From positions 1 to 64,000 of the forward strand of contig NZ_JMTZ01000040.1 in NCBI RefSeq assembly GCF_000731095.1: a DNA stretch of 64,000 bases, in the 5' to 3' direction. The DNA comes from Lysobacter antibioticus. GTDB taxonomy: Bacteria > Pseudomonadota > Gammaproteobacteria > Xanthomonadales > Xanthomonadaceae. The position numbers and the translations under genes were made by a program. The number at the start of each line of letters is the position of its first letter. The first letter of the stretch is position 1. The notes under the pieces are model-generated. The model was not told the DNA's origin, ran no database searches, and saw nothing but the letters and a program-made list of their open reading frames with translations. Shown here piece by piece: positions 1 to 64,000 of the stretch.

Positions 1-12
1 GCAGATCAAAAT

Positions 13-119
<107 letters not shown>

Positions 120-134
120 GCGTCGTGCTCTTGG

Positions 135-160
135 GTAGGAGCGGCGCAAGCCGCGACCGC
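135..160. repeat. GTAG-type REP-like palindrome
   Basis: A GTAG tetranucleotide (135-138) is followed by a short palindrome with arms GCGGC (141-145) and GCCGC (150-154) around a GCAA loop. A GTAG head followed by an imperfect palindrome is the known layout of REP elements in Xanthomonadaceae, such as the SMAG elements of Stenotrophomonas. Only one copy is seen in this window, so family membership is inferred from form alone. Confidence 0.5.
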
Positions 161-742
161 GTTGCCGCGGCCTCGCGGCGCCCCGATCACCGAATAGGGT
201 GGGGCCGGCCACCCAGAAGACGGTCGCCAAGGTGCAACTTCGGGTTACCGATTCGGGAGAGCGCAACTCAAAATGGACTCTGGTCGCAGCCCCGACGGGG
301 ATCAACCGCAAGACCAAGCCGACCATCCCATCCCCAGCCCCGACCCAACCCCGGCCGCCCCGACCACCCCAAACCCACCCAGGACAAGGCCTCCGCCCCC
401 CACCATATGACCGCCCGCTGACACCCACCGTGGAACCCAGCTGGCGGTTTCACGGGGTTTCGAGTAGAGTTCGCCCCGTTCAGCGCACGGCTGCCTCCCC
501 GCAAGGGTACGTTTCCCAGGTTGCCTGTCGCCCCGCACCGAGTTCTCGGATTCGCCGGCGCGACTTTTTATCCCGCACGTCTTTCGTAGCGCAGACACGG
601 CCCGGAGCATCCGGCGCCGTCAAATCAGATACTCGCAGCGCGGTTCAAGGGAACGCTGGGGTCATCACGCGATCGTCTCGATCGTGCGCCCGTTTCGACG
701 GGCGCCGGGCGAGGCCGCATCGCGAACCACTGGAGTTCCAAC

Positions 743-2071
743 ATGACGTTTGAATCGCTTGGGCTTGCGCCCGCGTTGCTGCGCGCGCTTTCCGAACAGA
801 ACTACACCACCCCGACGCCGATCCAGAGCGAAGCGATCCCGCTCGCGCTGGCCGGCCACGACCTGCTCGGCGGCGCTCAAACCGGTACCGGCAAGACGGC
901 GGCCTTCGGCCTGCCGCTGCTGCACCGCCTCGCCACCACCCAGGGCAACACCCAGCGCAAGCCGCGCGTGCTGATCCTCGCGCCGACGCGCGAATTGGCG
1001 CTGCAGGTCAGCGACAGCCTGCGCGGTTACGCCAAGTATCTGCGCCTCAACATCCACGCCATCTTCGGCGGCGCCGGCATGGGCCCGCAGCTCGATGCGC
1101 TGCGCCGCGGCGTCGACGTGCTCGTCGCCACCCCGGGCCGCCTGATCGACCACCTCGAGCGCGGCAGCGCCAAGCTCGACGGCGTCGAGATGCTGATCAT
1201 GGACGAAGCCGACCGCATGCTCGACATGGGCTTCCTGCCGGCGATCAAGCGCATCCTCGGCCGCCTGCCGCAGTCGCGCCAGACGCTGTTGTTCTCGGCC
1301 ACGTTCGAAACCCAGATCAAGCAGCTTGCGCTGGAGTTCATGCGTAATCCGCAGCAGGTGCAGATCGCCGCCAACAGCCTGGTCGCCGAAGCCATCACCC
1401 ATCGCGTGCATCCGGTCGACGGCGGCCGCAAGCGCGATCTGCTGATCGACATCCTGGCCAAGCGTCCGAACGATCAGGTGATCGTGTTCGGCCGCACCAA
1501 GCACGGTTGCAACCGCCTGGCCGAGCAGTTGGAAGAAGCCGGCCTCAAGTCGGTCGCGATCCACGGCAACAAGAGCCAGGCCCAGCGCCAGAAAGCCCTG
1601 CGCGACTTCAAGGCGAACAAGGCCCGCGTGCTGGTCGCCACCGACGTCGCCGCGCGCGGTCTCGACATCCCGAGCCTGCCGCTGGTGATCAACTTCGATC
1701 TGCCGATGGTCGCCGAAGACTACGTGCACCGCATCGGCCGCACCGGCCGCAACGGCGCCACGGGCGAAGCGCTGTCGTTGGTTTCGCCGGACGAAGGCGG
1801 CCTGCTGCGCCAGATCCAGCGCATCCTCAAGGACGACATCGAGATGGTGACGGTGCCCGGCTACGAGCCGTCGCGTCCGATCCGCATGGGTTCGGATGCA
1901 CCGGGCGCGCGCAGCCCGGGCGGCAACAACCGCGGCAACAACGGACCGCGCAAGCCGGCGCATCGTCCGCACGGCAAGCCGGCCCCGCGTCACGCGCATG
2001 CCGGTCCGAAGCAGCATCGCGGCGGCGCAGGCGCGCAGCCGGGCCAGCGTCGCGACCGCAACGCCGGTTGA
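743..2071 (+). CDS. rhlE: DEAD-box ATP-dependent RNA helicase, RhlE type
   Basis: This 442-residue protein unwinds or remodels RNA using ATP and probably acts in ribosome assembly, mRNA decay or cold adaptation, as RhlE-type helicases do. The full set of superfamily-2 motifs is visible: Q motif (about 21-29), Walker A AQTGTGKT (45-52), PTRELALQ, TPGR, the DEAD box (154-157), SAT (185-187), ATDVAARGLDI and HRIGRTGR near 333. After the second RecA domain comes a basic, Gly/Arg/His/Pro-rich tail of about 70 residues, typical of RhlE and presumably RNA-binding. The start ATG at 743 follows a GGAG at 732-735 and leaves the Q motif intact. The gene stands alone, with a strong terminator just downstream. 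RhlE is favoured over DbpA or SrmB because of the basic tail and the Q-motif context, but paralogues cannot be excluded. Confidence 0.93.
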   Translation: MTFESLGLAPALLRALSEQNYTTPTPIQSEAIPLALAGHDLLGGAQTGTGKTAAFGLPLLHRLATTQGNTQRKPRVLILAPTRELALQVSDSLRGYAKYLRLNIHAIFGGAGMGPQLDALRRGVDVLVATPGRLIDHLERGSAKLDGVEMLIMDEADRMLDMGFLPAIKRILGRLPQSRQTLLFSATFETQIKQLALEFMRNPQQVQIAANSLVAEAITHRVHPVDGGRKRDLLIDILAKRPNDQVIVFGRTKHGCNRLAEQLEEAGLKSVAIHGNKSQAQRQKALRDFKANKARVLVATDVAARGLDIPSLPLVINFDLPMVAEDYVHRIGRTGRNGATGEALSLVSPDEGGLLRQIQRILKDDIEMVTVPGYEPSRPIRMGSDAPGARSPGGNNRGNNGPRKPAHRPHGKPAPRHAHAGPKQHRGGAGAQPGQRRDRNAG

Positions 2072-2106
2072 TCGATCCGCTTAGCGGGTTCGTCATCGAT
2101 GAATCG

Positions 2107-2133
2107 AAAGGGCCGGCATTGCCGGCCCTTTTC
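2107..2133 (+). terminator. Rho-independent terminator of rhlE
   Basis: Perfect stem GGGCCGGC / GCCGGCCC with an ATT loop, flanked by A and T runs (AAA before, TTTTC after), 36 bases after the helicase stop. The A/T flanks make it potentially bidirectional. Confidence 0.85.
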
Positions 2134-2589
2134 GTTATGGGCGATGGCGAAGCCTCGCCGCAGTGCGTCGGCACCGATACGCACGCCGTCGATCCGCGAC
2201 GCGCATCACGTTGTCCGGCTGATTTGCGCGTGCATACGCGCGATGAGTTTCGTCGTTCAGCCTCGCCGCGACGAAGCGTGTGCGCAGTCGCGGTTTGAGC
2301 GGTATGCGCGTTAGCGAGCGTAGTAGCAGCCCGCCGGTGGTTCGCGTTCGATGCGAGCGAAGCGGGCGTGCGATCGCGGTGGTCCGCCGGCCGTCTGGTT
2401 CGGCCGGGTCCAAGCAGCGGACACTTCGCCGGACATCGCGTCGAACATTCCGCACGGCAACGGCCGCCTGAGTGCGCCGCGATTGCATACGCGAACGCTT
2501 CGACGCCATCGCACTCGAAGATCGGCTCGGGATTCGTCGATGCGATTCGACATCGCTTGAAAATCGCGGCGCTCTCGCCGCCTTATGAC
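2134..2589. other. Non-coding gap between rhlE and the avidin gene
   Basis: About 450 bases with no supported gene. Several frames are open on both strands because of the GC content, but none shows a ribosome binding site with a recognisable protein. The promoter of the avidin gene is expected here; I could not assign one with confidence. Confidence 0.5.
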
Positions 2590-2595
2590 AGGAGG
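2590..2595 (+). promoter_or_regulatory. Strong Shine-Dalgarno AGGAGG of the avidin gene
   Basis: AGGAGG lies four bases before the ATG at 2600. It overlaps the in-frame ATG at 2585 downstream, so it selects 2600 rather than 2585 as the start. Confidence 0.8.
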
Positions 2596-2599
2596 CAAC

Positions 2600-3070
2600 A
2601 TGGAACGTGCAGGAGCAGTTCTCGTTCTTCTCGGCTTGTTCGCGGTCAGCGGCAGCGTGTCGGCGAAGAAACCGCAGAAGGAAGCAGCCGACGCGGCGGC
2701 AGCGGTGCGTTGCGGCAACCCGGTGGGTTCGTGGCGCAACCAGATGGGTTCGGAGATGAGGATCACCTCGTTCAACCCGAGCACCGGCGCGATCCAGGGC
2801 CAGTACCGCACCAACGGCGGCGCGCCCGGTTTCTATCCGCTGGTCGGTTGGGTCAATTCGGCGCCGCCGGCGCCGGGCGCGAACAATGCGGTCACCATCG
2901 CCTTCAGCGTGCGCTGGGGCCAGATCGGCAGCATCACCGCGTGGACCGGCACGTGCACCGATTCGGCCGCGGGTGCCGGCTTGCGCACGCTGTGGCATCT
3001 GTCGCGGCCGAACTCGCAGTTCGACTGGGACCATATCCTCGCAGGCGCCGACACCTTTACTTCGATGTAG
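2600..3070 (+). CDS. Secreted avidin/streptavidin-family biotin-binding protein
   Basis: A 156-residue precursor with a signal peptide (about 1-22, ending SVSA) followed by a single avidin beta-barrel. The family binds biotin almost irreversibly and is usually secreted. Positions equivalent to the streptavidin biotin contacts are kept: N47 and S51 in the first strand, Y69, W106, S111 and T113, W115, W132, W143 (the Trp lent to the neighbouring subunit), L147 and D151, within recognisable stretches such as GSWRNQMGS and LAGADTF. C38 just before the first strand and C119 after the third Trp sit where chicken avidin has its C4-C83 disulfide; streptavidin lacks it. The start at 2600 is set by a strong AGGAGG. 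The gene is monocistronic, with no biotin-synthesis gene nearby. The role is unknown; in other organisms avidins are thought to starve competitors of biotin. The family call is from pattern recognition, but the match is extensive. Confidence 0.92.
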   Translation: MERAGAVLVLLGLFAVSGSVSAKKPQKEAADAAAAVRCGNPVGSWRNQMGSEMRITSFNPSTGAIQGQYRTNGGAPGFYPLVGWVNSAPPAPGANNAVTIAFSVRWGQIGSITAWTGTCTDSAAGAGLRTLWHLSRPNSQFDWDHILAGADTFTSM

Positions 3071-3107
3071 TGGCGGCTCGCCGAAGTCGGTGGGTGTGGA
3101 AGGCAGG

Positions 3108-3142
3108 AGCAAATTCCCCAGCCCCCTCCCAAAGAGGGGGCG
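3108..3142. repeat. C-rich palindromic repeat, single copy
   Basis: Begins AGCAAATTCCCCAGCC and continues into a hairpin with arms CCCCCTC and GAGGGGG. It shares its head and C-block/G-block hairpin with the elements at 14741 and 25004. It lies between the convergent avidin and GGDEF genes, and the hairpin may also help end transcription from either side. Confidence 0.7.
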
Positions 3143-3206
3143 TGAGGATTGTCGTGTGTTGTCATCGCGATGACGACAGGCGTCGTCGGCTCGGATCCGG
3201 CGTCGC

Positions 3207-4865
3207 TCAGACTTCGCCGAACCGGGTCGCTTCGCGGCGGTCGCGGCCGTTTTCCTTGGCGCGGTACAACGCCGAATCGGCGCCGTCGAACAAGGTGCGC
3301 ACGTGGGTGTGGACGCCCGGCACACAGGTGTACAGGCCGATGCTGAGGCTGACGCGCTGGTCGGCATGGCCTTCGCCGTAACGCGCGTCGAGCTTGCGCA
3401 TGTCTTCCAGGATGCCATCGGCGACGCGGGCGGCGCCTTCGACGTGGGTGTCGGGCAGGATCACCGCGAACTCGTCGCCGCCGAAACGCGCGGCCAGGTC
3501 GCGCGGGCGGCGCGCGTGCGAAGCGATCAGCTCGGCGATCTGGCGCAGCAGTTTGTCGCCGGCGCGGTGGCCTTCGGAGTCGTTGTAAGCCTTGAAGAAG
3601 TCGACGTCGATCAGCGCCAGCGACAGCGGCGCGCGGGTGCGCCGGGCGCTGGCCAGTTCGCTTAGCAGCACATGATCGAAGCGGCGGCGGTTGCCGAGAC
3701 GGGTCAGGGTGTCGAGATTGGCCTCGCGGCGCCAGTGGCGCAGGTGGGCGATCATCCACAGCAGATAGGCCAGCGCGATCATCGCGATGGTGGTCGCCGG
3801 CGCGAACCAGACATTGCCCAGGCGCAGCAGGGCGACGCTGCCGAACGCGGTCAGCAAGGCGGCCGCGCCGGTCACCAGCAGCGGGCGCTGGAAGCGCGGG
3901 TGCAGCATCAACAGCACCACCGCGAACAGCATGACCGCGGCGAGCAACGCTTGCCAGAGCGGCCGCATCGGCACGATGGTGCGATCGTGCAGCAGCATCT
4001 CGATGACGTTGGCCTGGTACTCGGCGCCGTCCATGCGCACCACGTCGGACATCGGCGTGAGATAGCTCGGGGCGAGGCCGCTGGCGGTTACGCCGACCAC
4101 GACCCAGCGGCCGCGCAACAGTTCGGCCGGCACTTCGCCGTCGAGCACGTCCGAGTACGAGACCTGGCCGAAGGTGCCCGGCGGCCCGGCGAAGCGGATG
4201 CGCACGCGGTGATCGCGGGTCTGCTGATACGGCGAGCCCTGCTCGGACGCGGGACGGCGCAGCCCGGGCAGGGGATGCGGCACGACGTTCGGTTCCAACC
4301 CGATCAGGGCCAGGCCGAGCGCCGACCAGCGCGATTCGCCCAGGCCGGCCTGCAGATACATCTCGCGCGTGGTGCCTTCGGAATCGAGCTCGATGTCGGT
4401 GTGGCCGAGCGTGGTCGCCGCGGTCGCGATCAACGGGGTTGGCAGCACTTCCACCAGCGGCCCGTTCTGGCGCAGCGACGCGGTGGTCACCGGCAGGGCA
4501 ACGCGGCCGACGCGGCGCATCGAGGCGGCCAGCGCGGCATCGTGGCCGTCGCCGGTGCGGTCGGGTTCGGCCAGCACCAGGTCGAGGGCGACGCCGCGCA
4601 CGCCGGCGTAGCCGAGGCGGTCGAGCATCTGCGCGTGGATGTCCCGCGGCCACGGCCACTGCCCGAGTTCGTTGAGGCTGCGATCGTCGATGGCGACGAT
4701 GACGACGTCGTCGTCGGGCGCATAGCCCCAGTTCGACAGGTGCAGGTCGTAGAACACGTCGTCCAGGCGCGAGGCCGCGCCGGTGACGGTCAACAGCGCG
4801 GCCAGGCCGGCGGCGAGCAGGGCCGCGCCGCCTCGTAACAACCTGGACCGGGCCGTTGGGGTCAT
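3207..4865 (-). CDS. CHASE2-domain diguanylate cyclase (GGDEF)
   Basis: A 552-residue inner-membrane sensor predicted to make cyclic di-GMP from GTP. Order of parts: an N-terminal membrane helix (about 11-30), a periplasmic CHASE2 domain (about 35-290), three closely spaced membrane helices (about 303-322, 329-349, 357-375), then a cytoplasmic GGDEF domain. The active-site motif is an intact GGDEF (462-466). An RPRD (453-456) five residues before it matches the RxxD inhibitory site, so product feedback is likely. No EAL or HD-GYP domain is present. The ATG overlaps the stop of the upstream LysM-FecR gene (ATGA at 4862-4865), so the two are almost certainly cotranscribed and translationally coupled. 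This suggests the FecR partner supplies or transmits the periplasmic signal. The CHASE2 ligand is not known. Confidence 0.93.
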   Translation of the reverse strand: MTPTARSRLLRGGAALLAAGLAALLTVTGAASRLDDVFYDLHLSNWGYAPDDDVVIVAIDDRSLNELGQWPWPRDIHAQMLDRLGYAGVRGVALDLVLAEPDRTGDGHDAALAASMRRVGRVALPVTTASLRQNGPLVEVLPTPLIATAATTLGHTDIELDSEGTTREMYLQAGLGESRWSALGLALIGLEPNVVPHPLPGLRRPASEQGSPYQQTRDHRVRIRFAGPPGTFGQVSYSDVLDGEVPAELLRGRWVVVGVTASGLAPSYLTPMSDVVRMDGAEYQANVIEMLLHDRTIVPMRPLWQALLAAVMLFAVVLLMLHPRFQRPLLVTGAAALLTAFGSVALLRLGNVWFAPATTIAMIALAYLLWMIAHLRHWRREANLDTLTRLGNRRRFDHVLLSELASARRTRAPLSLALIDVDFFKAYNDSEGHRAGDKLLRQIAELIASHARRPRDLAARFGGDEFAVILPDTHVEGAARVADGILEDMRKLDARYGEGHADQRVSLSIGLYTCVPGVHTHVRTLFDGADSALYRAKENGRDRREATRFGEV

Positions 4866-6562
4866 AACGTCAGCAACAGCAACAAGGCGCCGGCGGCGCC
4901 CGCGCCATAGCAGATGCGGCAGGGCAGGCGGATTTGCTGCGGCGGGCCGTACGGCGCGGCGTAGCCGTCGTCCTCGATGGTCTGCACGCGGACGTGCCAG
5001 GTGCCGCCGCCGGGACGCTTGAGTTCGATCTGCGGCACGTCCACCACCTCGTCGAGCAGCAGCTTGGAGAAGTCCTGTTCGCGCGCGATCTGCACACGAT
5101 AGCGCTGGCCCGGTTCGCCCTTCTGCCAGCGCAGGGTCAGCATACCCTTTGCCGCCTGCGGCGCTTCCAGGCCGGGATCGACCGGCGCATCGCTGATTTC
5201 AAACGGCAAGACGTTGCCGTAGCGGCCGGCATGACCCTTGCCGTCGCGCGAAGCCACGCGCCAGTAGTACTTGCCGGGCGCGAGCGACTCGGACGGGCGG
5301 AAACGCTGGCCGGCGACTTCGGTGTCGATCAGCGGCTGGCCGAACTGCTCGTCGGCGGCGACCTGCAGACGGGTGCGCTCGGCGCCTTCGGCGCGGGTCC
5401 ACTCGAAGCGCGGACGCGGCAGGTTGAGGCGCTGCCCGTCGAGCGGGCTGATCGTCAGCGGCGGCGCCGGCTGATCGTTGACGGTGAAGACCTGGCTGCT
5501 GTCGCGGCCGCCGAGGCCGTTGGCGGCGACGGCGCGCACCTGCACGCGGTGGCGGCCTGCCGGCAGATCGTCGATGCGCTGGCGGGTCTCGCTGGTGCGG
5601 GCCTCGAACAGCAGCACTTCGGGGGCGTCGTCGCGCACCACTTCGACGCGATACGCGACCGCGCCTTCGACCGGCGACCAGGCGATGGTCGCGGGCAGTT
5701 GTTCGGGCGGCGCGGCGCTCAAGGCCGGCGCCGGCAGCAACTGTATCGGCGCCGACGGCGCGGCGCCGGCGGCGGCGACGGTGCCGAAGCCCGGGCGCAC
5801 CATCACTTCGGTGCGCTGGCTGCCGACCGCGACCTTGCCTTCCAGCACTTCGGTCGCGTCGGGCGCGCCCTCGTCGCCGGCGCTGACCCGGAAGTGGGTG
5901 CCGCGCACGCTGGAGGTCGCCGAGGGCGTGTCGATGATGTAGCGCGAGGCCGGGCCCTTGGCCGGGATCACCCGGTTCGAGGTGCGGCCGCGCTGCAGGC
6001 GCATGCGCGTATCGACCATGCCGGTGCTGCCGTAGCTGCTGAGCTCGTCGAAGGAGATGCGGCTGTTGTCCTGGATCATCAGGCGCGAGCCGTCGGCGAA
6101 TTCGAGCGTAGCGCTGGCGCCGGGGCCGGTCTCGACGCGGCTGCCGATGCCTATGCGCATGCCTTCGACGACCAGTGCGGCGGCGGCCTTCTCGGAAGTC
6201 AGCAGATTGACCGCGCCGCGCACGGCGATGACGCGCGCCTTGGCCGGTTCGATGCGCAGCCAGCCGACCGGGAACAACATGCGCGTGCCCGGCGGCAGGT
6301 GATAGGGGTCGGCGATGCGGTTGTGTTCCTGCAGGCGGCGCCAGTTGATGCCGTTCTTGAGGTGTTTGGCGCCGAGGTCCCAGAGGGTGTCGCCGGGACG
6401 CACGCGATAGCTCCAGTCCTGCGCCTGGGCCAGGCCGGCGCTGGCGAACAGCAGCACGAGCGACAACGCGGCGAAACGAAGGCGGATGAAAGCCAAGGCG
6501 GCAAGGCTGCGCGACGCGGCACGCGCGGCGGCGAAGGATTGGGGCGCTGGAATGTGGGACAT
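4862..6562 (-). CDS. Exported LysM-FecR domain protein
   Basis: A 566-residue protein with a long N-terminal segment ending in a hydrophobic signal sequence (about 28-48, ending LAQAQ), a LysM domain (about 50-98, YRVRPGDTLWDLG) that should bind peptidoglycan, a FecR domain (about 115-230), fibronectin-like repeats (about 270-530), and a short hydrophobic C-terminus. Classical FecR proteins regulate a FecI sigma factor, but no sigma factor is nearby. Here the partner is the overlapping CHASE2-GGDEF gene downstream. The likely role is a periplasmic or envelope sensor tied to cyclic di-GMP signalling; this is inference from context. I chose the ATG at 6562. An in-frame GTG at 6595 would add 11 residues, and neither has a strong ribosome binding site. 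The fibronectin-like region was judged by spacing of Trp/Tyr and Pro residues only. Confidence 0.87.
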   Translation of the reverse strand: MSHIPAPQSFAAARAASRSLAALAFIRLRFAALSLVLLFASAGLAQAQDWSYRVRPGDTLWDLGAKHLKNGINWRRLQEHNRIADPYHLPPGTRMLFPVGWLRIEPAKARVIAVRGAVNLLTSEKAAAALVVEGMRIGIGSRVETGPGASATLEFADGSRLMIQDNSRISFDELSSYGSTGMVDTRMRLQRGRTSNRVIPAKGPASRYIIDTPSATSSVRGTHFRVSAGDEGAPDATEVLEGKVAVGSQRTEVMVRPGFGTVAAAGAAPSAPIQLLPAPALSAAPPEQLPATIAWSPVEGAVAYRVEVVRDDAPEVLLFEARTSETRQRIDDLPAGRHRVQVRAVAANGLGGRDSSQVFTVNDQPAPPLTISPLDGQRLNLPRPRFEWTRAEGAERTRLQVAADEQFGQPLIDTEVAGQRFRPSESLAPGKYYWRVASRDGKGHAGRYGNVLPFEISDAPVDPGLEAPQAAKGMLTLRWQKGEPGQRYRVQIAREQDFSKLLLDEVVDVPQIELKRPGGGTWHVRVQTIEDDGYAAPYGPPQQIRLPCRICYGAGAAGALLLLLTL

Positions 6563-7052
6563 CCGTATTCCGAGGCTGGGTGGGACAGCGGGCACCGTGG
6601 ACGGCGAGGCACAACAACCGCTAATTATGCGGTGTCAGTCACACTTTTTCTGCTGTCGACCGGTTCGAACGCCGCTTCCGGTCCGACCGGAGGGCCGGCC
6701 CGGGCCGCCCTGCTTCGGTGCCTCCGTCCGGCCGCTCGGGGCCTGGACGAAGCCTGCAGGACATGCGGGCGAAGCCCGCAGGGGCTCGGCTCATGAGGGC
6801 GGGACAGGGGTTCGGCAGGCAGTGCGATCCAGGTGGGCCGGTCCTCATCCTGCCCGAAAGGCGGCCCACGGGGGAAGCCGGCAATGGCCCGCGCAGATGA
6901 ACAGAAACCCAGTGAGTCAGAAAGCACATTAGTGCGAGGCGGCGTCGTTGCCCGCGTGACTCAGGTGGCCGGCGATGCCGGCCTCCCGTCGTGGCGGGAG
7001 GCCGGGCCGCGGGTCCGGCAGCTCCGGACCCGCTTCGTTCGCCCTTGCTTGT
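6563..7052. other. Non-coding gap with hairpin cluster
   Basis: About 490 bases between two minus-strand genes. The half next to the DUF885 gene holds a cluster of three hairpins, listed separately. The rest would contain the promoter of the LysM-FecR operon. I see no gene that I can support; the open frames across it match no family I know. Confidence 0.5.
6967..7032 (-). other. Cluster of three hairpins downstream of the DUF885 gene
   Basis: Three GC-rich stems lie end to end: GGCCGGC/GCCGGCC (6967-6983), GGCCTCCCG/CGGGAGGCC (6980-7003) and CGGGTCCGG/CCGGACCCG (7010-7032). The first two share GGCC and so exclude each other. They begin 20 bases past the stop of the minus-strand DUF885 gene and probably end or protect its transcript. 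There is no T run, so this is not a classical terminator. Confidence 0.5.
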
Positions 7053-8909
7053 TCAACCTTGTTTCGATTGGATCCAGCGATCGATCTTGCGGTCGAGCAC
7101 GTCCAGCGGCACCGAGCCGTCCTTCAGCACTTCGGCGTGGAACTCGCGGATGTCGAAGCGCGTGCCGAGCCGGCTTTGCGCGCGCTTGCGCAGCTCCATG
7201 ATCTTGAGCTCGCCGATCTTGTAGGCCAGGGCCTGGCCGGGAATGGCCATGTAGCGTTCGGCTTCGGCGGTGGACTGGGTTTCGCTCTCGGCCGAGTTGT
7301 CGAGCATGTAGGCGATCACCTGCTCGCGGGTCCAGCCCTTGCTGTGCAGGCCGGTGTCGACGACCAGGCGGATCGCGCGCCACAACTCGTTCTGCAGATA
7401 GCCGAAGTAGTCGTAAGGCGTGGCGTACACGCCGAGTTCCTTGCCGAGCGATTCGGCGTACAGGCCCCAGCCTTCGCTGAAGGCGGTTTCGCCGCCGAAG
7501 CGGCGGAACTTCGGCAGGCCGGTCAGTTCCTGCTGCAAGGCGAGCTGGAAGTGATGGCCGGGGATGGCTTCGTGCAGGTACAGGTCTTCGGCGTCCCAGG
7601 TCTTGCGGGTCGGCAGGTCGTAGGTGTTGACGTAGAAGATGCCCGGACGCGTGCCGTCCTCGCTCGGACGCATATAGGAACCGCCGGCGGCGGACTGGGC
7701 GCGGAAGGCCTCGACCGGACGGATTTCGAACGGCGCCTTCGGCGTCAGCGAGAACAACTGCGGAATCTTCTTGTCGATGCGCGCTTCCAGGCCGCGGTAG
7801 TGGGCGAGCAGGGCAGGCTCGTCCTTGAAGGTGAAACGCGGGTCGGTCTGCATGAACTTGAAGAAGTCCTGCAGCGAACCCTGGAACTTCACCTCGCCGC
7901 GGATCTTGCCGATCTCGCCGTGGATGCGCGCGACTTCGTCCAGGCCGATCTGATGGATTTCGGCGGGGGTCATCGTGGTGGTGGTGGAACGGCGCGCATT
8001 GAACGCGTACCAGGCCTCGCCGCCGGGCAGGGCGCCGAGCCCGGCGCTGTCGCGCGCATGCGGCAGGTAATCGTTGGCGATGTACTCGCGCAGGCGCCGG
8101 TAGGCCGGCATCAGCTCGGTCTGGATCATCTGCCGGTAGTCCGCGCTCAGGCGCGTCTTGTCGGCCTCGGAAATGCCGGCCGGCCAGTCCGTCACCGGCT
8201 TCCAGAACAAGGTCGCGGTGGGGTCGTCCTTGATCAGCGCATCCAACTGCGGCAGCACCTTCGTCATCAGCGCTTTCGGCTGGACCACGCCGCGCTTGAC
8301 GCCTTCGCGGCTGTTGGCGATGAGCTGGTCGAACACCGCCGGCACCTTCGCCGCGCGCTTGCGCCAGTTGTCGTAGTCGGCGGCGGTCTTGAACGGTTGC
8401 GAGCCGGTACCGGAACCGAGCTGGGCGATGCTGGCGGCGAAGTTGTAGAACTGGTTGACCGGCTGCAGCCAGGACGGATGCCGGTCCGATTCCAGGTTGA
8501 TCTTCATTTCGCGCACGAAGATCTCGTAGCTCAGCAAGTCCTGGTCGGACAGCCCCTGCGAGCCGACCGATTCGATGGTCTTGAGCCAGCGTTCGGAGAA
8601 TTCGTGCGACTGCTTGCGGAACTCGGCGCTGAGGAAGTTCGGCAGTTGGTCGTTGTAGCGCGGGTCGCCCTGGGCGGTGGCGCGCAGGGGGTTGAGCTTG
8701 AGATTCTCTTCCCAGTACTGCTCGTACAGGCGGTTGAGTTTCTCGCCTTTGGTCTGCACGGTGACCTTGCGCGGCGTGGATGCGGCCGGATCGGTGGCTG
8801 CGGCTGCTGCGGCCACCGGCAGGGCGAGGCACAGCGCCGCGGCGAGCGCGACGGACAAAGCGAGGCGGACCGGGCGCGGGCCCGGACGGCGGAACGGAAG
8901 CGGGGTCAT
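7053..8909 (-). CDS. Exported DUF885-family metallopeptidase-like protein
   Basis: A 618-residue protein with a signal peptide (about 14-38, Ala/Leu rich). The body matches the DUF885 family, which has a thermolysin/M32-like metallopeptidase fold. The motif HEAIPGHH (446-453) has the HExxxGHH form typical of the family, and a second conserved block FSEGWGLYAE (477-486) supplies the probable third metal ligand, a glutamate. Length is normal for the family (about 580-620). It is predicted to act in the periplasm or outside the cell on peptides; the substrate is unknown. It is transcribed alone, with a hairpin cluster downstream. The start ATG at 8909 leaves a complete signal peptide. Function beyond metal-dependent hydrolase is not supported. 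Confidence 0.88.
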   Translation of the reverse strand: MTPLPFRRPGPRPVRLALSVALAAALCLALPVAAAAAATDPAASTPRKVTVQTKGEKLNRLYEQYWEENLKLNPLRATAQGDPRYNDQLPNFLSAEFRKQSHEFSERWLKTIESVGSQGLSDQDLLSYEIFVREMKINLESDRHPSWLQPVNQFYNFAASIAQLGSGTGSQPFKTAADYDNWRKRAAKVPAVFDQLIANSREGVKRGVVQPKALMTKVLPQLDALIKDDPTATLFWKPVTDWPAGISEADKTRLSADYRQMIQTELMPAYRRLREYIANDYLPHARDSAGLGALPGGEAWYAFNARRSTTTTMTPAEIHQIGLDEVARIHGEIGKIRGEVKFQGSLQDFFKFMQTDPRFTFKDEPALLAHYRGLEARIDKKIPQLFSLTPKAPFEIRPVEAFRAQSAAGGSYMRPSEDGTRPGIFYVNTYDLPTRKTWDAEDLYLHEAIPGHHFQLALQQELTGLPKFRRFGGETAFSEGWGLYAESLGKELGVYATPYDYFGYLQNELWRAIRLVVDTGLHSKGWTREQVIAYMLDNSAESETQSTAEAERYMAIPGQALAYKIGELKIMELRKRAQSRLGTRFDIREFHAEVLKDGSVPLDVLDRKIDRWIQSKQG

Positions 8910-9042
8910 GTCTTGGCCGATGCGGACGGACGGACCCGCAGGCTCTCGCGCATGCCCGGCGGGGGCATGAGCCGAAGGTCATGCGCGAGCGCGATGGCGC
9001 TCGCACAGCCTGGCTTGCGCCCCGCCGGTTGCCGCCGCGCTT

Positions 9043-9948
9043 TCAATCCTCCAGATCGGGCAATTGCAGGCGGGTGTAATAGAAATCGCTGGGGCGGCCG
9101 ATGTCGCGCGCATAGAACAGCAGGCCGCGGTCCCACAGCACGGTCGGATGGAATTCGTCCCAGACCGTGTTGACGCAGGGGCCGAGGTTCTTGGCGGTGC
9201 CGAAGCGGCCGTCCTTGAGCCGGGCCGCGTGCAGGTCGCCGTAGCCGTAGCCCAGGTCGGGCAGCGGGTCGTTGGGGAAATCCAGGCGGGTGAACAACAG
9301 GATGCGGCCGTCGGGAGAGATCTCCGGATTGAACTCCCAGCGCTCGGCGGTGTTGACGCCGCCTTCGACCTTGCGCGCCGGCGCGTAGTCGCCGTTGCGC
9401 AGGCGTTCGCTGCGGTAGATGTCGAACTCGCCGTCGCGATCGCTGGCGAAGTACACGTGGCCGTGCCGGTCGGTGCTCGGGTACAGCTCGTCGCCGGCGC
9501 TGTTGACCGCGGCGCCGAGGTGGCGCGGTTCGCCCCAGCCGCGCAAGCCGCGCTTGGCGATCCACAGGTCCATCTTCGCCGCCACGCCGTCGGGCCTCGG
9601 CCGCTCCGACGAGAACACCAGATAACGCCCGTCCGGCGACAGCGCCGGGTCCATGTCGCTGTGCACGCCGGAGAATGGCGCGGCCTGCGGTGCGCTCCAG
9701 CCCGAGGGCCGCCATTGCGAAGTCATGACGGTCGCGCGCTCGCGCGTGCCCGGCCACCAGCCCTTGCTGGTCGACCAATAGGCGCGCTGGCGGCTCGGAG
9801 TAAAGCTCAGGCGCCATTCCCACTGTGGCGTCGAGATGACGCCGTCGGCGAATTTGCGTACCGGCGGGCAGGCGTCGGCGGCCGCGGCCGGCAGGGCGAC
9901 GGCGGCGAGAGCGGCGAGGGCGATCGAAAGACGCGAAAGACGGCGCAT
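9043..9948 (-). CDS. Exported PD40/TolB-like beta-propeller protein
   Basis: A 301-residue protein with a signal peptide (about 1-23, ending PAAAA) followed by repeats of the PD40 (WD40-like) type seen in TolB: DPALSPDGRYLVFSS, DELYPSTDRHGHVYFASD, NPEISPDGRILLFT. At least three or four blades are visible. PD40 proteins act as binding scaffolds in the periplasm, and none of the repeats suggests an enzyme active site. TolB itself is ruled out by the lack of its N-terminal domain and of tol-pal neighbours. It is divergent from the histidine kinase gene at 10095, so the 146-base gap between them probably holds both promoters. It could be a target of that two-component system, but this is a guess from position only. 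Confidence 0.8.
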   Translation of the reverse strand: MRRLSRLSIALAALAAVALPAAAADACPPVRKFADGVISTPQWEWRLSFTPSRQRAYWSTSKGWWPGTRERATVMTSQWRPSGWSAPQAAPFSGVHSDMDPALSPDGRYLVFSSERPRPDGVAAKMDLWIAKRGLRGWGEPRHLGAAVNSAGDELYPSTDRHGHVYFASDRDGEFDIYRSERLRNGDYAPARKVEGGVNTAERWEFNPEISPDGRILLFTRLDFPNDPLPDLGYGYGDLHAARLKDGRFGTAKNLGPCVNTVWDEFHPTVLWDRGLLFYARDIGRPSDFYYTRLQLPDLED

Positions 9949-10094
9949 GGCGGCGATTCACGAAAGGGAGGTGGCCGCAGCCTGCGCGGGCGCGACGGCG
10001 CTCGGAGTCGGGCCGGGACGAATCGGCCGGATCGCGGGACGAACCCCGCGCCGGCGATTGCAAGCGCCGCGGCGCGGGTCCAGCATCGTCTTCC

Positions 10095-11171
10095 ATGCGC
10101 AATCGACTGCCGCTGCTGGTGTTGCTGGTGCTGGGCTGGTGGACCCTCAACGGCTTCGTCTGGGTCGGCCAGGTCGTGACCATGCACCAAGCCGCCGGGC
10201 AACCGGCCGATTGGCCGAACACCCTGCGCCAGCACCTCGCCAGCGCCTGGCTGTGGGTGCCGATCACCCTGGGGCTGTTCGCCTGGGTCGGGCGTCATCC
10301 GATCGAACGCGGCCGGGCGATGTCGGCGCTGGCGATGCAAGGCCTCGCGGTCGTCGTGGTGATCCTGCTGCGCGCCGCGACGGTGGCCGCGCTCAACGGC
10401 TGGATCGGCTGGTACGAACGCCTGCCGTCGGTGGGCGAGTTGCTCGCCGCGAGCGTGCTCAACAACCTGCTGACGAGTTGGCTGATCGTCGGCGTGGCGC
10501 ATGCGCTGGTCTATGCCGAACGCGCGCGCCGCCGCGAACGCCAGGCGATGGAGCTCGAAGCGCGGCTGGCGCGGGCGCGGCTCGATGCGCTGTCGGCGCA
10601 GCTCAATCCGCATTTCCTGTTCAATGCGCTCAATTCGATCGCCGAGATGGTGCATCGCGATCCCGACGGCGCCGACCGCATGCTGGTCGACCTCGGCGCG
10701 CTGCTGCGCCACAGCCTCGACCGCTCGCATCGCCAGGAAATCGCCTTGCGCGACGAACTGGTCGCGCTGGATCACTACATCGGCATCGAGAAGATCCGCC
10801 TCGGCGAACGCCTGCGCGTGCATTGGGCGATCGACTCGGCCCTGCTCGACGCGCAGGTGCCGCAGTTGCTGTTGCAGCCCTTGGTCGAAAACGCGATCCA
10901 CCATGCGGTGGCGATGCGGACCACGCCCGGCGAAGTGTCGGTGCGCGCCGAGCGCCGCGAGGATTGCCTGATCCTCGAAGTCAGCGACGACGGCGGCGCC
11001 GGCGAGGCGGTGCACGGTGCCGGCATCGGCCTGCGCAACACCCGCGCGCGCCTGCAAGGCTTGTACGGCGACGATCACCGCTTCGACATCGGCGCTCGCA
11101 TCGACGGCGGCACCTGCGTGCGCCTGCAATTGCCGTATCGGCGCTGGCAGCCGCTGGAGGCCGCGGCATGA
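10095..11171 (+). CDS. LytS/YehU-type sensor histidine kinase
   Basis: A 358-residue membrane kinase. The N-terminal half has four hydrophobic segments (about 4-28, 48-66, 75-100, 115-138), and the C-terminal half is a His_kinase domain of the LytS family. The phosphoacceptor histidine sits in LNPHFLFNALNSI, and the ATP-binding N-box is QPLVENAIHHA. A glycine-rich G box GAGIGLRNTRARL follows. There is no periplasmic domain of any size, so the signal is probably sensed within the membrane or at its surface. Its last codons overlap the response regulator start (ATGA at 11168-11171), giving a tightly coupled pair. In the family these pairs control secreted enzymes, cell-wall or carbon-source responses. 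Confidence 0.93.
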   Translation: MRNRLPLLVLLVLGWWTLNGFVWVGQVVTMHQAAGQPADWPNTLRQHLASAWLWVPITLGLFAWVGRHPIERGRAMSALAMQGLAVVVVILLRAATVAALNGWIGWYERLPSVGELLAASVLNNLLTSWLIVGVAHALVYAERARRRERQAMELEARLARARLDALSAQLNPHFLFNALNSIAEMVHRDPDGADRMLVDLGALLRHSLDRSHRQEIALRDELVALDHYIGIEKIRLGERLRVHWAIDSALLDAQVPQLLLQPLVENAIHHAVAMRTTPGEVSVRAERREDCLILEVSDDGGAGEAVHGAGIGLRNTRARLQGLYGDDHRFDIGARIDGGTCVRLQLPYRRWQPLEAAA

Positions 11172-11938
11172 GCCTGCTCGCGACGGCACCGCTGCGCGCG
11201 GTGGTGGTCGACGACGAGGCGATGTCGCGCGCGCGCCTGTGCCGCTTGCTGGGCCTGGAGGCGGATGTGGAAGTGATCGCCGAATGCGCCGACGGCGACA
11301 GCGCGGTCGCGGCTTTGCGCCGGCTGCCGGCCGACGTGGTGTTTCTCGACATCCGCCTGCCCGATCTCAACGGCTTCGGCGTGCTGCAGGCCTTGCCGGC
11401 GGCGCGACGGCCGCAGGTGGTGTTCGTGACCGCGCATGCCGAGCACGCCCTGCGTGCCTTCGATGCCGATGCGGTCGACTACCTGCTCAAGCCCTATTCC
11501 GCCGAGCGCCTCGGCGCGGCGCTGGCGCGGGTGCGGCGCGCACGCGCGGCGCAGGCGGAGCGTCCGTTGCGCGCGGCGGCGAGCGGCGAGGGCGCGCGCG
11601 AAGGCTATCCGCAGCGCCTGGCGGTGCCGGTGGGCGCGCGTCTGCGCCTGCTGCCGGTCGAAGAGGTCGAATGCGTGATCGCCCAGAGCAACTACGTCGA
11701 GCTGCACGCCGGCGGCCAGGCCTATCTGCTGCGCGAGACCTTGAACGGCATCGAGGCGCGGCTGGACCCGCGCCGCTTCGTGCGCATCCATCGTTCGCGC
11801 ATCGTCCATCTGCAGGCGGTGCGCGACATCGAACAGCTCGATGGCGGCCGTTATCTGCTGCGCTTGGTCAACGGCCAGCGCCTGGGCAGCGGCGCCAGCT
11901 ATCGCGAGCGGATACGCGAGGCCATGGGGCTGGGCTAA
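11168..11938 (+). CDS. LytTR-family response regulator
   Basis: A 256-residue regulator starting at the ATG that overlaps the kinase stop. The receiver domain (about 11-125) has the acidic pair VVVDDEAMSRARL, the phosphoacceptor Asp in VVFLDIRLPDLNG, a Thr in FVTAHAEHAL and the conserved Lys in YLLKPY. The C-terminal LytTR DNA-binding domain (about 150-255) shows LLPVEEVECVIAQSNYVELH and RRFVRIHRSRIVH. LytTR regulators bind pairs of short direct repeats. It is predicted to be the partner of the upstream kinase. The gene ends 25 bases before the convergent yhhQ stop, with no clear terminator between them. Confidence 0.94.
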   Translation: MSLLATAPLRAVVVDDEAMSRARLCRLLGLEADVEVIAECADGDSAVAALRRLPADVVFLDIRLPDLNGFGVLQALPAARRPQVVFVTAHAEHALRAFDADAVDYLLKPYSAERLGAALARVRRARAAQAERPLRAAASGEGAREGYPQRLAVPVGARLRLLPVEEVECVIAQSNYVELHAGGQAYLLRETLNGIEARLDPRRFVRIHRSRIVHLQAVRDIEQLDGGRYLLRLVNGQRLGSGASYRERIREAMGLG

Positions 11939-11963
11939 GCCATGCGTACCCGTGCCGCGGCGA

Positions 11964-12788
11964 TCAGTCCGCCGCCGCCTCGTCGCGCAATTGGCGGGCG
12001 CGGGCCTCGCCGAGATAGCGGTGAATCCACATGCGCAGCAGATAGATCAGCGGGATCATCGCGAACGCGGCCAGCATCTTGTAGACGTAGTTGACCGAAC
12101 CGATGGCGAGGAACTGCGGGATCGGCCAATGCTGCGGGCCGAGCACGAAGGCGATATACAGCACGACGAAGCTGTCGACCAACTGCGAGACCGCGGTCGA
12201 GCCGGTCGCGCGCAGCCAGATATGTTTCTCGCCGGTGACGCTGCGGATGCGGTGGAACACACCGACGTCGATCAACTGGCCGATCATGAAGGCGATCAGC
12301 GAGCCGCCGATGCTCCACAGGCCCTGGCCGAAGATCGCCGCGAACGCGGCCTGGTAGTCCGGCACGCCCTGGGCCTGCGCCGCCTGCACCCACCACGCCG
12401 CCGGCGCCAGCGCGATCGCGGCGAAGGCGAACACGAAGCCGTAGGCGATCAACAGGGCCGCGAGCCAGGAGATCAGGCGCACGCCGCGGCGGCCGAAGAA
12501 CTCGTTGATGACGTCGGTCATCAGGAACACCACCGGCCACAGCAGGGTGCCGGCGGTGAAGTTCAGCGAGCCGGTCTGGCCGAACAGATTCCATTGCAGC
12601 GGGGCGATGCCGAGGGTGTCCTCGAGGGCGAAGATCTTGACCCCGATGAACTCGGCCAACGCCGCGTTGACGCAGAAAAACGCCGACAGGACGATGAACA
12701 GACGCAGCGCGCGGTCCTGCAGGGTGCGGGTGCCTTCGCCGCCGGCGCTCGCGATCGCGGCGGCGGTCTCTATCCCGGATGCGCTCAT
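11964..12788 (-). CDS. yhhQ: Queuosine precursor transporter, YhhQ/VUT family (DUF165)
   Basis: A 274-residue inner-membrane protein with about six membrane helices. YhhQ imports queuosine precursors (preQ0/preQ1) used to modify tRNA wobble guanosines. Family signatures seen: NAALAEFIGVKIF, WPVVFLMTDVINEFFGRRG, IGQLIDVGVFHRIR and SQLVDSFVVLYIAF, where the VINEFFG and QLVDS blocks are typical. Length is longer than E. coli YhhQ (about 220) because of an N-terminal extension of about 25 residues and an insertion in the middle (WWVQAAQAQGVPDYQAAFAAI). The ATG at 12788 overlaps the stop of the upstream dehydrogenase (ATGA), so it is the third gene of a coupled operon. No other queuosine gene is in the window. 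Confidence 0.9.
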   Translation of the reverse strand: MSASGIETAAAIASAGGEGTRTLQDRALRLFIVLSAFFCVNAALAEFIGVKIFALEDTLGIAPLQWNLFGQTGSLNFTAGTLLWPVVFLMTDVINEFFGRRGVRLISWLAALLIAYGFVFAFAAIALAPAAWWVQAAQAQGVPDYQAAFAAIFGQGLWSIGGSLIAFMIGQLIDVGVFHRIRSVTGEKHIWLRATGSTAVSQLVDSFVVLYIAFVLGPQHWPIPQFLAIGSVNYVYKMLAAFAMIPLIYLLRMWIHRYLGEARARQLRDEAAAD

Positions 12789-13975
12789 CGCTTGGGCCTC
12801 ACGTAATAGATCACGCCGCTCTTGTCGTCGCTGAAGAAGAAACTGTCGCGGCCCGTGCGCAGCACGTCGCAGGGGCGGCCGTGCACCTTGCCCTTGGCGA
12901 GGAAACCGTTGACCAACTCGCCGCCGCTGCGGCCGTCGGCGCCGACCCGGACGATGCGGTAGCCGTGATCGAGGCGGAGCTTGCTGCCGCCGTGCAGGGC
13001 GACCAGGTATTCGTTCTGCAGCATGGCGCCGTCGGCGGACGGGAACCAGGTCAGGCCCAGCGCCGAGGCGTGCGAAGGGAAGGACGCGAACGGCTTGGGC
13101 ACCTGCATGCAACCGGGTTTGCGCGGAAACTTCGGATCGGTGTGGGCGCGGCCCTTGCTGTGATAGCAGAACGGCCAGCCGTAGTCGGCGCCGTCGCGCA
13201 GCGCGAACATCGTCTCGTCGGGTTTCTGGTCGCCGAGATGGTCGGCGCCCTGGTTGGTCGCATACAGCTGGCCGTCGCGGAACAGCAGCCCGACCGCGTT
13301 GCGCAGGCCCTGCGCGTAGATGCGGCGGCCGCTGCCGTCGGGGTTCATCTGCAGCACCGCGGCGCGCACGTCTTCTTTCTCGATGCAGGCATTGCAACTG
13401 CTGCCGACCGAGACGTAGAGCTTGCCGTCGCCGAAGGCGAGGGTGCGGGTCAGGTGCCAACCGCCGTACTTGTAGCTCAGGCCGTAGTCGGGGAAGGTCG
13501 CCAGGGTTTCGGGTTCGGAGGAAGGCTTGAGGTCGCCGTTGCGGTAGCGGTAGCGCAGCAACTTGTCGGTGTTGGCGAGGTACAGCCAGGACTGGCCCTG
13601 GGCATCGGTGTGGAAGGCGACGCTGTTGGGATTGCGTTGCTTGTCGAGATACACCGAGACCTTGCCGAACCGCGCGCGCTGCTCGTCCCAATCGTCGAGG
13701 GCGTAGACGCGCCCGCGGCGGTTGTCGCTGAGGTCGTGCATATCGGTGACGAACAAGCGTCCGTCCGGGCTGCGGGCGAAGAAGCGCACGCGCTTGAGGC
13801 CTTGCACCGCCGGGACGATCTCGAGCTCGGCCGGCAGGTTGAGAGTGAAACTGCGGCCGTCGTCGAGCGCGACGCGATGCGGCGTCAGCGCCGCAGGTGC
13901 GGCGACGGCGGCGCTGGCGAGGCCGGTGCAGGCGAGCAGGGCCGCGGCCAGGCGCAGCAAGTGGCGTGGCTTCAT
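12785..13975 (-). CDS. Exported sorbosone/glucose-dehydrogenase-like beta-propeller (PQQ-type fold)
   Basis: A 396-residue protein with a signal peptide (about 1-25). It belongs to the soluble-glucose-dehydrogenase/sorbosone dehydrogenase family: RFFARSPDGRLFVTD, HLTRTLAFGDGKLYVSVGSSCNAC, QGLRNAVGLLFRDGQLYATNQGADHLG, DYGWPFCYHS and GLTWFP are typical propeller segments. Members with a bound quinone oxidise sugars or aldehydes in the periplasm, but many homologues have no proven substrate. Four or more cysteines (CNAC pair; FCY...GCM) suggest disulfides, in keeping with export. It overlaps the DUF502 gene upstream and yhhQ downstream by four bases each, so the three are one transcript, but no shared pathway is obvious. 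Confidence 0.86.
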   Translation of the reverse strand: MKPRHLLRLAAALLACTGLASAAVAAPAALTPHRVALDDGRSFTLNLPAELEIVPAVQGLKRVRFFARSPDGRLFVTDMHDLSDNRRGRVYALDDWDEQRARFGKVSVYLDKQRNPNSVAFHTDAQGQSWLYLANTDKLLRYRYRNGDLKPSSEPETLATFPDYGLSYKYGGWHLTRTLAFGDGKLYVSVGSSCNACIEKEDVRAAVLQMNPDGSGRRIYAQGLRNAVGLLFRDGQLYATNQGADHLGDQKPDETMFALRDGADYGWPFCYHSKGRAHTDPKFPRKPGCMQVPKPFASFPSHASALGLTWFPSADGAMLQNEYLVALHGGSKLRLDHGYRIVRVGADGRSGGELVNGFLAKGKVHGRPCDVLRTGRDSFFFSDDKSGVIYYVRPKR

Positions 13976-14652
13976 GCTTGCGGCTCCTGCGGGTTCGGCG
14001 CGGCCGGCGACGGCACCGAGAACGGAATCGACTCCGGCGAGACCGCGCCGCCGGAGATGATGAAGCTCATCGCCTGGTCGACGGTCCAGTCGGTCGGGGT
14101 GATTTTTTCCACCGGCACGATCTCCAGATAGCCCGAGGTCGGGTTCGGCGTGGTCGGCACATACACCGCGGCCAGTTCGCGGCCGGTGCCTTGTTCGCGC
14201 ATGACCCGGGTGACGAAGCCGATCGACTTCATCTCGTTGTGCGGGAAGTCGATCAGCACCACGCGCTGAGTGCCGTCGGGCTTGGTCTGCAGGATGTCGA
14301 GCAACTGCCGCGCGCTGCCGTAGATGGTGCTGGCCAACGGAATGCGCTTGATCAGCGACTCGAACCAGCGCAGCACGGTCTGGCCGATCACGCGTCGGGT
14401 CATTACCCCCGACAGCAGGATCACCCCGAGCGTGGCGATCAGGCCGATCGCGGTCTGTACCCACGGGTCGTTCAACCAGCCCAGCGTGTGCGGGTAGCCG
14501 AGGGCGAGGTTGTTGAGCAGCGGACCGATCAAGGGACGGCTGGTGTCCGACAACAGTACGAACACGAACTTGACCACGACCCAGGTCAGCCAGATCGGCA
14601 GCAGGGTCAACAGGCCGGTGAGAAACAGGCGTTGCAGGTTGGACATGCGCAT
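13972..14652 (-). CDS. DUF502 membrane protein
   Basis: A 226-residue protein of the DUF502 family, with two membrane helices (about 8-35 and 67-87) and a conserved soluble part: PLASTIYGSARQLLDIL, VVLIDFPHNEMKSIGFVT, VYVPTTPNPTSGYLEIVP. Function is unknown; some plant relatives (COV/LCV) affect membrane trafficking, which says little here. The C-terminus is Pro-rich (last 20 residues). Two in-frame ATGs (14652 and 14646) are possible; neither has a strong ribosome binding site. It is the first gene of the coupled operon with the dehydrogenase-like gene and yhhQ. Confidence 0.85.
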   Translation of the reverse strand: MRMSNLQRLFLTGLLTLLPIWLTWVVVKFVFVLLSDTSRPLIGPLLNNLALGYPHTLGWLNDPWVQTAIGLIATLGVILLSGVMTRRVIGQTVLRWFESLIKRIPLASTIYGSARQLLDILQTKPDGTQRVVLIDFPHNEMKSIGFVTRVMREQGTGRELAAVYVPTTPNPTSGYLEIVPVEKITPTDWTVDQAMSFIISGGAVSPESIPFSVPSPAAPNPQEPQA

Positions 14653-14959
14653 GGCGCGGATTGTAGGCGACGGCGGCGGCGAACACGCGGCATGCGCCGA
14701 CGCTGGCTGCGCGGGTCGTCATTGCCAGCGCTGGTTCAAAAGCAAATCCCCCCTAGCCCCCCTTTTGCAAAGGGGGGACGGTATGCCTCCGGTGATTCGT
14801 CCGTCCGAAAAGTCACCCGTTCGAAAATTAACCCCTCGAAAGTTCGCCCCCTTTGCAAAGGGGGCGGCGCCCGACGCCGTTCGAGGTCGGGTGAGGCTGG
14901 CTGGCGCGGGGGATTTCGCTTCAGGTCGCGACGATCGCTGCGCCTCAGCCCCCAGCGCC
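14653..14959. other. Gap occupied mainly by a C-rich repeat element
   Basis: The 307 bases between the DUF502 and kinase genes hold the repeat element 14741-14920 and about 90 bases next to DUF502 where its promoter should lie. No coding sequence is supported. Confidence 0.6.
14741..14920. repeat. C-rich inverted-repeat element (REPIN/MITE-like), divergent copy
   Basis: Left end AGCAAATCCCCCC (14741-14753) and right end GGGGGATTTCGCT (14908-14920) are inverted copies with a one-base difference. Inside are two hairpins of the same type, CCCCCCTTTTGCAAAGGGGGG (14756-14776 region) and CCCCCTTTGCAAAGGGGG (about 14847-14864). The ends and hairpins match the element at 25004-25124 and the single copy at 3108. 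The hairpin nearest 14960 could also end the minus-strand kinase transcript. Confidence 0.75.
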
Positions 14960-16984
14960 TCAGCGTTCGCGCACCAGGCGGAAGCCGACGTCGTCGTAGC
15001 CGCGGGTGGCGTTGAGCGGACGCAGGGCCGAGCCGCTGCGCCAGGAACTGCCGCCGACCTGGCGTTGCTGGCAGGTGCGGCCGCAATCGCCGGACCAGAT
15101 CGACAGCGCGCGACCGCCGCCGCCGGACATGCGCTGGGCTTCGTCGGCCGTCGGCAGGCGGTAGTGGCGGCCGGTCTGCTGGCTGTACCAACGCGCATAA
15201 GCCTCGGCATCGGAGGTCGACACGCAGACCACCGGTTCGGTCTCGTTCTGGTCGAAGCCTGGCGCCTTCCAGTCCTTCGGCGCGATTACCCGCAGCAGCG
15301 ACGCGCGTTCGCGGCACAACGCCGGCGCACGCTGGTTGGCGCTGACGAAGCGCGCGTACTCGCCGCGGCTGACCGGACGCGGGTTGAAACTCACCGCGAC
15401 GCTGCTGGCCGGCGCGGCCGCGCCGATCGTGGCCACGCCGCGCGCGACCGTGCCGTCGCCGGCGACGCCGCGTGCCTGCGCGATCAACCGGGTGGACACG
15501 GTGCGCGGCAGGCCGAACTCCTCGGCCAGCGCGATCACGCGCCCGGCGTCGGCGCCATCGCCGCGGCGCGCGGCCTGTTCCAGGCGGGTTTCCAGGGCTT
15601 GCGCGGCTTTTTCGCGCAGGCTGCGTTGCGCGGCCGAGTCGGCGGTGCCGGTTTGCTGGCCGAGCGCGGTGGCGTTGACCAGATGCTCGCGCGCACGCTG
15701 GTCGCGGCCTTCGCGCAAGTCGCGCGCCATCTCGTCGGCGAAGGCCTGGGTGAGTTCGCCGACCACCACGCCGACTTCCGGGCTGGTGCTGTCCAGATGC
15801 CAGGCGGTGAGCAGGCTGTTGTAAGCGTTGGCGTCGGCCGGCGAGGCCAGGCGGCCCTGGGCGATGTAGGTGCGTGCGTTCTGCAGCGATTCCTGCAGCG
15901 GCGCTTGCGGCAGCGGCGCCATCATCGCCTGGGTCGGGTCGTTGTCGATCCGGGTCGCACCGCTCTTGTTCGCGGCAGGCAATTCGGCGCGGAAGAAACC
16001 GTCCTTCTCGACCCGGTTGAGGGCGAAGGCGATGCTGACCACGGCGACCGCGACCACCGCCAGGCCGGCCCAGGCCGGGGTCACCCAGCGCTTGAGCGGA
16101 CGCAGTTGCGCGGCCACCCGGCCGAAACGCGAGAGTTCGCCGCGGTGCTTGATCTCGCTGACCGCCTCGGCCATTTCGGCAGCGTCGCTGAAACGCTGGT
16201 CGGGTTGCTTGGCCAGGGCGCGGTTCATGAAACGCTGCCAGTGCTTGAGCGGCGGCGGCAGCTTCGGAATCGGGTTCTGCGCGTGCATGACCGCCATCGA
16301 CAACGCGTCCTGCGCCTCGAACGGCAGCCGGCCGGTCAGCATTTCCCAGCACAACACGCCAAGGCTGTAGAGATCGGCGCGGCCGTCGACTTCTTCGCCG
16401 CGCGCCTGCTCCGGCGCCATGTAGGCGGTGCTGCCCACGGCCAGGCCGGTCGCGGTCATGCGCGCGCCGAAACCGCGGCGCAGGGCGATGCCGAAATCGG
16501 CCAGCAGCGGCCGTTCGGTGATGTCGAACAGGACGTTCTCGGCCTTGACGTCGCGATGCACGACGCCGCGCGAATGGGCGTACTCGAGCGCCGACAGCAG
16601 CGGCTCGACGATGGAAATGACCTCGGCTTCGCCGCGCGCGAAACCCTGCTCGATGCGCTTGCCCAGGTGGCCGCGCGGCAGGAACGGCATGGCGTAGTAG
16701 GGCAGGCCCTCGCGGGTGCGGCCGACTTCGTGGATACCGACGACGTGGGGATGTTCCAGGCGCGCGATCGTGCGGACTTCGTTCTCGAAGCGACGGCGGC
16801 TGACTTCGTCGGCCAGCGCGTGCGGCAGCATGATCTTGATGGCGACTTCGCGGCCAAGCGCGACTTGCTCGCCCAGGTAGACCGTGGACAAGCCGCCGTG
16901 GTTGATGATCTGGCGCAGTCGATAGCCGGGAATCTCCGGCATCGGTGCGCTGGGTTCATCGGATTGCGTTGTGATGATCGACAT
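14960..16984 (-). CDS. Receptor-type Ser/Thr protein kinase with SUMF1-like C-terminal domain
   Basis: A 674-residue protein with a cytoplasmic Hanks-type kinase domain (about 21-285): glycine loop around 29-36, catalytic Lys in VAIKIM (K50), HRDVKAEN (143-150), DFG (163-165) and the GSTAYMAPEQ activation segment. A membrane helix follows (about 302-322), then a periplasmic part with an alpha-helical region (about 345-520) and a formylglycine-generating-enzyme-like (SUMF1/FGE) domain (about 540-674) ending in GYDDVGFRLVRER. The FGE-like domain lacks the paired active-site cysteines of true formylglycine enzymes (a GGSSWRSG stretch sits there), so it is probably a binding module. I chose the ATG at 16984, which leaves 20 residues before the kinase; an ATG at 17014 is also possible. 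No phosphatase gene is adjacent. Confidence 0.92.
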   Translation of the reverse strand: MSIITTQSDEPSAPMPEIPGYRLRQIINHGGLSTVYLGEQVALGREVAIKIMLPHALADEVSRRRFENEVRTIARLEHPHVVGIHEVGRTREGLPYYAMPFLPRGHLGKRIEQGFARGEAEVISIVEPLLSALEYAHSRGVVHRDVKAENVLFDITERPLLADFGIALRRGFGARMTATGLAVGSTAYMAPEQARGEEVDGRADLYSLGVLCWEMLTGRLPFEAQDALSMAVMHAQNPIPKLPPPLKHWQRFMNRALAKQPDQRFSDAAEMAEAVSEIKHRGELSRFGRVAAQLRPLKRWVTPAWAGLAVVAVAVVSIAFALNRVEKDGFFRAELPAANKSGATRIDNDPTQAMMAPLPQAPLQESLQNARTYIAQGRLASPADANAYNSLLTAWHLDSTSPEVGVVVGELTQAFADEMARDLREGRDQRAREHLVNATALGQQTGTADSAAQRSLREKAAQALETRLEQAARRGDGADAGRVIALAEEFGLPRTVSTRLIAQARGVAGDGTVARGVATIGAAAPASSVAVSFNPRPVSRGEYARFVSANQRAPALCRERASLLRVIAPKDWKAPGFDQNETEPVVCVSTSDAEAYARWYSQQTGRHYRLPTADEAQRMSGGGGRALSIWSGDCGRTCQQRQVGGSSWRSGSALRPLNATRGYDDVGFRLVRER

Positions 16985-17201
16985 TCGCGGCCCCGTGTCG
17001 CGACTGCACAGCATACGCTGTCGCAGTGCCCGCGTAAGCGGCTAGTGTGCTTCTTGCCGGCCCGCCATGACAAGTAGAGCGGACGCTGGACCTTGGTCCA
17101 CTGGCGCCGCGTTCGATCCGCTTGGATATGAGCAACCGGTCAACAATCGCGGTGTCGCGATCGCACCATACCTCCGCGCAGCAGGCGGAATGGTGCGGCG
17201 A

Positions 17202-17705
17202 TCAGCGGTGGCTTGCCTTTCCAGCGCTTAGGGCGCTGTCCAAATTGGGCTTGTCGCGCTGGTCGCGCTTGCGCCGCACGTACAGCTGTTTGCGGATCTT
17301 GGCGACTACTTCGCCGCTGGCGTCGACCACGTCGGTGTCGAACCAGTGCAGGTATTTGTCGCCGTTGGCGGTGGCCTTGCGCAGTTCGTCGAGCACCTCG
17401 TCGTCGAGACGGAATTCGGCGCGCACGGTGCCGCGCCCGGGTTTGACGAACTCGATCGAACCGGCGCGATCCCAGACGATGTACTCGCGGCCGAGGGCGT
17501 TCATCGCCAGCAGCATCCAGAACGGGTCGGTCATCGAGAACAGGCTGCCGCCGAAATGGGTGCCGACGTAGTTGCGGTTCCAGGGGCGCATGCGCAGTTC
17601 GACCGTGGCCTGGCGGTAGTCCGGGGCGATCGCGGCGACGTGGATGCCGGAAAACAGGAACGGCGGCCACAGATTGAGGCCGTGGCGCAGGGTGCTGGCT
17701 TTCAT
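17202..17705 (-). CDS. DUF4442 hotdog-fold thioesterase-like protein
   Basis: A 167-residue single-domain protein of the DUF4442 group within the hotdog superfamily, which includes acyl-CoA thioesterases. Conserved blocks are LNLWPPFLFSGI, RNYVGTHFGGSLFSMTDPF and VWDRAGSIEFVKPGRG. The NYVGTHFGG motif is the hallmark of the group. It probably hydrolyses an acyl thioester in the cytoplasm, but the substrate is unknown. It starts at an ATG at 17705 and stands alone between the Ser/Thr kinase and the CnoX-like gene, all on the minus strand with gaps over 120 bases, so not clearly an operon. Confidence 0.85.
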   Translation of the reverse strand: MKASTLRHGLNLWPPFLFSGIHVAAIAPDYRQATVELRMRPWNRNYVGTHFGGSLFSMTDPFWMLLAMNALGREYIVWDRAGSIEFVKPGRGTVRAEFRLDDEVLDELRKATANGDKYLHWFDTDVVDASGEVVAKIRKQLYVRRKRDQRDKPNLDSALSAGKASHR

Positions 17706-17829
17706 GGGGGCAAGGGTGGCGAAGGCCGGTCTAGCCTGCCATACGGGTGCGTATAGTCAAGCCTTCGCTGGGTCGGGACCGTCGAGGCCGGCGGCGGATC
17801 GGCCGCGCACCGGCGCCAGGGCGGCCCGT

Positions 17830-18699
17830 TCAGAACAGCAGCGAGGCCATCTTGCGGCGGTACTGGCCGACCAGGTCCTGGTCTTCGACCACCTTGAAGG
17901 CATCGATCAGGGCCTTGCGCGGCAGGCCGTCCTGGAAGCTACGGTCGCGGCGCAGCAGTTCGATGAAGTGCTCAAGCGCGGCCTGGTCGTGGCCGGCGGC
18001 GAGCAGGCGCGCGCCGAGCAGGTAGCGGGCCTGCAGGTCTTCGGGCTGGGCGGCGATGGCGGCCTCCAGCGTCTGCACCGGCGGCGCGTCCTTGCTCACG
18101 GCCAGGAAGCCGAGGCGGGCGCGGGCGCGCAGGCTGCGGTCGTCGGTGGCGAGGTTGGCCGGCAGGGCGTCGAGCAACTGCTCCGACTCCTGCGCCGCAC
18201 CGGTGGCCAGCAGGGCCAAGGCCAGGTCGAGCTTGAGTTCGGCCTTGTCGGGCTGTTCGGCGACTTCGTGGCGCAGGCGCACGACTTCGCCGTGCGGGTC
18301 GACCGCGGCGGGTTCGGCGACGGCCTCTTCGACCGGCGCGGCCTCGGCCGGCTCGATGCCGTGGTGCTTGAGGAATTCGCGCACCGCGCTTTCCGGCAGG
18401 GCTTCGGCGAAGCCGTCGACCAACTGGCCGCCCTTGACCAGGAACACGGTCGGGATCGAGCGGATCTGGAACGCGGCGCCGAGCTGCTGTTCGGCCTCGA
18501 CGTCGACCTTGGCCAGTTCGAAGGCGCCGTTGTAGTCGGCCGCCAGTTTTTCCAGGATCGGGCCCAAGGTCTTGCACGGCTGGCACCATTCGGCCCAGAA
18601 ATCGATCAGGACCGGCACCTGCAGGGATTTCTGCAGCACCTCTTCCTGGAAGCGATCGGCGGTGGCGTCGAAGACGTGGGGCTTGGCGGTTGCGGTCAT
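17830..18699 (-). CDS. cnoX: CnoX-like thioredoxin with C-terminal TPR region
   Basis: A 289-residue protein with an N-terminal thioredoxin domain (about 5-112) and a helical TPR-like region (about 135-289), the architecture of E. coli CnoX/YbbN (284 residues), a holdase chaperone that protects proteins from oxidative damage and hands them to GroEL or DnaK. Here the redox motif WCQPCK is complete, whereas E. coli CnoX has a degenerate site, so this protein may also reduce disulfides. Conserved features include FWAEWCQPCKTLGPILEKLA and the cis-proline in IRSIPTVFLVKGG. A linker rich in Ala/Glu/Pro (about 114-135) joins the halves. The ATG at 18699 fits the family length; an upstream ATG at 18759 would add 20 unlikely residues. 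It is divergent from the DUF998 gene. Confidence 0.88.
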   Translation of the reverse strand: MTATAKPHVFDATADRFQEEVLQKSLQVPVLIDFWAEWCQPCKTLGPILEKLAADYNGAFELAKVDVEAEQQLGAAFQIRSIPTVFLVKGGQLVDGFAEALPESAVREFLKHHGIEPAEAAPVEEAVAEPAAVDPHGEVVRLRHEVAEQPDKAELKLDLALALLATGAAQESEQLLDALPANLATDDRSLRARARLGFLAVSKDAPPVQTLEAAIAAQPEDLQARYLLGARLLAAGHDQAALEHFIELLRRDRSFQDGLPRKALIDAFKVVEDQDLVGQYRRKMASLLF

Positions 18700-18799
18700 C
18701 GTCTGGCTCGTCTGCGTGGTGCGCGGGTTGGAACCCGAAGTGGGGGCGATCGGGCGCAAGGCAAGCGCGCGCCGCGGGTGCGCACGCTAGCATGACGCG

Positions 18800-19501
18800 A
18801 TGAAGCGCTCATCGAAATCGAGGAACGGGAACCCGAACACAGGCCCGGCGACCGCGGCCGATATCGGCGCAGCCAACACCGGTGCAGGCGCAAGCGCAGG
18901 CAGGGGGCGCGGCCGCATGCAGGCGCTCGCGTTGGCGGCGGCGCTGTGCTGCCTCGGCGCCTTGCTCGGTTTCGGCGCGGCGCTCGAAGGCTATTCGCAT
19001 CGCCTGCATCCGCCGGGCCTGCTCGGCGCCGACGGCATCGCCCATGCGGCCGCCTTCAATCTGCTCGGCTTCGTGGTGCCGGGGCTGCTGTTGGCGGCAG
19101 TGGCCTGGCGGCTGCGCGAACGCCTGCGCAGCGGCGGCGCGATGGCGCGCATCGGCGCCTGGCTGTGGTGCCTGTCGGCCCTGGCCTGGGCGGCGCAGGG
19201 CGGGGTGTCGCTCGATCCGACCGACCTGGATGCGCAAGCCAGCCGTCTGCATGCGACCGCCTGGATGCTGTGGTGGCTGGCCTTCGTGGCCGGCGCGGCC
19301 TTGCTCGCGATCGGTGCGCGCGGCCTGCCGGCGTGGCGCGGCCTGATCTCGGTCGAAGTGCTGTCCGGCGCGCTGGTGCTGATCGCGGTGCTCGGCGCCG
19401 ACATCGGCGTGTTGCCGGCGCCGGTCGCCCAGCGGCTCGCCTTGCTGATCTGGTTGATCGCTTATGTGGCCACGGCGCGCGGCGAACGCCCCGGAAACTG
19501 A
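18800..19501 (+). CDS. DUF998-type membrane protein
   Basis: A 233-residue membrane protein with about six hydrophobic helices (starting near 40, 73, 110, 145, 175 and 205). The arrangement and motifs such as HPPGLLGADGIAHAAAFNLLGFVVPG resemble the DUF998 family, whose function is unknown. The first 39 residues are polar, Gly/Ala/Arg rich and unlike the rest. An internal ATG at residue 40 would remove them, so the true start may be 18917. It is divergent from the cnoX-like gene and has no partner downstream. Confidence 0.7.
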   Translation: MKRSSKSRNGNPNTGPATAADIGAANTGAGASAGRGRGRMQALALAAALCCLGALLGFGAALEGYSHRLHPPGLLGADGIAHAAAFNLLGFVVPGLLLAAVAWRLRERLRSGGAMARIGAWLWCLSALAWAAQGGVSLDPTDLDAQASRLHATAWMLWWLAFVAGAALLAIGARGLPAWRGLISVEVLSGALVLIAVLGADIGVLPAPVAQRLALLIWLIAYVATARGERPGN

Positions 19502-19703
19502 TGCGCAGCGGCGCAATGTCGATGCGGCGGACGACAGCGGATGCGCGTCGCGCATCCGCTTCGATGACAGGTGCCGACGCCGCAGCAAGGTCGATCGTAT
19601 TCGGCGCCTGCCGCGGACGCGACGTCCGCGGCCGACCTTGCTGCGGCGACGGCGGTCCTGGAGCGCGCGGCGTCGGAGAGGCCGAGGCCGCGCGGCGATG
19701 GAC

Positions 19704-20003
19704 TCAGCGCGCGCTTTGCCGCGTGTCGACGATGCGCGCGGCTCTTACCGGTGTGGCCTGGTGGCGTTCGCGCGGCGCCAGCGCGTCGCTCGCGGCGGCG
19801 GTGATTTCGCAATAGCTCGCGCGGCAGTCGTTGTATTCGAGCTCGCAGGCCAGTTGCTGTTCCGGCGTGACGGCGCTGCGGATGCAGGCGCGGTAGGGAT
19901 AGAAACATTCCGGGCACGGCGGAGCCGCGAGTGCCTGGGTCATCGAAAGCAGGCTGCCGAGGGCGGCCGCACAAACGGCGGCGACGAGCAAGGGCGGTTT
20001 CAT
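19704..20003 (-). CDS. Small cysteine-rich secreted protein
   Basis: A 99-residue protein I do not recognise. It has a clear signal peptide (about 1-26, ending ALAA). The mature part holds six cysteines in a tight pattern: C-x2-C-x6-C-x12-C-x6-C-x4-C, within PPCPECFYPYRAC, QLACELEYNDC and ASYC. Such spacing suggests a small disulfide-bonded or metal-binding domain in the periplasm or outside. The last 30 residues are polar and lack cysteine. The start is supported by AAAGGGAG six bases upstream of the ATG at 20003. It is transcribed from the minus strand, downstream of the amidohydrolase gene but 260 bases away. Not a toxin or known inhibitor family that I can name. Confidence 0.7.
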   Translation of the reverse strand: MKPPLLVAAVCAAALGSLLSMTQALAAPPCPECFYPYRACIRSAVTPEQQLACELEYNDCRASYCEITAAASDALAPRERHQATPVRAARIVDTRQSAR

Positions 20004-20264
20004 TCGAACTCCCTTTCAGTGAAGCGTGGGCCGGGAGGCGCGAGCGGCCTCGATGTACTGCGGCGTTTGAATCTCCTGTGCCGGATGCTGACCCGGCACC
20101 GTGCTTATGCCACGCACGCGGCGGGCCCGCCGTGACTCAGTTCACGGGCACGGCGGTGCTGCCGCCGCAGGCGGCTTTTCTGTGAACTGGAACTGGGCCG
20201 GCAAGCGGCTGCCGACGCCGGCGCGCCCACGCGCGTCGGCGCCCGCAGCGATGCGGCGCGGCGC

Positions 20265-21566
20265 TTACAAGGCCTGCTTGAAGACCTGCCCGTCCTTCAT
20301 GACGAAATCGACCTTCATCACCGCGTTGATGTCCTCGAGCGGGTTGCCCGGCACGGCGACGATGTCGGCGCGCTTGCCGGCTTCGATCACGCCCTGGTCG
20401 TCGACGCCGAGCACTTCGGCGGCGCGGATCGTCGCCGCCTGCAAGGCCACCGCGGCGGGAATGCCGGCTTCGACCATGTAGAGGAATTCGCGTGCGTTGT
20501 CGCCGTGCGGGCCGACGCCCATGTCGGTGCCGAAGGCGATCTTGACGCCGTTCTTGTAGGCCTTGGCCGCGGTCTGCTGGATCAGCGAGCCGATCCGCGC
20601 CGCCTTCGGACGCACCACTTCCGGGAAGTAGCCGTCGATCTTGGCCTTGTCGGCGACGAAGCGGCCGGCATAGATGGTCGGTACGTACCAGGTGCCTTTC
20701 TGCTTCATCAGCGACATCACTTCGTCGGTCATGTAGGTGCCGTGCTCGATCGAGGTCACCCCGCCGAGCACCGCGCGCTTCATGCCTTCGGTGCCGTGCG
20801 CATGCGCGGCGACGCGATAGCCGTAGTCCTTGGCGGCGTCGACGATGGCCTTGACCTCGTCGACGGTGAACTGCGGCGCGTCGCCGGACTTGGCGTAGGA
20901 CAGCACGCCGCCGGTGGCGGTGATCTTGATCACGTCGCTGCCGTCCTTGTAACGCTGGCGCACCGCCTGGCGTGCTTCGTCGACCGAGTTGATCACGCCC
21001 TCGGTCGGGCCCGGCGGGCCGAGCAGATGCGAGAGGGTGGCGTTATAGCCGTTGGTCGGGTCGGCATGGCCGCCGGTGGTGGCGATCGACTTGCCCGCGG
21101 CCCAGATGCGCGGGCCGGCGACCAGGCCCTGGTTGATCGCATCGCGCAGGTGCGGGCTGACTTCGCCGCCGAGGTCGCGCACGCTGGTGAAGCCGGCCAT
21201 CAGGGTCTTGTTGGCATAGCCGACCGAACGGAAAGCGAAATCGACCGGGTCGAGGCGGAAGTCTTCTTCGTAGCTCTTCGGGCTGGACTGGTCGCCCAGG
21301 TGCACGTGCAGGTCGGTCCAGCCCGGCGTGCAGGTGTGGCCGGACAGGTCGACCGTGCGCGCGCCCGGCGCCTCGGCGCGGCCGTCGAGGACCTGCTCGA
21401 CCTTGCCGTCGCGCACCACCACGGTGCGCGATTCCAGCAGTTTGCCGCTGCGCGCGTCGAACAATCGGCCGCACTGCAGTGCCATCGGTTCGGCCGCGAC
21501 GGTGGGGGCGGCATAGGCCGGGGCGGCGGACAGGACGGCGATGACGGCGACGGCGAGACGGGTCAT
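20265..21566 (-). CDS. Exported amidohydrolase (imidazolonepropionase/prolidase-like)
   Basis: A 433-residue metal-dependent hydrolase with a signal peptide (about 1-20). Amidohydrolase-superfamily ligands are visible: HVH in WTDLHVHLG, a Lys likely to be carbamylated in [16 protein letters not shown] in [20 protein letters not shown], and the late Asp in IAFGTDMG. The C-terminal strand [20 protein letters not shown] is characteristic of the group that includes Xaa-Pro dipeptidases and related secreted enzymes. It probably cleaves a peptide or amide in the periplasm; the exact substrate cannot be told from sequence. Length and motifs are complete. It stands alone, flanked by two small secreted-protein genes of unknown function. 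Confidence 0.9.
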
Positions 21567-21747
21567 GTGCGGATTCCGGGACGAAGTTGGCCGATCTTAG
21601 CGGCCGATTCGGCCGCGCACCGTTGCCAAGGGTCATGCTTGACTGCAACTTGGGGGCCGATGCGGGCCGGCCGGACCGGAGGCCTGCATCGGCCGTACAG
21701 GCCCTTCGTCGGCATCCATCCGGTTCGTCCAGAACGAGTCGACCGTC

Positions 21748-21945
21748 ATGATCAAGCTGTCGCTGTTGCTCGCCGCCGTCCTGTTGTCCGGGGCCGTCCA
21801 GGCCACCGATGTCCGCACCGCACCGGCTCCCGACCGCACCCGGGGCGGAGTCATCGGCAATCTGCCGAAGTTCTGCCCGATGGGGAAAACCGTCCGTCCG
21901 ATCTACAACGAGAAGGGGCAGGTCGTCGCGTTCGAGTGCGTTTGA
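21748..21945 (+). CDS. Small secreted two-cysteine protein
   Basis: A 65-residue protein I do not recognise. Residues 1-19 form a typical signal peptide (ending AVQA). The mature part is about 46 residues with two cysteines (FCPMGK and the penultimate FECV) that could form one disulfide, joined by [16 protein letters not shown], which resembles a beta hairpin. The compact, charged mature sequence and the complete signal peptide support a real gene despite its size. A strong terminator follows at 22001. It is divergent from the amidohydrolase gene, so they may share a regulatory region of about 180 bases. Confidence 0.65.
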
Positions 21946-22000
21946 GCGCACGCCGGCGCCTGCGCCGGGGCGCTGCACCCGGGTCGCAGGCGTGAAAACC

Positions 22001-22031
22001 GAAGGCCGGTCCGCGAGGGCCGGCCTTCTTC
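22001..22031 (+). terminator. Rho-independent terminator of the 65-residue protein gene
   Basis: Stem GAAGGCCGG (22001-22009) with CCGGCCTTC (22020-22028), followed by TTC. It is preceded by AAAA, and lies 55 bases after the small secreted-protein gene and before leuS. Confidence 0.75.
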
Positions 22032-22174
22032 GCCGGTGCCCGGGTGGGGCCGGCCAGAGCGGGGAGGGCGACCTGTCGCGGGTCTTGCGGCCGCAGCCGC
22101 GGCCGCCCGCGCATGGCGGGGCTTGGTGCGCTGCGGTAGGCTTGCCGGTCCTGTCCTTCCGCTCATGCCCGCCT

Positions 22175-24964
22175 GTGTCTACCGACGTCCCCCACCCCCC
22201 GCACGACCCCAAGAGTGAAACCAAGGCCTTCGACCCGAGCAGCGTCGAAACCGCCGCCCAAGGCTATTGGGACGCCACCCGCGCGTTCGAGGTCGACGAA
22301 ACGTCGGACAAGCCCAAGTACTACTGCCTGTCGATGCTGCCGTACCCCTCGGGCGCGCTGCACATGGGCCATGTGCGCAACTACACCATCGGCGACGTGA
22401 TCTCGCGCTACAAGCGCATGACCGGCCACAACGTGCTGCAGCCGATGGGCTGGGACGCGTTCGGACTGCCGGCCGAGAACGCCGCGATCAAGAACAAGAC
22501 CGCGCCGGCGAAGTGGACCTACGCCAACATCGCCCACATGAAGGCGCAGCTCAAGACCATGGGCTATGCCATCGACTGGTCGCGCGAGTTCGCCACCTGC
22601 ACGCCGGACTACTACGTGCACGAGCAGCGCATGTTCGTGCGGCTGATGAAGCAGGGATTGGCTTACCGCAAGAATTCGGTGGTCAACTGGGACCCGGTCG
22701 ACCAGACCGTGCTCGCCAACGAACAGGTCATCGACGGCCGCGGCTGGCGCACCGGCGCGCTGGTCGAGAAGCGCGAAATTCCGCAGTGGTTCCTCAAGAT
22801 CACCGATTACGCCCAGGAACTGCTCGACGGCCTGGACACGCTGCCGGGCTGGCCGGAAGCGGTCAAGACCATGCAGCGCAACTGGATCGGCCGCAGCGAA
22901 GGCCTGGAGATCCGCTTCGACGTGCGCGACGAGAACGGCGCCGCGGTCGAACCCTTGAACGTGTTCACCACTCGCCCCGACACCTTGATGGGCGTGACCT
23001 TCGTATCGATCGCCGCCGAGCATCCGCTGGCCGCGCTCGCCGCGCAAAGCGACAGCGACCTGGCCGAGTTCATCGCCGAGCTGCGCCGCGGCGGCGTGTC
23101 CGAAGCCGAACTGGAAACCCAGGAAAAGCGCGGCCGCGACACCGGCCTGCGCGCGATTCATCCGATCAGCGGCGAAGCGCTGCCGGTGTTCGTCGCCAAT
23201 TTCGTGCTGATGAACTACGGCACCGGCGCGGTCATGGCCGTGCCCGGCCACGATCAGCGCGACTGGGAATTCGCCAAGCGTTACCAGTTGCCGATCAAGA
23301 CCGTGATCGTGCCCGACGCGGTGCGCGACGCGCTCGCCGAGATCGGCGAGGACGTCGCCACCCAGCACAAGGACCCGATGCGCAGCGCCCTCGGCGGCGC
23401 GGCCTCGGTCGACGTCTACGGCACCACCGCCGCGGTGCAGGTGGTCGAGGAATTCCAGAGCGGCATCGACGAGCAGGGCGCCTGGACCGAGCGTGGCTGG
23501 CTGGTCAATTCCGGCGACTTCGACGGCCTGGATTTCCAGCAGGCGCTCGACGCCCTGGCGACCAAGCTGGAGGCCGAAGGCCGCGGCGCGCGCCGGGTCA
23601 ACTACCGCCTGCGCGACTGGGGCGTGAGCCGCCAGCGCTATTGGGGCTGCCCGATCCCGGTGATCCTGTGCCCGAGCTGCGGCGACGTGCCGGTGCCGGA
23701 GAACCAGTTGCCGGTGGTGCTGCCGGAAGACGTGGCGGATGCCTATGCCAAGGCCGGCGCCATCACCTCGCCGATCAAGGCCGACCCGGAATGGCGCAAG
23801 ACCACCTGCCCGCAGTGCGGCGGCGCGGCCGAGCGCGAAACCGATACTTTCGACACCTTCATGGAGTCGAGCTGGTACTACGCGCGCTACACCTCGCCGG
23901 GCGCTTCCGAGCAGGTCGACGGCCGCGCCAACTACTGGCTGCCGGTCGACCAGTACATCGGCGGCATCGAGCACGCGATCCTGCACCTGATGTATTTCCG
24001 CTTCTATCACAAGCTGCTGCGCGACCAGGGCCTGGTGAACAGCGATGAGCCGGCGACCAACCTGCTGACCCAGGGCATGGTCATCGCCGACACCTTCTAT
24101 CGCGACAACGGCGACGGCTCGAAGGACTGGATCAATCCGGCCGACGTCGAGATCGTGCGCGACGAACGCGGCCGCATCACCAGCGCCGCGCTCAAGGCCG
24201 ACGGCCAGCCGGTGCAGATCGGCGGCACCGAGAAGATGTCGAAGTCGAAGAACAACGGCGTCGACCCGCAGTTGATGGTCGGCAAGTTCGGCGCCGACAC
24301 GGTGCGTCTGTTCTCGATGTTCGCCGCGCCGCCGGACCAGTCGCTGGAGTGGAACGAAGCCGGTGTCGAAGGCATGGCGCGCTTCCTGCGCCGTCTGTGG
24401 ACGATGGTCCACAAGCACGCCGCCGACGGCGCCGCGCCGGCGCTCGATATCGCCAGCCTGGACGCCGCGCAGAAGACCCTGCGCCGGCAGTTGCACGAGT
24501 GCATCCAGAAGGTCGGCGACGACTACGGCCGTCGCCACAGCTTCAACACCGCGATCGCCGCGGTCATGGAACTGCTCAATCACCTGGGCAAGTTCGACGA
24601 TGCCAGCGGCAACGGCCGCGCCCTGCGCCAGGAAGCGCTGGCGGCGATCGTGTTGCTGCTCAACCCGATCACCCCGCATGCCAGCCACGCGCTGTGGCAG
24701 GTGCTGGGGCACGACGAAACCCTGCTCGAAGACCTGCCGTTCCCGGCGGTCGACACCTCGGCGCTGGCGCGCGACGCGGTGACCTTGGCGGTGCAAGTCA
24801 ACGGCAAACTGCGCGGCACCATCGAAGTGCCGGTCAACGTGGCCAAGGAAGACGCCGAGCGTTTGGCCTTGGCCGAACCGAACGTGGTCAAGTTCATGGA
24901 AGGCCTGACCGTGCGCAAGGTGATCGTGGTGCCGGGCAAGATCGTCAACATCGTCGCGAGCTGA
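22175..24964 (+). CDS. leuS: Leucyl-tRNA synthetase
   Basis: Charges tRNA-Leu with leucine; essential for translation. The class-I signature HMGH (63-66, in [20 protein letters not shown]) and KMSKS (687-691) are both present. Between them are the CP1 editing domain (about 235-430, with TTRPDT-type [12 protein letters not shown]) and a zinc-like Cys cluster ([14 protein letters not shown]). The C-terminus [14 protein letters not shown] is the usual LeuS tail. No ATG exists near the expected start, and I propose the GTG at 22175, giving 929 residues; this N-terminus is about 30 residues longer than E. coli LeuS. It heads the conserved leuS-lptE-holA-nadD-rsfS block. The start is less certain than the gene. 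Confidence 0.97.
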
Positions 24965-25003
24965 GTCGTCGCGTCGGGCCGGTAAGGGCGAAGGCACAGC
25001 AAC

Positions 25004-25124
25004 AGCAAATCCCCCTGGCCCCCTCAACAGGGGGGCACCAGATGGTCGTGTTGCTGTTTGCGTCCGTTGCTGAGCTGCCGTTGTTGCTTTCCCCCCTTTG
25101 TTGAGGGGAGTAGGGGGATTTGCT
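25004..25124. repeat. C-rich inverted doublet (REPIN/MITE-like element)
   Basis: A 121-base element bounded by perfect 13-base inverted ends, AGCAAATCCCCCT (25004-25016) and AGGGGGATTTGCT (25112-25124). The similarity between the two arms extends to about 32 bases each, including the C-block CCCCTCAACA and the following G-block. Each arm can fold by itself and also with the other. The middle of about 55 bases is unrelated to the ends and non-coding. It sits between leuS and the glutathione transferase gene, and could reduce read-through. Confidence 0.85.
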
Positions 25125-25196
25125 CTTGGCCCGCTGCAAGTCTCGTGTCGCTGCAAGTCATTGCATCGCCTCCTCACCCAATCCACCCAGCCTGCC

Positions 25197-25850
25197 ATGA
25201 CTCCCATCCTCTACTGCCACCCCGATTCCGGTTTCAGCTACAAGGTCGCTTTGGCCCTGCGCCTGCTCGGTATCGACTTCGAGCAGCGCCACGTCGATAT
25301 CCGCAGCCCGCGCGATCAGCGTTCGCAGGAGTTCCGCGAGCTCGCCGCTCACGGCGAAGTGCCGGTGCTGCGCATCGACGATCTGGTGCTGTGCCAGTCG
25401 AACGTGATCCTCGACTACCTGGCGACCCGCGCCGGCGCGCTCGACGGCCAGACCATCGAACAACGTCTGCACGTGCGTGAATGGCTGTCGTGGGAAGCCA
25501 ACCGGGTGAGCCTCAACGTCGCCCATTCGCGCTACGGCCGTCAGTTCGGCCACTACGATCCGGCGGTGTTGGCCTGGTACGACCGCCGCTCGCTCGCCGA
25601 TCTCGATCGCCTGCAGGCGCAGTTGAGCCGGACGCCGTGGCTGGCGGGCGAGGCGCCGACCATCGCCGATGTCGCCTGCAGCGGCTATCTGTTCTTCACC
25701 GTCGAGCCCTGGGCCGAGGCCGCCGGTTTCGCGATGCGCGACTGGCCGGAGCGCTGGCCGGCTGTGCAGGCCTGGCTCGACCGGCTCATGGCCCTGCCGG
25801 GCGCGCAGACGCCGCAGGCGCTGTTCGCGGGGCAGGCGATCCGTTACTGA
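25197..25850 (+). CDS. Glutathione S-transferase family protein
   Basis: A 217-residue two-domain protein. The N-terminal thioredoxin-like part (about 1-80) begins TPILYCHPDSGFSYKVALAL, with the glutathione-site block GEVPVLRIDDLVLCQSNVILDYLA containing the cis-Pro after Val and the Gln-Ser pair. The C-terminal helical domain (about 90-210) has WLAGEAPTIADVACSGYL, which carries the conserved N-capping Asp. It likely conjugates or reduces a small electrophile with glutathione in the cytoplasm; the substrate is unknown. The ATG at 25197 fits the family N-terminus exactly. It lies between leuS and lptE, where most relatives have nothing, and is separated from leuS by a repeat element. Confidence 0.92.
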   Translation: MTPILYCHPDSGFSYKVALALRLLGIDFEQRHVDIRSPRDQRSQEFRELAAHGEVPVLRIDDLVLCQSNVILDYLATRAGALDGQTIEQRLHVREWLSWEANRVSLNVAHSRYGRQFGHYDPAVLAWYDRRSLADLDRLQAQLSRTPWLAGEAPTIADVACSGYLFFTVEPWAEAAGFAMRDWPERWPAVQAWLDRLMALPGAQTPQALFAGQAIRY

Positions 25851-25992
25851 GCGCCGACGGCGTCGCCGGATCGGCGCGCCGCTCGTGCCCCGAACGCGGG
25901 CGCAGACGCAGCCACGGCTGCGACCGCTTCGACGCCAATGCGGTTCAGGCTTCCTATTGATGCCCGAAGCCGCCTCGTCCAGACTTCGCCAC

Positions 25993-26514
25993 ATGACGCC
26001 TCGCACCCCCTTTCTCCGCGCGACCGCCCGCACCTCGCTGGCGGTCCTCGTGCTGGCCTTGTCGGCCTGCGGTTTCCAGTTGCGCCAGGCCCTGACCCTG
26101 CCGCCGGACCTCGGTCCGGTGCGGGTGGTCTCCGCCGACCGCTACAGCCCGCTCGCCGAATCCCTGGCCCAGGCGCTGACCCGCGCCGGCGCGGTGCCGG
26201 CGACCGCCGATTCCAGCGAAGTGGCGGTGCTCGATCTGTTGTCCGAGCGTTGGGGCGACACCCCGGCCGCGCTCGACGAACTCGGCCGCGTGCAGGAATA
26301 CAGCCTGCGCTACGCCGTCGCCTTCGAACTGCGCAAGGCCGACGGCACCGCCCTGGTGCCGCGCCAGAGCATCGAACTGGCGCGCGACTACGTCTCCAAC
26401 CCGGTCAACGCGATCGGTACCGAAGGCGAACGCGAAATCCTGATGCGCGAAATGCGTCGCGAGATGAGCGCCGCGGTGTTGCGCCGCGTCGGCGCCGTCA
26501 GCGAACGGCGTTGA
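25993..26514 (+). CDS. lptE: LPS-assembly lipoprotein LptE
   Basis: A 173-residue outer-membrane lipoprotein that plugs the LptD barrel and completes LPS transport to the cell surface. The signal peptide ends in a lipobox LSAC (C26) followed by GFQLR, the typical LptE start (CGFxLR). The family pattern continues with SLRYAVAFELRKADG and NAIGTEGEREILMREMRREMSAAVLRR. Length is normal (about 170-190). Its position between leuS and holA is the universal gammaproteobacterial location. The ATG at 25993 gives a short complete signal peptide. Confidence 0.93.
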   Translation: MTPRTPFLRATARTSLAVLVLALSACGFQLRQALTLPPDLGPVRVVSADRYSPLAESLAQALTRAGAVPATADSSEVAVLDLLSERWGDTPAALDELGRVQEYSLRYAVAFELRKADGTALVPRQSIELARDYVSNPVNAIGTEGEREILMREMRREMSAAVLRRVGAVSERR

Positions 26515-26542
26515 TCTTCGCTCACGGCTTGCGTCGGCGATC

Positions 26543-27589
26543 ATGGAACTGACGCCCGAGCGTCTGCTCGCCCAGCTCGACAGCGAAGCCCTGCGGCCGG
26601 TCTATCTGATCGCCGGGCCCGAGCCCTTGCGCGTGCTCGAAGCCGCCGACGCGGTGCGCGCCGCCGCGCGCAAGCAGGGCATCGACGAACGCGAGGTGTA
26701 CGAGGCCGAAGGCAATCAACGCGAACCCGACTGGAACGCGTTGTCCGGCGCCTTCCGCGCGCCGAGCCTGTTCGCCAGCCGGCGCCTGATCGAGCTGCGC
26801 CTGCCCAGCGGCAAGCCCGGCAAGGAAGGCGCCGAAGTGATTTCCGATTTCTGCGCCGACCCGCCGCACGACGTCAACCTGCTGATCACCGCGGGCGAAT
26901 GGAGCAAGCAGCACGGCGGCAAGTGGAGCGAAGCGGTGGGCCGCGTCGGCCACATCGCCGTGGCCTGGGCGATCAAGCCGCACGAACTGCCGGAATGGAT
27001 CGAACGTCGCCTCCGCGCGCGCGGCCTGCGCGCCGATCGCGATGCGGTGCAGAGCTTGGCCGAGCGCGTCGAGGGCAATCTGCTCGCGGCCGCGCAGGAA
27101 GTCGACAAGCTCGCCCTGTTGTCCGACGGCGAGACCATCGACCTCGAACGCATGCAGACCCTGGTCGCCGATGCCGCGCGCTTCGACGTGTTCCGCGTGC
27201 TCGACGCCGCCATGAACGGGCAGGGCGGGCAGGTCTCGCGCATGCTCGCCGGCCTGCGCGCCGAAGGCGAGGCGGTGCCGGCCTTACTCGGCATGGTGGT
27301 GATGGAATTGCAGCGCACCGCCGCATTGGCGCGGGTCAACGCGCGCGGCGGCAACATCAACGCCGAATTCAAGGCGCAGCGGATCTGGGACTCGAAGCAG
27401 CCCATGTACCGCCGCGCCCTGCAGCGTCACGACGCCCGCCGCTGGGAGGCCTTGTTGGCCCAGGCCGGCCGCGTCGACCGCATGGCCAAGGGCCGCGAGA
27501 GCGGCGATGCCTGGGTCGCGCTGGAGCGTTTGTTGCTGGCCGTCGCCGAGCCGCGCGCGCTGCGCCTGCTCGCGGTGTCCGGCGCCTGA
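26543..27589 (+). CDS. holA: DNA polymerase III subunit delta
   Basis: A 348-residue subunit of the DNA polymerase III clamp loader that opens the beta sliding clamp. Family blocks are present: an N-terminal LRPVYLIAGPEPLRVLEAADAVR, a clamp-binding region around LFASRRLIELRLPSGKPGK, and later RLRARGLRADRDAVQSLAERVEGNLLAAAQEVDKLALL. Length matches E. coli HolA (343). It starts 28 bases after lptE and is followed 10 bases later by nadD, so it lies in the leuS-rsfS operon-like run. Confidence 0.95.
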   Translation: MELTPERLLAQLDSEALRPVYLIAGPEPLRVLEAADAVRAAARKQGIDEREVYEAEGNQREPDWNALSGAFRAPSLFASRRLIELRLPSGKPGKEGAEVISDFCADPPHDVNLLITAGEWSKQHGGKWSEAVGRVGHIAVAWAIKPHELPEWIERRLRARGLRADRDAVQSLAERVEGNLLAAAQEVDKLALLSDGETIDLERMQTLVADAARFDVFRVLDAAMNGQGGQVSRMLAGLRAEGEAVPALLGMVVMELQRTAALARVNARGGNINAEFKAQRIWDSKQPMYRRALQRHDARRWEALLAQAGRVDRMAKGRESGDAWVALERLLLAVAEPRALRLLAVSGA

Positions 27590-27599
27590 GTCGCCGCCC

Positions 27600-28253
27600 A
27601 TGGGCTTGCTGGTCTTCTACGGCGGCACTTTCGATCCGATCCACGACGGCCATCTGGCGATCGCCCGCGCCGCGCGCGACACGCTGCGCGCGCAGGTCCG
27701 GCTGATGCCGGCCGCCGACCCGCCGCATCGCGCCTTGCCCGGCGCCAGCGCCGAGCACCGCGCGCGCATGCTCGACCTGGCCGTGGCCGGCGAAGACGAA
27801 CTCATGGTCGACCGGCGCGAACTGCGCCGCGAGGGCCGCTCCTATACGGTCGAGACCCTGCGCGAGGTCCGCGCCGAGGTCGGCCCGGAGCAGCCGCTGG
27901 CGCTGTTGGTCGGCGCCGACAGTTTTCTCGACCTGCCGAAATGGAAAGAGTGGCAGGCCTTGTTCGGCCTGGCCCATTTCGTCGTCGCCGAGCGCCCCGG
28001 CAGCCCCCTCGAAACCGAGCGCATCGCATTCGCAGCAGGTCGCGAGACAGCCCAGGTCGAGGCCTTGAGGCAGGCCCCGGCCGGACGGGTTTTCCGCCTG
28101 AACCAGCCGCTCCATGCCGAATCGGCCAGCCAGGTACGTTCGCTGATCGCCGCTGGGCAGCCCTGGCGCGAGTACGTTCCGGCGGCCGTTGCCGGCTATA
28201 TAGAACGTCATGGTCTGTATGGCGTGCGAGCCCTGCGCGGCGCTTCGGTATAA
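27600..28253 (+). CDS. nadD: Nicotinate-nucleotide adenylyltransferase
   Basis: A 217-residue enzyme that converts nicotinate mononucleotide and ATP to deamido-NAD in NAD synthesis. The nucleotidyltransferase signatures are [12 protein letters not shown] (with the HxGH motif DGHL) and [20 protein letters not shown], the ISSTxxR-like block near the end. The signature [19 protein letters not shown] is typical of NadD. The ATG at 27600 directly precedes the first strand [11 protein letters not shown]. It follows holA after 10 bases and precedes rsfS by 38 bases. Confidence 0.96.
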
Positions 28254-28291
28254 TCCCGGCACACTCCCCGTCACGCAGAGCCGATTTCCCC

Positions 28292-28726
28292 TTGACCAGC
28301 CAAGCCCAAGTCATCAAGACCCAGCTGCCGAACCCGCCGCCGCCGATCGCGTTGTTGCTCAAGACGGTCCACGCCGCGGTCGAAGAACTCAAGGCCAAGG
28401 ATGTCGTCGAAATCGATGTGCGCGGCAAGAGCAGCGTCACCGATTACATGGTGATCGCCTCCGGCACCTCGACCCGTCACGTCAAATCCATCGCCAACGA
28501 AGTCGTCAAGTTCGCCAAGAACCTCGACGTCATGCCGCTGGGCGTCGAAGGCGAGCGCGAGGCCGAGTGGGTGCTGGTCGATCTGGGCGACGTCGTCGTC
28601 CACGTCATGCTGCCGCGCGTGCGCGAGTTCTACGCCCTCGAGCGTCTGTGGACGGTCGGCGACCAGCCGCCGCCGCCGGAAGGCTACGAAGGCAAGTTCG
28701 AGACCGACGACGAAGATCGCTTCTGA
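28292..28726 (+). CDS. rsfS: Ribosomal silencing factor RsfS
   Basis: A protein of about 144 residues that binds ribosomal protein L14 and blocks subunit joining when nutrients are scarce. Conserved RsfS blocks are [56 protein letters not shown] and [10 protein letters not shown]. No ATG lies upstream of the conserved region, and I propose the TTG at 28292 as start; the ATG inside YMVIASG would delete the first conserved block. Slightly longer than E. coli RsfS (105) through a Pro-rich N-terminus and an acidic C-terminus. It ends the leuS cluster; rlmH, its usual neighbour, is elsewhere in this window at 42682. Confidence 0.93.
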
Positions 28727-28867
28727 GAAGGCCGCGCCTGATCCGAAGGTTTCGCAGCGAAGCAACGACGGCGCCCTCGGGCGCCGTCGTCGTTTGCGGG
28801 TGCATGCCTCGCGCTTCGTAGCCACAGGCAGCGGCGGCCGGGCCAGAACGCGCCCACCCTGGGCAAA

Positions 28868-28895
28868 GAAAAGGGCGCCCGAAGGCGCCCTTTGC
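28868..28895 (-). terminator. Terminator between rsfS and the BI-1 gene
   Basis: Stem AAAAGGGCGCC with GGCGCCCTTTT-like partner (CGAA loop) placed 20-47 bases beyond the stop of the minus-strand BI-1 gene. A and T runs on both flanks allow it to act in both directions for the convergent rsfS and BI-1 transcripts. A second hairpin, GACGGCGCC/GGCGCCGTC, lies near 28769-28788. Confidence 0.75.
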
Positions 28896-28914
28896 AAAAC
28901 ACGAACCGTGGGTA

Positions 28915-29673
28915 TCAGTTGCGCGACTGCAGCTTCGACAGCAGGCGCAGGAACTCGATGTACAGCCACACCAGGGTCACCATCAGGCCGAACGCGCCGT
29001 ACCACTCCATGTACTTCGGCGCGCCTTGCTCGACGCCGGTCTCGATGAAGTCGAAGTCCAGCACCAGGTTCATCGCCGCGACCACCACCACGAACAGGCT
29101 GAAGCCGATGCCGATCAGGCCCGATTCGTGGATGTAGGGGATGTTGATGTTGAACAGGCCCAGCACCATCGTGGCCAGGTAGATCAGGAAGATGCCGCCG
29201 GTGGCCGCGGCCACGCCGAGCTTGAAGTTCTCGGTCGCCTTGATCAGGCCCGAGCGATACGCGAACAGCAGCGCGAACAGGGTGCCGAAGGTCAGCATGA
29301 CCGCCTGGATCACGATGCCCGGGAACTTGGCCTCGAAGATCGACGAGATCGCGCCGAGGAAGAAGCCCTCGACCAGCGCGTACAGCGGCGCGGTGACCGG
29401 CGCCCAGGTCTTCTTGAAGGTGGTGACCAGGGCCAGGATCAGGCCGCCGATCGCGCCGCCCCAGACATAGGGGCCGGCGCCGATCGCGCCGAGCTCGGTG
29501 ATCTGGACCTGGCTCCAGGCGAAGGACGCGGTGATGACGGTCAGCAGCAACAACACGCCGGTTTTGTTGACCGTACCGTTCAGGGTCATCACCTGGTCGC
29601 CGCCGCGCACGACCGAGCCGGTGCCGAGGTCGAGGAAGGTCGAGTCCTTCAATGCGGGATTGCCGCTGCGCAT
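28915..29673 (-). CDS. Bax inhibitor-1/YccA family membrane protein
   Basis: A 252-residue membrane protein with seven predicted helices (starting near 38, 62, 92, 117, 148, 174 and 226). It matches the larger bacterial Bax-inhibitor-1 subfamily (BaxI_1), which has an extra polar N-terminus: MRSGNPALKDSTFLDLG, then MTLNGTVNKTGVLLLL. Family marks include YALVEGFFLGAISSIFE, PGIVIQAVMLTFGT, and the C-terminal AAMNLVLDFDFIETG with its conserved Asp residues, which in related proteins form a calcium-leak pore. The physiological role in bacteria is not settled. The ATG at 29673 has a perfect AAGGAG seven bases upstream. It is convergent with rsfS and divergent from the tRNA cluster. Confidence 0.92.
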   Translation of the reverse strand: MRSGNPALKDSTFLDLGTGSVVRGGDQVMTLNGTVNKTGVLLLLTVITASFAWSQVQITELGAIGAGPYVWGGAIGGLILALVTTFKKTWAPVTAPLYALVEGFFLGAISSIFEAKFPGIVIQAVMLTFGTLFALLFAYRSGLIKATENFKLGVAAATGGIFLIYLATMVLGLFNINIPYIHESGLIGIGFSLFVVVVAAMNLVLDFDFIETGVEQGAPKYMEWYGAFGLMVTLVWLYIEFLRLLSKLQSRN

Positions 29674-29680
29674 GGTCTTG

Positions 29681-29686
29681 CTCCTT
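29681..29686 (-). promoter_or_regulatory. Shine-Dalgarno AAGGAG of the BI-1 gene
   Basis: AAGGAG on the minus strand, seven bases from the ATG at 29673. It decides against upstream in-frame starts. Confidence 0.8.
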
Positions 29687-29860
29687 GGAAAAACGCGGTT
29701 TCGAGAATGAATACTAGATAGGGTCGAAGCATACATCGCACAAGCGGCGGCGGCTCGGGCAGGGCGGTGCGGCGCCGGCAACGCACGATTGACAGGGAAC
29801 AAAGCGCCGCCCACACTATGCGGCCTTTCGCGGTCTTGGCGTGTCGCGGGAGTCCCGGCT

Positions 29861-29937
29861 CGGGGTATAGCTCAGCCTGGTAGAGCGCCAGCTTTGGGAG
29901 CTGGATGTCGTGGGTTCGAATCCCTCTGCCCCGACCA
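29861..29937 (+). tRNA. tRNA-Pro (TGG)
   Basis: Acceptor stem CGGGGTA/TGCCCCG, D-loop TAGCTCAGCCTGGTAGAG, anticodon stem CCAGC-GCTGG with loop TTTGGGA giving anticodon TGG, T-loop GGTTCGAATCC, encoded CCA. First of four closely spaced tRNA genes. Confidence 0.97.
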
Positions 29938-29977
29938 TCCATCGAGCAAGCTCGGCCGTCAGTTAAGATGTAATCTG

Positions 29978-30054
29978 GCGCCCGTAGCTCAACCGGATAG
30001 AGCACCGGCCTTCTAAGCCGGTGGTTGTGGGTTCGAGTCCCGCCGGGCGCGCCA
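29978..30054 (+). tRNA. tRNA-Arg (TCT)
   Basis: Acceptor GCGCCCG/CGGGCGC, anticodon stem CCGGC/GCCGG with loop CTTCTAA giving anticodon TCT, T-loop GGTTCGAGTCC, encoded GCCA end. It lies 40 bases after tRNA-Pro. Confidence 0.97.
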
Positions 30055-30116
30055 AAAAAGTTTTCGTAAACGTGCGTTCGTGTTTCAATAACGTGCGTTG
30101 CAGTAGCAGGTTTATG

Positions 30117-30193
<77 letters not shown>

Positions 30194-30245
30194 AAGTGTT
30201 GTGCGGCACTGATTTTTTCTGTATAGTTCCGCACCTAGTTTCACC

Positions 30246-30321
30246 GGGCTGTTAGCTCAGTTGGTAGAGCAGTTGACTCTTAATCAATAGGTCCAAGGTT
30301 CGAATCCTTGACAGCCCACCA
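30246..30321 (+). tRNA. tRNA-Lys (CTT)
   Basis: Acceptor GGGCTGT/ACAGCCC, anticodon stem GTTGA/TCAAT with loop CTCTTAA giving anticodon CTT, T-loop GGTTCGAATCC, encoded CCA. Followed at once by a strong terminator, so it closes the four-tRNA transcript. Confidence 0.96.
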
Positions 30322-30327
30322 AAATCG

Positions 30328-30360
30328 AAAGGCAGCTGGAGCGATCCAGCTGCCTTTTTC
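30328..30360 (+). terminator. Rho-independent terminator of the tRNA cluster
   Basis: Ten-base perfect stem GGCAGCTGGA/TCCAGCTGCC around GCGA, followed by TTTTTC, seven bases after tRNA-Lys. Confidence 0.92.
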
Positions 30361-30678
30361 TTTGTCCGCGATTTTTGCCTGCAGTGCCTGCAATAAACGC
30401 GCGGCATTCGTCGCCGCCGAGCGGCGCGCGAACGCGGACGACGGCGGTCAGCGGTTGCCTTGCATCCACGAATAGGCGATCAAGGTCCGTGTCGTGGCCG
30501 GTGCGCATCGCCACGGCGCGCCGCCAAGGCGCAGGACTTCCCAACTGCATGCGAAGTCGGGCCGGCTGCCCGTGCCCGGGTGATCCTCCGATAGGTTGCG
30601 GTGGCTTGGGCGCGAGGCGCTTTTTTTCGGCGTGACGGCTAGAATGCGTCGGCCGCATCCACGCGATGCCGGCCCTGG

Positions 30679-30764
30679 GCGAAAGTGGCGGAATTGGTAG
30701 ACGCACTGGATTTAGGTTCCAGCGGGTAACCCCCGTGCGGGTTCGAGTCCCGCCTTTCGCACCA
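30679..30764 (+). tRNA. tRNA-Leu (TAG)
   Basis: An 86-base class II tRNA: acceptor GCGAAAG/CTTTCGC, anticodon stem CTGGA/TCCAG with loop TTTAGGT giving anticodon TAG, a long variable arm (CGGGTAACCCCCGTG region), T-loop GGTTCGAGTCC and encoded CCA. It stands alone between the tRNA cluster terminator and tig. Confidence 0.97.
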
Positions 30765-31145
30765 CGTCGGCGGGTCGGCACCCATCCGCCATGAATGCAC
30801 CATTGGCAGGATGACCCGACCGGCCCTCGGCCTGGCCGCGCCAGCCTCCAGCTTCAGGGGTTGCCCCAGCCAGCCGCCGTGCCAGCCACTCCCGTCCAGC
30901 CGGCTTCACTGCGCGCCAGACCGCCTCCAAACCCGCCCTCGGCTGCGACCCAGGTCGCGAATTCCGCCGTTTCGGCCCCAGCAAGCCCGTCCGGACGGCT
31001 TTTCCGCCCCCAGGCGCTGGCAGGCCGGCCCGTAATCGGCCAAACTAGCAAGTTCCGCTGGCCGGCGAGGGTCTCGTCGATAACGGCGGCCGGACAAGAT
31101 CATCAACATCGTGCTGCGGCGAGTGCCGTGGTCGCAGGAGTGGAT
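30765..31145. other. Non-coding leader region of tig
   Basis: About 380 bases between tRNA-Leu and the trigger factor gene. No gene is supported. It should hold the tig promoter. An AGGAG ribosome binding site at 31136-31140 lies five bases before the tig ATG. I see no clear hairpin or heat-shock promoter. Confidence 0.5.
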
Positions 31146-32447
31146 ATGCAAGTTTCGCTCGAATCGCTGGGCTCGCTCGAACGCCGACTGACCTTCAGCC
31201 TCCCGGCCGAGAACCTGGAAAACCAGGTCGGCGGCCGCCTGCGCGAAATCGCGCGCGGCGCCAAGATCAAGGGCTTCCGCCCCGGCAAGGTGCCGACCAA
31301 GGTCATCGAGCAGCGTTTCGGCGCGCAGGTGCGGGCCGAAATCCTCGACGGCATGCTGCGCGAAAGCTTCGGCAACGCCATCCGCGAGGAAAAGCTGCAG
31401 ATCGCCGGTAACCCGCGCATCGAGCCGGCCAACGAAAGCGGCGAGACGCTGTCCTACGTGGCGACCTTCGAGGTCGTGCCGGACTTCGGCGACATCGACG
31501 TGGCCAAGCTCAACATCGTCCGTCACGTCGCCGAAGTCGCCGACGCCGACATCGACGCGATGATCGAAAACCTGCGCCTGCAGCGCCGCACCCTGAAGTC
31601 GGTCGATCGCGCCGCCCAGCAGGGCGACGTGGTCGAGCTGGAGACCTGGACCCAGGTTGGCGAGGAGCGTTTGCCGGCCGAAGGCGCCGAGCACGGCAGC
31701 ACCGTGATCGGTTCGGAATCCATGTTCAAGCCGCTCGAGGACGCCCTGGTCGGCCTCAAGGCCGGCGAAGAAACGGTCGCCGAAGTCGAATTCCCGGCCG
31801 AATGGCGCGCCCCGCAGCTCGCCGGCCAGAAGGCCAGCGTGCACCTGAAGCTGAACCACGTCTCCGAGCCGGTCCTGCCGGACGTCGACGCCGAGTTCAT
31901 CAAGAGCTTCGGCGTGAAGAGCGGCGATGCCGAGCAGTTCCGCAACGACATCCGCACCAACCTGGAGCGCGAGCTCAAGGGCGCGTTGATGACCCGCTTG
32001 CGCCGTGAAGTGGGCGAGCAGCTGATCGCCGCCTACGAGTCGGTCGAAATGCCGCCGAAGCTGGTCGAGAACGAAGCCCGCGACATGGTCTGGCAGACCG
32101 TCGAGCAGGCGCGCCGCCAGGGCCGCCAGATCGAAGCCCCGGCCGACGCTCACCTGAACTACATGGACGCAGCGCGCAAGCGCGTGCTGGTCGGCCTGCT
32201 GGTCGGCGAGATCGCCCGCCGCCACGAGCTGCGCCTGGAGCCCAAGCGCGTCAACGAGACCCTGCGCCTGATCGCCTCGACCTATGAGGAGCCGCAGCAG
32301 GTGATCGACCTGTACCGCAACGACCAGCAGCTGATGGCCGGCCTGCAGAACCGCGTGATGGAAGAGCAGGTGATCGACTGGATCGCCGAGCGCGCCCAGC
32401 ACACCGAGCAGCCGCTGTCGTTCAGCGAAGCGATCCGCCCGGCCTGA
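31146..32447 (+). CDS. tig: Trigger factor, ribosome-associated chaperone
   Basis: A 433-residue chaperone and peptidyl-prolyl isomerase that meets nascent chains at the ribosome exit. The N-terminal ribosome-binding domain carries the signature GFRPGKVP (in [21 protein letters not shown]), the FKBP-like domain spans about 150-235 ([20 protein letters not shown]), and the C-terminal helical chaperone domain fills the rest. Length matches E. coli Tig (432). The ATG at 31146 has an AGGAG at 31136. It opens the tig-clpP-clpX-lon-hupB-ppiD quality-control locus in the same order as in E. coli. Confidence 0.97.
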
Positions 32448-32482
32448 TCGGCGGCTTTCGAGCTTTCCCGATCGGGCGTGCT

Positions 32483-32502
32483 AGGCGGCAATGCCGCTTT
32501 TA
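32483..32502 (+). terminator. Probable weak terminator after tig
   Basis: Short stem GCGGC/GCCGC around AAT, extended by G-T and A-T pairs and followed by TTTTA, 36 bases past the tig stop. A stronger hairpin without a T run, GCGGTCCGGCC/GGCCGGACCGC, follows at 32523-32555. Confidence 0.5.
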
Positions 32503-32522
32503 GCAATCGCGCCTCTTGCGCT

Positions 32523-32555
32523 GCGGTCCGGCCGGCCCCAAGTTGGCCGGACCGC
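32523..32555 (+). other. Strong 11-bp hairpin in the clpP leader
   Basis: Perfect arms GCGGTCCGGCC (32523-32533) and GGCCGGACCGC (32545-32555), 47 bases before the clpP ATG. No T run follows. It may stabilise the clpP message or block read-through from tig. Confidence 0.6.
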
Positions 32556-32602
32556 GCTTGCATTACAAGCGCACTCCACGTCAGCCAATAGGTGCCGTTG
32601 AA

Positions 32603-33229
32603 ATGGATAACCGAACCAAAGCATTGAATCTGGTGCCGATGGTGGTCGAACAGACCAGCCGCGGCGAACGCGCCTACGACATCTATTCGCGCCTGCTCAA
32701 AGAGCGCGTGATCTTCCTCGTCGGCGGCGTCGACGACCATGTCGCCAACGTGATCGTGGCCCAGATGCTGTTCCTGGAGGCCGAGAATCCCGAAAAGGAC
32801 ATCAGCCTCTACATCAACTCGCCGGGCGGCGTGGTCACCGCCGGCATGGCGATCTACGACACCATGCAGTACATCAAGCCGGACGTGAGCACGATCTGCG
32901 TCGGCCAGGCCGCCAGCATGGGCGCGCTGCTGCTCGCCGCGGGCGCCAAGGGCAAGCGTTACGCCCTGCCGAACTCGCGCGTGATGATCCACCAGCCGCT
33001 CGGCGGCTTCCAGGGTCAGGCGACCGATATCGACATCCACGCCCGCGAGATCCTGACCCTGCGTCAGCGCCTCAACGAGATCCTGTCCAAGCACACCGGC
33101 CAGGCGCTGGAGACGATCGCGCGCGATACCGAGCGCGATAACTTCAAGAGCGCCGAAGCCGCGCGCGAATACGGCCTGATCGACCAGGTCCTCGAGCGCC
33201 GTCCCGACGACTCGGTCCAGGCTGCCTGA
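32603..33229 (+). CDS. clpP: ATP-dependent Clp protease proteolytic subunit
   Basis: A 208-residue serine protease that forms the degradation chamber of ClpXP and ClpAP. The catalytic triad is visible: S105 in [11 protein letters not shown]130 in [10 protein letters not shown], and D179 in DTERDN, with the spacing of E. coli ClpP. The N-terminal [20 protein letters not shown] includes the processing and axial-loop region. The ATG at 32603 is the only good start near the conserved N-terminus. clpX follows 180 bases downstream. Confidence 0.97.
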
Positions 33230-33409
33230 CCGTTCGTCCAGACGCGCAAACCCTTGATCGCACTGGGTAACCGCCGCCAGTCCCGCCCGCAGGGCGGGGC
33301 CGGGGGGTGTGTTATTCTCGGGCTGCGATAGCCGAACGGCCATTACAGGCGCTTGCCGAGATGGCCAATCGGGAATATGAGTACGATTCGAGCACCAACG
33401 GGCCAAAGC

Positions 33410-34699
33410 ATGACCGACGATCGACAAGGACGCAGCACGGGCGACAGCAACAAGATCCTGTATTGCTCGTTCTGCGGTAAAAGCCAGCATGAAGTCCGCA
33501 AGCTGATTGCGGGCCCGAGCGTCTTCATCTGCGATGAATGCGTCGAGCTGTGCAACGACATCATCCGCGAGGAGCTCGAGGAGAAGGCGCAGTCGGCCCG
33601 CAGCCATCTGCCGAAGCCGCGCGAGATTCTCGAAGTGCTCGACCAATACGTGATCGGCCAGCAGCGCGCCAAGCGCACCCTGGCGGTGGCCGTATACAAC
33701 CATTACAAGCGCATCGAGAGCCGGCAGAAGAACGACGACGTCGAATTGTCGAAGTCGAACATCCTGCTGGTCGGCCCGACCGGTTCGGGCAAGACGCTGC
33801 TGGCCGAAACGCTGGCGCGCCTGCTCAACGTGCCGTTCACGATCGCCGACGCGACCACCCTGACCGAAGCCGGTTATGTGGGCGAAGACGTCGAGAACAT
33901 CATTCAGAAGCTGCTGCAGAAGTGCGACTACGACGTCGAAAAAGCGCAGCAGGGCATCGTCTACATCGACGAAATCGACAAGATTTCGCGCAAGAGCGAC
34001 AACCCGTCGATCACCCGCGACGTGTCCGGCGAAGGCGTGCAGCAGGCGCTGCTGAAGCTGATCGAAGGCACCATCGCCAGCGTGCCGCCGCAAGGCGGGC
34101 GCAAGCATCCGCAGCAGGAATTCCTGCAGGTCGACACGCGCAACATCCTGTTCGTGGTGGGCGGCGCGTTCGCCGGCCTGGACAAGATCATCCAGCAGCG
34201 CAGCACCGAGGCCGGCGGCATCGGTTTCGGCGCCAAGGTCAAGAGCAGCGAGCGCAAGATCGACATCGGCCGCATCCTGGCCGAGGTCGAGCCGGAAGAC
34301 CTGATCAAGTTCGGCCTGATCCCCGAGTTCGTCGGCCGCCTGCCGGTGGTCGCCACGCTCGAGGAACTCGACGAAGCGGCGCTGATTTCGATCCTCACCG
34401 AGCCGAAGAACGCGATCACCAAGCAGTTCCGCAAGCTGTTCGAGATGGAGAGCGTCGAGCTCGAATTCCGTCCCGACGCGCTCGCGGCGATCGCCCGTCG
34501 CGCGCTCAAGCGCAAGACCGGCGCGCGCGGCCTGCGCACCATCGTCGAGTCGGTCCTGCTGGACACGATGTACGAACTGCCGTCGCTGGAGAACGTCAGC
34601 AAGGTGGTCGTCGACGAGTCGGTGATCGAGCACAAGTCCGAGCCGTACCTGATCTATCAGACGCCGCCGGCGCAGCCGAAGGTCGCTGCGGCCGAGTAA
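33410..34699 (+). CDS. clpX: ATP-dependent Clp protease ATPase subunit ClpX
   Basis: A 429-residue AAA+ unfoldase that recognises tagged substrates and feeds them to ClpP. The N-terminal zinc domain has four cysteines (C19, C22, C41, C44: CSFC and CDEC). Walker A is GPTGSGKT (122-129), Walker B contains DEIDKI, and the pore loop GYVGEDVE and the ClpP-binding IGF-like GIGFGAKV are present. The ATG at 33410 gives the usual N-terminus; an in-frame ATG at 33377 would add 11 residues, and neither has a strong ribosome binding site. A clear terminator follows. Confidence 0.96.
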
Positions 34700-34705
34700 A
34701 CCCCG

Positions 34706-34731
34706 AACGCCCCGGCCCTGCCGGGGCGTTT
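34706..34731 (+). terminator. Rho-independent terminator of clpX
   Basis: Ten-base perfect stem AACGCCCCGG/CCGGGGCGTT around CCCTG, followed by a T, seven bases after the clpX stop. The T run is short. Confidence 0.8.
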
Positions 34732-35293
34732 GCTATCCGGGGGCGGCAACGCCTGCTCCGGCCGCGCGTCGAAAGCCTGGGAGCTTCGGCTGGCTCGGGT
34801 GCGACCCGCCCAGACCCGCACCCAGCGCCCGCCTGCATCGCGGACCAGGCCCATGGCACCACGAGCGCCGCTCGCCGGCTCTCGCCTTGTCCGCGACGCG
34901 CGCCAAGCCAATCCCGCCAGGCCATCCCGCCGGGCCGTGCAGGCCGCCTTCCAGGACCTCCCTTGTCCGATCCGGCCCTCGGCCGGCGTCTGATCCGGTA
35001 AGGAGCCGCGCCATCGTGGCCCGGGAAGGGCGGCCGTCAACGCAAGCCGTAAGAACCGGCCGCAGCGGCCGGTTCCGTGCGCCCGGGCCGACTTCAGATG
35101 TCAGTACACGGTGATACTGAACGCTTGGCTGGAACATTGAGTGCCGTAATCGCCTCAATGTCTTGATTGGCAAGGGTTTGGCGCATGCTGGCGGCGTTGG
35201 GACCAATGTCGTGCTTGCATCGTTCGGGCGCCAACCCCATAAATCGGGCGTGGCCGCCGTAGTGGCTGCCTAACGCATACATCTGGAGTCCGC
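34732..35293. other. Non-coding gap between clpX and lon
   Basis: About 560 bases with no supported gene. It contains a hairpin GAACCGGCC/GGCCGGTTC (35053-35075) and, nearer to lon, an inverted repeat CATTGAG/CTCAATG (35135-35160). The last 130 bases are less GC-rich than the rest and probably contain the lon promoter. I could not identify a convincing heat-shock promoter. Confidence 0.5.
35135..35160. promoter_or_regulatory. Inverted repeat upstream of lon
   Basis: CATTGAG (35135-35141) and CTCAATG (35154-35160) form a perfect seven-base inverted repeat with a 12-base spacer, about 135 bases before the lon ATG. It could be an operator or a small hairpin; there is no direct evidence for either. 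Confidence 0.3.
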
Positions 35294-37726
<2,433 letters not shown>

Positions 37727-37945
37727 GTCGGGCCGTCGGTCGGAAACCCGAAAAAAGCGCTGAAAGCCGCGTCGCTGCTAGCTTTCACGCTTGCGCCCCC
37801 AAAATGCCGCTGGTATAACGACCGCAACCGCGCTGCAGGAAATCCTGCTTCTGCAGCGCGGCACGCTTGATCGGGACGTACGCCTGCTGGCGTAGATCCG
37901 ATTCTCAGAACACGCGGTCCAATCCGCACAGGAGTCAAGAAAATA

Positions 37946-38218
37946 ATGAACAAGGCCGATCTCGTAGGGGCAGTTGCCGAAACCGCCGAGCTGTCGAAGA
38001 CCGACGCTACCGCCGCCGTCGATGCATTGATCGACGTCGTCACCAAGGCGCTCAAGAAGGGCGACACTGTTACGCTCGTAGGCTTCGGTACCTTCCAGGT
38101 GCGCGCGCGCGCCGCCCGCCAGGGTCGCAATCCGAAGACCGGCGAAACGATCAAGATCGCAGCGTCGAAGAATCCTTCCTTCAAGGCTGGCAAGGCGCTG
38201 AAGGATGCTGTAAACTAA
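37946..38218 (+). CDS. hupB: DNA-binding protein HU, beta type
   Basis: A 90-residue histone-like protein that bends DNA and compacts the chromosome as a dimer. The sequence is a complete [20 protein letters not shown] start, [18 protein letters not shown] arm base, and the arm proline in [16 protein letters not shown] lies at 37930-37934, eleven bases before the ATG. HU genes next to lon are hupB in E. coli, which supports the symbol. Followed by tRNA-Val after 51 bases. Confidence 0.96.
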
Positions 38219-38269
38219 GCAGCTCGCCGGCGGTGCCTGGGGCATCGCCAAGCAGAATCCGATGCACTC

Positions 38270-38344
38270 GGGTGCTTAGCTCAGCGGTAGAGCGTCTCCT
38301 TTACACGGAGAGGGTCGGGGGTTCGAAACCCTCAGCACCCACCA
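38270..38344 (+). tRNA. tRNA-Val (TAC)
   Basis: Acceptor GGGTGCT/AGCACCC, anticodon stem TCTCC/GGAGA with loop TTTACAC giving anticodon TAC, T-loop GGTTCGAAACC, encoded CCA. It lies 51 bases after hupB. Confidence 0.96.
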
Positions 38345-38435
38345 GTCTCGCTGGTCTTTCTGCCAAGACGTCATCCGAAAGATGAAGTCAGGCAAGACAC
38401 ACGAGTCAGGATTCGGTTGAAAGAGTTCAAAACGC

Positions 38436-38512
38436 GGAGTGGTAGTTCAGTCGGTTAGAATGCTGGCCTGTCACGCCGGAGGTCGCGGGTTCGAGTCCCG
38501 TCCACTCCGCCA
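38436..38512 (+). tRNA. tRNA-Asp (GTC)
   Basis: Acceptor GGAGTGG/CCACTCC, D-arm TAGTTCAGTCGGTTAGAA, anticodon stem CTGGC/GCCGG with loop CTGTCAC giving anticodon GTC, T-loop GGTTCGAGTCC, encoded GCCA end. Confidence 0.96.
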
Positions 38513-38519
38513 GTTTTGC

Positions 38520-38547
38520 GAAGGCGCCGGAAACGGCGCCTTTTTTT
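38520..38547 (+). terminator. Rho-independent terminator after tRNA-Asp
   Basis: Perfect stem AGGCGCCG/CGGCGCCT around GAAA, followed by seven T, eight bases past tRNA-Asp. Confidence 0.93.
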
Positions 38548-38845
38548 ATGCCTGCGATTCGGGCGCAGCCTGCGGCCGCGGCCCCCCGCCGGCCTCGCCG
38601 CCACAGCCACGGCCACGGCCGGCATCCGCCGTCGTCCTGCTGCAGGTCGGCCCGCAGCGGGGCCCGCCTGCAGCGGAACCGCTCGCGCAGCCGCCGTTTT
38701 TCGCGCCGCAGCATCCAGCCCGACCCGTCCGCAGCCCGTCCGCCGGCCCCGGCCGGTCGCCCGGAATGGGACCGTCGTCGCCCCATCCGCCTGGGGACCG
38801 GAACCGCGCTAAACTGTCCGGCTTACGACTGAACGCGACTCGGAC
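38548..38845. other. Non-coding leader region of ppiD
   Basis: About 300 very GC-rich bases between the tRNA-Asp terminator and ppiD. Open frames on both strands are Arg/Pro-rich and look like chance readings. No promoter could be assigned. Confidence 0.5.
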
Positions 38846-40840
38846 ATGCTGCAGACACTTCGCGACAAGACCTCGGGCTGGATCGCCACCGTGATCCTCG
38901 GCTTGCTGATCATTCCCTTCGCCTTCGTCGGCATCGAGCAATACCTCGTGCAGCGCGTCGACAGCTCGGTCGCGCGGATCGACATGGCCCCGTCGTGGTG
39001 GCGTTCGGCGCCGTCGTGGTGGCCGGCCTCGATGCTGTGGAAGCACGAGTCGATCGACGCACAGGAATTCAATACGCGCTTCCAGCAAGAACGCGATCGC
39101 CGCCGCGCCGCCGAAGGCGAAGCCTTCGATGCGCGCGAGTTCGAGAAGCCCGAGAGCAAGCGCGCGATACTGGAAACGCTGATCGACGAGCGCGTGCGCA
39201 AGCTCGCCGCCGAAGTCGACGGCCTGGCGGTCAGCGATGCGCTGGTCATCAAGACCATCCAGGCGGTCCCGGAATTCCAGGACAGCACCGGCAAGTTCAA
39301 CCAGGAGCGCTACGTGCTCGGCCTGCAGATGCGCCAGCCGGCGCAGACGCCGACCGAGTTCGAGCAGTTCGTGCGCGCCCGCCTCATGGAAACCCTGCTG
39401 ACCGGCGGTATCGGCCAGAGCAACTTCCTTACCCACGCCGAAACCGACCGCCTGATCAAGCTCATGGGCGAACGCCGCGACGTCAGCCTGGTGATGCTGC
39501 CGCCGCCGACCCCGGACACCGCCGAGGTCAGCGCCGCCGACATCCAGAAGTGGTACGACGGCCACGCCAAGGATTTCCGCGCGCCCGAGAGCGTCAACCT
39601 CGAATACGTCGAGATCAACGGCGCGACCCTGCCGCCGCCGCCGCTGCCGACCGAGAAGGCGTTGCAGGACCGTTACGAGGCCGAGAAGAGCCGCTTCATC
39701 GCCCAGGAACAGCGCCTGATCTCGCACATCCAGGTCAACGTCGCCTCCGGCGCCGATGCCGCGGCGCAGAAGGCCGCCGAGCAGAAGGCCGCGCAGCTCG
39801 CGACCCAGGCCAAGGCCGCCGGCGCCGATTTCGCCGCGATCGCCCGCGCCAACAGCGACGACCTCGGTTCCAAGGCCGCCGGCGGCGAGCTGGGCTGGGT
39901 CAGCAAGGGCGACATCCCGGGCGCGTTCGAAGACGCCGCGTTCAAGCTCAAGGTCGGCGAGATCAGTGCGCCGGTGAAGGACGACAGCGGCTGGCACGTG
40001 ATCGTGGTGCGCGAGGTCAAGAGCGGCGAGCAACAGCCGTTCGCGCTGGTCCGCGACGCGCTGCTGCGCGAAGAGACCGAAACCAGCCGCGAGCGCAACT
40101 TCAACGACTTCTCGGCCAAGCTGGTCGACCTGGTCTACAAGAACCCGACCTCGCTCGACGGTCCGGCCAAGGCGATGAACCTGCCGGTGCAGAAGGTCGG
40201 CCCGGTCACCCGCGATGCCGCGGCCAACGGCCAGGGCATCGGCGCCCACCCGGCGGTGATCCGCGCCGCGTTCTCGGATGCGCGCCTGCAGGACAACACG
40301 GTCAGCGATCCGATCGAGATCGGCCAGGAGCACAGCGTGCTGATCCGCGTCGTCTCGCATACGCCGGAACGCGCGCTGCCGCTGGCCCAGGTCCGCGACA
40401 AGGTGATCGCCGCGGTGCGCACCGATCGCGGCATCAAGGCCGCGCAGAAAGAAGCCGATGCGCTGGTCGCGCGCATCAACGGCGGCGAAGCGATCGCCGC
40501 GGTGGCCGCTTCCAAGCAGCTGACGGCCCCGGAAACGATCCCGGACGTCGCCCGCGGCATGCCGCTGCCGACCCCGGAAGTCAGCGAAGCGATCTTCGCC
40601 CTCAAGGCGCCGGCCGAAGGCAAGGTCGCCGCCGGCAAGTCGGCGCTCGCCGACGGCCGCGTGGTCCTGTTCGCGGTCAACAAGGTCAAGCCGGGCAGCA
40701 AGTCGGAAATCCCGGCCGCCCAGCTCGACATGCTGCGCACGCAGATCTCGCAGATGGGCGGTTACGAAGAAAGCCGCGAACTGACCACGGCGCTGCGCAA
40801 GCGCGTGCAGATCAAGGTGATCGAAGAAAACCTGCGCTGA
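38846..40840 (+). CDS. ppiD: Periplasmic chaperone/peptidyl-prolyl isomerase PpiD
   Basis: A 664-residue inner-membrane protein that helps proteins leave the SecYEG translocon. An N-terminal helix (about 12-32, WIATVILGLLIIPFAFVGIE) anchors it. Next come SurA-like N-terminal segments (about 70-230) and a parvulin domain (about 280-385, with LISHIQVNV, ARANSDDLGSKAAGGELGWVSKGD and ISAPVKDDSGWHVIVV). The C-terminal half is helical. An unusual Trp-rich insert, PSWWRSAPSWWPASMLWK, sits between the anchor and the first chaperone segment. Position after hupB and the tRNAs matches E. coli. A strong terminator follows. Confidence 0.93.
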   Translation: MLQTLRDKTSGWIATVILGLLIIPFAFVGIEQYLVQRVDSSVARIDMAPSWWRSAPSWWPASMLWKHESIDAQEFNTRFQQERDRRRAAEGEAFDAREFEKPESKRAILETLIDERVRKLAAEVDGLAVSDALVIKTIQAVPEFQDSTGKFNQERYVLGLQMRQPAQTPTEFEQFVRARLMETLLTGGIGQSNFLTHAETDRLIKLMGERRDVSLVMLPPPTPDTAEVSAADIQKWYDGHAKDFRAPESVNLEYVEINGATLPPPPLPTEKALQDRYEAEKSRFIAQEQRLISHIQVNVASGADAAAQKAAEQKAAQLATQAKAAGADFAAIARANSDDLGSKAAGGELGWVSKGDIPGAFEDAAFKLKVGEISAPVKDDSGWHVIVVREVKSGEQQPFALVRDALLREETETSRERNFNDFSAKLVDLVYKNPTSLDGPAKAMNLPVQKVGPVTRDAAANGQGIGAHPAVIRAAFSDARLQDNTVSDPIEIGQEHSVLIRVVSHTPERALPLAQVRDKVIAAVRTDRGIKAAQKEADALVARINGGEAIAAVAASKQLTAPETIPDVARGMPLPTPEVSEAIFALKAPAEGKVAAGKSALADGRVVLFAVNKVKPGSKSEIPAAQLDMLRTQISQMGGYEESRELTTALRKRVQIKVIEENLR

Positions 40841-40861
40841 TCCTTGGCGCTGCGGAAACTC

Positions 40862-40892
40862 GAAGGCCCGGCATTGCCGGGCCTTCTTTATT
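40862..40892 (+). terminator. Rho-independent terminator of ppiD
   Basis: Perfect 11-base stem GAAGGCCCGGC/GCCGGGCCTTC around ATT, followed by TTTA, 21 bases past the ppiD stop. It is near-symmetric and may serve the opposite strand too. Confidence 0.88.
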
Positions 40893-40991
40893 TGCGGCCG
40901 AGTCTGCGGCCGACCGGATTCGCTATCGCCGGGCCGCGCATCGCGACGCCGGCGCACGGCGCCGCGATGCGCGCGGGCTGTTAGCCCACGC

Positions 40992-42554
40992 TCACAAGGG
41001 ACCGCGTTCCCAGGGGCCGGTGATCGCGAAGGTGATGCCCGGCGACTGCATGTTGACGAACAAGGTGCGCGCGGCCGGGTCCCAGCAGGCGCCGCAGAAT
41101 TCGCTGTCGCGGTAATCGCCTTCGGCGACGTGCTTGCCGGCGTTGGCGATCTGGGTCGAGGTCAGCTCGGCGTTGTTCTTGCACAGATAGAACGATTCGC
41201 CGCCGCGGGTCAGACCGACCAGGCGCGTGCCCGGGCCGTACTCGTCGGGGCTGCCGGCCGGCGCCGCATCCGGGTCTTCGCACAGCACCACGCCACCGCG
41301 CGCGTTGACGGTGATGTTGTCGGGATTGTGCGCGGCGAGCTGGTGGCTGCTGACGAACAGCGCGCGCATGCGCTGGGTGAACAGATCCAGCACCCACACC
41401 GCGCCGTTGCCGCGTCCCTTGCGGCCCTGGGCGTCGGTGCCGTTGCTGGTGTCGACGATGAACAACTTGCCGTAGCTGTACCAGATGCCTTCGCCGCGGC
41501 TCATGCGCAGGCCGCCTTCGCTCCAGGCCTGGGCGAACGGGCCGCTGAGGGTGTCGCCGGCGCCGATGTCGGGGAAACCGCTCGGTGCGGCGATCGAGTC
41601 CAAATCCGGATCCGGGATGTCGACCCATTCGAGTTGGTATTCGGCGCCGATACTGACGGCGGTGAGGTCGGCGTTGGGCTTGCCGCGCACACGCGCGGCC
41701 TGCAGGCGACCGCCGTGTTCGAGCGAGCCGTGGCAGCCGGCGCGGCGGTTCGGAATGAAGCGATAGAAGCCGGACTTGTTGCGGTCGTCTTCGGTCAGAT
41801 AGACGATGCCGGTGCGCGGATCGATCGCCACCGCCTCGTGGCTGAAGCGGCCCATCTCGACGATCGGGCGGCCGCTGGTGCGTTCGCTGCGCGGGTCGAC
41901 CTCGAACACGTAGCCGTGCTTGTGGCCGGTGCTGGAGACCGCGTTGCTCTTGATCTCCTCGCAGCTCAGCCAGGTGCCCCACGGGGTCGGGCCGCCGGCG
42001 CAATTGACCAGGGTGCCGCCGAGGCTCGGTTCGACGCCGCGCCATTCGTCGCCGTGGCGGCCTTCGCCGGAGCGATAGCGCAAGGTGGTGGTGCCGCCGC
42101 CGGGCTGGCCGCCGCTGACGGTGCCGGTGTCGTACATGCCCGGCGCGCGGATCGGGATGGAGCCGGCGCCGCGTTCGTGGTTGCGGATCAGGATCAGTTC
42201 GCTGCGGCCGTGGCCGCGGCCGTGCGGATGCTGGGCGCCGCGATGCGTGGCGACCACGGCCATGCCGTCGTGACGGTCCGGGCAGACCTGGCCATCGTCC
42301 ATGCGGTCGCCGCTCCAGGCGAACGAGCGATAGCTGAAGCCGCGCGGCAACTGCAGCAAGGGCAGGCCGGTGCTGAGGTCGGCGACCGGCGCCAGCGCGC
42401 CGTAGCGGCTCGGCACGGGGGAAAGCCGGGTCGGATCGGTCGCAGCGGCGGCCTGACGCGTGTACAGCGCGCTCAGACTGCCCATCGCGCCGATCGCCAT
42501 GGCGGCGGCGCTGCTCTTGATGACCTGGCGGCGAGAGGGATCGAAAGCATCCAT
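40992..42554 (-). CDS. PhoX-like DUF839 protein with Tat signal
   Basis: A 520-residue exported protein of the DUF839/PhoX family, which includes calcium- and iron-dependent alkaline phosphatases. The N-terminus SRRQVIKSSAAAMAIGAMG is a twin-arginine signal (SRRxVIK), so it should leave the cell folded. Family blocks include ILIRNHERGA, GGTLVNCAGGPTPWGTWLSCEE, GRFSHEAVAIDPRTGIVYLTEDD and PDNITVNARGGVVLCEDPD, where conserved Glu and Asp residues bind metal in PhoX. No phosphate regulator or transporter is nearby, so the substrate is unproven. Minus strand, with AGGAG eight bases before the ATG at 42554; rlmH is divergent. Confidence 0.88.
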   Translation of the reverse strand: MDAFDPSRRQVIKSSAAAMAIGAMGSLSALYTRQAAAATDPTRLSPVPSRYGALAPVADLSTGLPLLQLPRGFSYRSFAWSGDRMDDGQVCPDRHDGMAVVATHRGAQHPHGRGHGRSELILIRNHERGAGSIPIRAPGMYDTGTVSGGQPGGGTTTLRYRSGEGRHGDEWRGVEPSLGGTLVNCAGGPTPWGTWLSCEEIKSNAVSSTGHKHGYVFEVDPRSERTSGRPIVEMGRFSHEAVAIDPRTGIVYLTEDDRNKSGFYRFIPNRRAGCHGSLEHGGRLQAARVRGKPNADLTAVSIGAEYQLEWVDIPDPDLDSIAAPSGFPDIGAGDTLSGPFAQAWSEGGLRMSRGEGIWYSYGKLFIVDTSNGTDAQGRKGRGNGAVWVLDLFTQRMRALFVSSHQLAAHNPDNITVNARGGVVLCEDPDAAPAGSPDEYGPGTRLVGLTRGGESFYLCKNNAELTSTQIANAGKHVAEGDYRDSEFCGACWDPAARTLFVNMQSPGITFAITGPWERGPL

Positions 42555-42562
42555 CGTGGAAA

Positions 42563-42567
42563 CTCCT
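42563..42567 (-). promoter_or_regulatory. Shine-Dalgarno AGGAG of the PhoX-like gene
   Basis: AGGAG on the minus strand, eight bases from the ATG at 42554. It rules out the 36-residue upstream extension of the frame. Confidence 0.75.
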
Positions 42568-42681
42568 GCGGGGCTGGGGTGGGGCGGGGGAACCCTGCAC
42601 GCTAGCCCGGTGCGGTAACCGGAATATGACAATACCGCTGCGACCCCGGCGGGGCCGCGCACGCTTGGCTACCATGCGCGC

Positions 42682-43152
42682 ATGAAAAGCAGACTGATCG
42701 CCGTCGGCGAACGAGCGCCGCGCTGGGTCGCGGAAGGATTCGGCGAGTACCAGAAACGTCTTTCGCATTGGTTGCCGCTGGACTTGGTCGAGATCGAGCC
42801 GGGCCTGCGCGGCAAGGGCCGCGATGCCGTGCGTGCGACCCAGGACGAAGGCGCGCGGGTGATCGCCGCGCTGCCGAAGAACGCCTGCGTGGTCGCATTG
42901 GAAGGGCGCGGGCGCCTGTGGACCTCGGAGCAACTCGCGCAGCGGCTGGAGCATTGGCGCGGCCAGGGCCGCGACCTGGCGTTCCTGATCGGCGGCCCGG
43001 AAGGGCATGCGCCCGAGGTGCTGGCGCGCGCCGACGAACAATGGTCGCTGGGGCCGCTGACCTTGCCGCATATGCTGGTGCGGCTGGTCGCCGCCGAGCA
43101 GTTGTACCGGGCCGCCGCGCTGTTGGCGAACCATCCTTATCACCGCGCCTGA
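42682..43152 (+). CDS. rlmH: 23S rRNA (pseudouridine1915-N3)-methyltransferase RlmH
   Basis: A 156-residue SPOUT methyltransferase that modifies pseudouridine 1915 of 23S rRNA in the assembled ribosome. The trefoil-knot SAM site is seen in LAFLIGGPEGHAPEV and SLGPLTLPHMLVRLVAAEQLYRA. Length matches E. coli RlmH (155). In most gammaproteobacteria rlmH follows rsfS, but here it lies about 14 kb away, divergent from the PhoX-like gene. Confidence 0.96.
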   Translation: MKSRLIAVGERAPRWVAEGFGEYQKRLSHWLPLDLVEIEPGLRGKGRDAVRATQDEGARVIAALPKNACVVALEGRGRLWTSEQLAQRLEHWRGQGRDLAFLIGGPEGHAPEVLARADEQWSLGPLTLPHMLVRLVAAEQLYRAAALLANHPYHRA

Positions 43153-43250
43153 GCGGTGGGTTCGATCGCGGGCCGTTGCGGCCGGATCATTTCATCGAGG
43201 GCGCGCCTGGCCCCGGATCAACCGACGGCTCGCGCAACAAAGCTTGCGCG

Positions 43251-43280
43251 CAAAAAAGGCCCGGGCGATGAGCCCGGGCT
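43251..43280 (-). terminator. Rho-independent terminator of the tonB-like gene
   Basis: On the minus strand: stem GCCCGGGC/GCCCGGGC around TCATC, followed by C and a run of six T. It starts about 25 bases past the stop at 43305. Confidence 0.88.
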
Positions 43281-43304
43281 TCGGTTCGGCGCGTCGTTCG
43301 AGAA

Positions 43305-43976
43305 TTATTGATCCAGCTTGAACTCGATCGGCACGCGGCCGCGCGCCTGCACCGGTTGGCCGTTGCTCATCGCCGGCTGGAAGGTCCAGCGGTTCAGCAC
43401 GACCTTGCGCGCGGCCTGGTCGAGCAGGCGATGGCCGCTGCTGCGCACGATGCTGACGTCGATCGGCTTGCCGTCGATGCCGACCAGGATCTCCAGCTCG
43501 ACCACCCCGGTCAGGCCTTCGCGCACCGCCTGCGGCGGATAGCTCGGCGGCGGGTTCTTCAGGCTTTGCAGGACCGCGCCGGTCAGGGTCTGCGGCCCCA
43601 GGTCGATCTGCGGCGTGGCCCGGGCGACGGTCTCGGCACCGGCGAAATCGATCGGTTGCGGGTCGGGGTTGTCGACCACGACCGGCGGGGCTTCGACCGG
43701 CTGGACCTGCGGCTGGGGATGGACGATGGGTTGCTGCCGTGGCCTCTGGACGACCTCGACCAGTTTCGGCGGCGGCGGCGGTTCGACGAGCACCCTGGGC
43801 CTGGGAAGGAATTCCGGGATCACCGGTTCTTCGGGCGACACCAGCAAACGCGGCGCGCTCAGCGGGACCAGCATCAACATCAGCATCGCCGCGTTGAAGG
43901 CGATGGCGCCGGCGTTGGCGGCGATGCGGGTGCCGTCCAATGGCGTGTGGGAGTGAGAGGGAATCGCGCGAACCAT
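43305..43976 (-). CDS. Energy transducer TonB-like protein
   Basis: A 223-residue protein with an N-terminal inner-membrane helix (about 20-44), a Pro-rich periplasmic spacer (about 50-110, PEFLPRPRVLVEPPPPPKLVEVV) and a C-terminal TonB domain (about 140-221): YPPQAVREGLTGVVELEILVGIDG and KVVLNRWTFQPAMSNGQPVQ. TonB proteins pass proton-motive energy from ExbB/ExbD to outer-membrane receptors. No exbB or exbD is adjacent, so it is probably one of several TonB paralogues, as is common in this family of bacteria. AAGGAGG lies six bases before the ATG at 43976. A good terminator follows. Confidence 0.92.
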   Translation of the reverse strand: MVRAIPSHSHTPLDGTRIAANAGAIAFNAAMLMLMLVPLSAPRLLVSPEEPVIPEFLPRPRVLVEPPPPPKLVEVVQRPRQQPIVHPQPQVQPVEAPPVVVDNPDPQPIDFAGAETVARATPQIDLGPQTLTGAVLQSLKNPPPSYPPQAVREGLTGVVELEILVGIDGKPIDVSIVRSSGHRLLDQAARKVVLNRWTFQPAMSNGQPVQARGRVPIEFKLDQ

Positions 43977-44330
43977 GAGCTACCTCCTTGGCTTGTCTGA
44001 CATCACTGACAACGTTCGGATACCGCCGGCGGGGTTGAGCAAGAACAGTGGTGCCGCGTCACAAAAATGCGCCGGCCGATTTGCGGATGCAAGCGCTTCT
44101 CGTTTGCGACTTTGGTCGGCCTGCGGCGCGTTCGACGGCCACCGGCGACACCCGCAGACGAGGGCGGTGCTTGAAAAATCGCCGGGTTTTTTCGCTTCGG
44201 CGCAGCGTTCGGCGCGCCGGCCCGCGGCCCACCCGCGAACGATGGATGCTGAATGGACGGCAACGTCGCCGTGGCGGGCATGCGCTTGGCCACTTGCCGG
44301 CCTGCATTCGTCGATGCCGCCGCGCGCAAG
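43977..44330. other. Non-coding gap upstream of the tonB-like gene
   Basis: About 350 bases between the tonB-like gene and the terminator of the SIMPL operon. It holds the ribosome binding site of the tonB-like gene (43983-43989) and a direct repeat CTGACA at 43997-44002 and 44006-44011. Base composition is less extreme than in the flanking genes. No gene is supported. Confidence 0.5.
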
Positions 44331-44360
44331 AAACAAGAAGGCCCGCTTGCGCGGGCCTTC
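44331..44360 (-). terminator. Rho-independent terminator of the SIMPL operon
   Basis: Perfect ten-base stem GAAGGCCCGC/GCGGGCCTTC with a four-base loop; on the minus strand it runs into TTGTTTCTTG. It lies about 28 bases past the stop at 44388. Confidence 0.85.
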
Positions 44361-44387
44361 CTGGTGTCTACGGCTCGGGAGCCCGGC

Positions 44388-44576
44388 TCAGCGGTCAGTC
44401 GGGTCCGGGCCGCTCTCGGGTTCGCGCTGCAGCCCGCCCTCGTCGGGGTTCGGCGGCTTGCGCGGATGCGGCTGGCGCGCGTCGTCGGGATTGCGCGGCT
44501 GCGGTTCCGGGTAGCCAGGCGTGCGGCCCGGCTTCGGATCCGGCGCCGGCGGCGCGGTCTTGGTCGGGCCGGCCAT
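44388..44576 (-). CDS. Small proline-rich protein of unknown function
   Basis: A possible 62-residue protein I do not recognise. It is polar and about one quarter to one third proline, with Asp, Arg and Gly filling the rest, and no cysteine, signal peptide or membrane segment; it is probably disordered. It starts two bases after the SIMPL-domain gene stop and ends just before that operon's terminator, which supports it as a real downstream cistron. It has no strong ribosome binding site, so it may rely on coupling to the upstream gene. The low complexity makes a chance frame possible. Confidence 0.55.
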   Translation of the reverse strand: MAGPTKTAPPAPDPKPGRTPGYPEPQPRNPDDARQPHPRKPPNPDEGGLQREPESGPDPTDR

Positions 44577-44578
44577 GC

Positions 44579-45349
44579 TTACTTACCCAGCTCGAAGACG
44601 ACGTCGAGGGTCATCGACAAGGCGTTCTCGCCCGGCGCGATCGGCGTGTCGGCCGACGCCTTTTCCATCCGGCCCATGGCCATCATCGGCATCGGCATCG
44701 GCGGTCCGAAGCGCGCGCCTTCGCTGACGCTGACGATGCGGCGGACCTTCATGCCCAGGGTCTTGGCGTACATCTCGGCGCGGGCCTGGGCCTTCTCGAT
44801 GGCGCTGCGGCGGGCTTCGTCGTAGGCGACGTCCTTTTCCTTGTCGTCGATATCGAAGCTGGGGCCGTTGATCTGGTTGGCGCCGGTGGCGACCAGGGCG
44901 TCGAGGATCTTGCCGAGCTTGGACAGGTCGCGCACGACGATGTTGACGTTGTTGTTGGCCTGGTAGCCGGTGATGACCGGCGGCTGGTTCTCGGCGTAGC
45001 GGTACTGCGGGTTGAGGTTGATGCCGCCGGTCTGGACGTCGCGGTCGGCGATGCCGGCGGCCTTGATCGCGGCCACGACCTTGCTCATCTGCTCGGCGTT
45101 GGCGCGCATCGCGGCATTGGCGTCGGCGGCCTGGGTGACCACGCCGGTCGACAAGGTGGCGATGTTCGGCGTGCGGCGCGCCTCGGCCTGGGCCGACACC
45201 GACAGCAGGGTGCCGTCGCTGGCGACGTAGGCGGGCGCGGTCTGGGCTTGGGCGGTCATGGCGGTTGCGGCTCCGAAGGCGAGGAAAGCGGCGAGCGCCA
45301 GCGGGCGCAACGAAAGGCGGGCGAAAGACTGTGGCGACGACCGGGTCAT
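44579..45349 (-). CDS. Exported SIMPL-domain (DUF541) protein
   Basis: A 256-residue protein with a signal peptide (about 1-36, ending AQAQ) and a SIMPL/DUF541 domain (about 45-255). Typical blocks are LSVSAQAEARRTPNIATLSTGVV, TGGINLNPQYRYAENQPPVITGYQANNNVNI and YDEARRSAIEKAQARAEMYAKTLG. Relatives form periplasmic or surface oligomers linked to oxidative-stress tolerance (E. coli YggE), but the mechanism is unclear. AAGGAG lies about seven bases before the ATG at 45349. It is cotranscribed with the proline-rich small gene and ends in a clear terminator. Confidence 0.9.
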   Translation of the reverse strand: MTRSSPQSFARLSLRPLALAAFLAFGAATAMTAQAQTAPAYVASDGTLLSVSAQAEARRTPNIATLSTGVVTQAADANAAMRANAEQMSKVVAAIKAAGIADRDVQTGGINLNPQYRYAENQPPVITGYQANNNVNIVVRDLSKLGKILDALVATGANQINGPSFDIDDKEKDVAYDEARRSAIEKAQARAEMYAKTLGMKVRRIVSVSEGARFGPPMPMPMMAMGRMEKASADTPIAPGENALSMTLDVVFELGK

Positions 45350-45473
45350 GTGGTGCTCCTTGAAGGACGAGGGGTAGGGTCTTGCTGAACTGGTGAACGA
45401 ACCGTGATTCGTTACGGGGTTTGCGCGGCTCGTCGTCGGCTGGCGCTCAGTCAGCGCGGGTTATGCTTTCCGT

Positions 45474-46043
45474 ATGCTCTATCTTGCCTCCAAGTCGCCG
45501 CGGCGACGCGAATTGCTGACCCGCCTCGGCCTGGAATTCGGCGTACTCGATCTCGACGTGCCCGAACACCGCCAGCCCAACGAACCGGCGCAGGAGTACG
45601 TCCGCCGGGTCGCCCGCGAGAAAGCCGGCGCCGGCCTGTTGCAGGTGCTCGGCAATCCGACCGCGCTGGTGCTGGGGTCCGACACCGAGGTCGTGCTCGA
45701 CGACGAGGTGTTCGGCAAGCCGCGCGATGCCGACGATGCCGCGGCGATGCTGCGCAAGCTGTCGGGGCGCACCCACCAGGTGATTTCGGCGGTGTCGCTG
45801 GTCTCGCGCTCGCGCGAGGCGCAGGCGCTGTCGGTCTCGCAGGTCAGCTTCGCCGAGCTCGATGAGGCGACGATCGCGCGTTATGTCGCCAGCGGCGAGC
45901 CCGAGGGCAAGGCCGGCGCCTATGCGATCCAGGGCGGCGCCGAGGTCTTCGTACGGCATCTGGCCGGCAGTTATTCGGGGGTGATGGGGTTGCCGCTGCA
46001 CGAGACGGCGCGGCTGCTGCGGGAGTTCGGCGTCGGCGGCTAG
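45474..46043 (+). CDS. yhdE: Maf-like dTTP/UTP pyrophosphatase (YhdE type)
   Basis: A 189-residue Maf-fold nucleotide pyrophosphatase that removes dTTP/UTP and modified pyrimidine nucleotides. The N-terminal [15 protein letters not shown] holds the phosphate-binding Ser/Arg cluster, and [20 protein letters not shown] contains the catalytic Asp and Lys. The block [16 protein letters not shown] and the position next to rng match E. coli YhdE rather than its paralogue YceF, which acts on m7GTP. rng follows 80 bases downstream, beginning the conserved maf-rng-yhdP-tldD run. Confidence 0.94.
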
Positions 46044-46123
46044 GCCGCCGCGCTTACGTTCGACCGCGCTGCACCGCGTTCTTTCCATCCGACGTTCGCC
46101 TGACTTGGGACCCACCCTGCCTC

Positions 46124-47611
46124 ATGACTGAAGAAATCCTGGTCAACGTCACTCCGCGCGAAACCCGCGTCGCCGTCGTCGAGAACGGCATGCTGCAGGA
46201 GCTGCACATCGAGCGCGGCTGGCGCCGTGGCGTGGTCGGCAACATCTACAAGGGCAAGGTCCAGCGGGTGATGCCGGGCATGCAGGCGGCGTTCGTCGAG
46301 ATCGGCCTGGAGCGCGCGGCGTTCCTGCACGCGGCCGACATCGTCAAGCACAACCCGGTCGGTGAAGGCGAGGGCGACGAAGCGCCGCTGCCGCCGACGC
46401 CGACCCGGCCAATCGCCGAGCTGCTGCGCGAGGGTCAGGAAATCATCGTCCAGGTAGTCAAGGACCCGATCGGCAGCAAGGGCGCGCGCCTGACCACCCA
46501 GCTCAGTATTCCCTCGCGTTATCTGGTGCTGCTGCCGCGCACCCGCGTGGTCGGGGTGTCGGCGCGGATCGAGGACGAGGGCGAGCGCGCGCGGCTGAAG
46601 TCGCTGGTCACGACCCTGGCCCCGGCCGGCGACAACCACGGCTACATCGTGCGCACCAATGCCGAGAGCCAGCCCGAGGAAGCCCTGGCCGAGGACATCG
46701 GCTATCTGAGCCGGGCCTGGGCCCTGATCGCCGAGAAATCGCAGAGCTCGAAAGTCGGCGAACGCGTTTACGAAGACCTGAGCCTGCCGCTGCGCGCGGT
46801 GCGCGACCTGATCCGCCGTGACGTCGAGAAGGTCAAGGTCGACTCGCGCGAGACCTGCGAGCGCCTGCGCAGCTTCGCCGCGCAGTACATGCCGGGGCTG
46901 GCCGAGAAGATCGAGCACTACACCGGCGCGCGGCCGATCTTCGACCTGTACGGGGTCGAGGACGAGATCCAGCGCGCGCTCGACAAGGAAGTGCCGCTGA
47001 AGTCCGGCGGCTATCTGGTCATCGACCAGACCGAGGCGATGACGACGATCGACGTCAACACCGGTTCCTTCCTGGGTCAACGCAATCTCGAGGAGACCGT
47101 TTACCGGACCAATCTCGAGGCGGCGCAGTCGGTCGCCCGGCAACTGCGGCTGCGCAACCTGGGCGGCATCATCATCATCGACTTCATCGACATGACCGAC
47201 CTGGAGCATCGCCGCCAGGTGCTGCGCCAGTTGGAAAAGGCGCTGACCCGCGATCACGCCAAGACCACGGTCTACGAATTCTCGCCGCTGGGCCTGGTGG
47301 AGATGACCCGCAAGCGCACCACCGAGAGCCTGGAACGCCAGCTCAGCGAGGCCTGCCACGAATGCGGCGGCCGCGGCACCTTGAAGACGCCGGAAACGGT
47401 GACCTACGAGATCTTCCGCGAGATCGTCCGCCAGGTGCGCCAGTTCGATGCCGCGCGTTTGCTGGTCATCGCATCGCCGAAGGTGGTCGCGCGGATCACC
47501 GACGAAGAATCGGCGGCGGTGGCGGAGCTGGAGGAATTCCTCGGCAAGTCGATCCGCTTCCAGGCCGAGGACCAGTACGCGCAGGAGCAGTTCGATGTGG
47601 TTTTGCTCTGA
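46124..47611 (+). CDS. rng: Ribonuclease G
   Basis: A 495-residue endoribonuclease that matures the 5' end of 16S rRNA and decays some mRNAs. It has an N-terminal S1-type RNA-binding region (about 37-125, VVGNIYKGKVQRVMPGMQAAFVEIG), the RNase E/G catalytic core with metal-binding Asp in TTIDVNTGSF and IIIDFIDM, and a CHECGG zinc-link motif near 409. There is no long C-terminal scaffold, which separates RNase G from RNase E. Length matches E. coli RNase G (489). A large inverted repeat separates it from yhdP. Confidence 0.96.
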   Translation: MTEEILVNVTPRETRVAVVENGMLQELHIERGWRRGVVGNIYKGKVQRVMPGMQAAFVEIGLERAAFLHAADIVKHNPVGEGEGDEAPLPPTPTRPIAELLREGQEIIVQVVKDPIGSKGARLTTQLSIPSRYLVLLPRTRVVGVSARIEDEGERARLKSLVTTLAPAGDNHGYIVRTNAESQPEEALAEDIGYLSRAWALIAEKSQSSKVGERVYEDLSLPLRAVRDLIRRDVEKVKVDSRETCERLRSFAAQYMPGLAEKIEHYTGARPIFDLYGVEDEIQRALDKEVPLKSGGYLVIDQTEAMTTIDVNTGSFLGQRNLEETVYRTNLEAAQSVARQLRLRNLGGIIIIDFIDMTDLEHRRQVLRQLEKALTRDHAKTTVYEFSPLGLVEMTRKRTTESLERQLSEACHECGGRGTLKTPETVTYEIFREIVRQVRQFDAARLLVIASPKVVARITDEESAAVAELEEFLGKSIRFQAEDQYAQEQFDVVLL

Positions 47612-47614
47612 AGC

Positions 47615-47702
47615 CGGGAATCGGGAATCGGGATTCGGGATTCGTAACAGCGAAGCCCGGCTTTTGATTTTCCGATTCCCGAATCCCCATTCCCGATTCC
47701 CG
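47615..47702. repeat. 30-bp inverted repeat of GGGAATC heptamers
   Basis: Left arm 47615-47644 consists of CGGGAAT-type heptamers; right arm 47673-47702 is its inverted copy, matching at 28 of 30 positions. The 28-base loop contains a smaller stem AAGCC/GGCTT followed by TTTTGATTTT. It starts four bases past the rng stop and ends 26 bases before yhdP. The form resembles intergenic heptamer repeats common in Xanthomonadaceae, but only one copy is present here. Confidence 0.9.
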
Positions 47703-47728
47703 TCGGGCGCGCGCGGAGCGCGGGCCTG

Positions 47729-50700
47729 ATGCCTACCCCGCTGCGCCGCCGCTTGCGCATGGCCCGTCGTGGCGCCTTCTATGGCGTCGCGATCGTGCTC
47801 GTGCTGGTGGCGGTGCTGTTGGGTGCGGCGAGCCAGGTCCTGCCCTTGGCCGAAAGCCATCCGGATCGCGTCGCGGCCTGGTTGAGCCAGCGCGCCGGGC
47901 GGCCGGTGGCGTTCGACAAGGTCGAGACGCAGTGGACGCGGCGCGGCCCCTTGCTGCGCCTGGATGGATTACGCATCGGCGAGGGCAGCCAGGCCTTCAC
48001 CATCGGCGATGCCGAAATGCTGGTCTCGGTGTACGCCGGGCTGCTGCCGGGGCAATCGTTCTCGGAGCTGCGCCTCAAGGGCCTCGACCTGACCCTGGAG
48101 CGCAGCGACGACGGCCGTTGGAAAGTGCGCGGTCTGCCCGGCCAGCAGGACACGCGCCAGCGCGATCCGCTGTCGGCGCTCGAAGGCCTGGGCGAACTGC
48201 AGGTCATCGATGGCCGGCTTGCGGTGATCGCGCCTTCGCTCGGCATCGATGCGCGGGTGCCGAAGATCGACCTGCGTCTGCGCGTCGACGGCAAGCGCGT
48301 GCGCGCCGGCGTCCGCGCCTGGCCTACGGTCGGCGTGGCCGGTGCGCCGTCGACGCCGCTCGATGCGGTGGTGGACTTCGATCGCGAGCGCGGCGACGGC
48401 CGCGCCTATGCCGGCGCCACCCGCGCCGACCTGACCGGCTGGTCGCCCTTGCTCAAGCTCGCCGGCATCCGGGTCGAGTCGGGCCAGGGCCGGGCCGAGG
48501 CCTGGGCGGAACTGCGCGACCACCGCGTCGCTTCGGTGACGGTGTCGGCTGCGCTCGACCGCGTCGGTCTGCGCGCCGAGCGTGCGCAGCCAGGGACGAA
48601 CACGGCTGCGGCCGCGGCGCGCGTCGATTTCGAACACGTCGAAACCTTGTCGCACTGGCGCCTGACCGATCACGGTTGGCGTTTCGACGCTTCCAAGCTG
48701 CGCATCGGCAGCGGCGAGGAAGTGCAGCAGCTCGACGGCCTCGCCGTCGCCGGCGGCGAGCATTACGCGCTGCGCGCCGAACGCATCGATGCCGGCCCGT
48801 TGATCGCGGTGGCCGCGCTCAGCGACGCCTTGCCGGAACGCTTGCGCAACTGGTTCGAAACCGCCAAGCCGCGGGCGTCGCTGCGTAATATCGCGCTCAA
48901 CGGCCGCCGCGGCGGCCCGATGTTCGCGAGCGCGAGAATCGAAGCGCTCGGCTTCGACGCGGTCGGCGATGCGCCGGGTTTGCAGGGCCTGGCCGGCGGT
49001 TTCGAGGGCGATGCCGATGGTTTCACCCTCGACCTCGACGAAAACTCACCGATGCGCTTCGACTGGCCGCGCGGTTTCGGCGTGCCGCATGCGGTCAAGC
49101 TGCAGGGCCGCGTCGGCGGCTGGCGCGAAGGCGCGGGCTGGCGCGTGGGCACCACCGCGTTGCGCGTACGCGGCGACGATTTCGGCGTCAGCGCGCGCGG
49201 CGGTCTGTGGTGGCAGGGCGACGGCACGCGGCCGTGGATCGATATCGCCGCCGACATCGACCCGACCCAGGTTCCGGTCGCCAAGGGCTTCTGGATCCGC
49301 AACCGCATGTCGGCCAAGTTGGTGAACTGGCTCGACACCGCCCTGGTCGGCGGGCGCCTGAACAATGCGCGCGCGGTGATATCCGGCGACCTCGACGATT
49401 GGCCGTTCAATCGCAATAACGGCCTGTTCGAAGCCAGTGCCCGTCTCGACGATGCGGTGGTGAAGTTCCAGCCGGAATGGCCGGCGGTCGAAGGCCTGGA
49501 CGCCGAGGTGCGTTTCGTCGCCGACGGCTTCAGCGTCGAAGGCAGCGGCCGCATCGCCGGTGTCGGCGTGCGCAAGGTCGGCGCCGGAATCGATCACTAC
49601 AAGGACGGCCATCTGCGCGTGCAGGCCGAAGCCGCGGCGGATGCGGCGCAGTTGCAGGCGCTGCTCAAGCAAAGCCCGCTGCGCAAGGACCACGCCGACA
49701 CGCTCGACAATCTGCGCGCCAGCGGCCCGGCGCGGGTCGGGTTCGAGATGCAGATGCCCTTGCAGCCGAACAGCATCACCCGCATCGCCGGCACGGTCGA
49801 CCTGGACAACGCCAAGCTCGCCGATCCGCGCTGGAAGATCGCCTTCGAACAAGTACGCGGCCATGCCGAGTACGGCCGCGGCGGTTTCCGCGCCGAGGAT
49901 CTCGCGGTGATGCACGAAGGCGCGCCGGGCAAGCTGTCGCTGCGCGCGGGCGACGAGTTCGTGCGCGATCGCGGCAACGTGTTCGAGGCCGGGCTCGATG
50001 TCGTGTCCGGCGCCGACGAGTTGATCGGGCGCGGTCCGGACGAGTTGGCCTGGTTGAAGTCCTATCTCGACGGGCGTTCGCTGTGGACGGTCGGGATCTC
50101 CATTCCGAGGGCCGCGCAGGCCGCCGGCACGACGCCGAGGCCCGGCGTGTCCGCGCCGACGCCGACTCTGTTGCGTTTGCAGTCGAATTTGGTCGGTACC
50201 GCGCTGACTTTGCCGCCGCCGCTCGACAAGGCCGCCGCGGCGAGTCTGCCGGCGACCATCGAAACTCCATTGCCGCTCGGCAGCGGCGATGTGCGCGTCG
50301 GCCTCGGCAATGTCCTGGCCTTGCGCGCACGCAGCGCCGCCGGCAAGACCGGCGTGCGCGTCGTGCTCGGTGCGAACCGCGTCGACGAAGCGCCGCCGGC
50401 CAGCGGCCTGATCGCCACCGGCCGCGCCGCGACGCTCGAGGCGATCGACTGGATCGCGATCGCGCACGGCGGCGGCAGCGGCGACGGCCTTGCGCTGCAG
50501 CGCATCGACGTCACCGCGCAGCATCTGCAATTGCTCGGCGGCAGTTTCCCGAACACGCGCGTGATCGTCGCGCCGGCGCCGCGCGGCGCGACCGCGGTGC
50601 GCGCCGAGGGCGCGGCGCTCGAAGGCGCGCTGCTGATTCCGGGCGGCGAGGGCGGCACCATCGCCGGGCGTTTCGCCCGTGTGCACTGGCGCACGCCGAC

Positions 50701-51685
50701 CGCGTCGCCATCGACGTCGGCGCCCGCGAGTGCGGCCGCAACCAACGCGACCGCCACGGTCGGCAGCGCGCCGGCGAGCGCGGCCGCGAACGCGGCGGCC
50801 GGCGGCGCCAACGCCATCGACCCGGCGAAGATCCCCGCGCTCGCGCTCGACATCACCGAGCTGCGGGTCGGCGACGCCGCGCTCGGCAAGGCGATGATAC
50901 GCACGCGGCCGACACCGGCCGGCCTGCGCATCGAACAACTGAGCACCCGCGCCGACAAACAGTCGCTCGACATCAGCGGCGACTGGACCGGCCGCGGCGC
51001 GGCGGCGCGCACCCATTTGAACGTCGCCCTCGACAGCGGCGACGTCGGCGCGTTGCTCGGCGGTTTCGGTTTCGCCGGCCAGATCGGTGGCGGCAAGGCC
51101 AAGGCCAAGCTCGATGCGGGTTGGCCGGGCAGCCCGGCGGCGTTCGCACTGGGTTCGCTCGAAGGCAGCCTGAGCCTGGAGGCGCGTAACGGCCGCCTGA
51201 TCGAGGTCGAGCCCGGCGCCGGCCGCGTGCTCGGCCTGCTCAGCATCGCCCAGTTGCCGCGCCGCCTGACCCTCGACTTCCGCGACCTGTTCTCGAAAGG
51301 CTTCGCCTTCGATCGCATCGACGGCACCGTGCGCTTCGGCAACGGCACCGCGCGCAGCGACAATCTGGTGATCGACGGTCCGGCCGCGGCGATCGCCATC
51401 CGCGGTGCGGCGGATCTGCGCGCTCAGCGCTACGACCAGACCATCGAAGTGCGGCCCAAGGCGGCCAATCTGCTGACCGCGTTCGGCGCGCTCGCGGCCG
51501 GCCCGGTCGGCGCGGCGATCGGTGCGGCGGCGAACGCGGTGCTGCAGAAACCGCTCGGCAGCCTGGCCTCGAAGACCTACCGGGTCACCGGGCCGTGGAA
51601 AGAGCCGAAGGTCGAGGTGGTGACGCGCGAGCAGACGCGTTTGACGCCGCCGGTGGCGCCGCCCGTCGCGCCACCGCCGGGCTGA
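47729..51685 (+). CDS. yhdP: YhdP family AsmA-like phospholipid transport protein
   Basis: A 1318-residue envelope protein of the YhdP/TIGR02099 family, one of the large AsmA-like proteins that bridge the periplasm and move phospholipids to the outer membrane. An N-terminal helix (about 14-38) anchors it in the inner membrane. The long body is beta-rich, with the DUF3971-like region (about 50-900) and an AsmA-type C-terminus (about 1130-1300, with [40 protein letters not shown]). An Ala/Ser-rich low-complexity linker lies near 990-1030. Length is normal for the family (E. coli 1266). Its place between rng and tldD is conserved. Confidence 0.94.
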
Positions 51686-51992
51686 ACGGCGATTCACCCC
51701 GCACGCCAGCTCCGCCTCGGTTCGGCTGCGGCCCACCGCGCCAGAGCGGGCGATGGCGGGCGAGGGGGGCGAATCGGTTCGGCCCAAACCGGCCGAGCCC
51801 CGGCCGCAGCCGCTTGCGGCGGTTGATTGCGCCGGCCGCCGCCACCATTTCGGTTTCGACAACGGGGTTGCGACACGGTTTCCCGCGCCGCACCCGTCCA
51901 CACTCGTCCACACTCGTCCGGGTGGCCGCGGACCGCGCCAAACCGCCGCCGCGCCGCCTAAGATGACCCTTCCACGTCCCCATGGTTCCGAT
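51686..51992. other. Non-coding gap between yhdP and tldD
   Basis: About 307 bases without a supported gene. It contains a short tandem duplication, GTCCACACTC twice (about 51896-51915), some 80 bases before tldD. An ATG at 51963 is in frame with tldD but would add 10 residues not found in relatives. Confidence 0.5.
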
Positions 51993-53435
51993 ATGACCCT
52001 TCCCCTGCAGATCGCCGAAAACCGCCTCTTGTTGCCCGCCGGGCTCGATGCCGGCGGCCTGGAGCGCAGCTTCGGCACCTTGCTCGGGCCGGGCATCGAT
52101 TTCGGCGACCTGTATTTCCAGCATTCGCGCCGCGAGAGCTGGAGCGTCGAGGACGGCATCGTCAAGGACGGTTCGCATTCGATCGAGCAGGGCGTCGGCG
52201 TGCGCGCGATCAGCGGCGAGAAGACCGGCTTCGCCTATTCCGACGAGATCAACAGCGAGGCCTTGCTGGCGGCATCGAGGTCGGCGCGCGCGATCGCCCG
52301 CGACGGTCATGCGCAATCGGCGAAGACGCTGGTGCGCGGCGGCGGGCGTTCGCTGTACCCGAGCGAAGATCCGATCGACTCGATCGGCAACGAAACCAAG
52401 GTCGAGGCGCTGCGCCGTATCGACAAGCTGCTGCGCGCGGCCGACCCGCGGGTCAAGCAGGTCATCGTCAGCCTCAGCGGCGGCATCGACACGATCCTGG
52501 TGGCGCGCAGCGACGGTGTACTCGCCGCCGACGTACGCCCGCTGGTGCGGCTCAACGTGCAGATCATCGTCGAACACAATGGCCGCCGCGAAAGCGGTTA
52601 TGCCGGCGGCGGCGGCCGCTACAGTTACGCCGAACTGCTCGGCGGCGACAAGCCCGACCGGCTCGCGCGCGAAGCGCTGCGCCAGGCGCTGGTGAACCTG
52701 GAGGCGATCGATGCGCCGGCCGGGATCATGCCGGTCGTGCTCGGCCCGGGCTGGCCCGGTGTGCTCCTGCACGAAGCGGTCGGTCACGGCCTGGAAGGCG
52801 ATTTCAACCGCAAGGGCACCTCGACCTATGCCGGCCGCATGGGCCAGCGCGTGGCCTCGCCCGGCGTGACCATCGTCGACGACGGCACCCTCGACGGCCG
52901 CCGCGGTTCGCTCAACATCGACGACGAAGGCACGCCGACCAACTGCACCACCTTGATCGAAGACGGCGTCCTGGTCGGCTACATGCAGGACACCCTCAAT
53001 GCGCGCTTGATGGGCATGGCGCCGACCGGCAACGGCCGTCGCGAGTCTTTCGCCCATCTGCCGATGCCGCGCATGACCAACACCTACATGCTGGCCGGCC
53101 AGCACGATCCCGAAGAGATGATCCGCTCGGTCAAGAAGGGCTTATACGCGGTCAACTTCGGCGGCGGCCAGGTCGACATCACTAGCGGCAAGTACGTGTT
53201 CTCGGCGACCGAGGCCTATCTGATCGAAGACGGCAAGGTCACCGCGCCGGTCAAGGGCGCGACCCTGATCGGCAACGGCCCAGAGACGATGCAGAAGGTG
53301 CGCATGATCGGCCACGATCTCGCGCTCGACGAAGGCGTCGGCGTGTGCGGCAAGGACGGGCAGAGCGTGCCGGTCGGCGTCGGCCAGCCCTCGCTGTTGA
53401 TCGAAGGTCTGACGGTGGGTGGCACCAGCGCGTGA
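51993..53435 (+). CDS. tldD: Metalloprotease TldD
   Basis: A 480-residue catalytic subunit of the TldD/TldE protease, which trims peptides inside the heterodimer and is needed for microcin B17 maturation and CcdA decay in E. coli. The metal site HEAVGHG is in [19 protein letters not shown], with the third ligand cysteine expected in the NCTTLIEDG-like region. The C-terminus [22 protein letters not shown] is typical. The ATG at 51993 gives a length equal to E. coli TldD (481). Its partner pmbA/tldE lies downstream, separated by darP on the other strand. Confidence 0.95.
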
Positions 53436-53456
53436 TCGCGGCGGCAAGCCATCGTT

Positions 53457-53482
53457 GCCTTCTCCCGCAGGCAGGAGAAGGC
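53457..53482. other. Hairpin between tldD and darP
   Basis: Perfect nine-base stem GCCTTCTCC/GGAGAAGGC with an eight-base loop, between the convergent tldD and darP genes. No T run follows on either strand; it may still slow read-through or be a dispersed palindrome. Confidence 0.5.
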
Positions 53483-53565
53483 GACGCAGAGCGCCGGATC
53501 GCAGTGCGCGACGATAGCCCGAGCCGGATGGCTCGGGCAGCGGGCTTCAACGCCGGCGACGAGCG

Positions 53566-54141
53566 TCAGTCGTCGGGATGGCCGTCGTCGATGGTTTCGT
53601 CGGCCGCATCGGCCGCGGCGCCCGCGCCGAGGATCACCTCGCGCAGTTCGCGATACAGCTCGCGGAACGAATGCGGCGGCTTGTTGCGCTTGCGCTCTTC
53701 CAGCGTGTTGCGCGCGAGTTGGCGCAGACGCTGGCGATCGGCCTGCGGGTATTCGTCGAGCAACGCGGCCAGCGCCGTATCGCCTTCGGCGAGCAGGCGT
53801 TCGCGCCAGTTCTCGATGCGGTGCATCGCCGCGACCTCGCGCCGCGCCGCTTCGCCGTCCTCGTCGAGGGCATCGCGGATCGCTTCGAGCACCTCGTCGT
53901 CCTCGCGCCGCATCTGCTTGGCCAGGAACGCCAACTGGCGCTTGTGGGCGATGTTGGCGGTGATGCGCTTGCAATCGCGGATGTGCGGCAGCAAGGACTC
54001 GGGCACCGGCAGCTTGGACAGCTGGGCCTCGGTCAAGGACACCAGTTTCTCGCCCAGGGCCAGCACCTCCAGCGCCTCGCGCCGGTTCTGGCTCCGGCTG
54101 GGGCTGAGGAACTCGCCGGTTTCTTCGTCTCTGCCGCGCAT
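53566..54141 (-). CDS. darP: Ribosome biogenesis factor DarP (YjgA, DUF615)
   Basis: A 191-residue helical protein of the YjgA/DUF615 family, now called DarP, which binds late 50S subunits and helps shape the peptidyl transferase centre. Conserved blocks are [51 protein letters not shown] and [25 protein letters not shown]. It is slightly longer than E. coli YjgA (183), with an acidic C-terminus. It is divergent from pmbA, as in E. coli, so the 78-base gap between them should carry both promoters. Confidence 0.95.
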
Positions 54142-54207
54142 CGCAAAACACCTCTCGTACCGTCAAACTGACCTGAATTCCCGCGCCGCCGACGCGCCGC
54201 GTACCGC

Positions 54208-54213
54208 AAGGAT
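54208..54213 (+). promoter_or_regulatory. Shine-Dalgarno AAGGAT fixing the TTG start of pmbA
   Basis: AAGGAT six bases before the TTG at 54220. There is no ATG in frame near the conserved N-terminus, so this site decides the start. Confidence 0.65.
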
Positions 54214-54219
54214 AAGACA

Positions 54220-55608
54220 TTGAACGCAGTCGCCCTCATTCCGACCGCTTCGGCCCACACTTTCGCCGACCCCGAGGCGCGCCTGGACCTGCTCGCCGAC
54301 CTGTCCCTGCGCCTGCTGGCGGCCGCCAAGGCCCGCGGCGCCAGCCAGGCCGAGGTTTCCTGCTCGGAGGAGGCGGGGCTGAACGTGAACGTGCGCATGG
54401 GCGAGGTCGAGACGGTCGAGGCCACCCGCGACCGCGGCATCGCCGTCACCGTCTATTTCGGCCAGCGCAAGGGCAGCGCCAGCACCGCCGACCTGCGCGA
54501 CGAGAGCCTGGAAGCCACGGTCGAGCAGGCCTGCGCGATCGCCCGCTACACCGAGGACGACGAGGCCGCCGGCCTGGCCGATCCGGCCCTGATGGCGAGC
54601 GATCTGCGCGATTTCGACAGCTGGCACCCCTGGGCGATCGACGCCGACCACGCCGTCGAGCTGGCCCTGGCCTGCGAAAGCGCCGGCCGCGACTACGACG
54701 CGCGGATCGAGAACTCCGACGGCGCCTCGGTGGGCACCGGCGCCAGCCTCGGCGTGTACGCCAACTCGCACGGCTTCGTCGGCCGCGAGCGCAGCACCCA
54801 GCACAGCTTCGGCTGCGCGATGATCGCCGGCCGCGGCGACGCCATGCAGCGCGACGGCTGGTACAGCTCGGCCCTGGCCGCCGACGACCTCGAATCGGCC
54901 GCCAGCGTCGGCCGCAAGGCCGGCGAGCGCACCATCGCCCGGCTCGCGCCGCGGCAGATCGCCACCGGCGACTACCCGGTGCTGTTCGCGGCCGAAAGCG
55001 CGCGCTCGCTGGTCGGTCATCTGCTCAGCGCGATCAGCGGCGGCGCCTTGTACCGCCAGGCCAGCTTCCTGCTCGACAGCGTCGGCGCGCAGTTGTTCCC
55101 GTCGTGGTTCCAGATCGAGGAGCAGCCGTTCCTGCATCGCGGCCTGCGTTCGACGTCCTTCGACGCCGAGGGCGTGGCCACGCGCGAATCGGCCATCGTC
55201 AGCGGCGGCGTGCTGCAGCGCTACGTGCTCGGCAGCTATTCGGCGCGCAAGCTCGGCCTGCAGACCACTGCCAACGCCGGCGGAGTGCATAACCTGCAGG
55301 TCGCGGCGAATGCCGGCGATTTCCCTGCGATGTTGCGCGACATGGGGCGCGGCCTGCTGGTCACAGAATTGATGGGGCAGGGCGTCAACACCGTGACCGG
55401 CGATTATTCGCGCGGCGCCGCCGGTTTCTGGGTCGAGAACGGCCAGATCCAGTATCCGGTCGACGGCATCACCATCGCCGGCAATCTGCGCAAGATGTTC
55501 GCCGCGGTCGAAGCGGTCGGCAGCGACGTCGATTACCGCTCGCACGTGCGCACCGGTTCGATCCTGGTCGGCCGCATGACCGTCGCCGGCGAATCGGTCG
55601 AAGAATGA
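54220..55608 (+). CDS. pmbA: Metalloprotease-associated subunit TldE/PmbA
   Basis: A 462-residue subunit that pairs with TldD. It has the fold of TldD but lacks the HExxxH metal site, as PmbA proteins do. Conserved blocks are NVNVRMGEVETVEATRDRGIAVTVYFGQRKGSAST, ARDLVGHLLSA-like SARSLVGHLLSAISGGALYRQASFL and TGDYSRGAAGFWVENGQIQYPVDGITIAGNL, the last being the family signature. The start is a TTG at 54220 with AAGGAT upstream. Length is close to E. coli PmbA (450). It follows darP divergently. Confidence 0.95.
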   Translation: MNAVALIPTASAHTFADPEARLDLLADLSLRLLAAAKARGASQAEVSCSEEAGLNVNVRMGEVETVEATRDRGIAVTVYFGQRKGSASTADLRDESLEATVEQACAIARYTEDDEAAGLADPALMASDLRDFDSWHPWAIDADHAVELALACESAGRDYDARIENSDGASVGTGASLGVYANSHGFVGRERSTQHSFGCAMIAGRGDAMQRDGWYSSALAADDLESAASVGRKAGERTIARLAPRQIATGDYPVLFAAESARSLVGHLLSAISGGALYRQASFLLDSVGAQLFPSWFQIEEQPFLHRGLRSTSFDAEGVATRESAIVSGGVLQRYVLGSYSARKLGLQTTANAGGVHNLQVAANAGDFPAMLRDMGRGLLVTELMGQGVNTVTGDYSRGAAGFWVENGQIQYPVDGITIAGNLRKMFAAVEAVGSDVDYRSHVRTGSILVGRMTVAGESVEE

Positions 55609-55620
55609 CCCGCGAATGAA

Positions 55621-55634
55621 CTCATGAACATGAG
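55621..55634. promoter_or_regulatory. Short perfect palindrome downstream of pmbA
   Basis: CTCATG and CATGAG around AA, 12 bases past the pmbA stop and about 115 bases before the DUF1800 gene. It could be an operator, but a chance palindrome of this size is also plausible. Confidence 0.25.
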
Positions 55635-55751
55635 GTCGCGAGAGTGAGATCGGGTTAGCGGAATCGGGATCGCGTCGCCAAAGCGGCCCGATCCTGTCAA
55701 CGCAAGCGGCATCAGGGCGTTCATCCTGGAACTCCACTCCTGGGAGGCCGC

Positions 55752-57251
55752 ATGAGTGCAAGCAAGGCGACGGCCGCCAATCGTTTCGGGCTCGGCGCCA
55801 AGCCGGGCGAACTCGAAGGCAGCGGCGACGGCCGCGAGATTCTGCTCGCGCAACTGCGCGAGCCGCCCCCGCTCGACGAATTTCACGGCCTGCCGAGCAG
55901 CGCCGTGACGATGACGCGCGAATACGAACAGCTCAGCGCCGCGCGCGCAGGCCGGGTCAAGGCCGCGCCGCCCGCGGCGATGGGCGATATGCAGCCCGGT
56001 TCCTCGATGAGCGCTGCGGATGCGATGGCGTCGGTTCGGCCTGAGGGCAAGGCCGTCGACGTCGACCAAGCCGGCGAACGCGCCGAGCAGATGCGGCGCG
56101 ACCTGCGCCGTCGCCAGCTCGACGAATTCGCCGCGCGTTATCGCCATGCCTCGCGCACCGACCGGCCCTTCGTCGAACGCCTGACCCAGTTCTGGTCGAA
56201 TCATTTCGCGGTCTCGATCGACAAGGGCGATACGCGCTTGTATGCCGCGGCGATGGAGCGCGAAGCGATCCGTCCGCACGTGCTGGGCCGGTTCGAGGAC
56301 ATGCTGCTCGCGGTCGAAAGCCATCCGGCGATGCTGCGTTATCTCGACAATTCGATTTCGATCGGCAACGACTCGGCGGCGGCGCAGCGCGCCGAACTGA
56401 TGCGTCGCGAACGACGAGGGCTCAACGAGAACCTGGCCCGCGAGATCCTCGAACTGCATACGCTTGGCGTCGACGGCGGTTATCGCCAGGACGACGTGCT
56501 CGAGCTGGCGCGCGCGATCACCGGCTGGAGCACCTTCAATTCGCGCGAAGCCAAGGCCGCCGGCGATCGGATTCCCGACCACGCCTTCACCTTTCGCAAG
56601 GCCTCGCACGAACCCGGCGAACGTCGGGTACTCGGCCGCCGTTACGCCGAAGGCGGGGTCGAGCAGGGGCGGGCGGTCCTGGCCGACCTGGCCAAGCATC
56701 CGTCCACCGCCCATCACCTGAGTTTCAAGCTCGCGCGCCATTTCGTCGCCGACCAGCCGCCGCCGGCGCTGGTCAAGCGCATGGCCCAGGCTTATCTGAG
56801 CCACGACGGCGATCTGCGCGCGCTGTACCGCGCCTTGGTCGAAAGCCAGGAGTCGTGGGCGGACAACGCGCGCAAGTTCAAGACGCCGAACGATTTCGTG
56901 GTCTCGGCATTGCGTGCCGGCGAGTTGCCGGTCGGCAACGATGCGCGCGCCCTGATCAATCTGCTGTCGAGCCTCGGCCAGCCGGTGTTCACCCCGCGTT
57001 CGCCGGCGGGCTTTCCCGACACCGCCGCCGACTGGAGCAGCCCCGACGGCCTATGGAAACGCATCCAGGCCGCGCAAATGCTCGCCGCGCGCATCGACCC
57101 GAAGGCGTCGGCGCCTTACCAATGCGCGGTATCGGTGCTCGGCAACGCCGCGGTCGACGGCGATTTCGCCATCGGCCTGCGTCGCGCCGGTTCCCTGAGG
57201 GACGGCTATGCGCTGTTGTTCGCCAGCCCCGCTTTCCAATGGAGGATCTGA
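55752..57251 (+). CDS. DUF1800 domain protein
   Basis: A 499-residue protein of the DUF1800 family. Conserved blocks are RFGLGAKPGELE, TDRPFVERLTQFWSNHFAVSID, NLAREILELHTLGVDGGYRQDDVLELARAITGW and FKLARHFVADQPPPALVKRMA, the last two being the family signature. No signal peptide is evident, although its partner is exported. Function is unknown. GGGAGG lies four bases before the ATG at 55752. The DUF1501 gene begins two bases after its stop, and this pairing is conserved across many bacteria, so the two probably act together. An Ala/Met-rich stretch near 75-100 is atypical. Confidence 0.9.
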   Translation: MSASKATAANRFGLGAKPGELEGSGDGREILLAQLREPPPLDEFHGLPSSAVTMTREYEQLSAARAGRVKAAPPAAMGDMQPGSSMSAADAMASVRPEGKAVDVDQAGERAEQMRRDLRRRQLDEFAARYRHASRTDRPFVERLTQFWSNHFAVSIDKGDTRLYAAAMEREAIRPHVLGRFEDMLLAVESHPAMLRYLDNSISIGNDSAAAQRAELMRRERRGLNENLAREILELHTLGVDGGYRQDDVLELARAITGWSTFNSREAKAAGDRIPDHAFTFRKASHEPGERRVLGRRYAEGGVEQGRAVLADLAKHPSTAHHLSFKLARHFVADQPPPALVKRMAQAYLSHDGDLRALYRALVESQESWADNARKFKTPNDFVVSALRAGELPVGNDARALINLLSSLGQPVFTPRSPAGFPDTAADWSSPDGLWKRIQAAQMLAARIDPKASAPYQCAVSVLGNAAVDGDFAIGLRRAGSLRDGYALLFASPAFQWRI

Positions 57252-57252
57252 G

Positions 57253-58392
57253 ATGGATTCGCAACGCCGAGGTCTGTTGGCTGCATTCGGCGCGAGCGCA
57301 CTGCTGACCCTGTTCCCGAACGCGTCGCGCGCCGCCGGCGACGATACGGATACGCGTTTCCTGTTGGTGTTGTTGCGCGGCGGGCTCGACGGCCTGCATT
57401 TGCTGCCGCCTTACGCCGATCCGGTGTATGCCGCCTTGCGCGGCGCCGGTGCGGTGGCCGACCCGATCCGCATCGACGCGATGTTCGGCCTGCATCCGGC
57501 GATGCAGCAGGCCGCGGCGATGTACCGCGACAAGCAACTGCTGCCGATCGTCGCGATCGCGCCGCCATATCGCGCGCGTTCGCATTTCGATGCCCAGGAC
57601 TGCCTGGAGAACGGCACCGCGCGGCCGAACGGCGCGCGCGACGGCTGGCTCGGCCGCTGCGTGCAGGCGCTGCCCGGCGAAGCCGGTTTCGCGGTCGCGG
57701 CGGTGATGCCGTTGGCGCTGCGCGGCAGCGAGCGCACCAGCAATTGGTGGCCGCCGTTGCCGAAAGGCGTCGACCCGCTGCTGCTGCAGCAATTGCAGCC
57801 GCTGTACGCCGCCGATGCGCGGCTCAGCGAGACCTTCGAGCAATCCACCCGCTCGGCGGCGCTGGCCCGCGAAGGCAAGGGCGCGTTCGCGCTGCCCGAG
57901 GCCATGCGCATCGCCGCCGAACGCATGAGCGCGGCCGGCGGGCCGCGGATCGGTTTCGTCGAAGACACCGGTTGGGACAGCCATCGCAATCAGGCGCCGC
58001 AGTTGGCGCGCAAACTGGCCGAACTCGACCGCGGCCTGGCCGCTGCGCGCGAAGGCTTCGGCTCGGCATGGCCACGCACGGTGGTGGCGGTGGTGACCGA
58101 GTTCGGCCGCACCGCGGCGATCAACGGCACCGGCGGCACCGACCACGGCACCGGCGGCATGGCCCTGTTGTGCGGCGGCGCGGTGCGCGGCGGCCGCATC
58201 GGCGGCGATTGGCCCGGCCTGGGGCCGGCGCAACTCAACGAAGGCCGCGACCTGCGCGCGACCAGCGACCTGCGCAGTCTGTTCAAGGGCATCGCCGTCG
58301 AACACCTGGGGCTGGCCGAGGGCGTGCTGGAAAAGCGCGTGTTTCCGGACAGCCGCGGCATCTCGCCGCTGGCGGGTTGGCGGGCGGGCTAA
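57253..58392 (+). CDS. DUF1501 exported protein
   Basis: A 379-residue protein of the DUF1501 family, related to the alkaline-phosphatase/sulfatase superfamily. The N-terminus MDSQRRGLLAAFGASALLTL with a twin-arginine pair and Ala-rich helix suggests Tat export. Family blocks are FLLVLLRGGLDGLHLLPP, YRARSHFDAQDCLENG, GWDSHRNQAPQLARKLAEL and VVAVVTEFGRTAAINGTGGTDHGTGGMALLCGG, where Asp, His and Glu could bind metal. Substrate unknown. The GGAGG ribosome binding site lies inside the end of the DUF1800 gene, so the two are coupled. Confidence 0.9.
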   Translation: MDSQRRGLLAAFGASALLTLFPNASRAAGDDTDTRFLLVLLRGGLDGLHLLPPYADPVYAALRGAGAVADPIRIDAMFGLHPAMQQAAAMYRDKQLLPIVAIAPPYRARSHFDAQDCLENGTARPNGARDGWLGRCVQALPGEAGFAVAAVMPLALRGSERTSNWWPPLPKGVDPLLLQQLQPLYAADARLSETFEQSTRSAALAREGKGAFALPEAMRIAAERMSAAGGPRIGFVEDTGWDSHRNQAPQLARKLAELDRGLAAAREGFGSAWPRTVVAVVTEFGRTAAINGTGGTDHGTGGMALLCGGAVRGGRIGGDWPGLGPAQLNEGRDLRATSDLRSLFKGIAVEHLGLAEGVLEKRVFPDSRGISPLAGWRAG

Positions 58393-58527
58393 GCGGCGGC
58401 TACGACGGGGTTCGGGGTTCGGTGCCCGCTCGGCGGGCCGAGGTCCGCGTTCGCGGCCTCGCGAGATGGCCGGAAATCGTCCCGGCCGACGTTGCCTCGC
58501 CGGCGCCTATAGCGCGGATCGGCGTGG

Positions 58528-58555
58528 TTAACTGTGACGAAGAAAGGTTTATGAT
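58528..58555 (+). promoter_or_regulatory. Possible sigma-70 promoter of the DUF4870 gene
   Basis: TTAACT (58528-58533) and TATGAT (58550-58555) separated by 16 bases, about 70 bases before the DUF4870 ATG, in a stretch less GC-rich than its surroundings. The -10 is a near-consensus match; the -35 is weaker. Confidence 0.4.
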
Positions 58556-58627
58556 GACCATTAGGGGGCCGAGCCGTGGGCGCGGAACTTTTCTATCGAC
58601 ACCATCCAATCACGTAGGGGAAGCGTA

Positions 58628-58975
58628 ATGAACGATATCAGTCAGGACGAGAAGACTTGGGGCATGCTGGCTCATCTGAGCACGCTGGTCGGTTTGATTA
58701 TTCCCTTCGGCTCCGTCCTCGGTCCGCTGGTCGTTTGGTTGATCAAGAAGGACACCATGCCGTTCGCGGCGGAACAGGGCAAGGAAGCGCTGAACTTCAA
58801 CATCACCGTGTTGATCGCTTTCATCGTCAGCGCGATCCTGACCATCGTGCTGATCGGTTTCCTGCTGATGCTGGCCGTCGGCCTGGCTTGGCTGGTCCTG
58901 ACGATCATGGCCGCACTGGCCGCGAACAAGGGCGAGTCCTACCGCTATCCGATGACGCTGCGCCTGGTCAACTGA
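58628..58975 (+). CDS. DUF4870 (Tic20-like) membrane protein
   Basis: A 115-residue inner-membrane protein with three helices (about 13-38, 57-80, 82-100). It matches DUF4870, with the signature DEKTWGMLAHLSTLVGLIIPFG, WLIKKDTMPFAAEQGKEALNFNITV and the polar end. The family resembles Tic20 in topology, but its function is not known in bacteria. A GGGGAAG lies before the ATG. It has its own promoter and a very strong terminator, so it forms a single-gene unit. Confidence 0.92.
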   Translation: MNDISQDEKTWGMLAHLSTLVGLIIPFGSVLGPLVVWLIKKDTMPFAAEQGKEALNFNITVLIAFIVSAILTIVLIGFLLMLAVGLAWLVLTIMAALAANKGESYRYPMTLRLVN

Positions 58976-58997
58976 CCGCGCGCTTCATCGAGGCACG

Positions 58998-59028
58998 ACA
59001 AAGGCGGACTTCGGTCCGCCTTTGTTTT
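58998..59028 (+). terminator. Strong rho-independent terminator of the DUF4870 gene
   Basis: Perfect 12-base stem ACAAAGGCGGAC/GTCCGCCTTTGT around a TTCG loop, followed by TTTT, 22 bases past the stop. A textbook structure; the A-rich left flank also allows it to act on the convergent ispA transcript. Confidence 0.95.
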
Positions 59029-59087
59029 GGGCGATATGTTTGCGATGGCGCTTTGTTGTGCGGCCGCTGCCGCAGCGGGAGCAGGGA

Positions 59088-59969
59088 TCAGCGATCGCGT
59101 TCTATCGCCATCCGTCCCAGCGCGCGCAGGGCGTGGGCGCGATCGCCGAACGGCTCCAGCGCTTCGTTCATCGCCTGCGCGAGTTCGTCCAGGCGCGCGC
59201 GCGAAGCGTCGAGCCCGATCAGCGCCGGGAAGGTCGATTTGTCCTGCGCGGCGTCCTTGCCTGCGGTCTTGCCGAGGGTCTGGCTGTCGCCTTCGACATC
59301 GAGGATGTCGTCGCGTACCTGAAAGGCCAGGCCGAGCGCACGCGCATAGCGGTCCAGCGCGTCCAGCGATGCCGGATCGGCGTCGCCGCACAACGCGCCC
59401 ATGCGCACCGCGGCGCGGATCAGGGCGCCGGTCTTGAGTGCGTGCACGCGCTCCAATGCGGCCACGTCCAGACGCACGCCCGAGCCGGTGGCGTCGATGT
59501 CGAGAGCCTGGCCGCCGCACATGCCCGCGACGCCGGCGGCTTCGGCGAGAGTGCGCAGCAGGGCGACGCGGATGCGGTCGTTGCTGTCGGTATCGGCGAG
59601 CACGGCGAAGGCCAGGGATTGCAGCGCATCGCCGGCGAGAATCGCAGTGGCTTCGTCGAAGGCCACGTGCACGGTCGGCTGGCCGCGGCGCAGATCGTCG
59701 TCGTCCATCGCCGGCAGGTCGTCGTGCACCAGCGAATAGGCGTGGATCAGTTCGACCGCCGTAGCCGGCGCATCGAGCACCGACGGCGCGACTTCGAACA
59801 GGGCGCCACTGGCGTGGACCAACAGTGGGCGCATGCGCTTGCCGCCGAGCAGCACCGCGTGCCGCATCGCCATGTGCAGCAGACGCGGTTCGTCGTCGGG
59901 CGAGGGCAGCGCACGCGCAAGCGCGGCGTCGGCGCGTGCGCGCCAATCGCGCAAGCTGCCGTCAAGCAT
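59088..59969 (-). CDS. ispA: Farnesyl diphosphate synthase
   Basis: A 293-residue polyprenyl synthase that condenses isopentenyl and geranyl diphosphate to make farnesyl diphosphate for quinones and cell-wall lipid carriers. The first Asp-rich motif is [14 protein letters not shown] and the second is [13 protein letters not shown]. Length matches bacterial FPP synthases (299 in E. coli). Its ATG overlaps the 3' end of xseB by eight bases, the usual xseB-ispA arrangement. dxs, which often follows, is not downstream; a convergent terminator closes the unit. Confidence 0.96.
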
Positions 59970-60246
59970 CGGTGTCGTTGCCCGGGTAGCCTGGGTGATT
60001 GGCTTGAGCGAACGGTTCGGCGCCGGCCGGGTCCTGCGGGTCGGTCAGCAGGCGCACGCGCAGTTCCGCCTGTTCCAGCGCGGTCTGGCAGCGCCGGTAC
60101 AGGCCGACGCCGCGTTCGTACGCGGCCAGCGAATCTTCCAGGCTCATCTCGCCGTGTTCCATCTTGTCGACGAGTTGCTCGAGGGCGTCGAGCGACTGTT
60201 CGAAATCGGCGACGGGCGAGGCTTCGGTAGGGGGTTTACGGGCCAT
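59962..60246 (-). CDS. xseB: Exodeoxyribonuclease VII small subunit
   Basis: A 94-residue helical subunit of exonuclease VII, which degrades single-stranded DNA. The conserved core is [50 protein letters not shown], present here in full; the E-x4-L-x4-V pattern is that of XseB. The ATG at 60246 is the likely start, directly before the usual N-terminal Lys-rich part. It overlaps ispA. The large subunit xseA is not in the window. Confidence 0.94.
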
Positions 60247-60387
60247 GTGAGAAGTGTGCGGCGGGGGAGGGGCAGGGTCAATGCGGCGGCGCATGCGCGA
60301 CTGCGCCCAGGTGTCGCAGGTTGCAGCGCTAAAGCGGCCCAGGCCGCGATTCAAGAGCGCCAGGCGGTCAGGCCGCCCCTCCGCACT

Positions 60388-61686
60388 TCAAGTCCAGAGC
60401 AGGCGCGCCCCGCGCTCGCGCAGCCAGGCGTCCATGCGCGCCGACAGCAGCAAGTCGCCGGCCGCCAGCAATTCGCCGTCGGCGCTCGACAGCAAAGGCA
60501 GGCGGCGCCGCTCCCACGGCGGTACCCCGAGATCCTGCAGTACCTGCTTGAGTGCATGGCGATGGCTGCGCCCCGGCAGGGCGATGCGCTCGCCGCCGCG
60601 ACGGCCGTGGGCGAGACAGGGCGCCTGGAAGCGGTCGGCGCCGTACAGGCGCCACGCGCCGCCGTCGGGCAGCGGCAGCGCATGGCGGCCGTCCCATTCG
60701 ACCTTCCAGTCCTCGGCCAGGGCCGGGCGTTGGCGCTCGGCGTGCAGCAGATCGCGCCAGGCGCGCACGACCGCACCGTGCCAGGCGAATTCGGCTTCGG
60801 CGTCGGCGCGCGCGTCGAGCAACTGCGATTCGATCTGCGCCACGCCTTCGGCCGGCAACGGCGGCAAGCCGAGCGTGGCGACCCAACGCCGCAGCACGCG
60901 CGCGCGGCGCGCGCTCGGCAGCGCGCGCAGGCCCAAGCGCGATAGCGCCTGCAGATCGAGGCTGCGCACTTGGGCCAAGGCGATCGCATCCTCGCTGTCG
61001 AGCAATTCGGCGGCTTGCGCGTTCAAGCGGGCGGAGGTGGCGAAGGCGGCATCGGCTTGCGGCCAGCGTTCGCGCAACACGGGCAACACGCGATGGCGCA
61101 GGAAATTGCGGTCGTAGCCGTGTTCGTCGTTGCTGGGGTCGTCGATCCATCGCAACCGCTGCGCCGACGCATACGCCTGCAAGACTGCGCGCGGCAGATT
61201 CAGCAGGGGCCGCCATAGCCTGCCGCGGCCGCAATCGCGCCAGGCGCGCATCGCCGCCAGTCCGTCCGGCCCCGAGCCGCGCAACAGCCGCAGCAGCACC
61301 GTCTCGGCCTGGTCGTCGCGATGATGGGCGAGCAGCAGGGTCTCGCCTTCGCCCAGGCCGGCCGCGAAGGCGGCGTGGCGCGCGCGGCGGGCCGCGGCTT
61401 CCGGGCCGTCGCCGCCGGCGAGGGCAACCGATACCCGCGAAACGCTGAATTCCAGGCCGAGCCGGGCGCAGTTTTCGGCGCAATGGGCGGCCCAGGCGTC
61501 GGCCTGCGGATGCAGCCCGTGATGCACGTGCCAGGCGCGCAGGCCCTGCGCCCGGGCCTGCGGCGAAGCGGCCAAAGCGTGCAGCAGCACGGCCGAATCG
61601 AGGCCGCCGCTGTAAGCCACGCACAGCGGCGTCGGCGGCAATGCGGCCAGGGCTTGTGTGATCGCGTCGGCTGTCGGCGGGGGCAT
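60388..61686 (-). CDS. tilS: tRNA(Ile)-lysidine synthase
   Basis: A 432-residue N-type ATP pyrophosphatase that converts C34 of tRNA-Ile(CAU) to lysidine so that it reads AUA. The P-loop SGGLDS is in LCVAYSGGLDSAVLLHAL, followed by HVHHGLHPQADAWA and AHHRDDQAETVLLRLLRG. C-terminal tRNA-binding domains fill about 220-432 (LPGRSHRHALKQVLQDLGVPPWERRRLPLL). The ATG at 61686 fits; an upstream in-frame start at 61725 would add 13 residues. It precedes xseB by 141 bases on the same strand. Confidence 0.95.
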   Translation of the reverse strand: MPPPTADAITQALAALPPTPLCVAYSGGLDSAVLLHALAASPQARAQGLRAWHVHHGLHPQADAWAAHCAENCARLGLEFSVSRVSVALAGGDGPEAAARRARHAAFAAGLGEGETLLLAHHRDDQAETVLLRLLRGSGPDGLAAMRAWRDCGRGRLWRPLLNLPRAVLQAYASAQRLRWIDDPSNDEHGYDRNFLRHRVLPVLRERWPQADAAFATSARLNAQAAELLDSEDAIALAQVRSLDLQALSRLGLRALPSARRARVLRRWVATLGLPPLPAEGVAQIESQLLDARADAEAEFAWHGAVVRAWRDLLHAERQRPALAEDWKVEWDGRHALPLPDGGAWRLYGADRFQAPCLAHGRRGGERIALPGRSHRHALKQVLQDLGVPPWERRRLPLLSSADGELLAAGDLLLSARMDAWLRERGARLLWT

Positions 61687-61794
61687 CGCGGCATGGTGCC
61701 ATGGCGGCGGGACGCAGCAACCCACCGATGATGCTGCGCCGGCCGACGCAGGCGATTAACGTCGTTTCTCCACATTCATAGCAGGCAAACCACC

Positions 61795-62856
61795 GTGTCC
61801 CGGCTTTTCGCTCCGCTGTCGCAACGATCGCTGAAGTTGCGCAACCGTCTCGTCGTGTCGCCGATGTGCCAGTACTCGGCCGTCGACGGGCTGCCGAACA
61901 ACTGGCATCTGGTCCATCTGGGCAGCCGCGCGGTCGGCGGCGCCGGCCTGGTCATGACCGAGGCCTGTGCGGTGTCGCCGGAAGGCCGCATTTCCGCTGC
62001 CGACACCGGCCTGTGGAACGCCTCGCAGGCCGAAGCCTGGCACCGCATCACCTGCTTCCTGCGTTCGCGCGAGGCGGTCGTCGGCGCGCAACTCAACCAT
62101 GCCGGGCGCAAGGCCAGCGTCGAAGCGCCATGGCTAGGCGGCAAGGCGGTGCCGGCCGACGCGGGCGGATGGACACCGGTGGCGCCATCGCCGTTGCCGT
62201 TCCGCGACGATTCGAGCCAGCCGCGCGAACTGCAGCCGATCGAGATCCGCACCGTGGTCGACGATTTCGCCGCGGCGGCGCAGCGCGCGCTGGATTCGTG
62301 TTTCCAACTGGTCGAGATCCACGCCGCGCACGGTTATTTGCTGCATCAGTTCCTGTCGCCGTTGTCGAACCAGCGCGACGACCGTTACGGCGGCAGTTTC
62401 GACAACCGCACGCGCCTGCTGCGCGAAGTGCTGGCGGCGGTGCGCGAGGTCTGGCCCGAACGCCTGCCGCTGTGGCTGCGGATCTCCGCGACCGACTGGG
62501 CCGACGGCGGCTGGGACATCGAACAGAGCGTGGAGCTGGCGCGCATCGTCAAGACACTCGGCGTCGACCTGATCGACGTATCCAGCGGCGGCCTGGTGCC
62601 GGATGCGCGGATCCCGAACGAACCCGGCTATCAAGTGCCGTTCTCGGCGCGGATTCGCCGCGAAGCCGGCATCGCCACCGGTGCGGTCGGTCTGATCACC
62701 GAAGCGGCGCAGGCCGAACGCATCGTCGCCGACGGCGAGGCCGATGTCGTGCTGCTCGCCAGGCAGTTGTTGCGCGACCCGTATTTCCCGCATCGCGCCG
62801 CACGCGAACTCGGTACGACGACGCACGTGCCGGAGCAGTATCAACGGGCTTGGTGA
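61795..62856 (+). CDS. NADH:flavin oxidoreductase, Old Yellow Enzyme family (YqjM/XenA-like)
   Basis: A 353-residue FMN-dependent ene-reductase that probably reduces activated C=C or nitro groups with NAD(P)H. The fold is a TIM barrel. Features of the thermophilic-like/YqjM class are seen: NRLVVSPMCQYSA with the FMN-tuning Cys, GGAGLVMTEACAVSPEGRIS, AQLNHAGRKAS, the substrate-binding His pair in VEIHAAHGYLLHQFLSP, and DRYGGSFDNRTRLLREV. The start is a GTG at 61795. It is divergent from tilS and convergent with the GT51-like gene. The physiological substrate is unknown. Confidence 0.93.
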   Translation: MSRLFAPLSQRSLKLRNRLVVSPMCQYSAVDGLPNNWHLVHLGSRAVGGAGLVMTEACAVSPEGRISAADTGLWNASQAEAWHRITCFLRSREAVVGAQLNHAGRKASVEAPWLGGKAVPADAGGWTPVAPSPLPFRDDSSQPRELQPIEIRTVVDDFAAAAQRALDSCFQLVEIHAAHGYLLHQFLSPLSNQRDDRYGGSFDNRTRLLREVLAAVREVWPERLPLWLRISATDWADGGWDIEQSVELARIVKTLGVDLIDVSSGGLVPDARIPNEPGYQVPFSARIRREAGIATGAVGLITEAAQAERIVADGEADVVLLARQLLRDPYFPHRAARELGTTTHVPEQYQRAW

Positions 62857-62917
62857 GGCCCGCGTTTTTGAGATCCGAGTTGCTGAAACCCGCGGATGCA
62901 GCTCGCGCAAGCGGGCT

Positions 62918-63697
62918 TCACTGCGCCGGCTTGCAGGCGATGGGCTTGAGCCGCGTCAATTGCGCCATCGGGTCGCCGTCGATCACAGCGAGATCGGACT
63001 TGACAAGGGCGGCGACGAAACGCGTGCGGAAGTCGGCCGCATCGCAATAGGGATCGATATAGCCCGGGGTGAACATCAGACTCAAAAGCGCGACGGTCTC
63101 TGCCTGGCTCAGGCGTTTTGCCGGCGCGCCGAAATAGGCTTGCGCTGCTTCGTCCAGCCCGGTGGTGCCACGTCCGTAATCGGCGTGTTCGAGCACCATG
63201 TCGAGCATGCGCGTCGCAGGCCATTCGCGGCTGAGCCTTATGGGCAACGCGAGGCTTTGAAAATGCCGGTCGTACGAAGGCGGCTGCAATGCCTCTGCGT
63301 TCGAACCCGTGCCGTTGTCATGGACGATAGGAGGCGATGGCGGCTGTGCCTGTCGCTCGATCATGCCTCGTGTGTAATTGAAAACAATGTCGAGCAAACG
63401 CAGGTCGGCTGGCTCTTGAAGCTCCCTGCTCGGGTTGAGCAGGTAGTAACGCACCCCGAACGACGCAGCGTTAACCGGGTAGGTGATCGCATTGAATTTA
63501 CGTGCCGAGACCTCGCCGCGGCCGCCCAACTGATCCCACAGCAGGGCCCGGGTGGCGTCAGGGTATTGCTGGCTCGGGCCCGGCAGTTGCCCGGGCAGAT
63601 CGCGCGCGCCGTACCAATAGAGGCCTTGCAGGAACAGGCATAGCGCAGCAACCAGGGCGACTGCGCCGCCGAGCAGCCATTTGATCAGGACTTCCAT
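62918..63697 (-). CDS. Membrane-anchored protein resembling the C-terminal half of a GT51 transglycosylase
   Basis: A 259-residue protein with an N-terminal membrane helix (about 7-27). Residues 154-216 follow the pattern of the C-terminal half of the GT51 peptidoglycan glycosyltransferase domain: LSREWPATRMLDMVLEHADYG, TTGLDEAAQAYFGAPAKRLSQAETVALL and TPGYIDP. The catalytic-glutamate motif (EDxxFxxHxG) that should come about 100 residues earlier is not found, and neither is the GASTITQQ motif. The region 45-150 is instead unrelated, with WDQLGGRGEVSARKFNAITYPVN. It is therefore probably a non-enzymatic relative or a diverged enzyme. It lies 20-odd bases upstream of the accA stop on the same strand. 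I do not know a named family for it. Confidence 0.72.
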   Translation of the reverse strand: MEVLIKWLLGGAVALVAALCLFLQGLYWYGARDLPGQLPGPSQQYPDATRALLWDQLGGRGEVSARKFNAITYPVNAASFGVRYYLLNPSRELQEPADLRLLDIVFNYTRGMIERQAQPPSPPIVHDNGTGSNAEALQPPSYDRHFQSLALPIRLSREWPATRMLDMVLEHADYGRGTTGLDEAAQAYFGAPAKRLSQAETVALLSLMFTPGYIDPYCDAADFRTRFVAALVKSDLAVIDGDPMAQLTRLKPIACKPAQ

Positions 63698-63721
63698 GTC
63701 CGCAGTTCCGGGTTCGCTGGG

Positions 63722-64000
63722 TCAGGCCGCTTCGTACGCGCCGTAGCCGCGCAGGCGCTCATAACGGCGCTGCAGCAGATCTTCGATCGGCAACGGTTCC
63801 AGCGCGTCGAGTTCGTTGAGCAGCACGGCCTTCAGGCGCGTGGCCATCTGTTTGGGATTGCGGTGGGCGCCGCCGATCGGCTCGCGCACGATCTTGTCGA
63901 TCAGGCCCAGCTCGTACAGGCGCTTGGCGGTCAGGCCGAGCTGTTCGGCCGCGTCCTTGGCCTTCTCGGCGGTCTTCCACAGGATCGAGGCGCAGCCTTC
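63722..64000 (-). CDS. accA: Acetyl-CoA carboxylase carboxyltransferase subunit alpha, 3' end (partial)
   Basis: The last 92 codons of accA, cut by the window edge. The subunit carries out the second half-reaction of acetyl-CoA carboxylase, the first step of fatty-acid synthesis. Reading from 64000 in frame gives [18 protein letters not shown], then [31 protein letters not shown], and ends [15 protein letters not shown]; these match the C-terminus of E. coli AccA closely, including GGAHRNP. The stop is TGA at 63722-63724. The 5' part lies beyond the window. It is the gene immediately upstream of the GT51-like gene in transcription order. Confidence 0.95.

Follow-up and report, generated by a model that had tools for sequence, protein, structure and literature searches.

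The 64,000-nucleotide stretch of DNA from the soil bacterium Lysobacter antibioticus analyzed here (hereafter the window; contig NZ_JMTZ01000040.1, positions 1 to 64,000) contains a short gene that a first-pass annotation, made from the letters alone, had read as encoding a secreted avidin homologue. The locus therefore raises two linked questions: whether the gene product is a true member of the avidin family, with the residues expected of a biotin binder, and what use a bacterium would have for an exported protein of this kind.

An avidin-family gene with aligned biotin contacts

The open reading frame occupies 2600..3070 on the forward strand, running from an ATG at 2600 to a stop codon at 3068-3070, and comprises 156 codons plus the stop. 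A Shine-Dalgarno-like AGGAGG, read directly in the sequence, lies just upstream of this ATG (2590..2595, forward strand), and an alternative in-frame ATG at 2585 would lengthen the protein by five residues. Scans of 2060-3220, of a type that suits this GC-rich group poorly, detected neither a promoter-like nor a terminator-like site. Residues 1-22 (2600..2665, forward strand), MERAGAVLVLLGLFAVSGSVSA, constitute a putative signal peptide ending in V-S-A with a possible cut after A22, as read by eye from the translation and with no predictor. Searches against profiles and structures placed the product in the avidin family. The Pfam Avidin model (PF01382) matches residues 41-154 over profile positions 2-116 of 116, with a score of 101.4 bits that is far over the cut-off of 24 (E 5.1e-29), and among PDB chains compared with phmmer bradavidin is the best single-sequence match (7.5e-12), with a streptavidin chain at 3.1e-11. 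The only NCBIfam model to match is that of streptavidin (NF047623), and its score of 51.2 bits falls below the cut-off of 300, so that the Lysobacter protein is a relative of streptavidin and not streptavidin itself. By its sequence, the gene at 2600-3070 encodes a genuine avidin-family member, and the profile search that the first-pass annotation had called for thus confirms the homology it had proposed.

The residues highlighted in that annotation (C38, N47, S51, Y69, W106, S111, T113, W115, C119, W132, W143 and D151) are all present at those positions of the protein, which has further tryptophans at W45 and W84. Alignment to chicken avidin and streptavidin places N47, S51, Y69, T71, S111, T113 and D151 at biotin hydrogen-bonding positions, and these residues would hydrogen-bond biotin in the Lysobacter protein as well; W106, W115, W132 and W143 align with avidin W70, F79, W97 and W110, respectively. 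The streptavidin counterparts are N23, S27, Y43, S88, T90 and D128 and, for the tryptophans, W79, W92, W108 and W120. Some of the contact roles of the aligned avidin and streptavidin positions are described in passages of PMC5398887 and PMC3344845. As far as alignment can indicate, the key biotin contacts would therefore be complete, as had been claimed. A HMMER alignment that set F102, in place of W106, at streptavidin W79 was rejected: with the avidin row, the F-[ST]-V-x-W motif aligns ungapped. The use of W115 as a mark of bacterial avidins was also discarded. Its position is Phe in chicken avidin and, according to passages of PMC5398887, in the characterised eukaryotic avidins, but the xenavidin row has Trp there, against the statement in that source.

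The conservation of these positions was assessed in a census of 18 aligned bacterial sequences, 12 of them from the near clade, which comprises Lysobacter, two related genera and Burkholderia glumae (window included), and 6 of them distant bacterial avidins. The 12 clade rows omit the near-identical L010, L011 and L017 and the broken or shortened L014, L015, L016 and L018. N47, S51, W45, W132 and D151 are present in 18/18 sequences. One alternative reading is that the gene encodes an avidin-like barrel that does not bind biotin and serves instead as a structural or binding module, as in fibropellins. Passages of PMC8033661 note that some avidin-fold proteins do not bind biotin and that two substitutions are enough in chicken avidin; the equivalents of Trp70 and Trp110, W106 and W143, are nevertheless retained as Trp by each of the 12 aligned clade members (the window protein among them), and we regard a non-binding barrel as the least probable of the readings weighed here, with only a very slight chance of being correct.

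A conserved cysteine pair, and the predicted fold and subunit arrangement

Streptavidin resembles the Lysobacter avidin in being bacterial and exported (export of the latter being predicted from the putative signal peptide) and in its aligned contacts, at 30% identity. Unlike the Lysobacter avidin, it has no cysteine in the aligned sequence, and it is longer by four residues in the segment linking strands 5 and 6. C38 (codon at 2711..2713, forward strand) and C119 (2954..2956, forward strand) are the sole cysteines of the 156-residue protein, and chicken avidin and xenavidin have a cysteine pair at nearly the same places. The first-pass annotation had put both cysteines exactly at the positions of avidin C4 and C83, and this holds in part: C119 aligns with C83, the length from W106 to C119 being the same as that from W70 to C83 in chicken avidin, but C38 lies one residue ahead of C4, with the spacing C-x4-G-x-W as against C-x3-G-x-W. 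Judged by alignment, the pair would thus belong with the vertebrate-type C4-C83 cysteine places, exactly for C119 and with an offset of one residue for C38. Xenavidin is the best match to the clade profile that is no tandem construct, and both of its cysteines align with those of the clade, with a one-residue gap.

Within the census, C38 and C119 are both invariant in the 12 aligned clade members and both are absent from the 6 distant bacterial avidins, of which three (L073, L075 and L078) have a cysteine pair elsewhere and three have no cysteine. In a 24-row tree, the 16 bacterial rows carrying the pair group together; support for this group is modest (83/85), and several of its branches are long. 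Chicken avidin, which also has a pair, falls outside that group and beside streptavidin (85/84). The avidins of Xanthomonas and B. glumae, annotated as "avidin/streptavidin family protein", belong to this clade and have the same two mature cysteines; the identity of these avidins to the window protein is 41-44%, a figure that covers both related genera, and their contacts match those of the Lysobacter protein except for Ser in place of T71 and, in B. glumae, Thr in place of S111. Since the pair is conserved in the clade and stands at vertebrate-like places, it speaks for a vertebrate-type disulfide in the clade, and the Lysobacter avidin probably contains one internal disulfide, C38-C119, to go by the alignment. 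Such a bond would link the beginning of strand 1 with the end of strand 6, the connection made by C4-C83 in egg-white avidin. Bradavidin, rhizavidin and other disulfide-bearing bacterial avidins share family and contacts with the Lysobacter avidin, but the bacterial avidin disulfides described in passages of PMC5398887 join loops L3,4 and L5,6 and do not connect strand 1 with strand 6. That a bacterial clade has cysteines of the vertebrate type is a modest structural point, and one not found stated in those parts of the literature that were covered.

Structure prediction gave a picture in line with the sequence comparisons. An AlphaFold2 model of the mature part, built from three sequences (with L020 and L090 as the related loci behind the structure alignments), has eight strands at a mean pLDDT of 61, which is low to middling confidence, and its residues 111-120, corresponding to window protein residues 147-156 and including D151, have pLDDT values below 50. 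A full-length model from two sequences was dropped (pLDDT 48). The best Foldseek matches of the model with pLDDT 61 are avidins, with E-values of 5.6e-4 and up, TM about 0.5 and rmsd 6-7. VIA-align returned a streptavidin mutant (Z 9.9, rmsd 2.8, 98 aligned residues) and wild-type streptavidin (Z 9.7); the tool itself cautions that models lacking any clear match typically reach a best Z of 7 to 8. The model hence agrees with the sequence evidence for an avidin fold, and would be weak taken alone.

With respect to the oligomeric state, passages of PMC5398887 report Trp at the position of avidin W110 in tetrameric avidins only, and in the alignment this position is taken by W143. The pattern of dimeric rhizavidin-type proteins, described in part in passages of the same source, combines the lack of a Trp at the W110 position with a disulfide between L3,4 and L5,6; the Lysobacter protein has W143 at the former, and its cysteines are not in these loops. 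In the predicted arrangement W106, W115 and W132 would line the pocket and W143 would enter the pocket of the neighbouring subunit, which points to a tetramer, and the Lysobacter avidin is thus probably tetrameric, as judged from these aligned residues.

Genomic place, distribution and proposed role

The avidin gene is single-copy in the source genome and lies between a DEAD-box RNA helicase gene on its left (743..2071, forward strand; Pfam DEAD and Helicase_C) and a CHASE2-GGDEF diguanylate cyclase gene on its right (3207..4865, reverse strand; Pfam CHASE2 and GGDEF), both of them outside the avidin function. The same two genes flank it in all five carriers of the genus. The remark that no biotin gene lies nearby holds for the six neighbours scanned. 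Comparison across Lysobacter genomes, which the first-pass annotation had recommended, gave a patchy distribution: the gene is present in 5 of 20 genomes, source genome included, and is accordingly not a general trait of the genus; missing from the remaining 15, it is dispensable. The avidin of Lysobacter antibioticus HS124 is 69% identical to the window protein. At broader levels, the gene was detected in 16 of 395 genomes of the family (belonging to 3 of its 54 genera), in 1 of 369 genomes sampled across the class (the source genome) and in 16 of 398 across the phylum, source genome included.

Five avidin-less genomes (G002, G003, G004, G010 and G015) have the helicase adjoining the CHASE2 gene, and no avidin remnant was detected in the gap by tblastn at E up to 10, the gap of G010 containing a short stretch of N. 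For the remaining 10 avidin-less genomes the helicase lies beyond the fetched flank (1.5 kb or less), and these are uninformative on an empty site. In a tree of CHASE2 from 19 of the 20 genomes, which omits G011 because its match is only 36%, the avidin carriers form one group (98/94). The simplest history is a single gain in the ancestor of the carrier group, with loss elsewhere possible. Among the five copies, dN/dS ranges from 0.156 to 0.496 in nine of ten pairs, the tenth having no nonsynonymous change, which indicates purifying selection and hence that the gene is kept by selection.

Taken together, we infer that the gene quite probably encodes a secreted, likely tetrameric and disulfide-braced biotin binder that would withhold biotin from other organisms. 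The corresponding interpretation in the first-pass annotation is upheld as regards family membership, aligned contacts, a clade-wide cysteine pair absent from the 6 distant avidins, and purifying selection; export, binding, the disulfide, the tetramer and the role are predictions. After removal of the signal peptide, each subunit would fold into the eight-stranded avidin barrel, and the producer, presumably able to make its own biotin, would export the avidin to bind the surrounding biotin, so that competing microbes or grazers may be starved of it. The link to predation that had been suggested draws on general knowledge of Lysobacter. Competition and protection from grazers are the roles put forward in a survey of bacterial avidins (passages of PMC8033661), and streptavidin, the model case, is described in passages of PMC13336041 as depleting biotin and strengthening the stravidins, and also as binding and neutralising acidomycin.

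The state of biotin metabolism in the host speaks to whether such a protein would withhold biotin or supply it. The biotin synthase gene bioB was found in all 20 genomes of the genus, in the source genome on another contig (C79), and the importer BioY in none of them, by a search that was positive in 9 of 14 control genomes; these were the two biotin genes searched. Release of an avidin by a bacterium that presumably makes its own biotin would fit withholding over supply. The same data bear on another reading, in which the protein sits in the periplasm or at the cell surface and captures biotin to store it on the producer's behalf. The putative signal peptide suits the periplasm as well as secretion, the lack of a BioY match leaves room for another uptake route, and at L. 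antibioticus L020 ABC-transporter-like frames, recognised by eye, are located a few kb upstream on the far side of the helicase; set against this are the presence of bioB in all 20 genomes, the lack of an importer gene among the six scanned window neighbours, and the nearly irreversible nature of avidin-type binding, which suits withholding better than supply. We consider capture and storage improbable.

A further reading accepts that the protein is a true biotin binder but assigns it, as its main job, the binding of a biotin-like antimetabolite for self-protection or delivery. This role has been proposed for streptavidin and acidomycin, which streptavidin neutralises, and in Streptomyces the streptavidin genes flank a biotin-antimetabolite region (passages of PMC13336041); the clade relative in B. 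glumae, moreover, immediately follows genes for type I polyketide synthases and precedes an MFS transporter gene. No such region and no biosynthetic cluster occur among the six scanned neighbours of the Lysobacter gene, which has the helicase and the diguanylate cyclase beside it in every carrier, and for Lysobacter an antimetabolite partner appears, on balance, slightly more doubtful still than capture and storage. Withholding of biotin would hence be the most likely role.

Should biotin be bound as predicted, the gene would provide a family widely used as a laboratory tool with a further bacterial member, probably tetrameric and braced by a disulfide. On the same condition, it would also offer a clean test of the purpose of bacterial avidins, as a single-copy gene at one place with close relatives with and without it. 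Avidins are known from many bacteria, and the Lysobacter gene is a sound but largely ordinary addition. Avidins of Xanthomonas and Burkholderia, and plasmid-borne avidin genes, have already been surveyed in PMC8033661, according to the passages covered, and its main text makes no mention of Lysobacter, disulfide or cysteine. Literature searches found no publication on a Lysobacter biotin-binding avidin and, in a text search, none on the Xanthomonas "avidin family protein"; for biotin in the Lysobacter secretome the results (Xylella signals) held nothing relevant, judged by title.

Relatives on mobile DNA

The Xanthomonas and B. glumae avidins are plasmid-borne in many strains, whereas the Lysobacter gene is found at one fixed chromosomal place. 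Plasmid records matching the avidin number 85 (47 from Xanthomonas, 37 from Burkholderia and 1 from Bradyrhizobium), of which 54 are typed as conjugative, and the 60 matches listed include a Xanthomonas vesicatoria plasmid with a split avidin match. Of four plasmid proteins included in the tree, three (from B. glumae, X. phaseoli and X. campestris) fall inside the cysteine clade and the one from Bradyrhizobium falls outside it. A search of 50,697 phage records (E up to 1e-5) matched no avidin. Among viral contigs, one contig was found in two of five scans, one of which was queried with its own protein, and none in the other three. This contig (IMGVR_UViG_2844200831_000003) carries a cysteine-clade avidin (L090:4953-5405) between repressor-like and BstA-like (KilA-N) genes, and with integrase, endolysin and spanin-like genes near the avidin it looks like a provirus. 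No publication on a prophage-borne avidin was found, judged by titles, which were those of vesicle or vaccine reviews.

In B. glumae BGR1 the avidin on plasmid bglu_2p (L089:19911-20372), like that at L021:7911-8372, is directly behind type I polyketide synthase genes. The B. glumae stretch has three polyketide synthase genes, and the avidin is followed by genes for an MFS transporter, a VOC protein and a methylmalonyl-CoA mutase. Going by gene order, this region may be a Gram-negative counterpart of the streptavidin antibiotic region; no publication on the link was found, judged by titles. A broader conjecture, which we hold to be unlikely if less so than the alternatives above, is that one avidin lineage with an egg-white-type disulfide circulates in Xanthomonadaceae and Burkholderia as mobile cargo on conjugative plasmids, a provirus and a plasmid polyketide cluster because biotin starvation would serve as a portable weapon, alone or with a co-encoded antibiotic, and that the gene was acquired once and chromosomally fixed in Lysobacter.

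Copies in variable states were also observed in genus g17 of the same family. One of its genomes, G239, has three nearly identical avidin copies (L010, L017 and L019), and transposase- and resolvase-like genes were recognised by eye around one of them (L029). Broken or shortened avidin genes occur in G392, G187 and G353 (L014, L015 and L016/L018), and these copies suggest repeated loss after spread. Finally, three loci (L076, L077 and L080, in G978, G900 and G1082) have frames of 723, 255 and 659 residues, respectively, with an avidin-like stretch, and a second similar stretch discerned by eye in each may represent tandem avidin-like domains.
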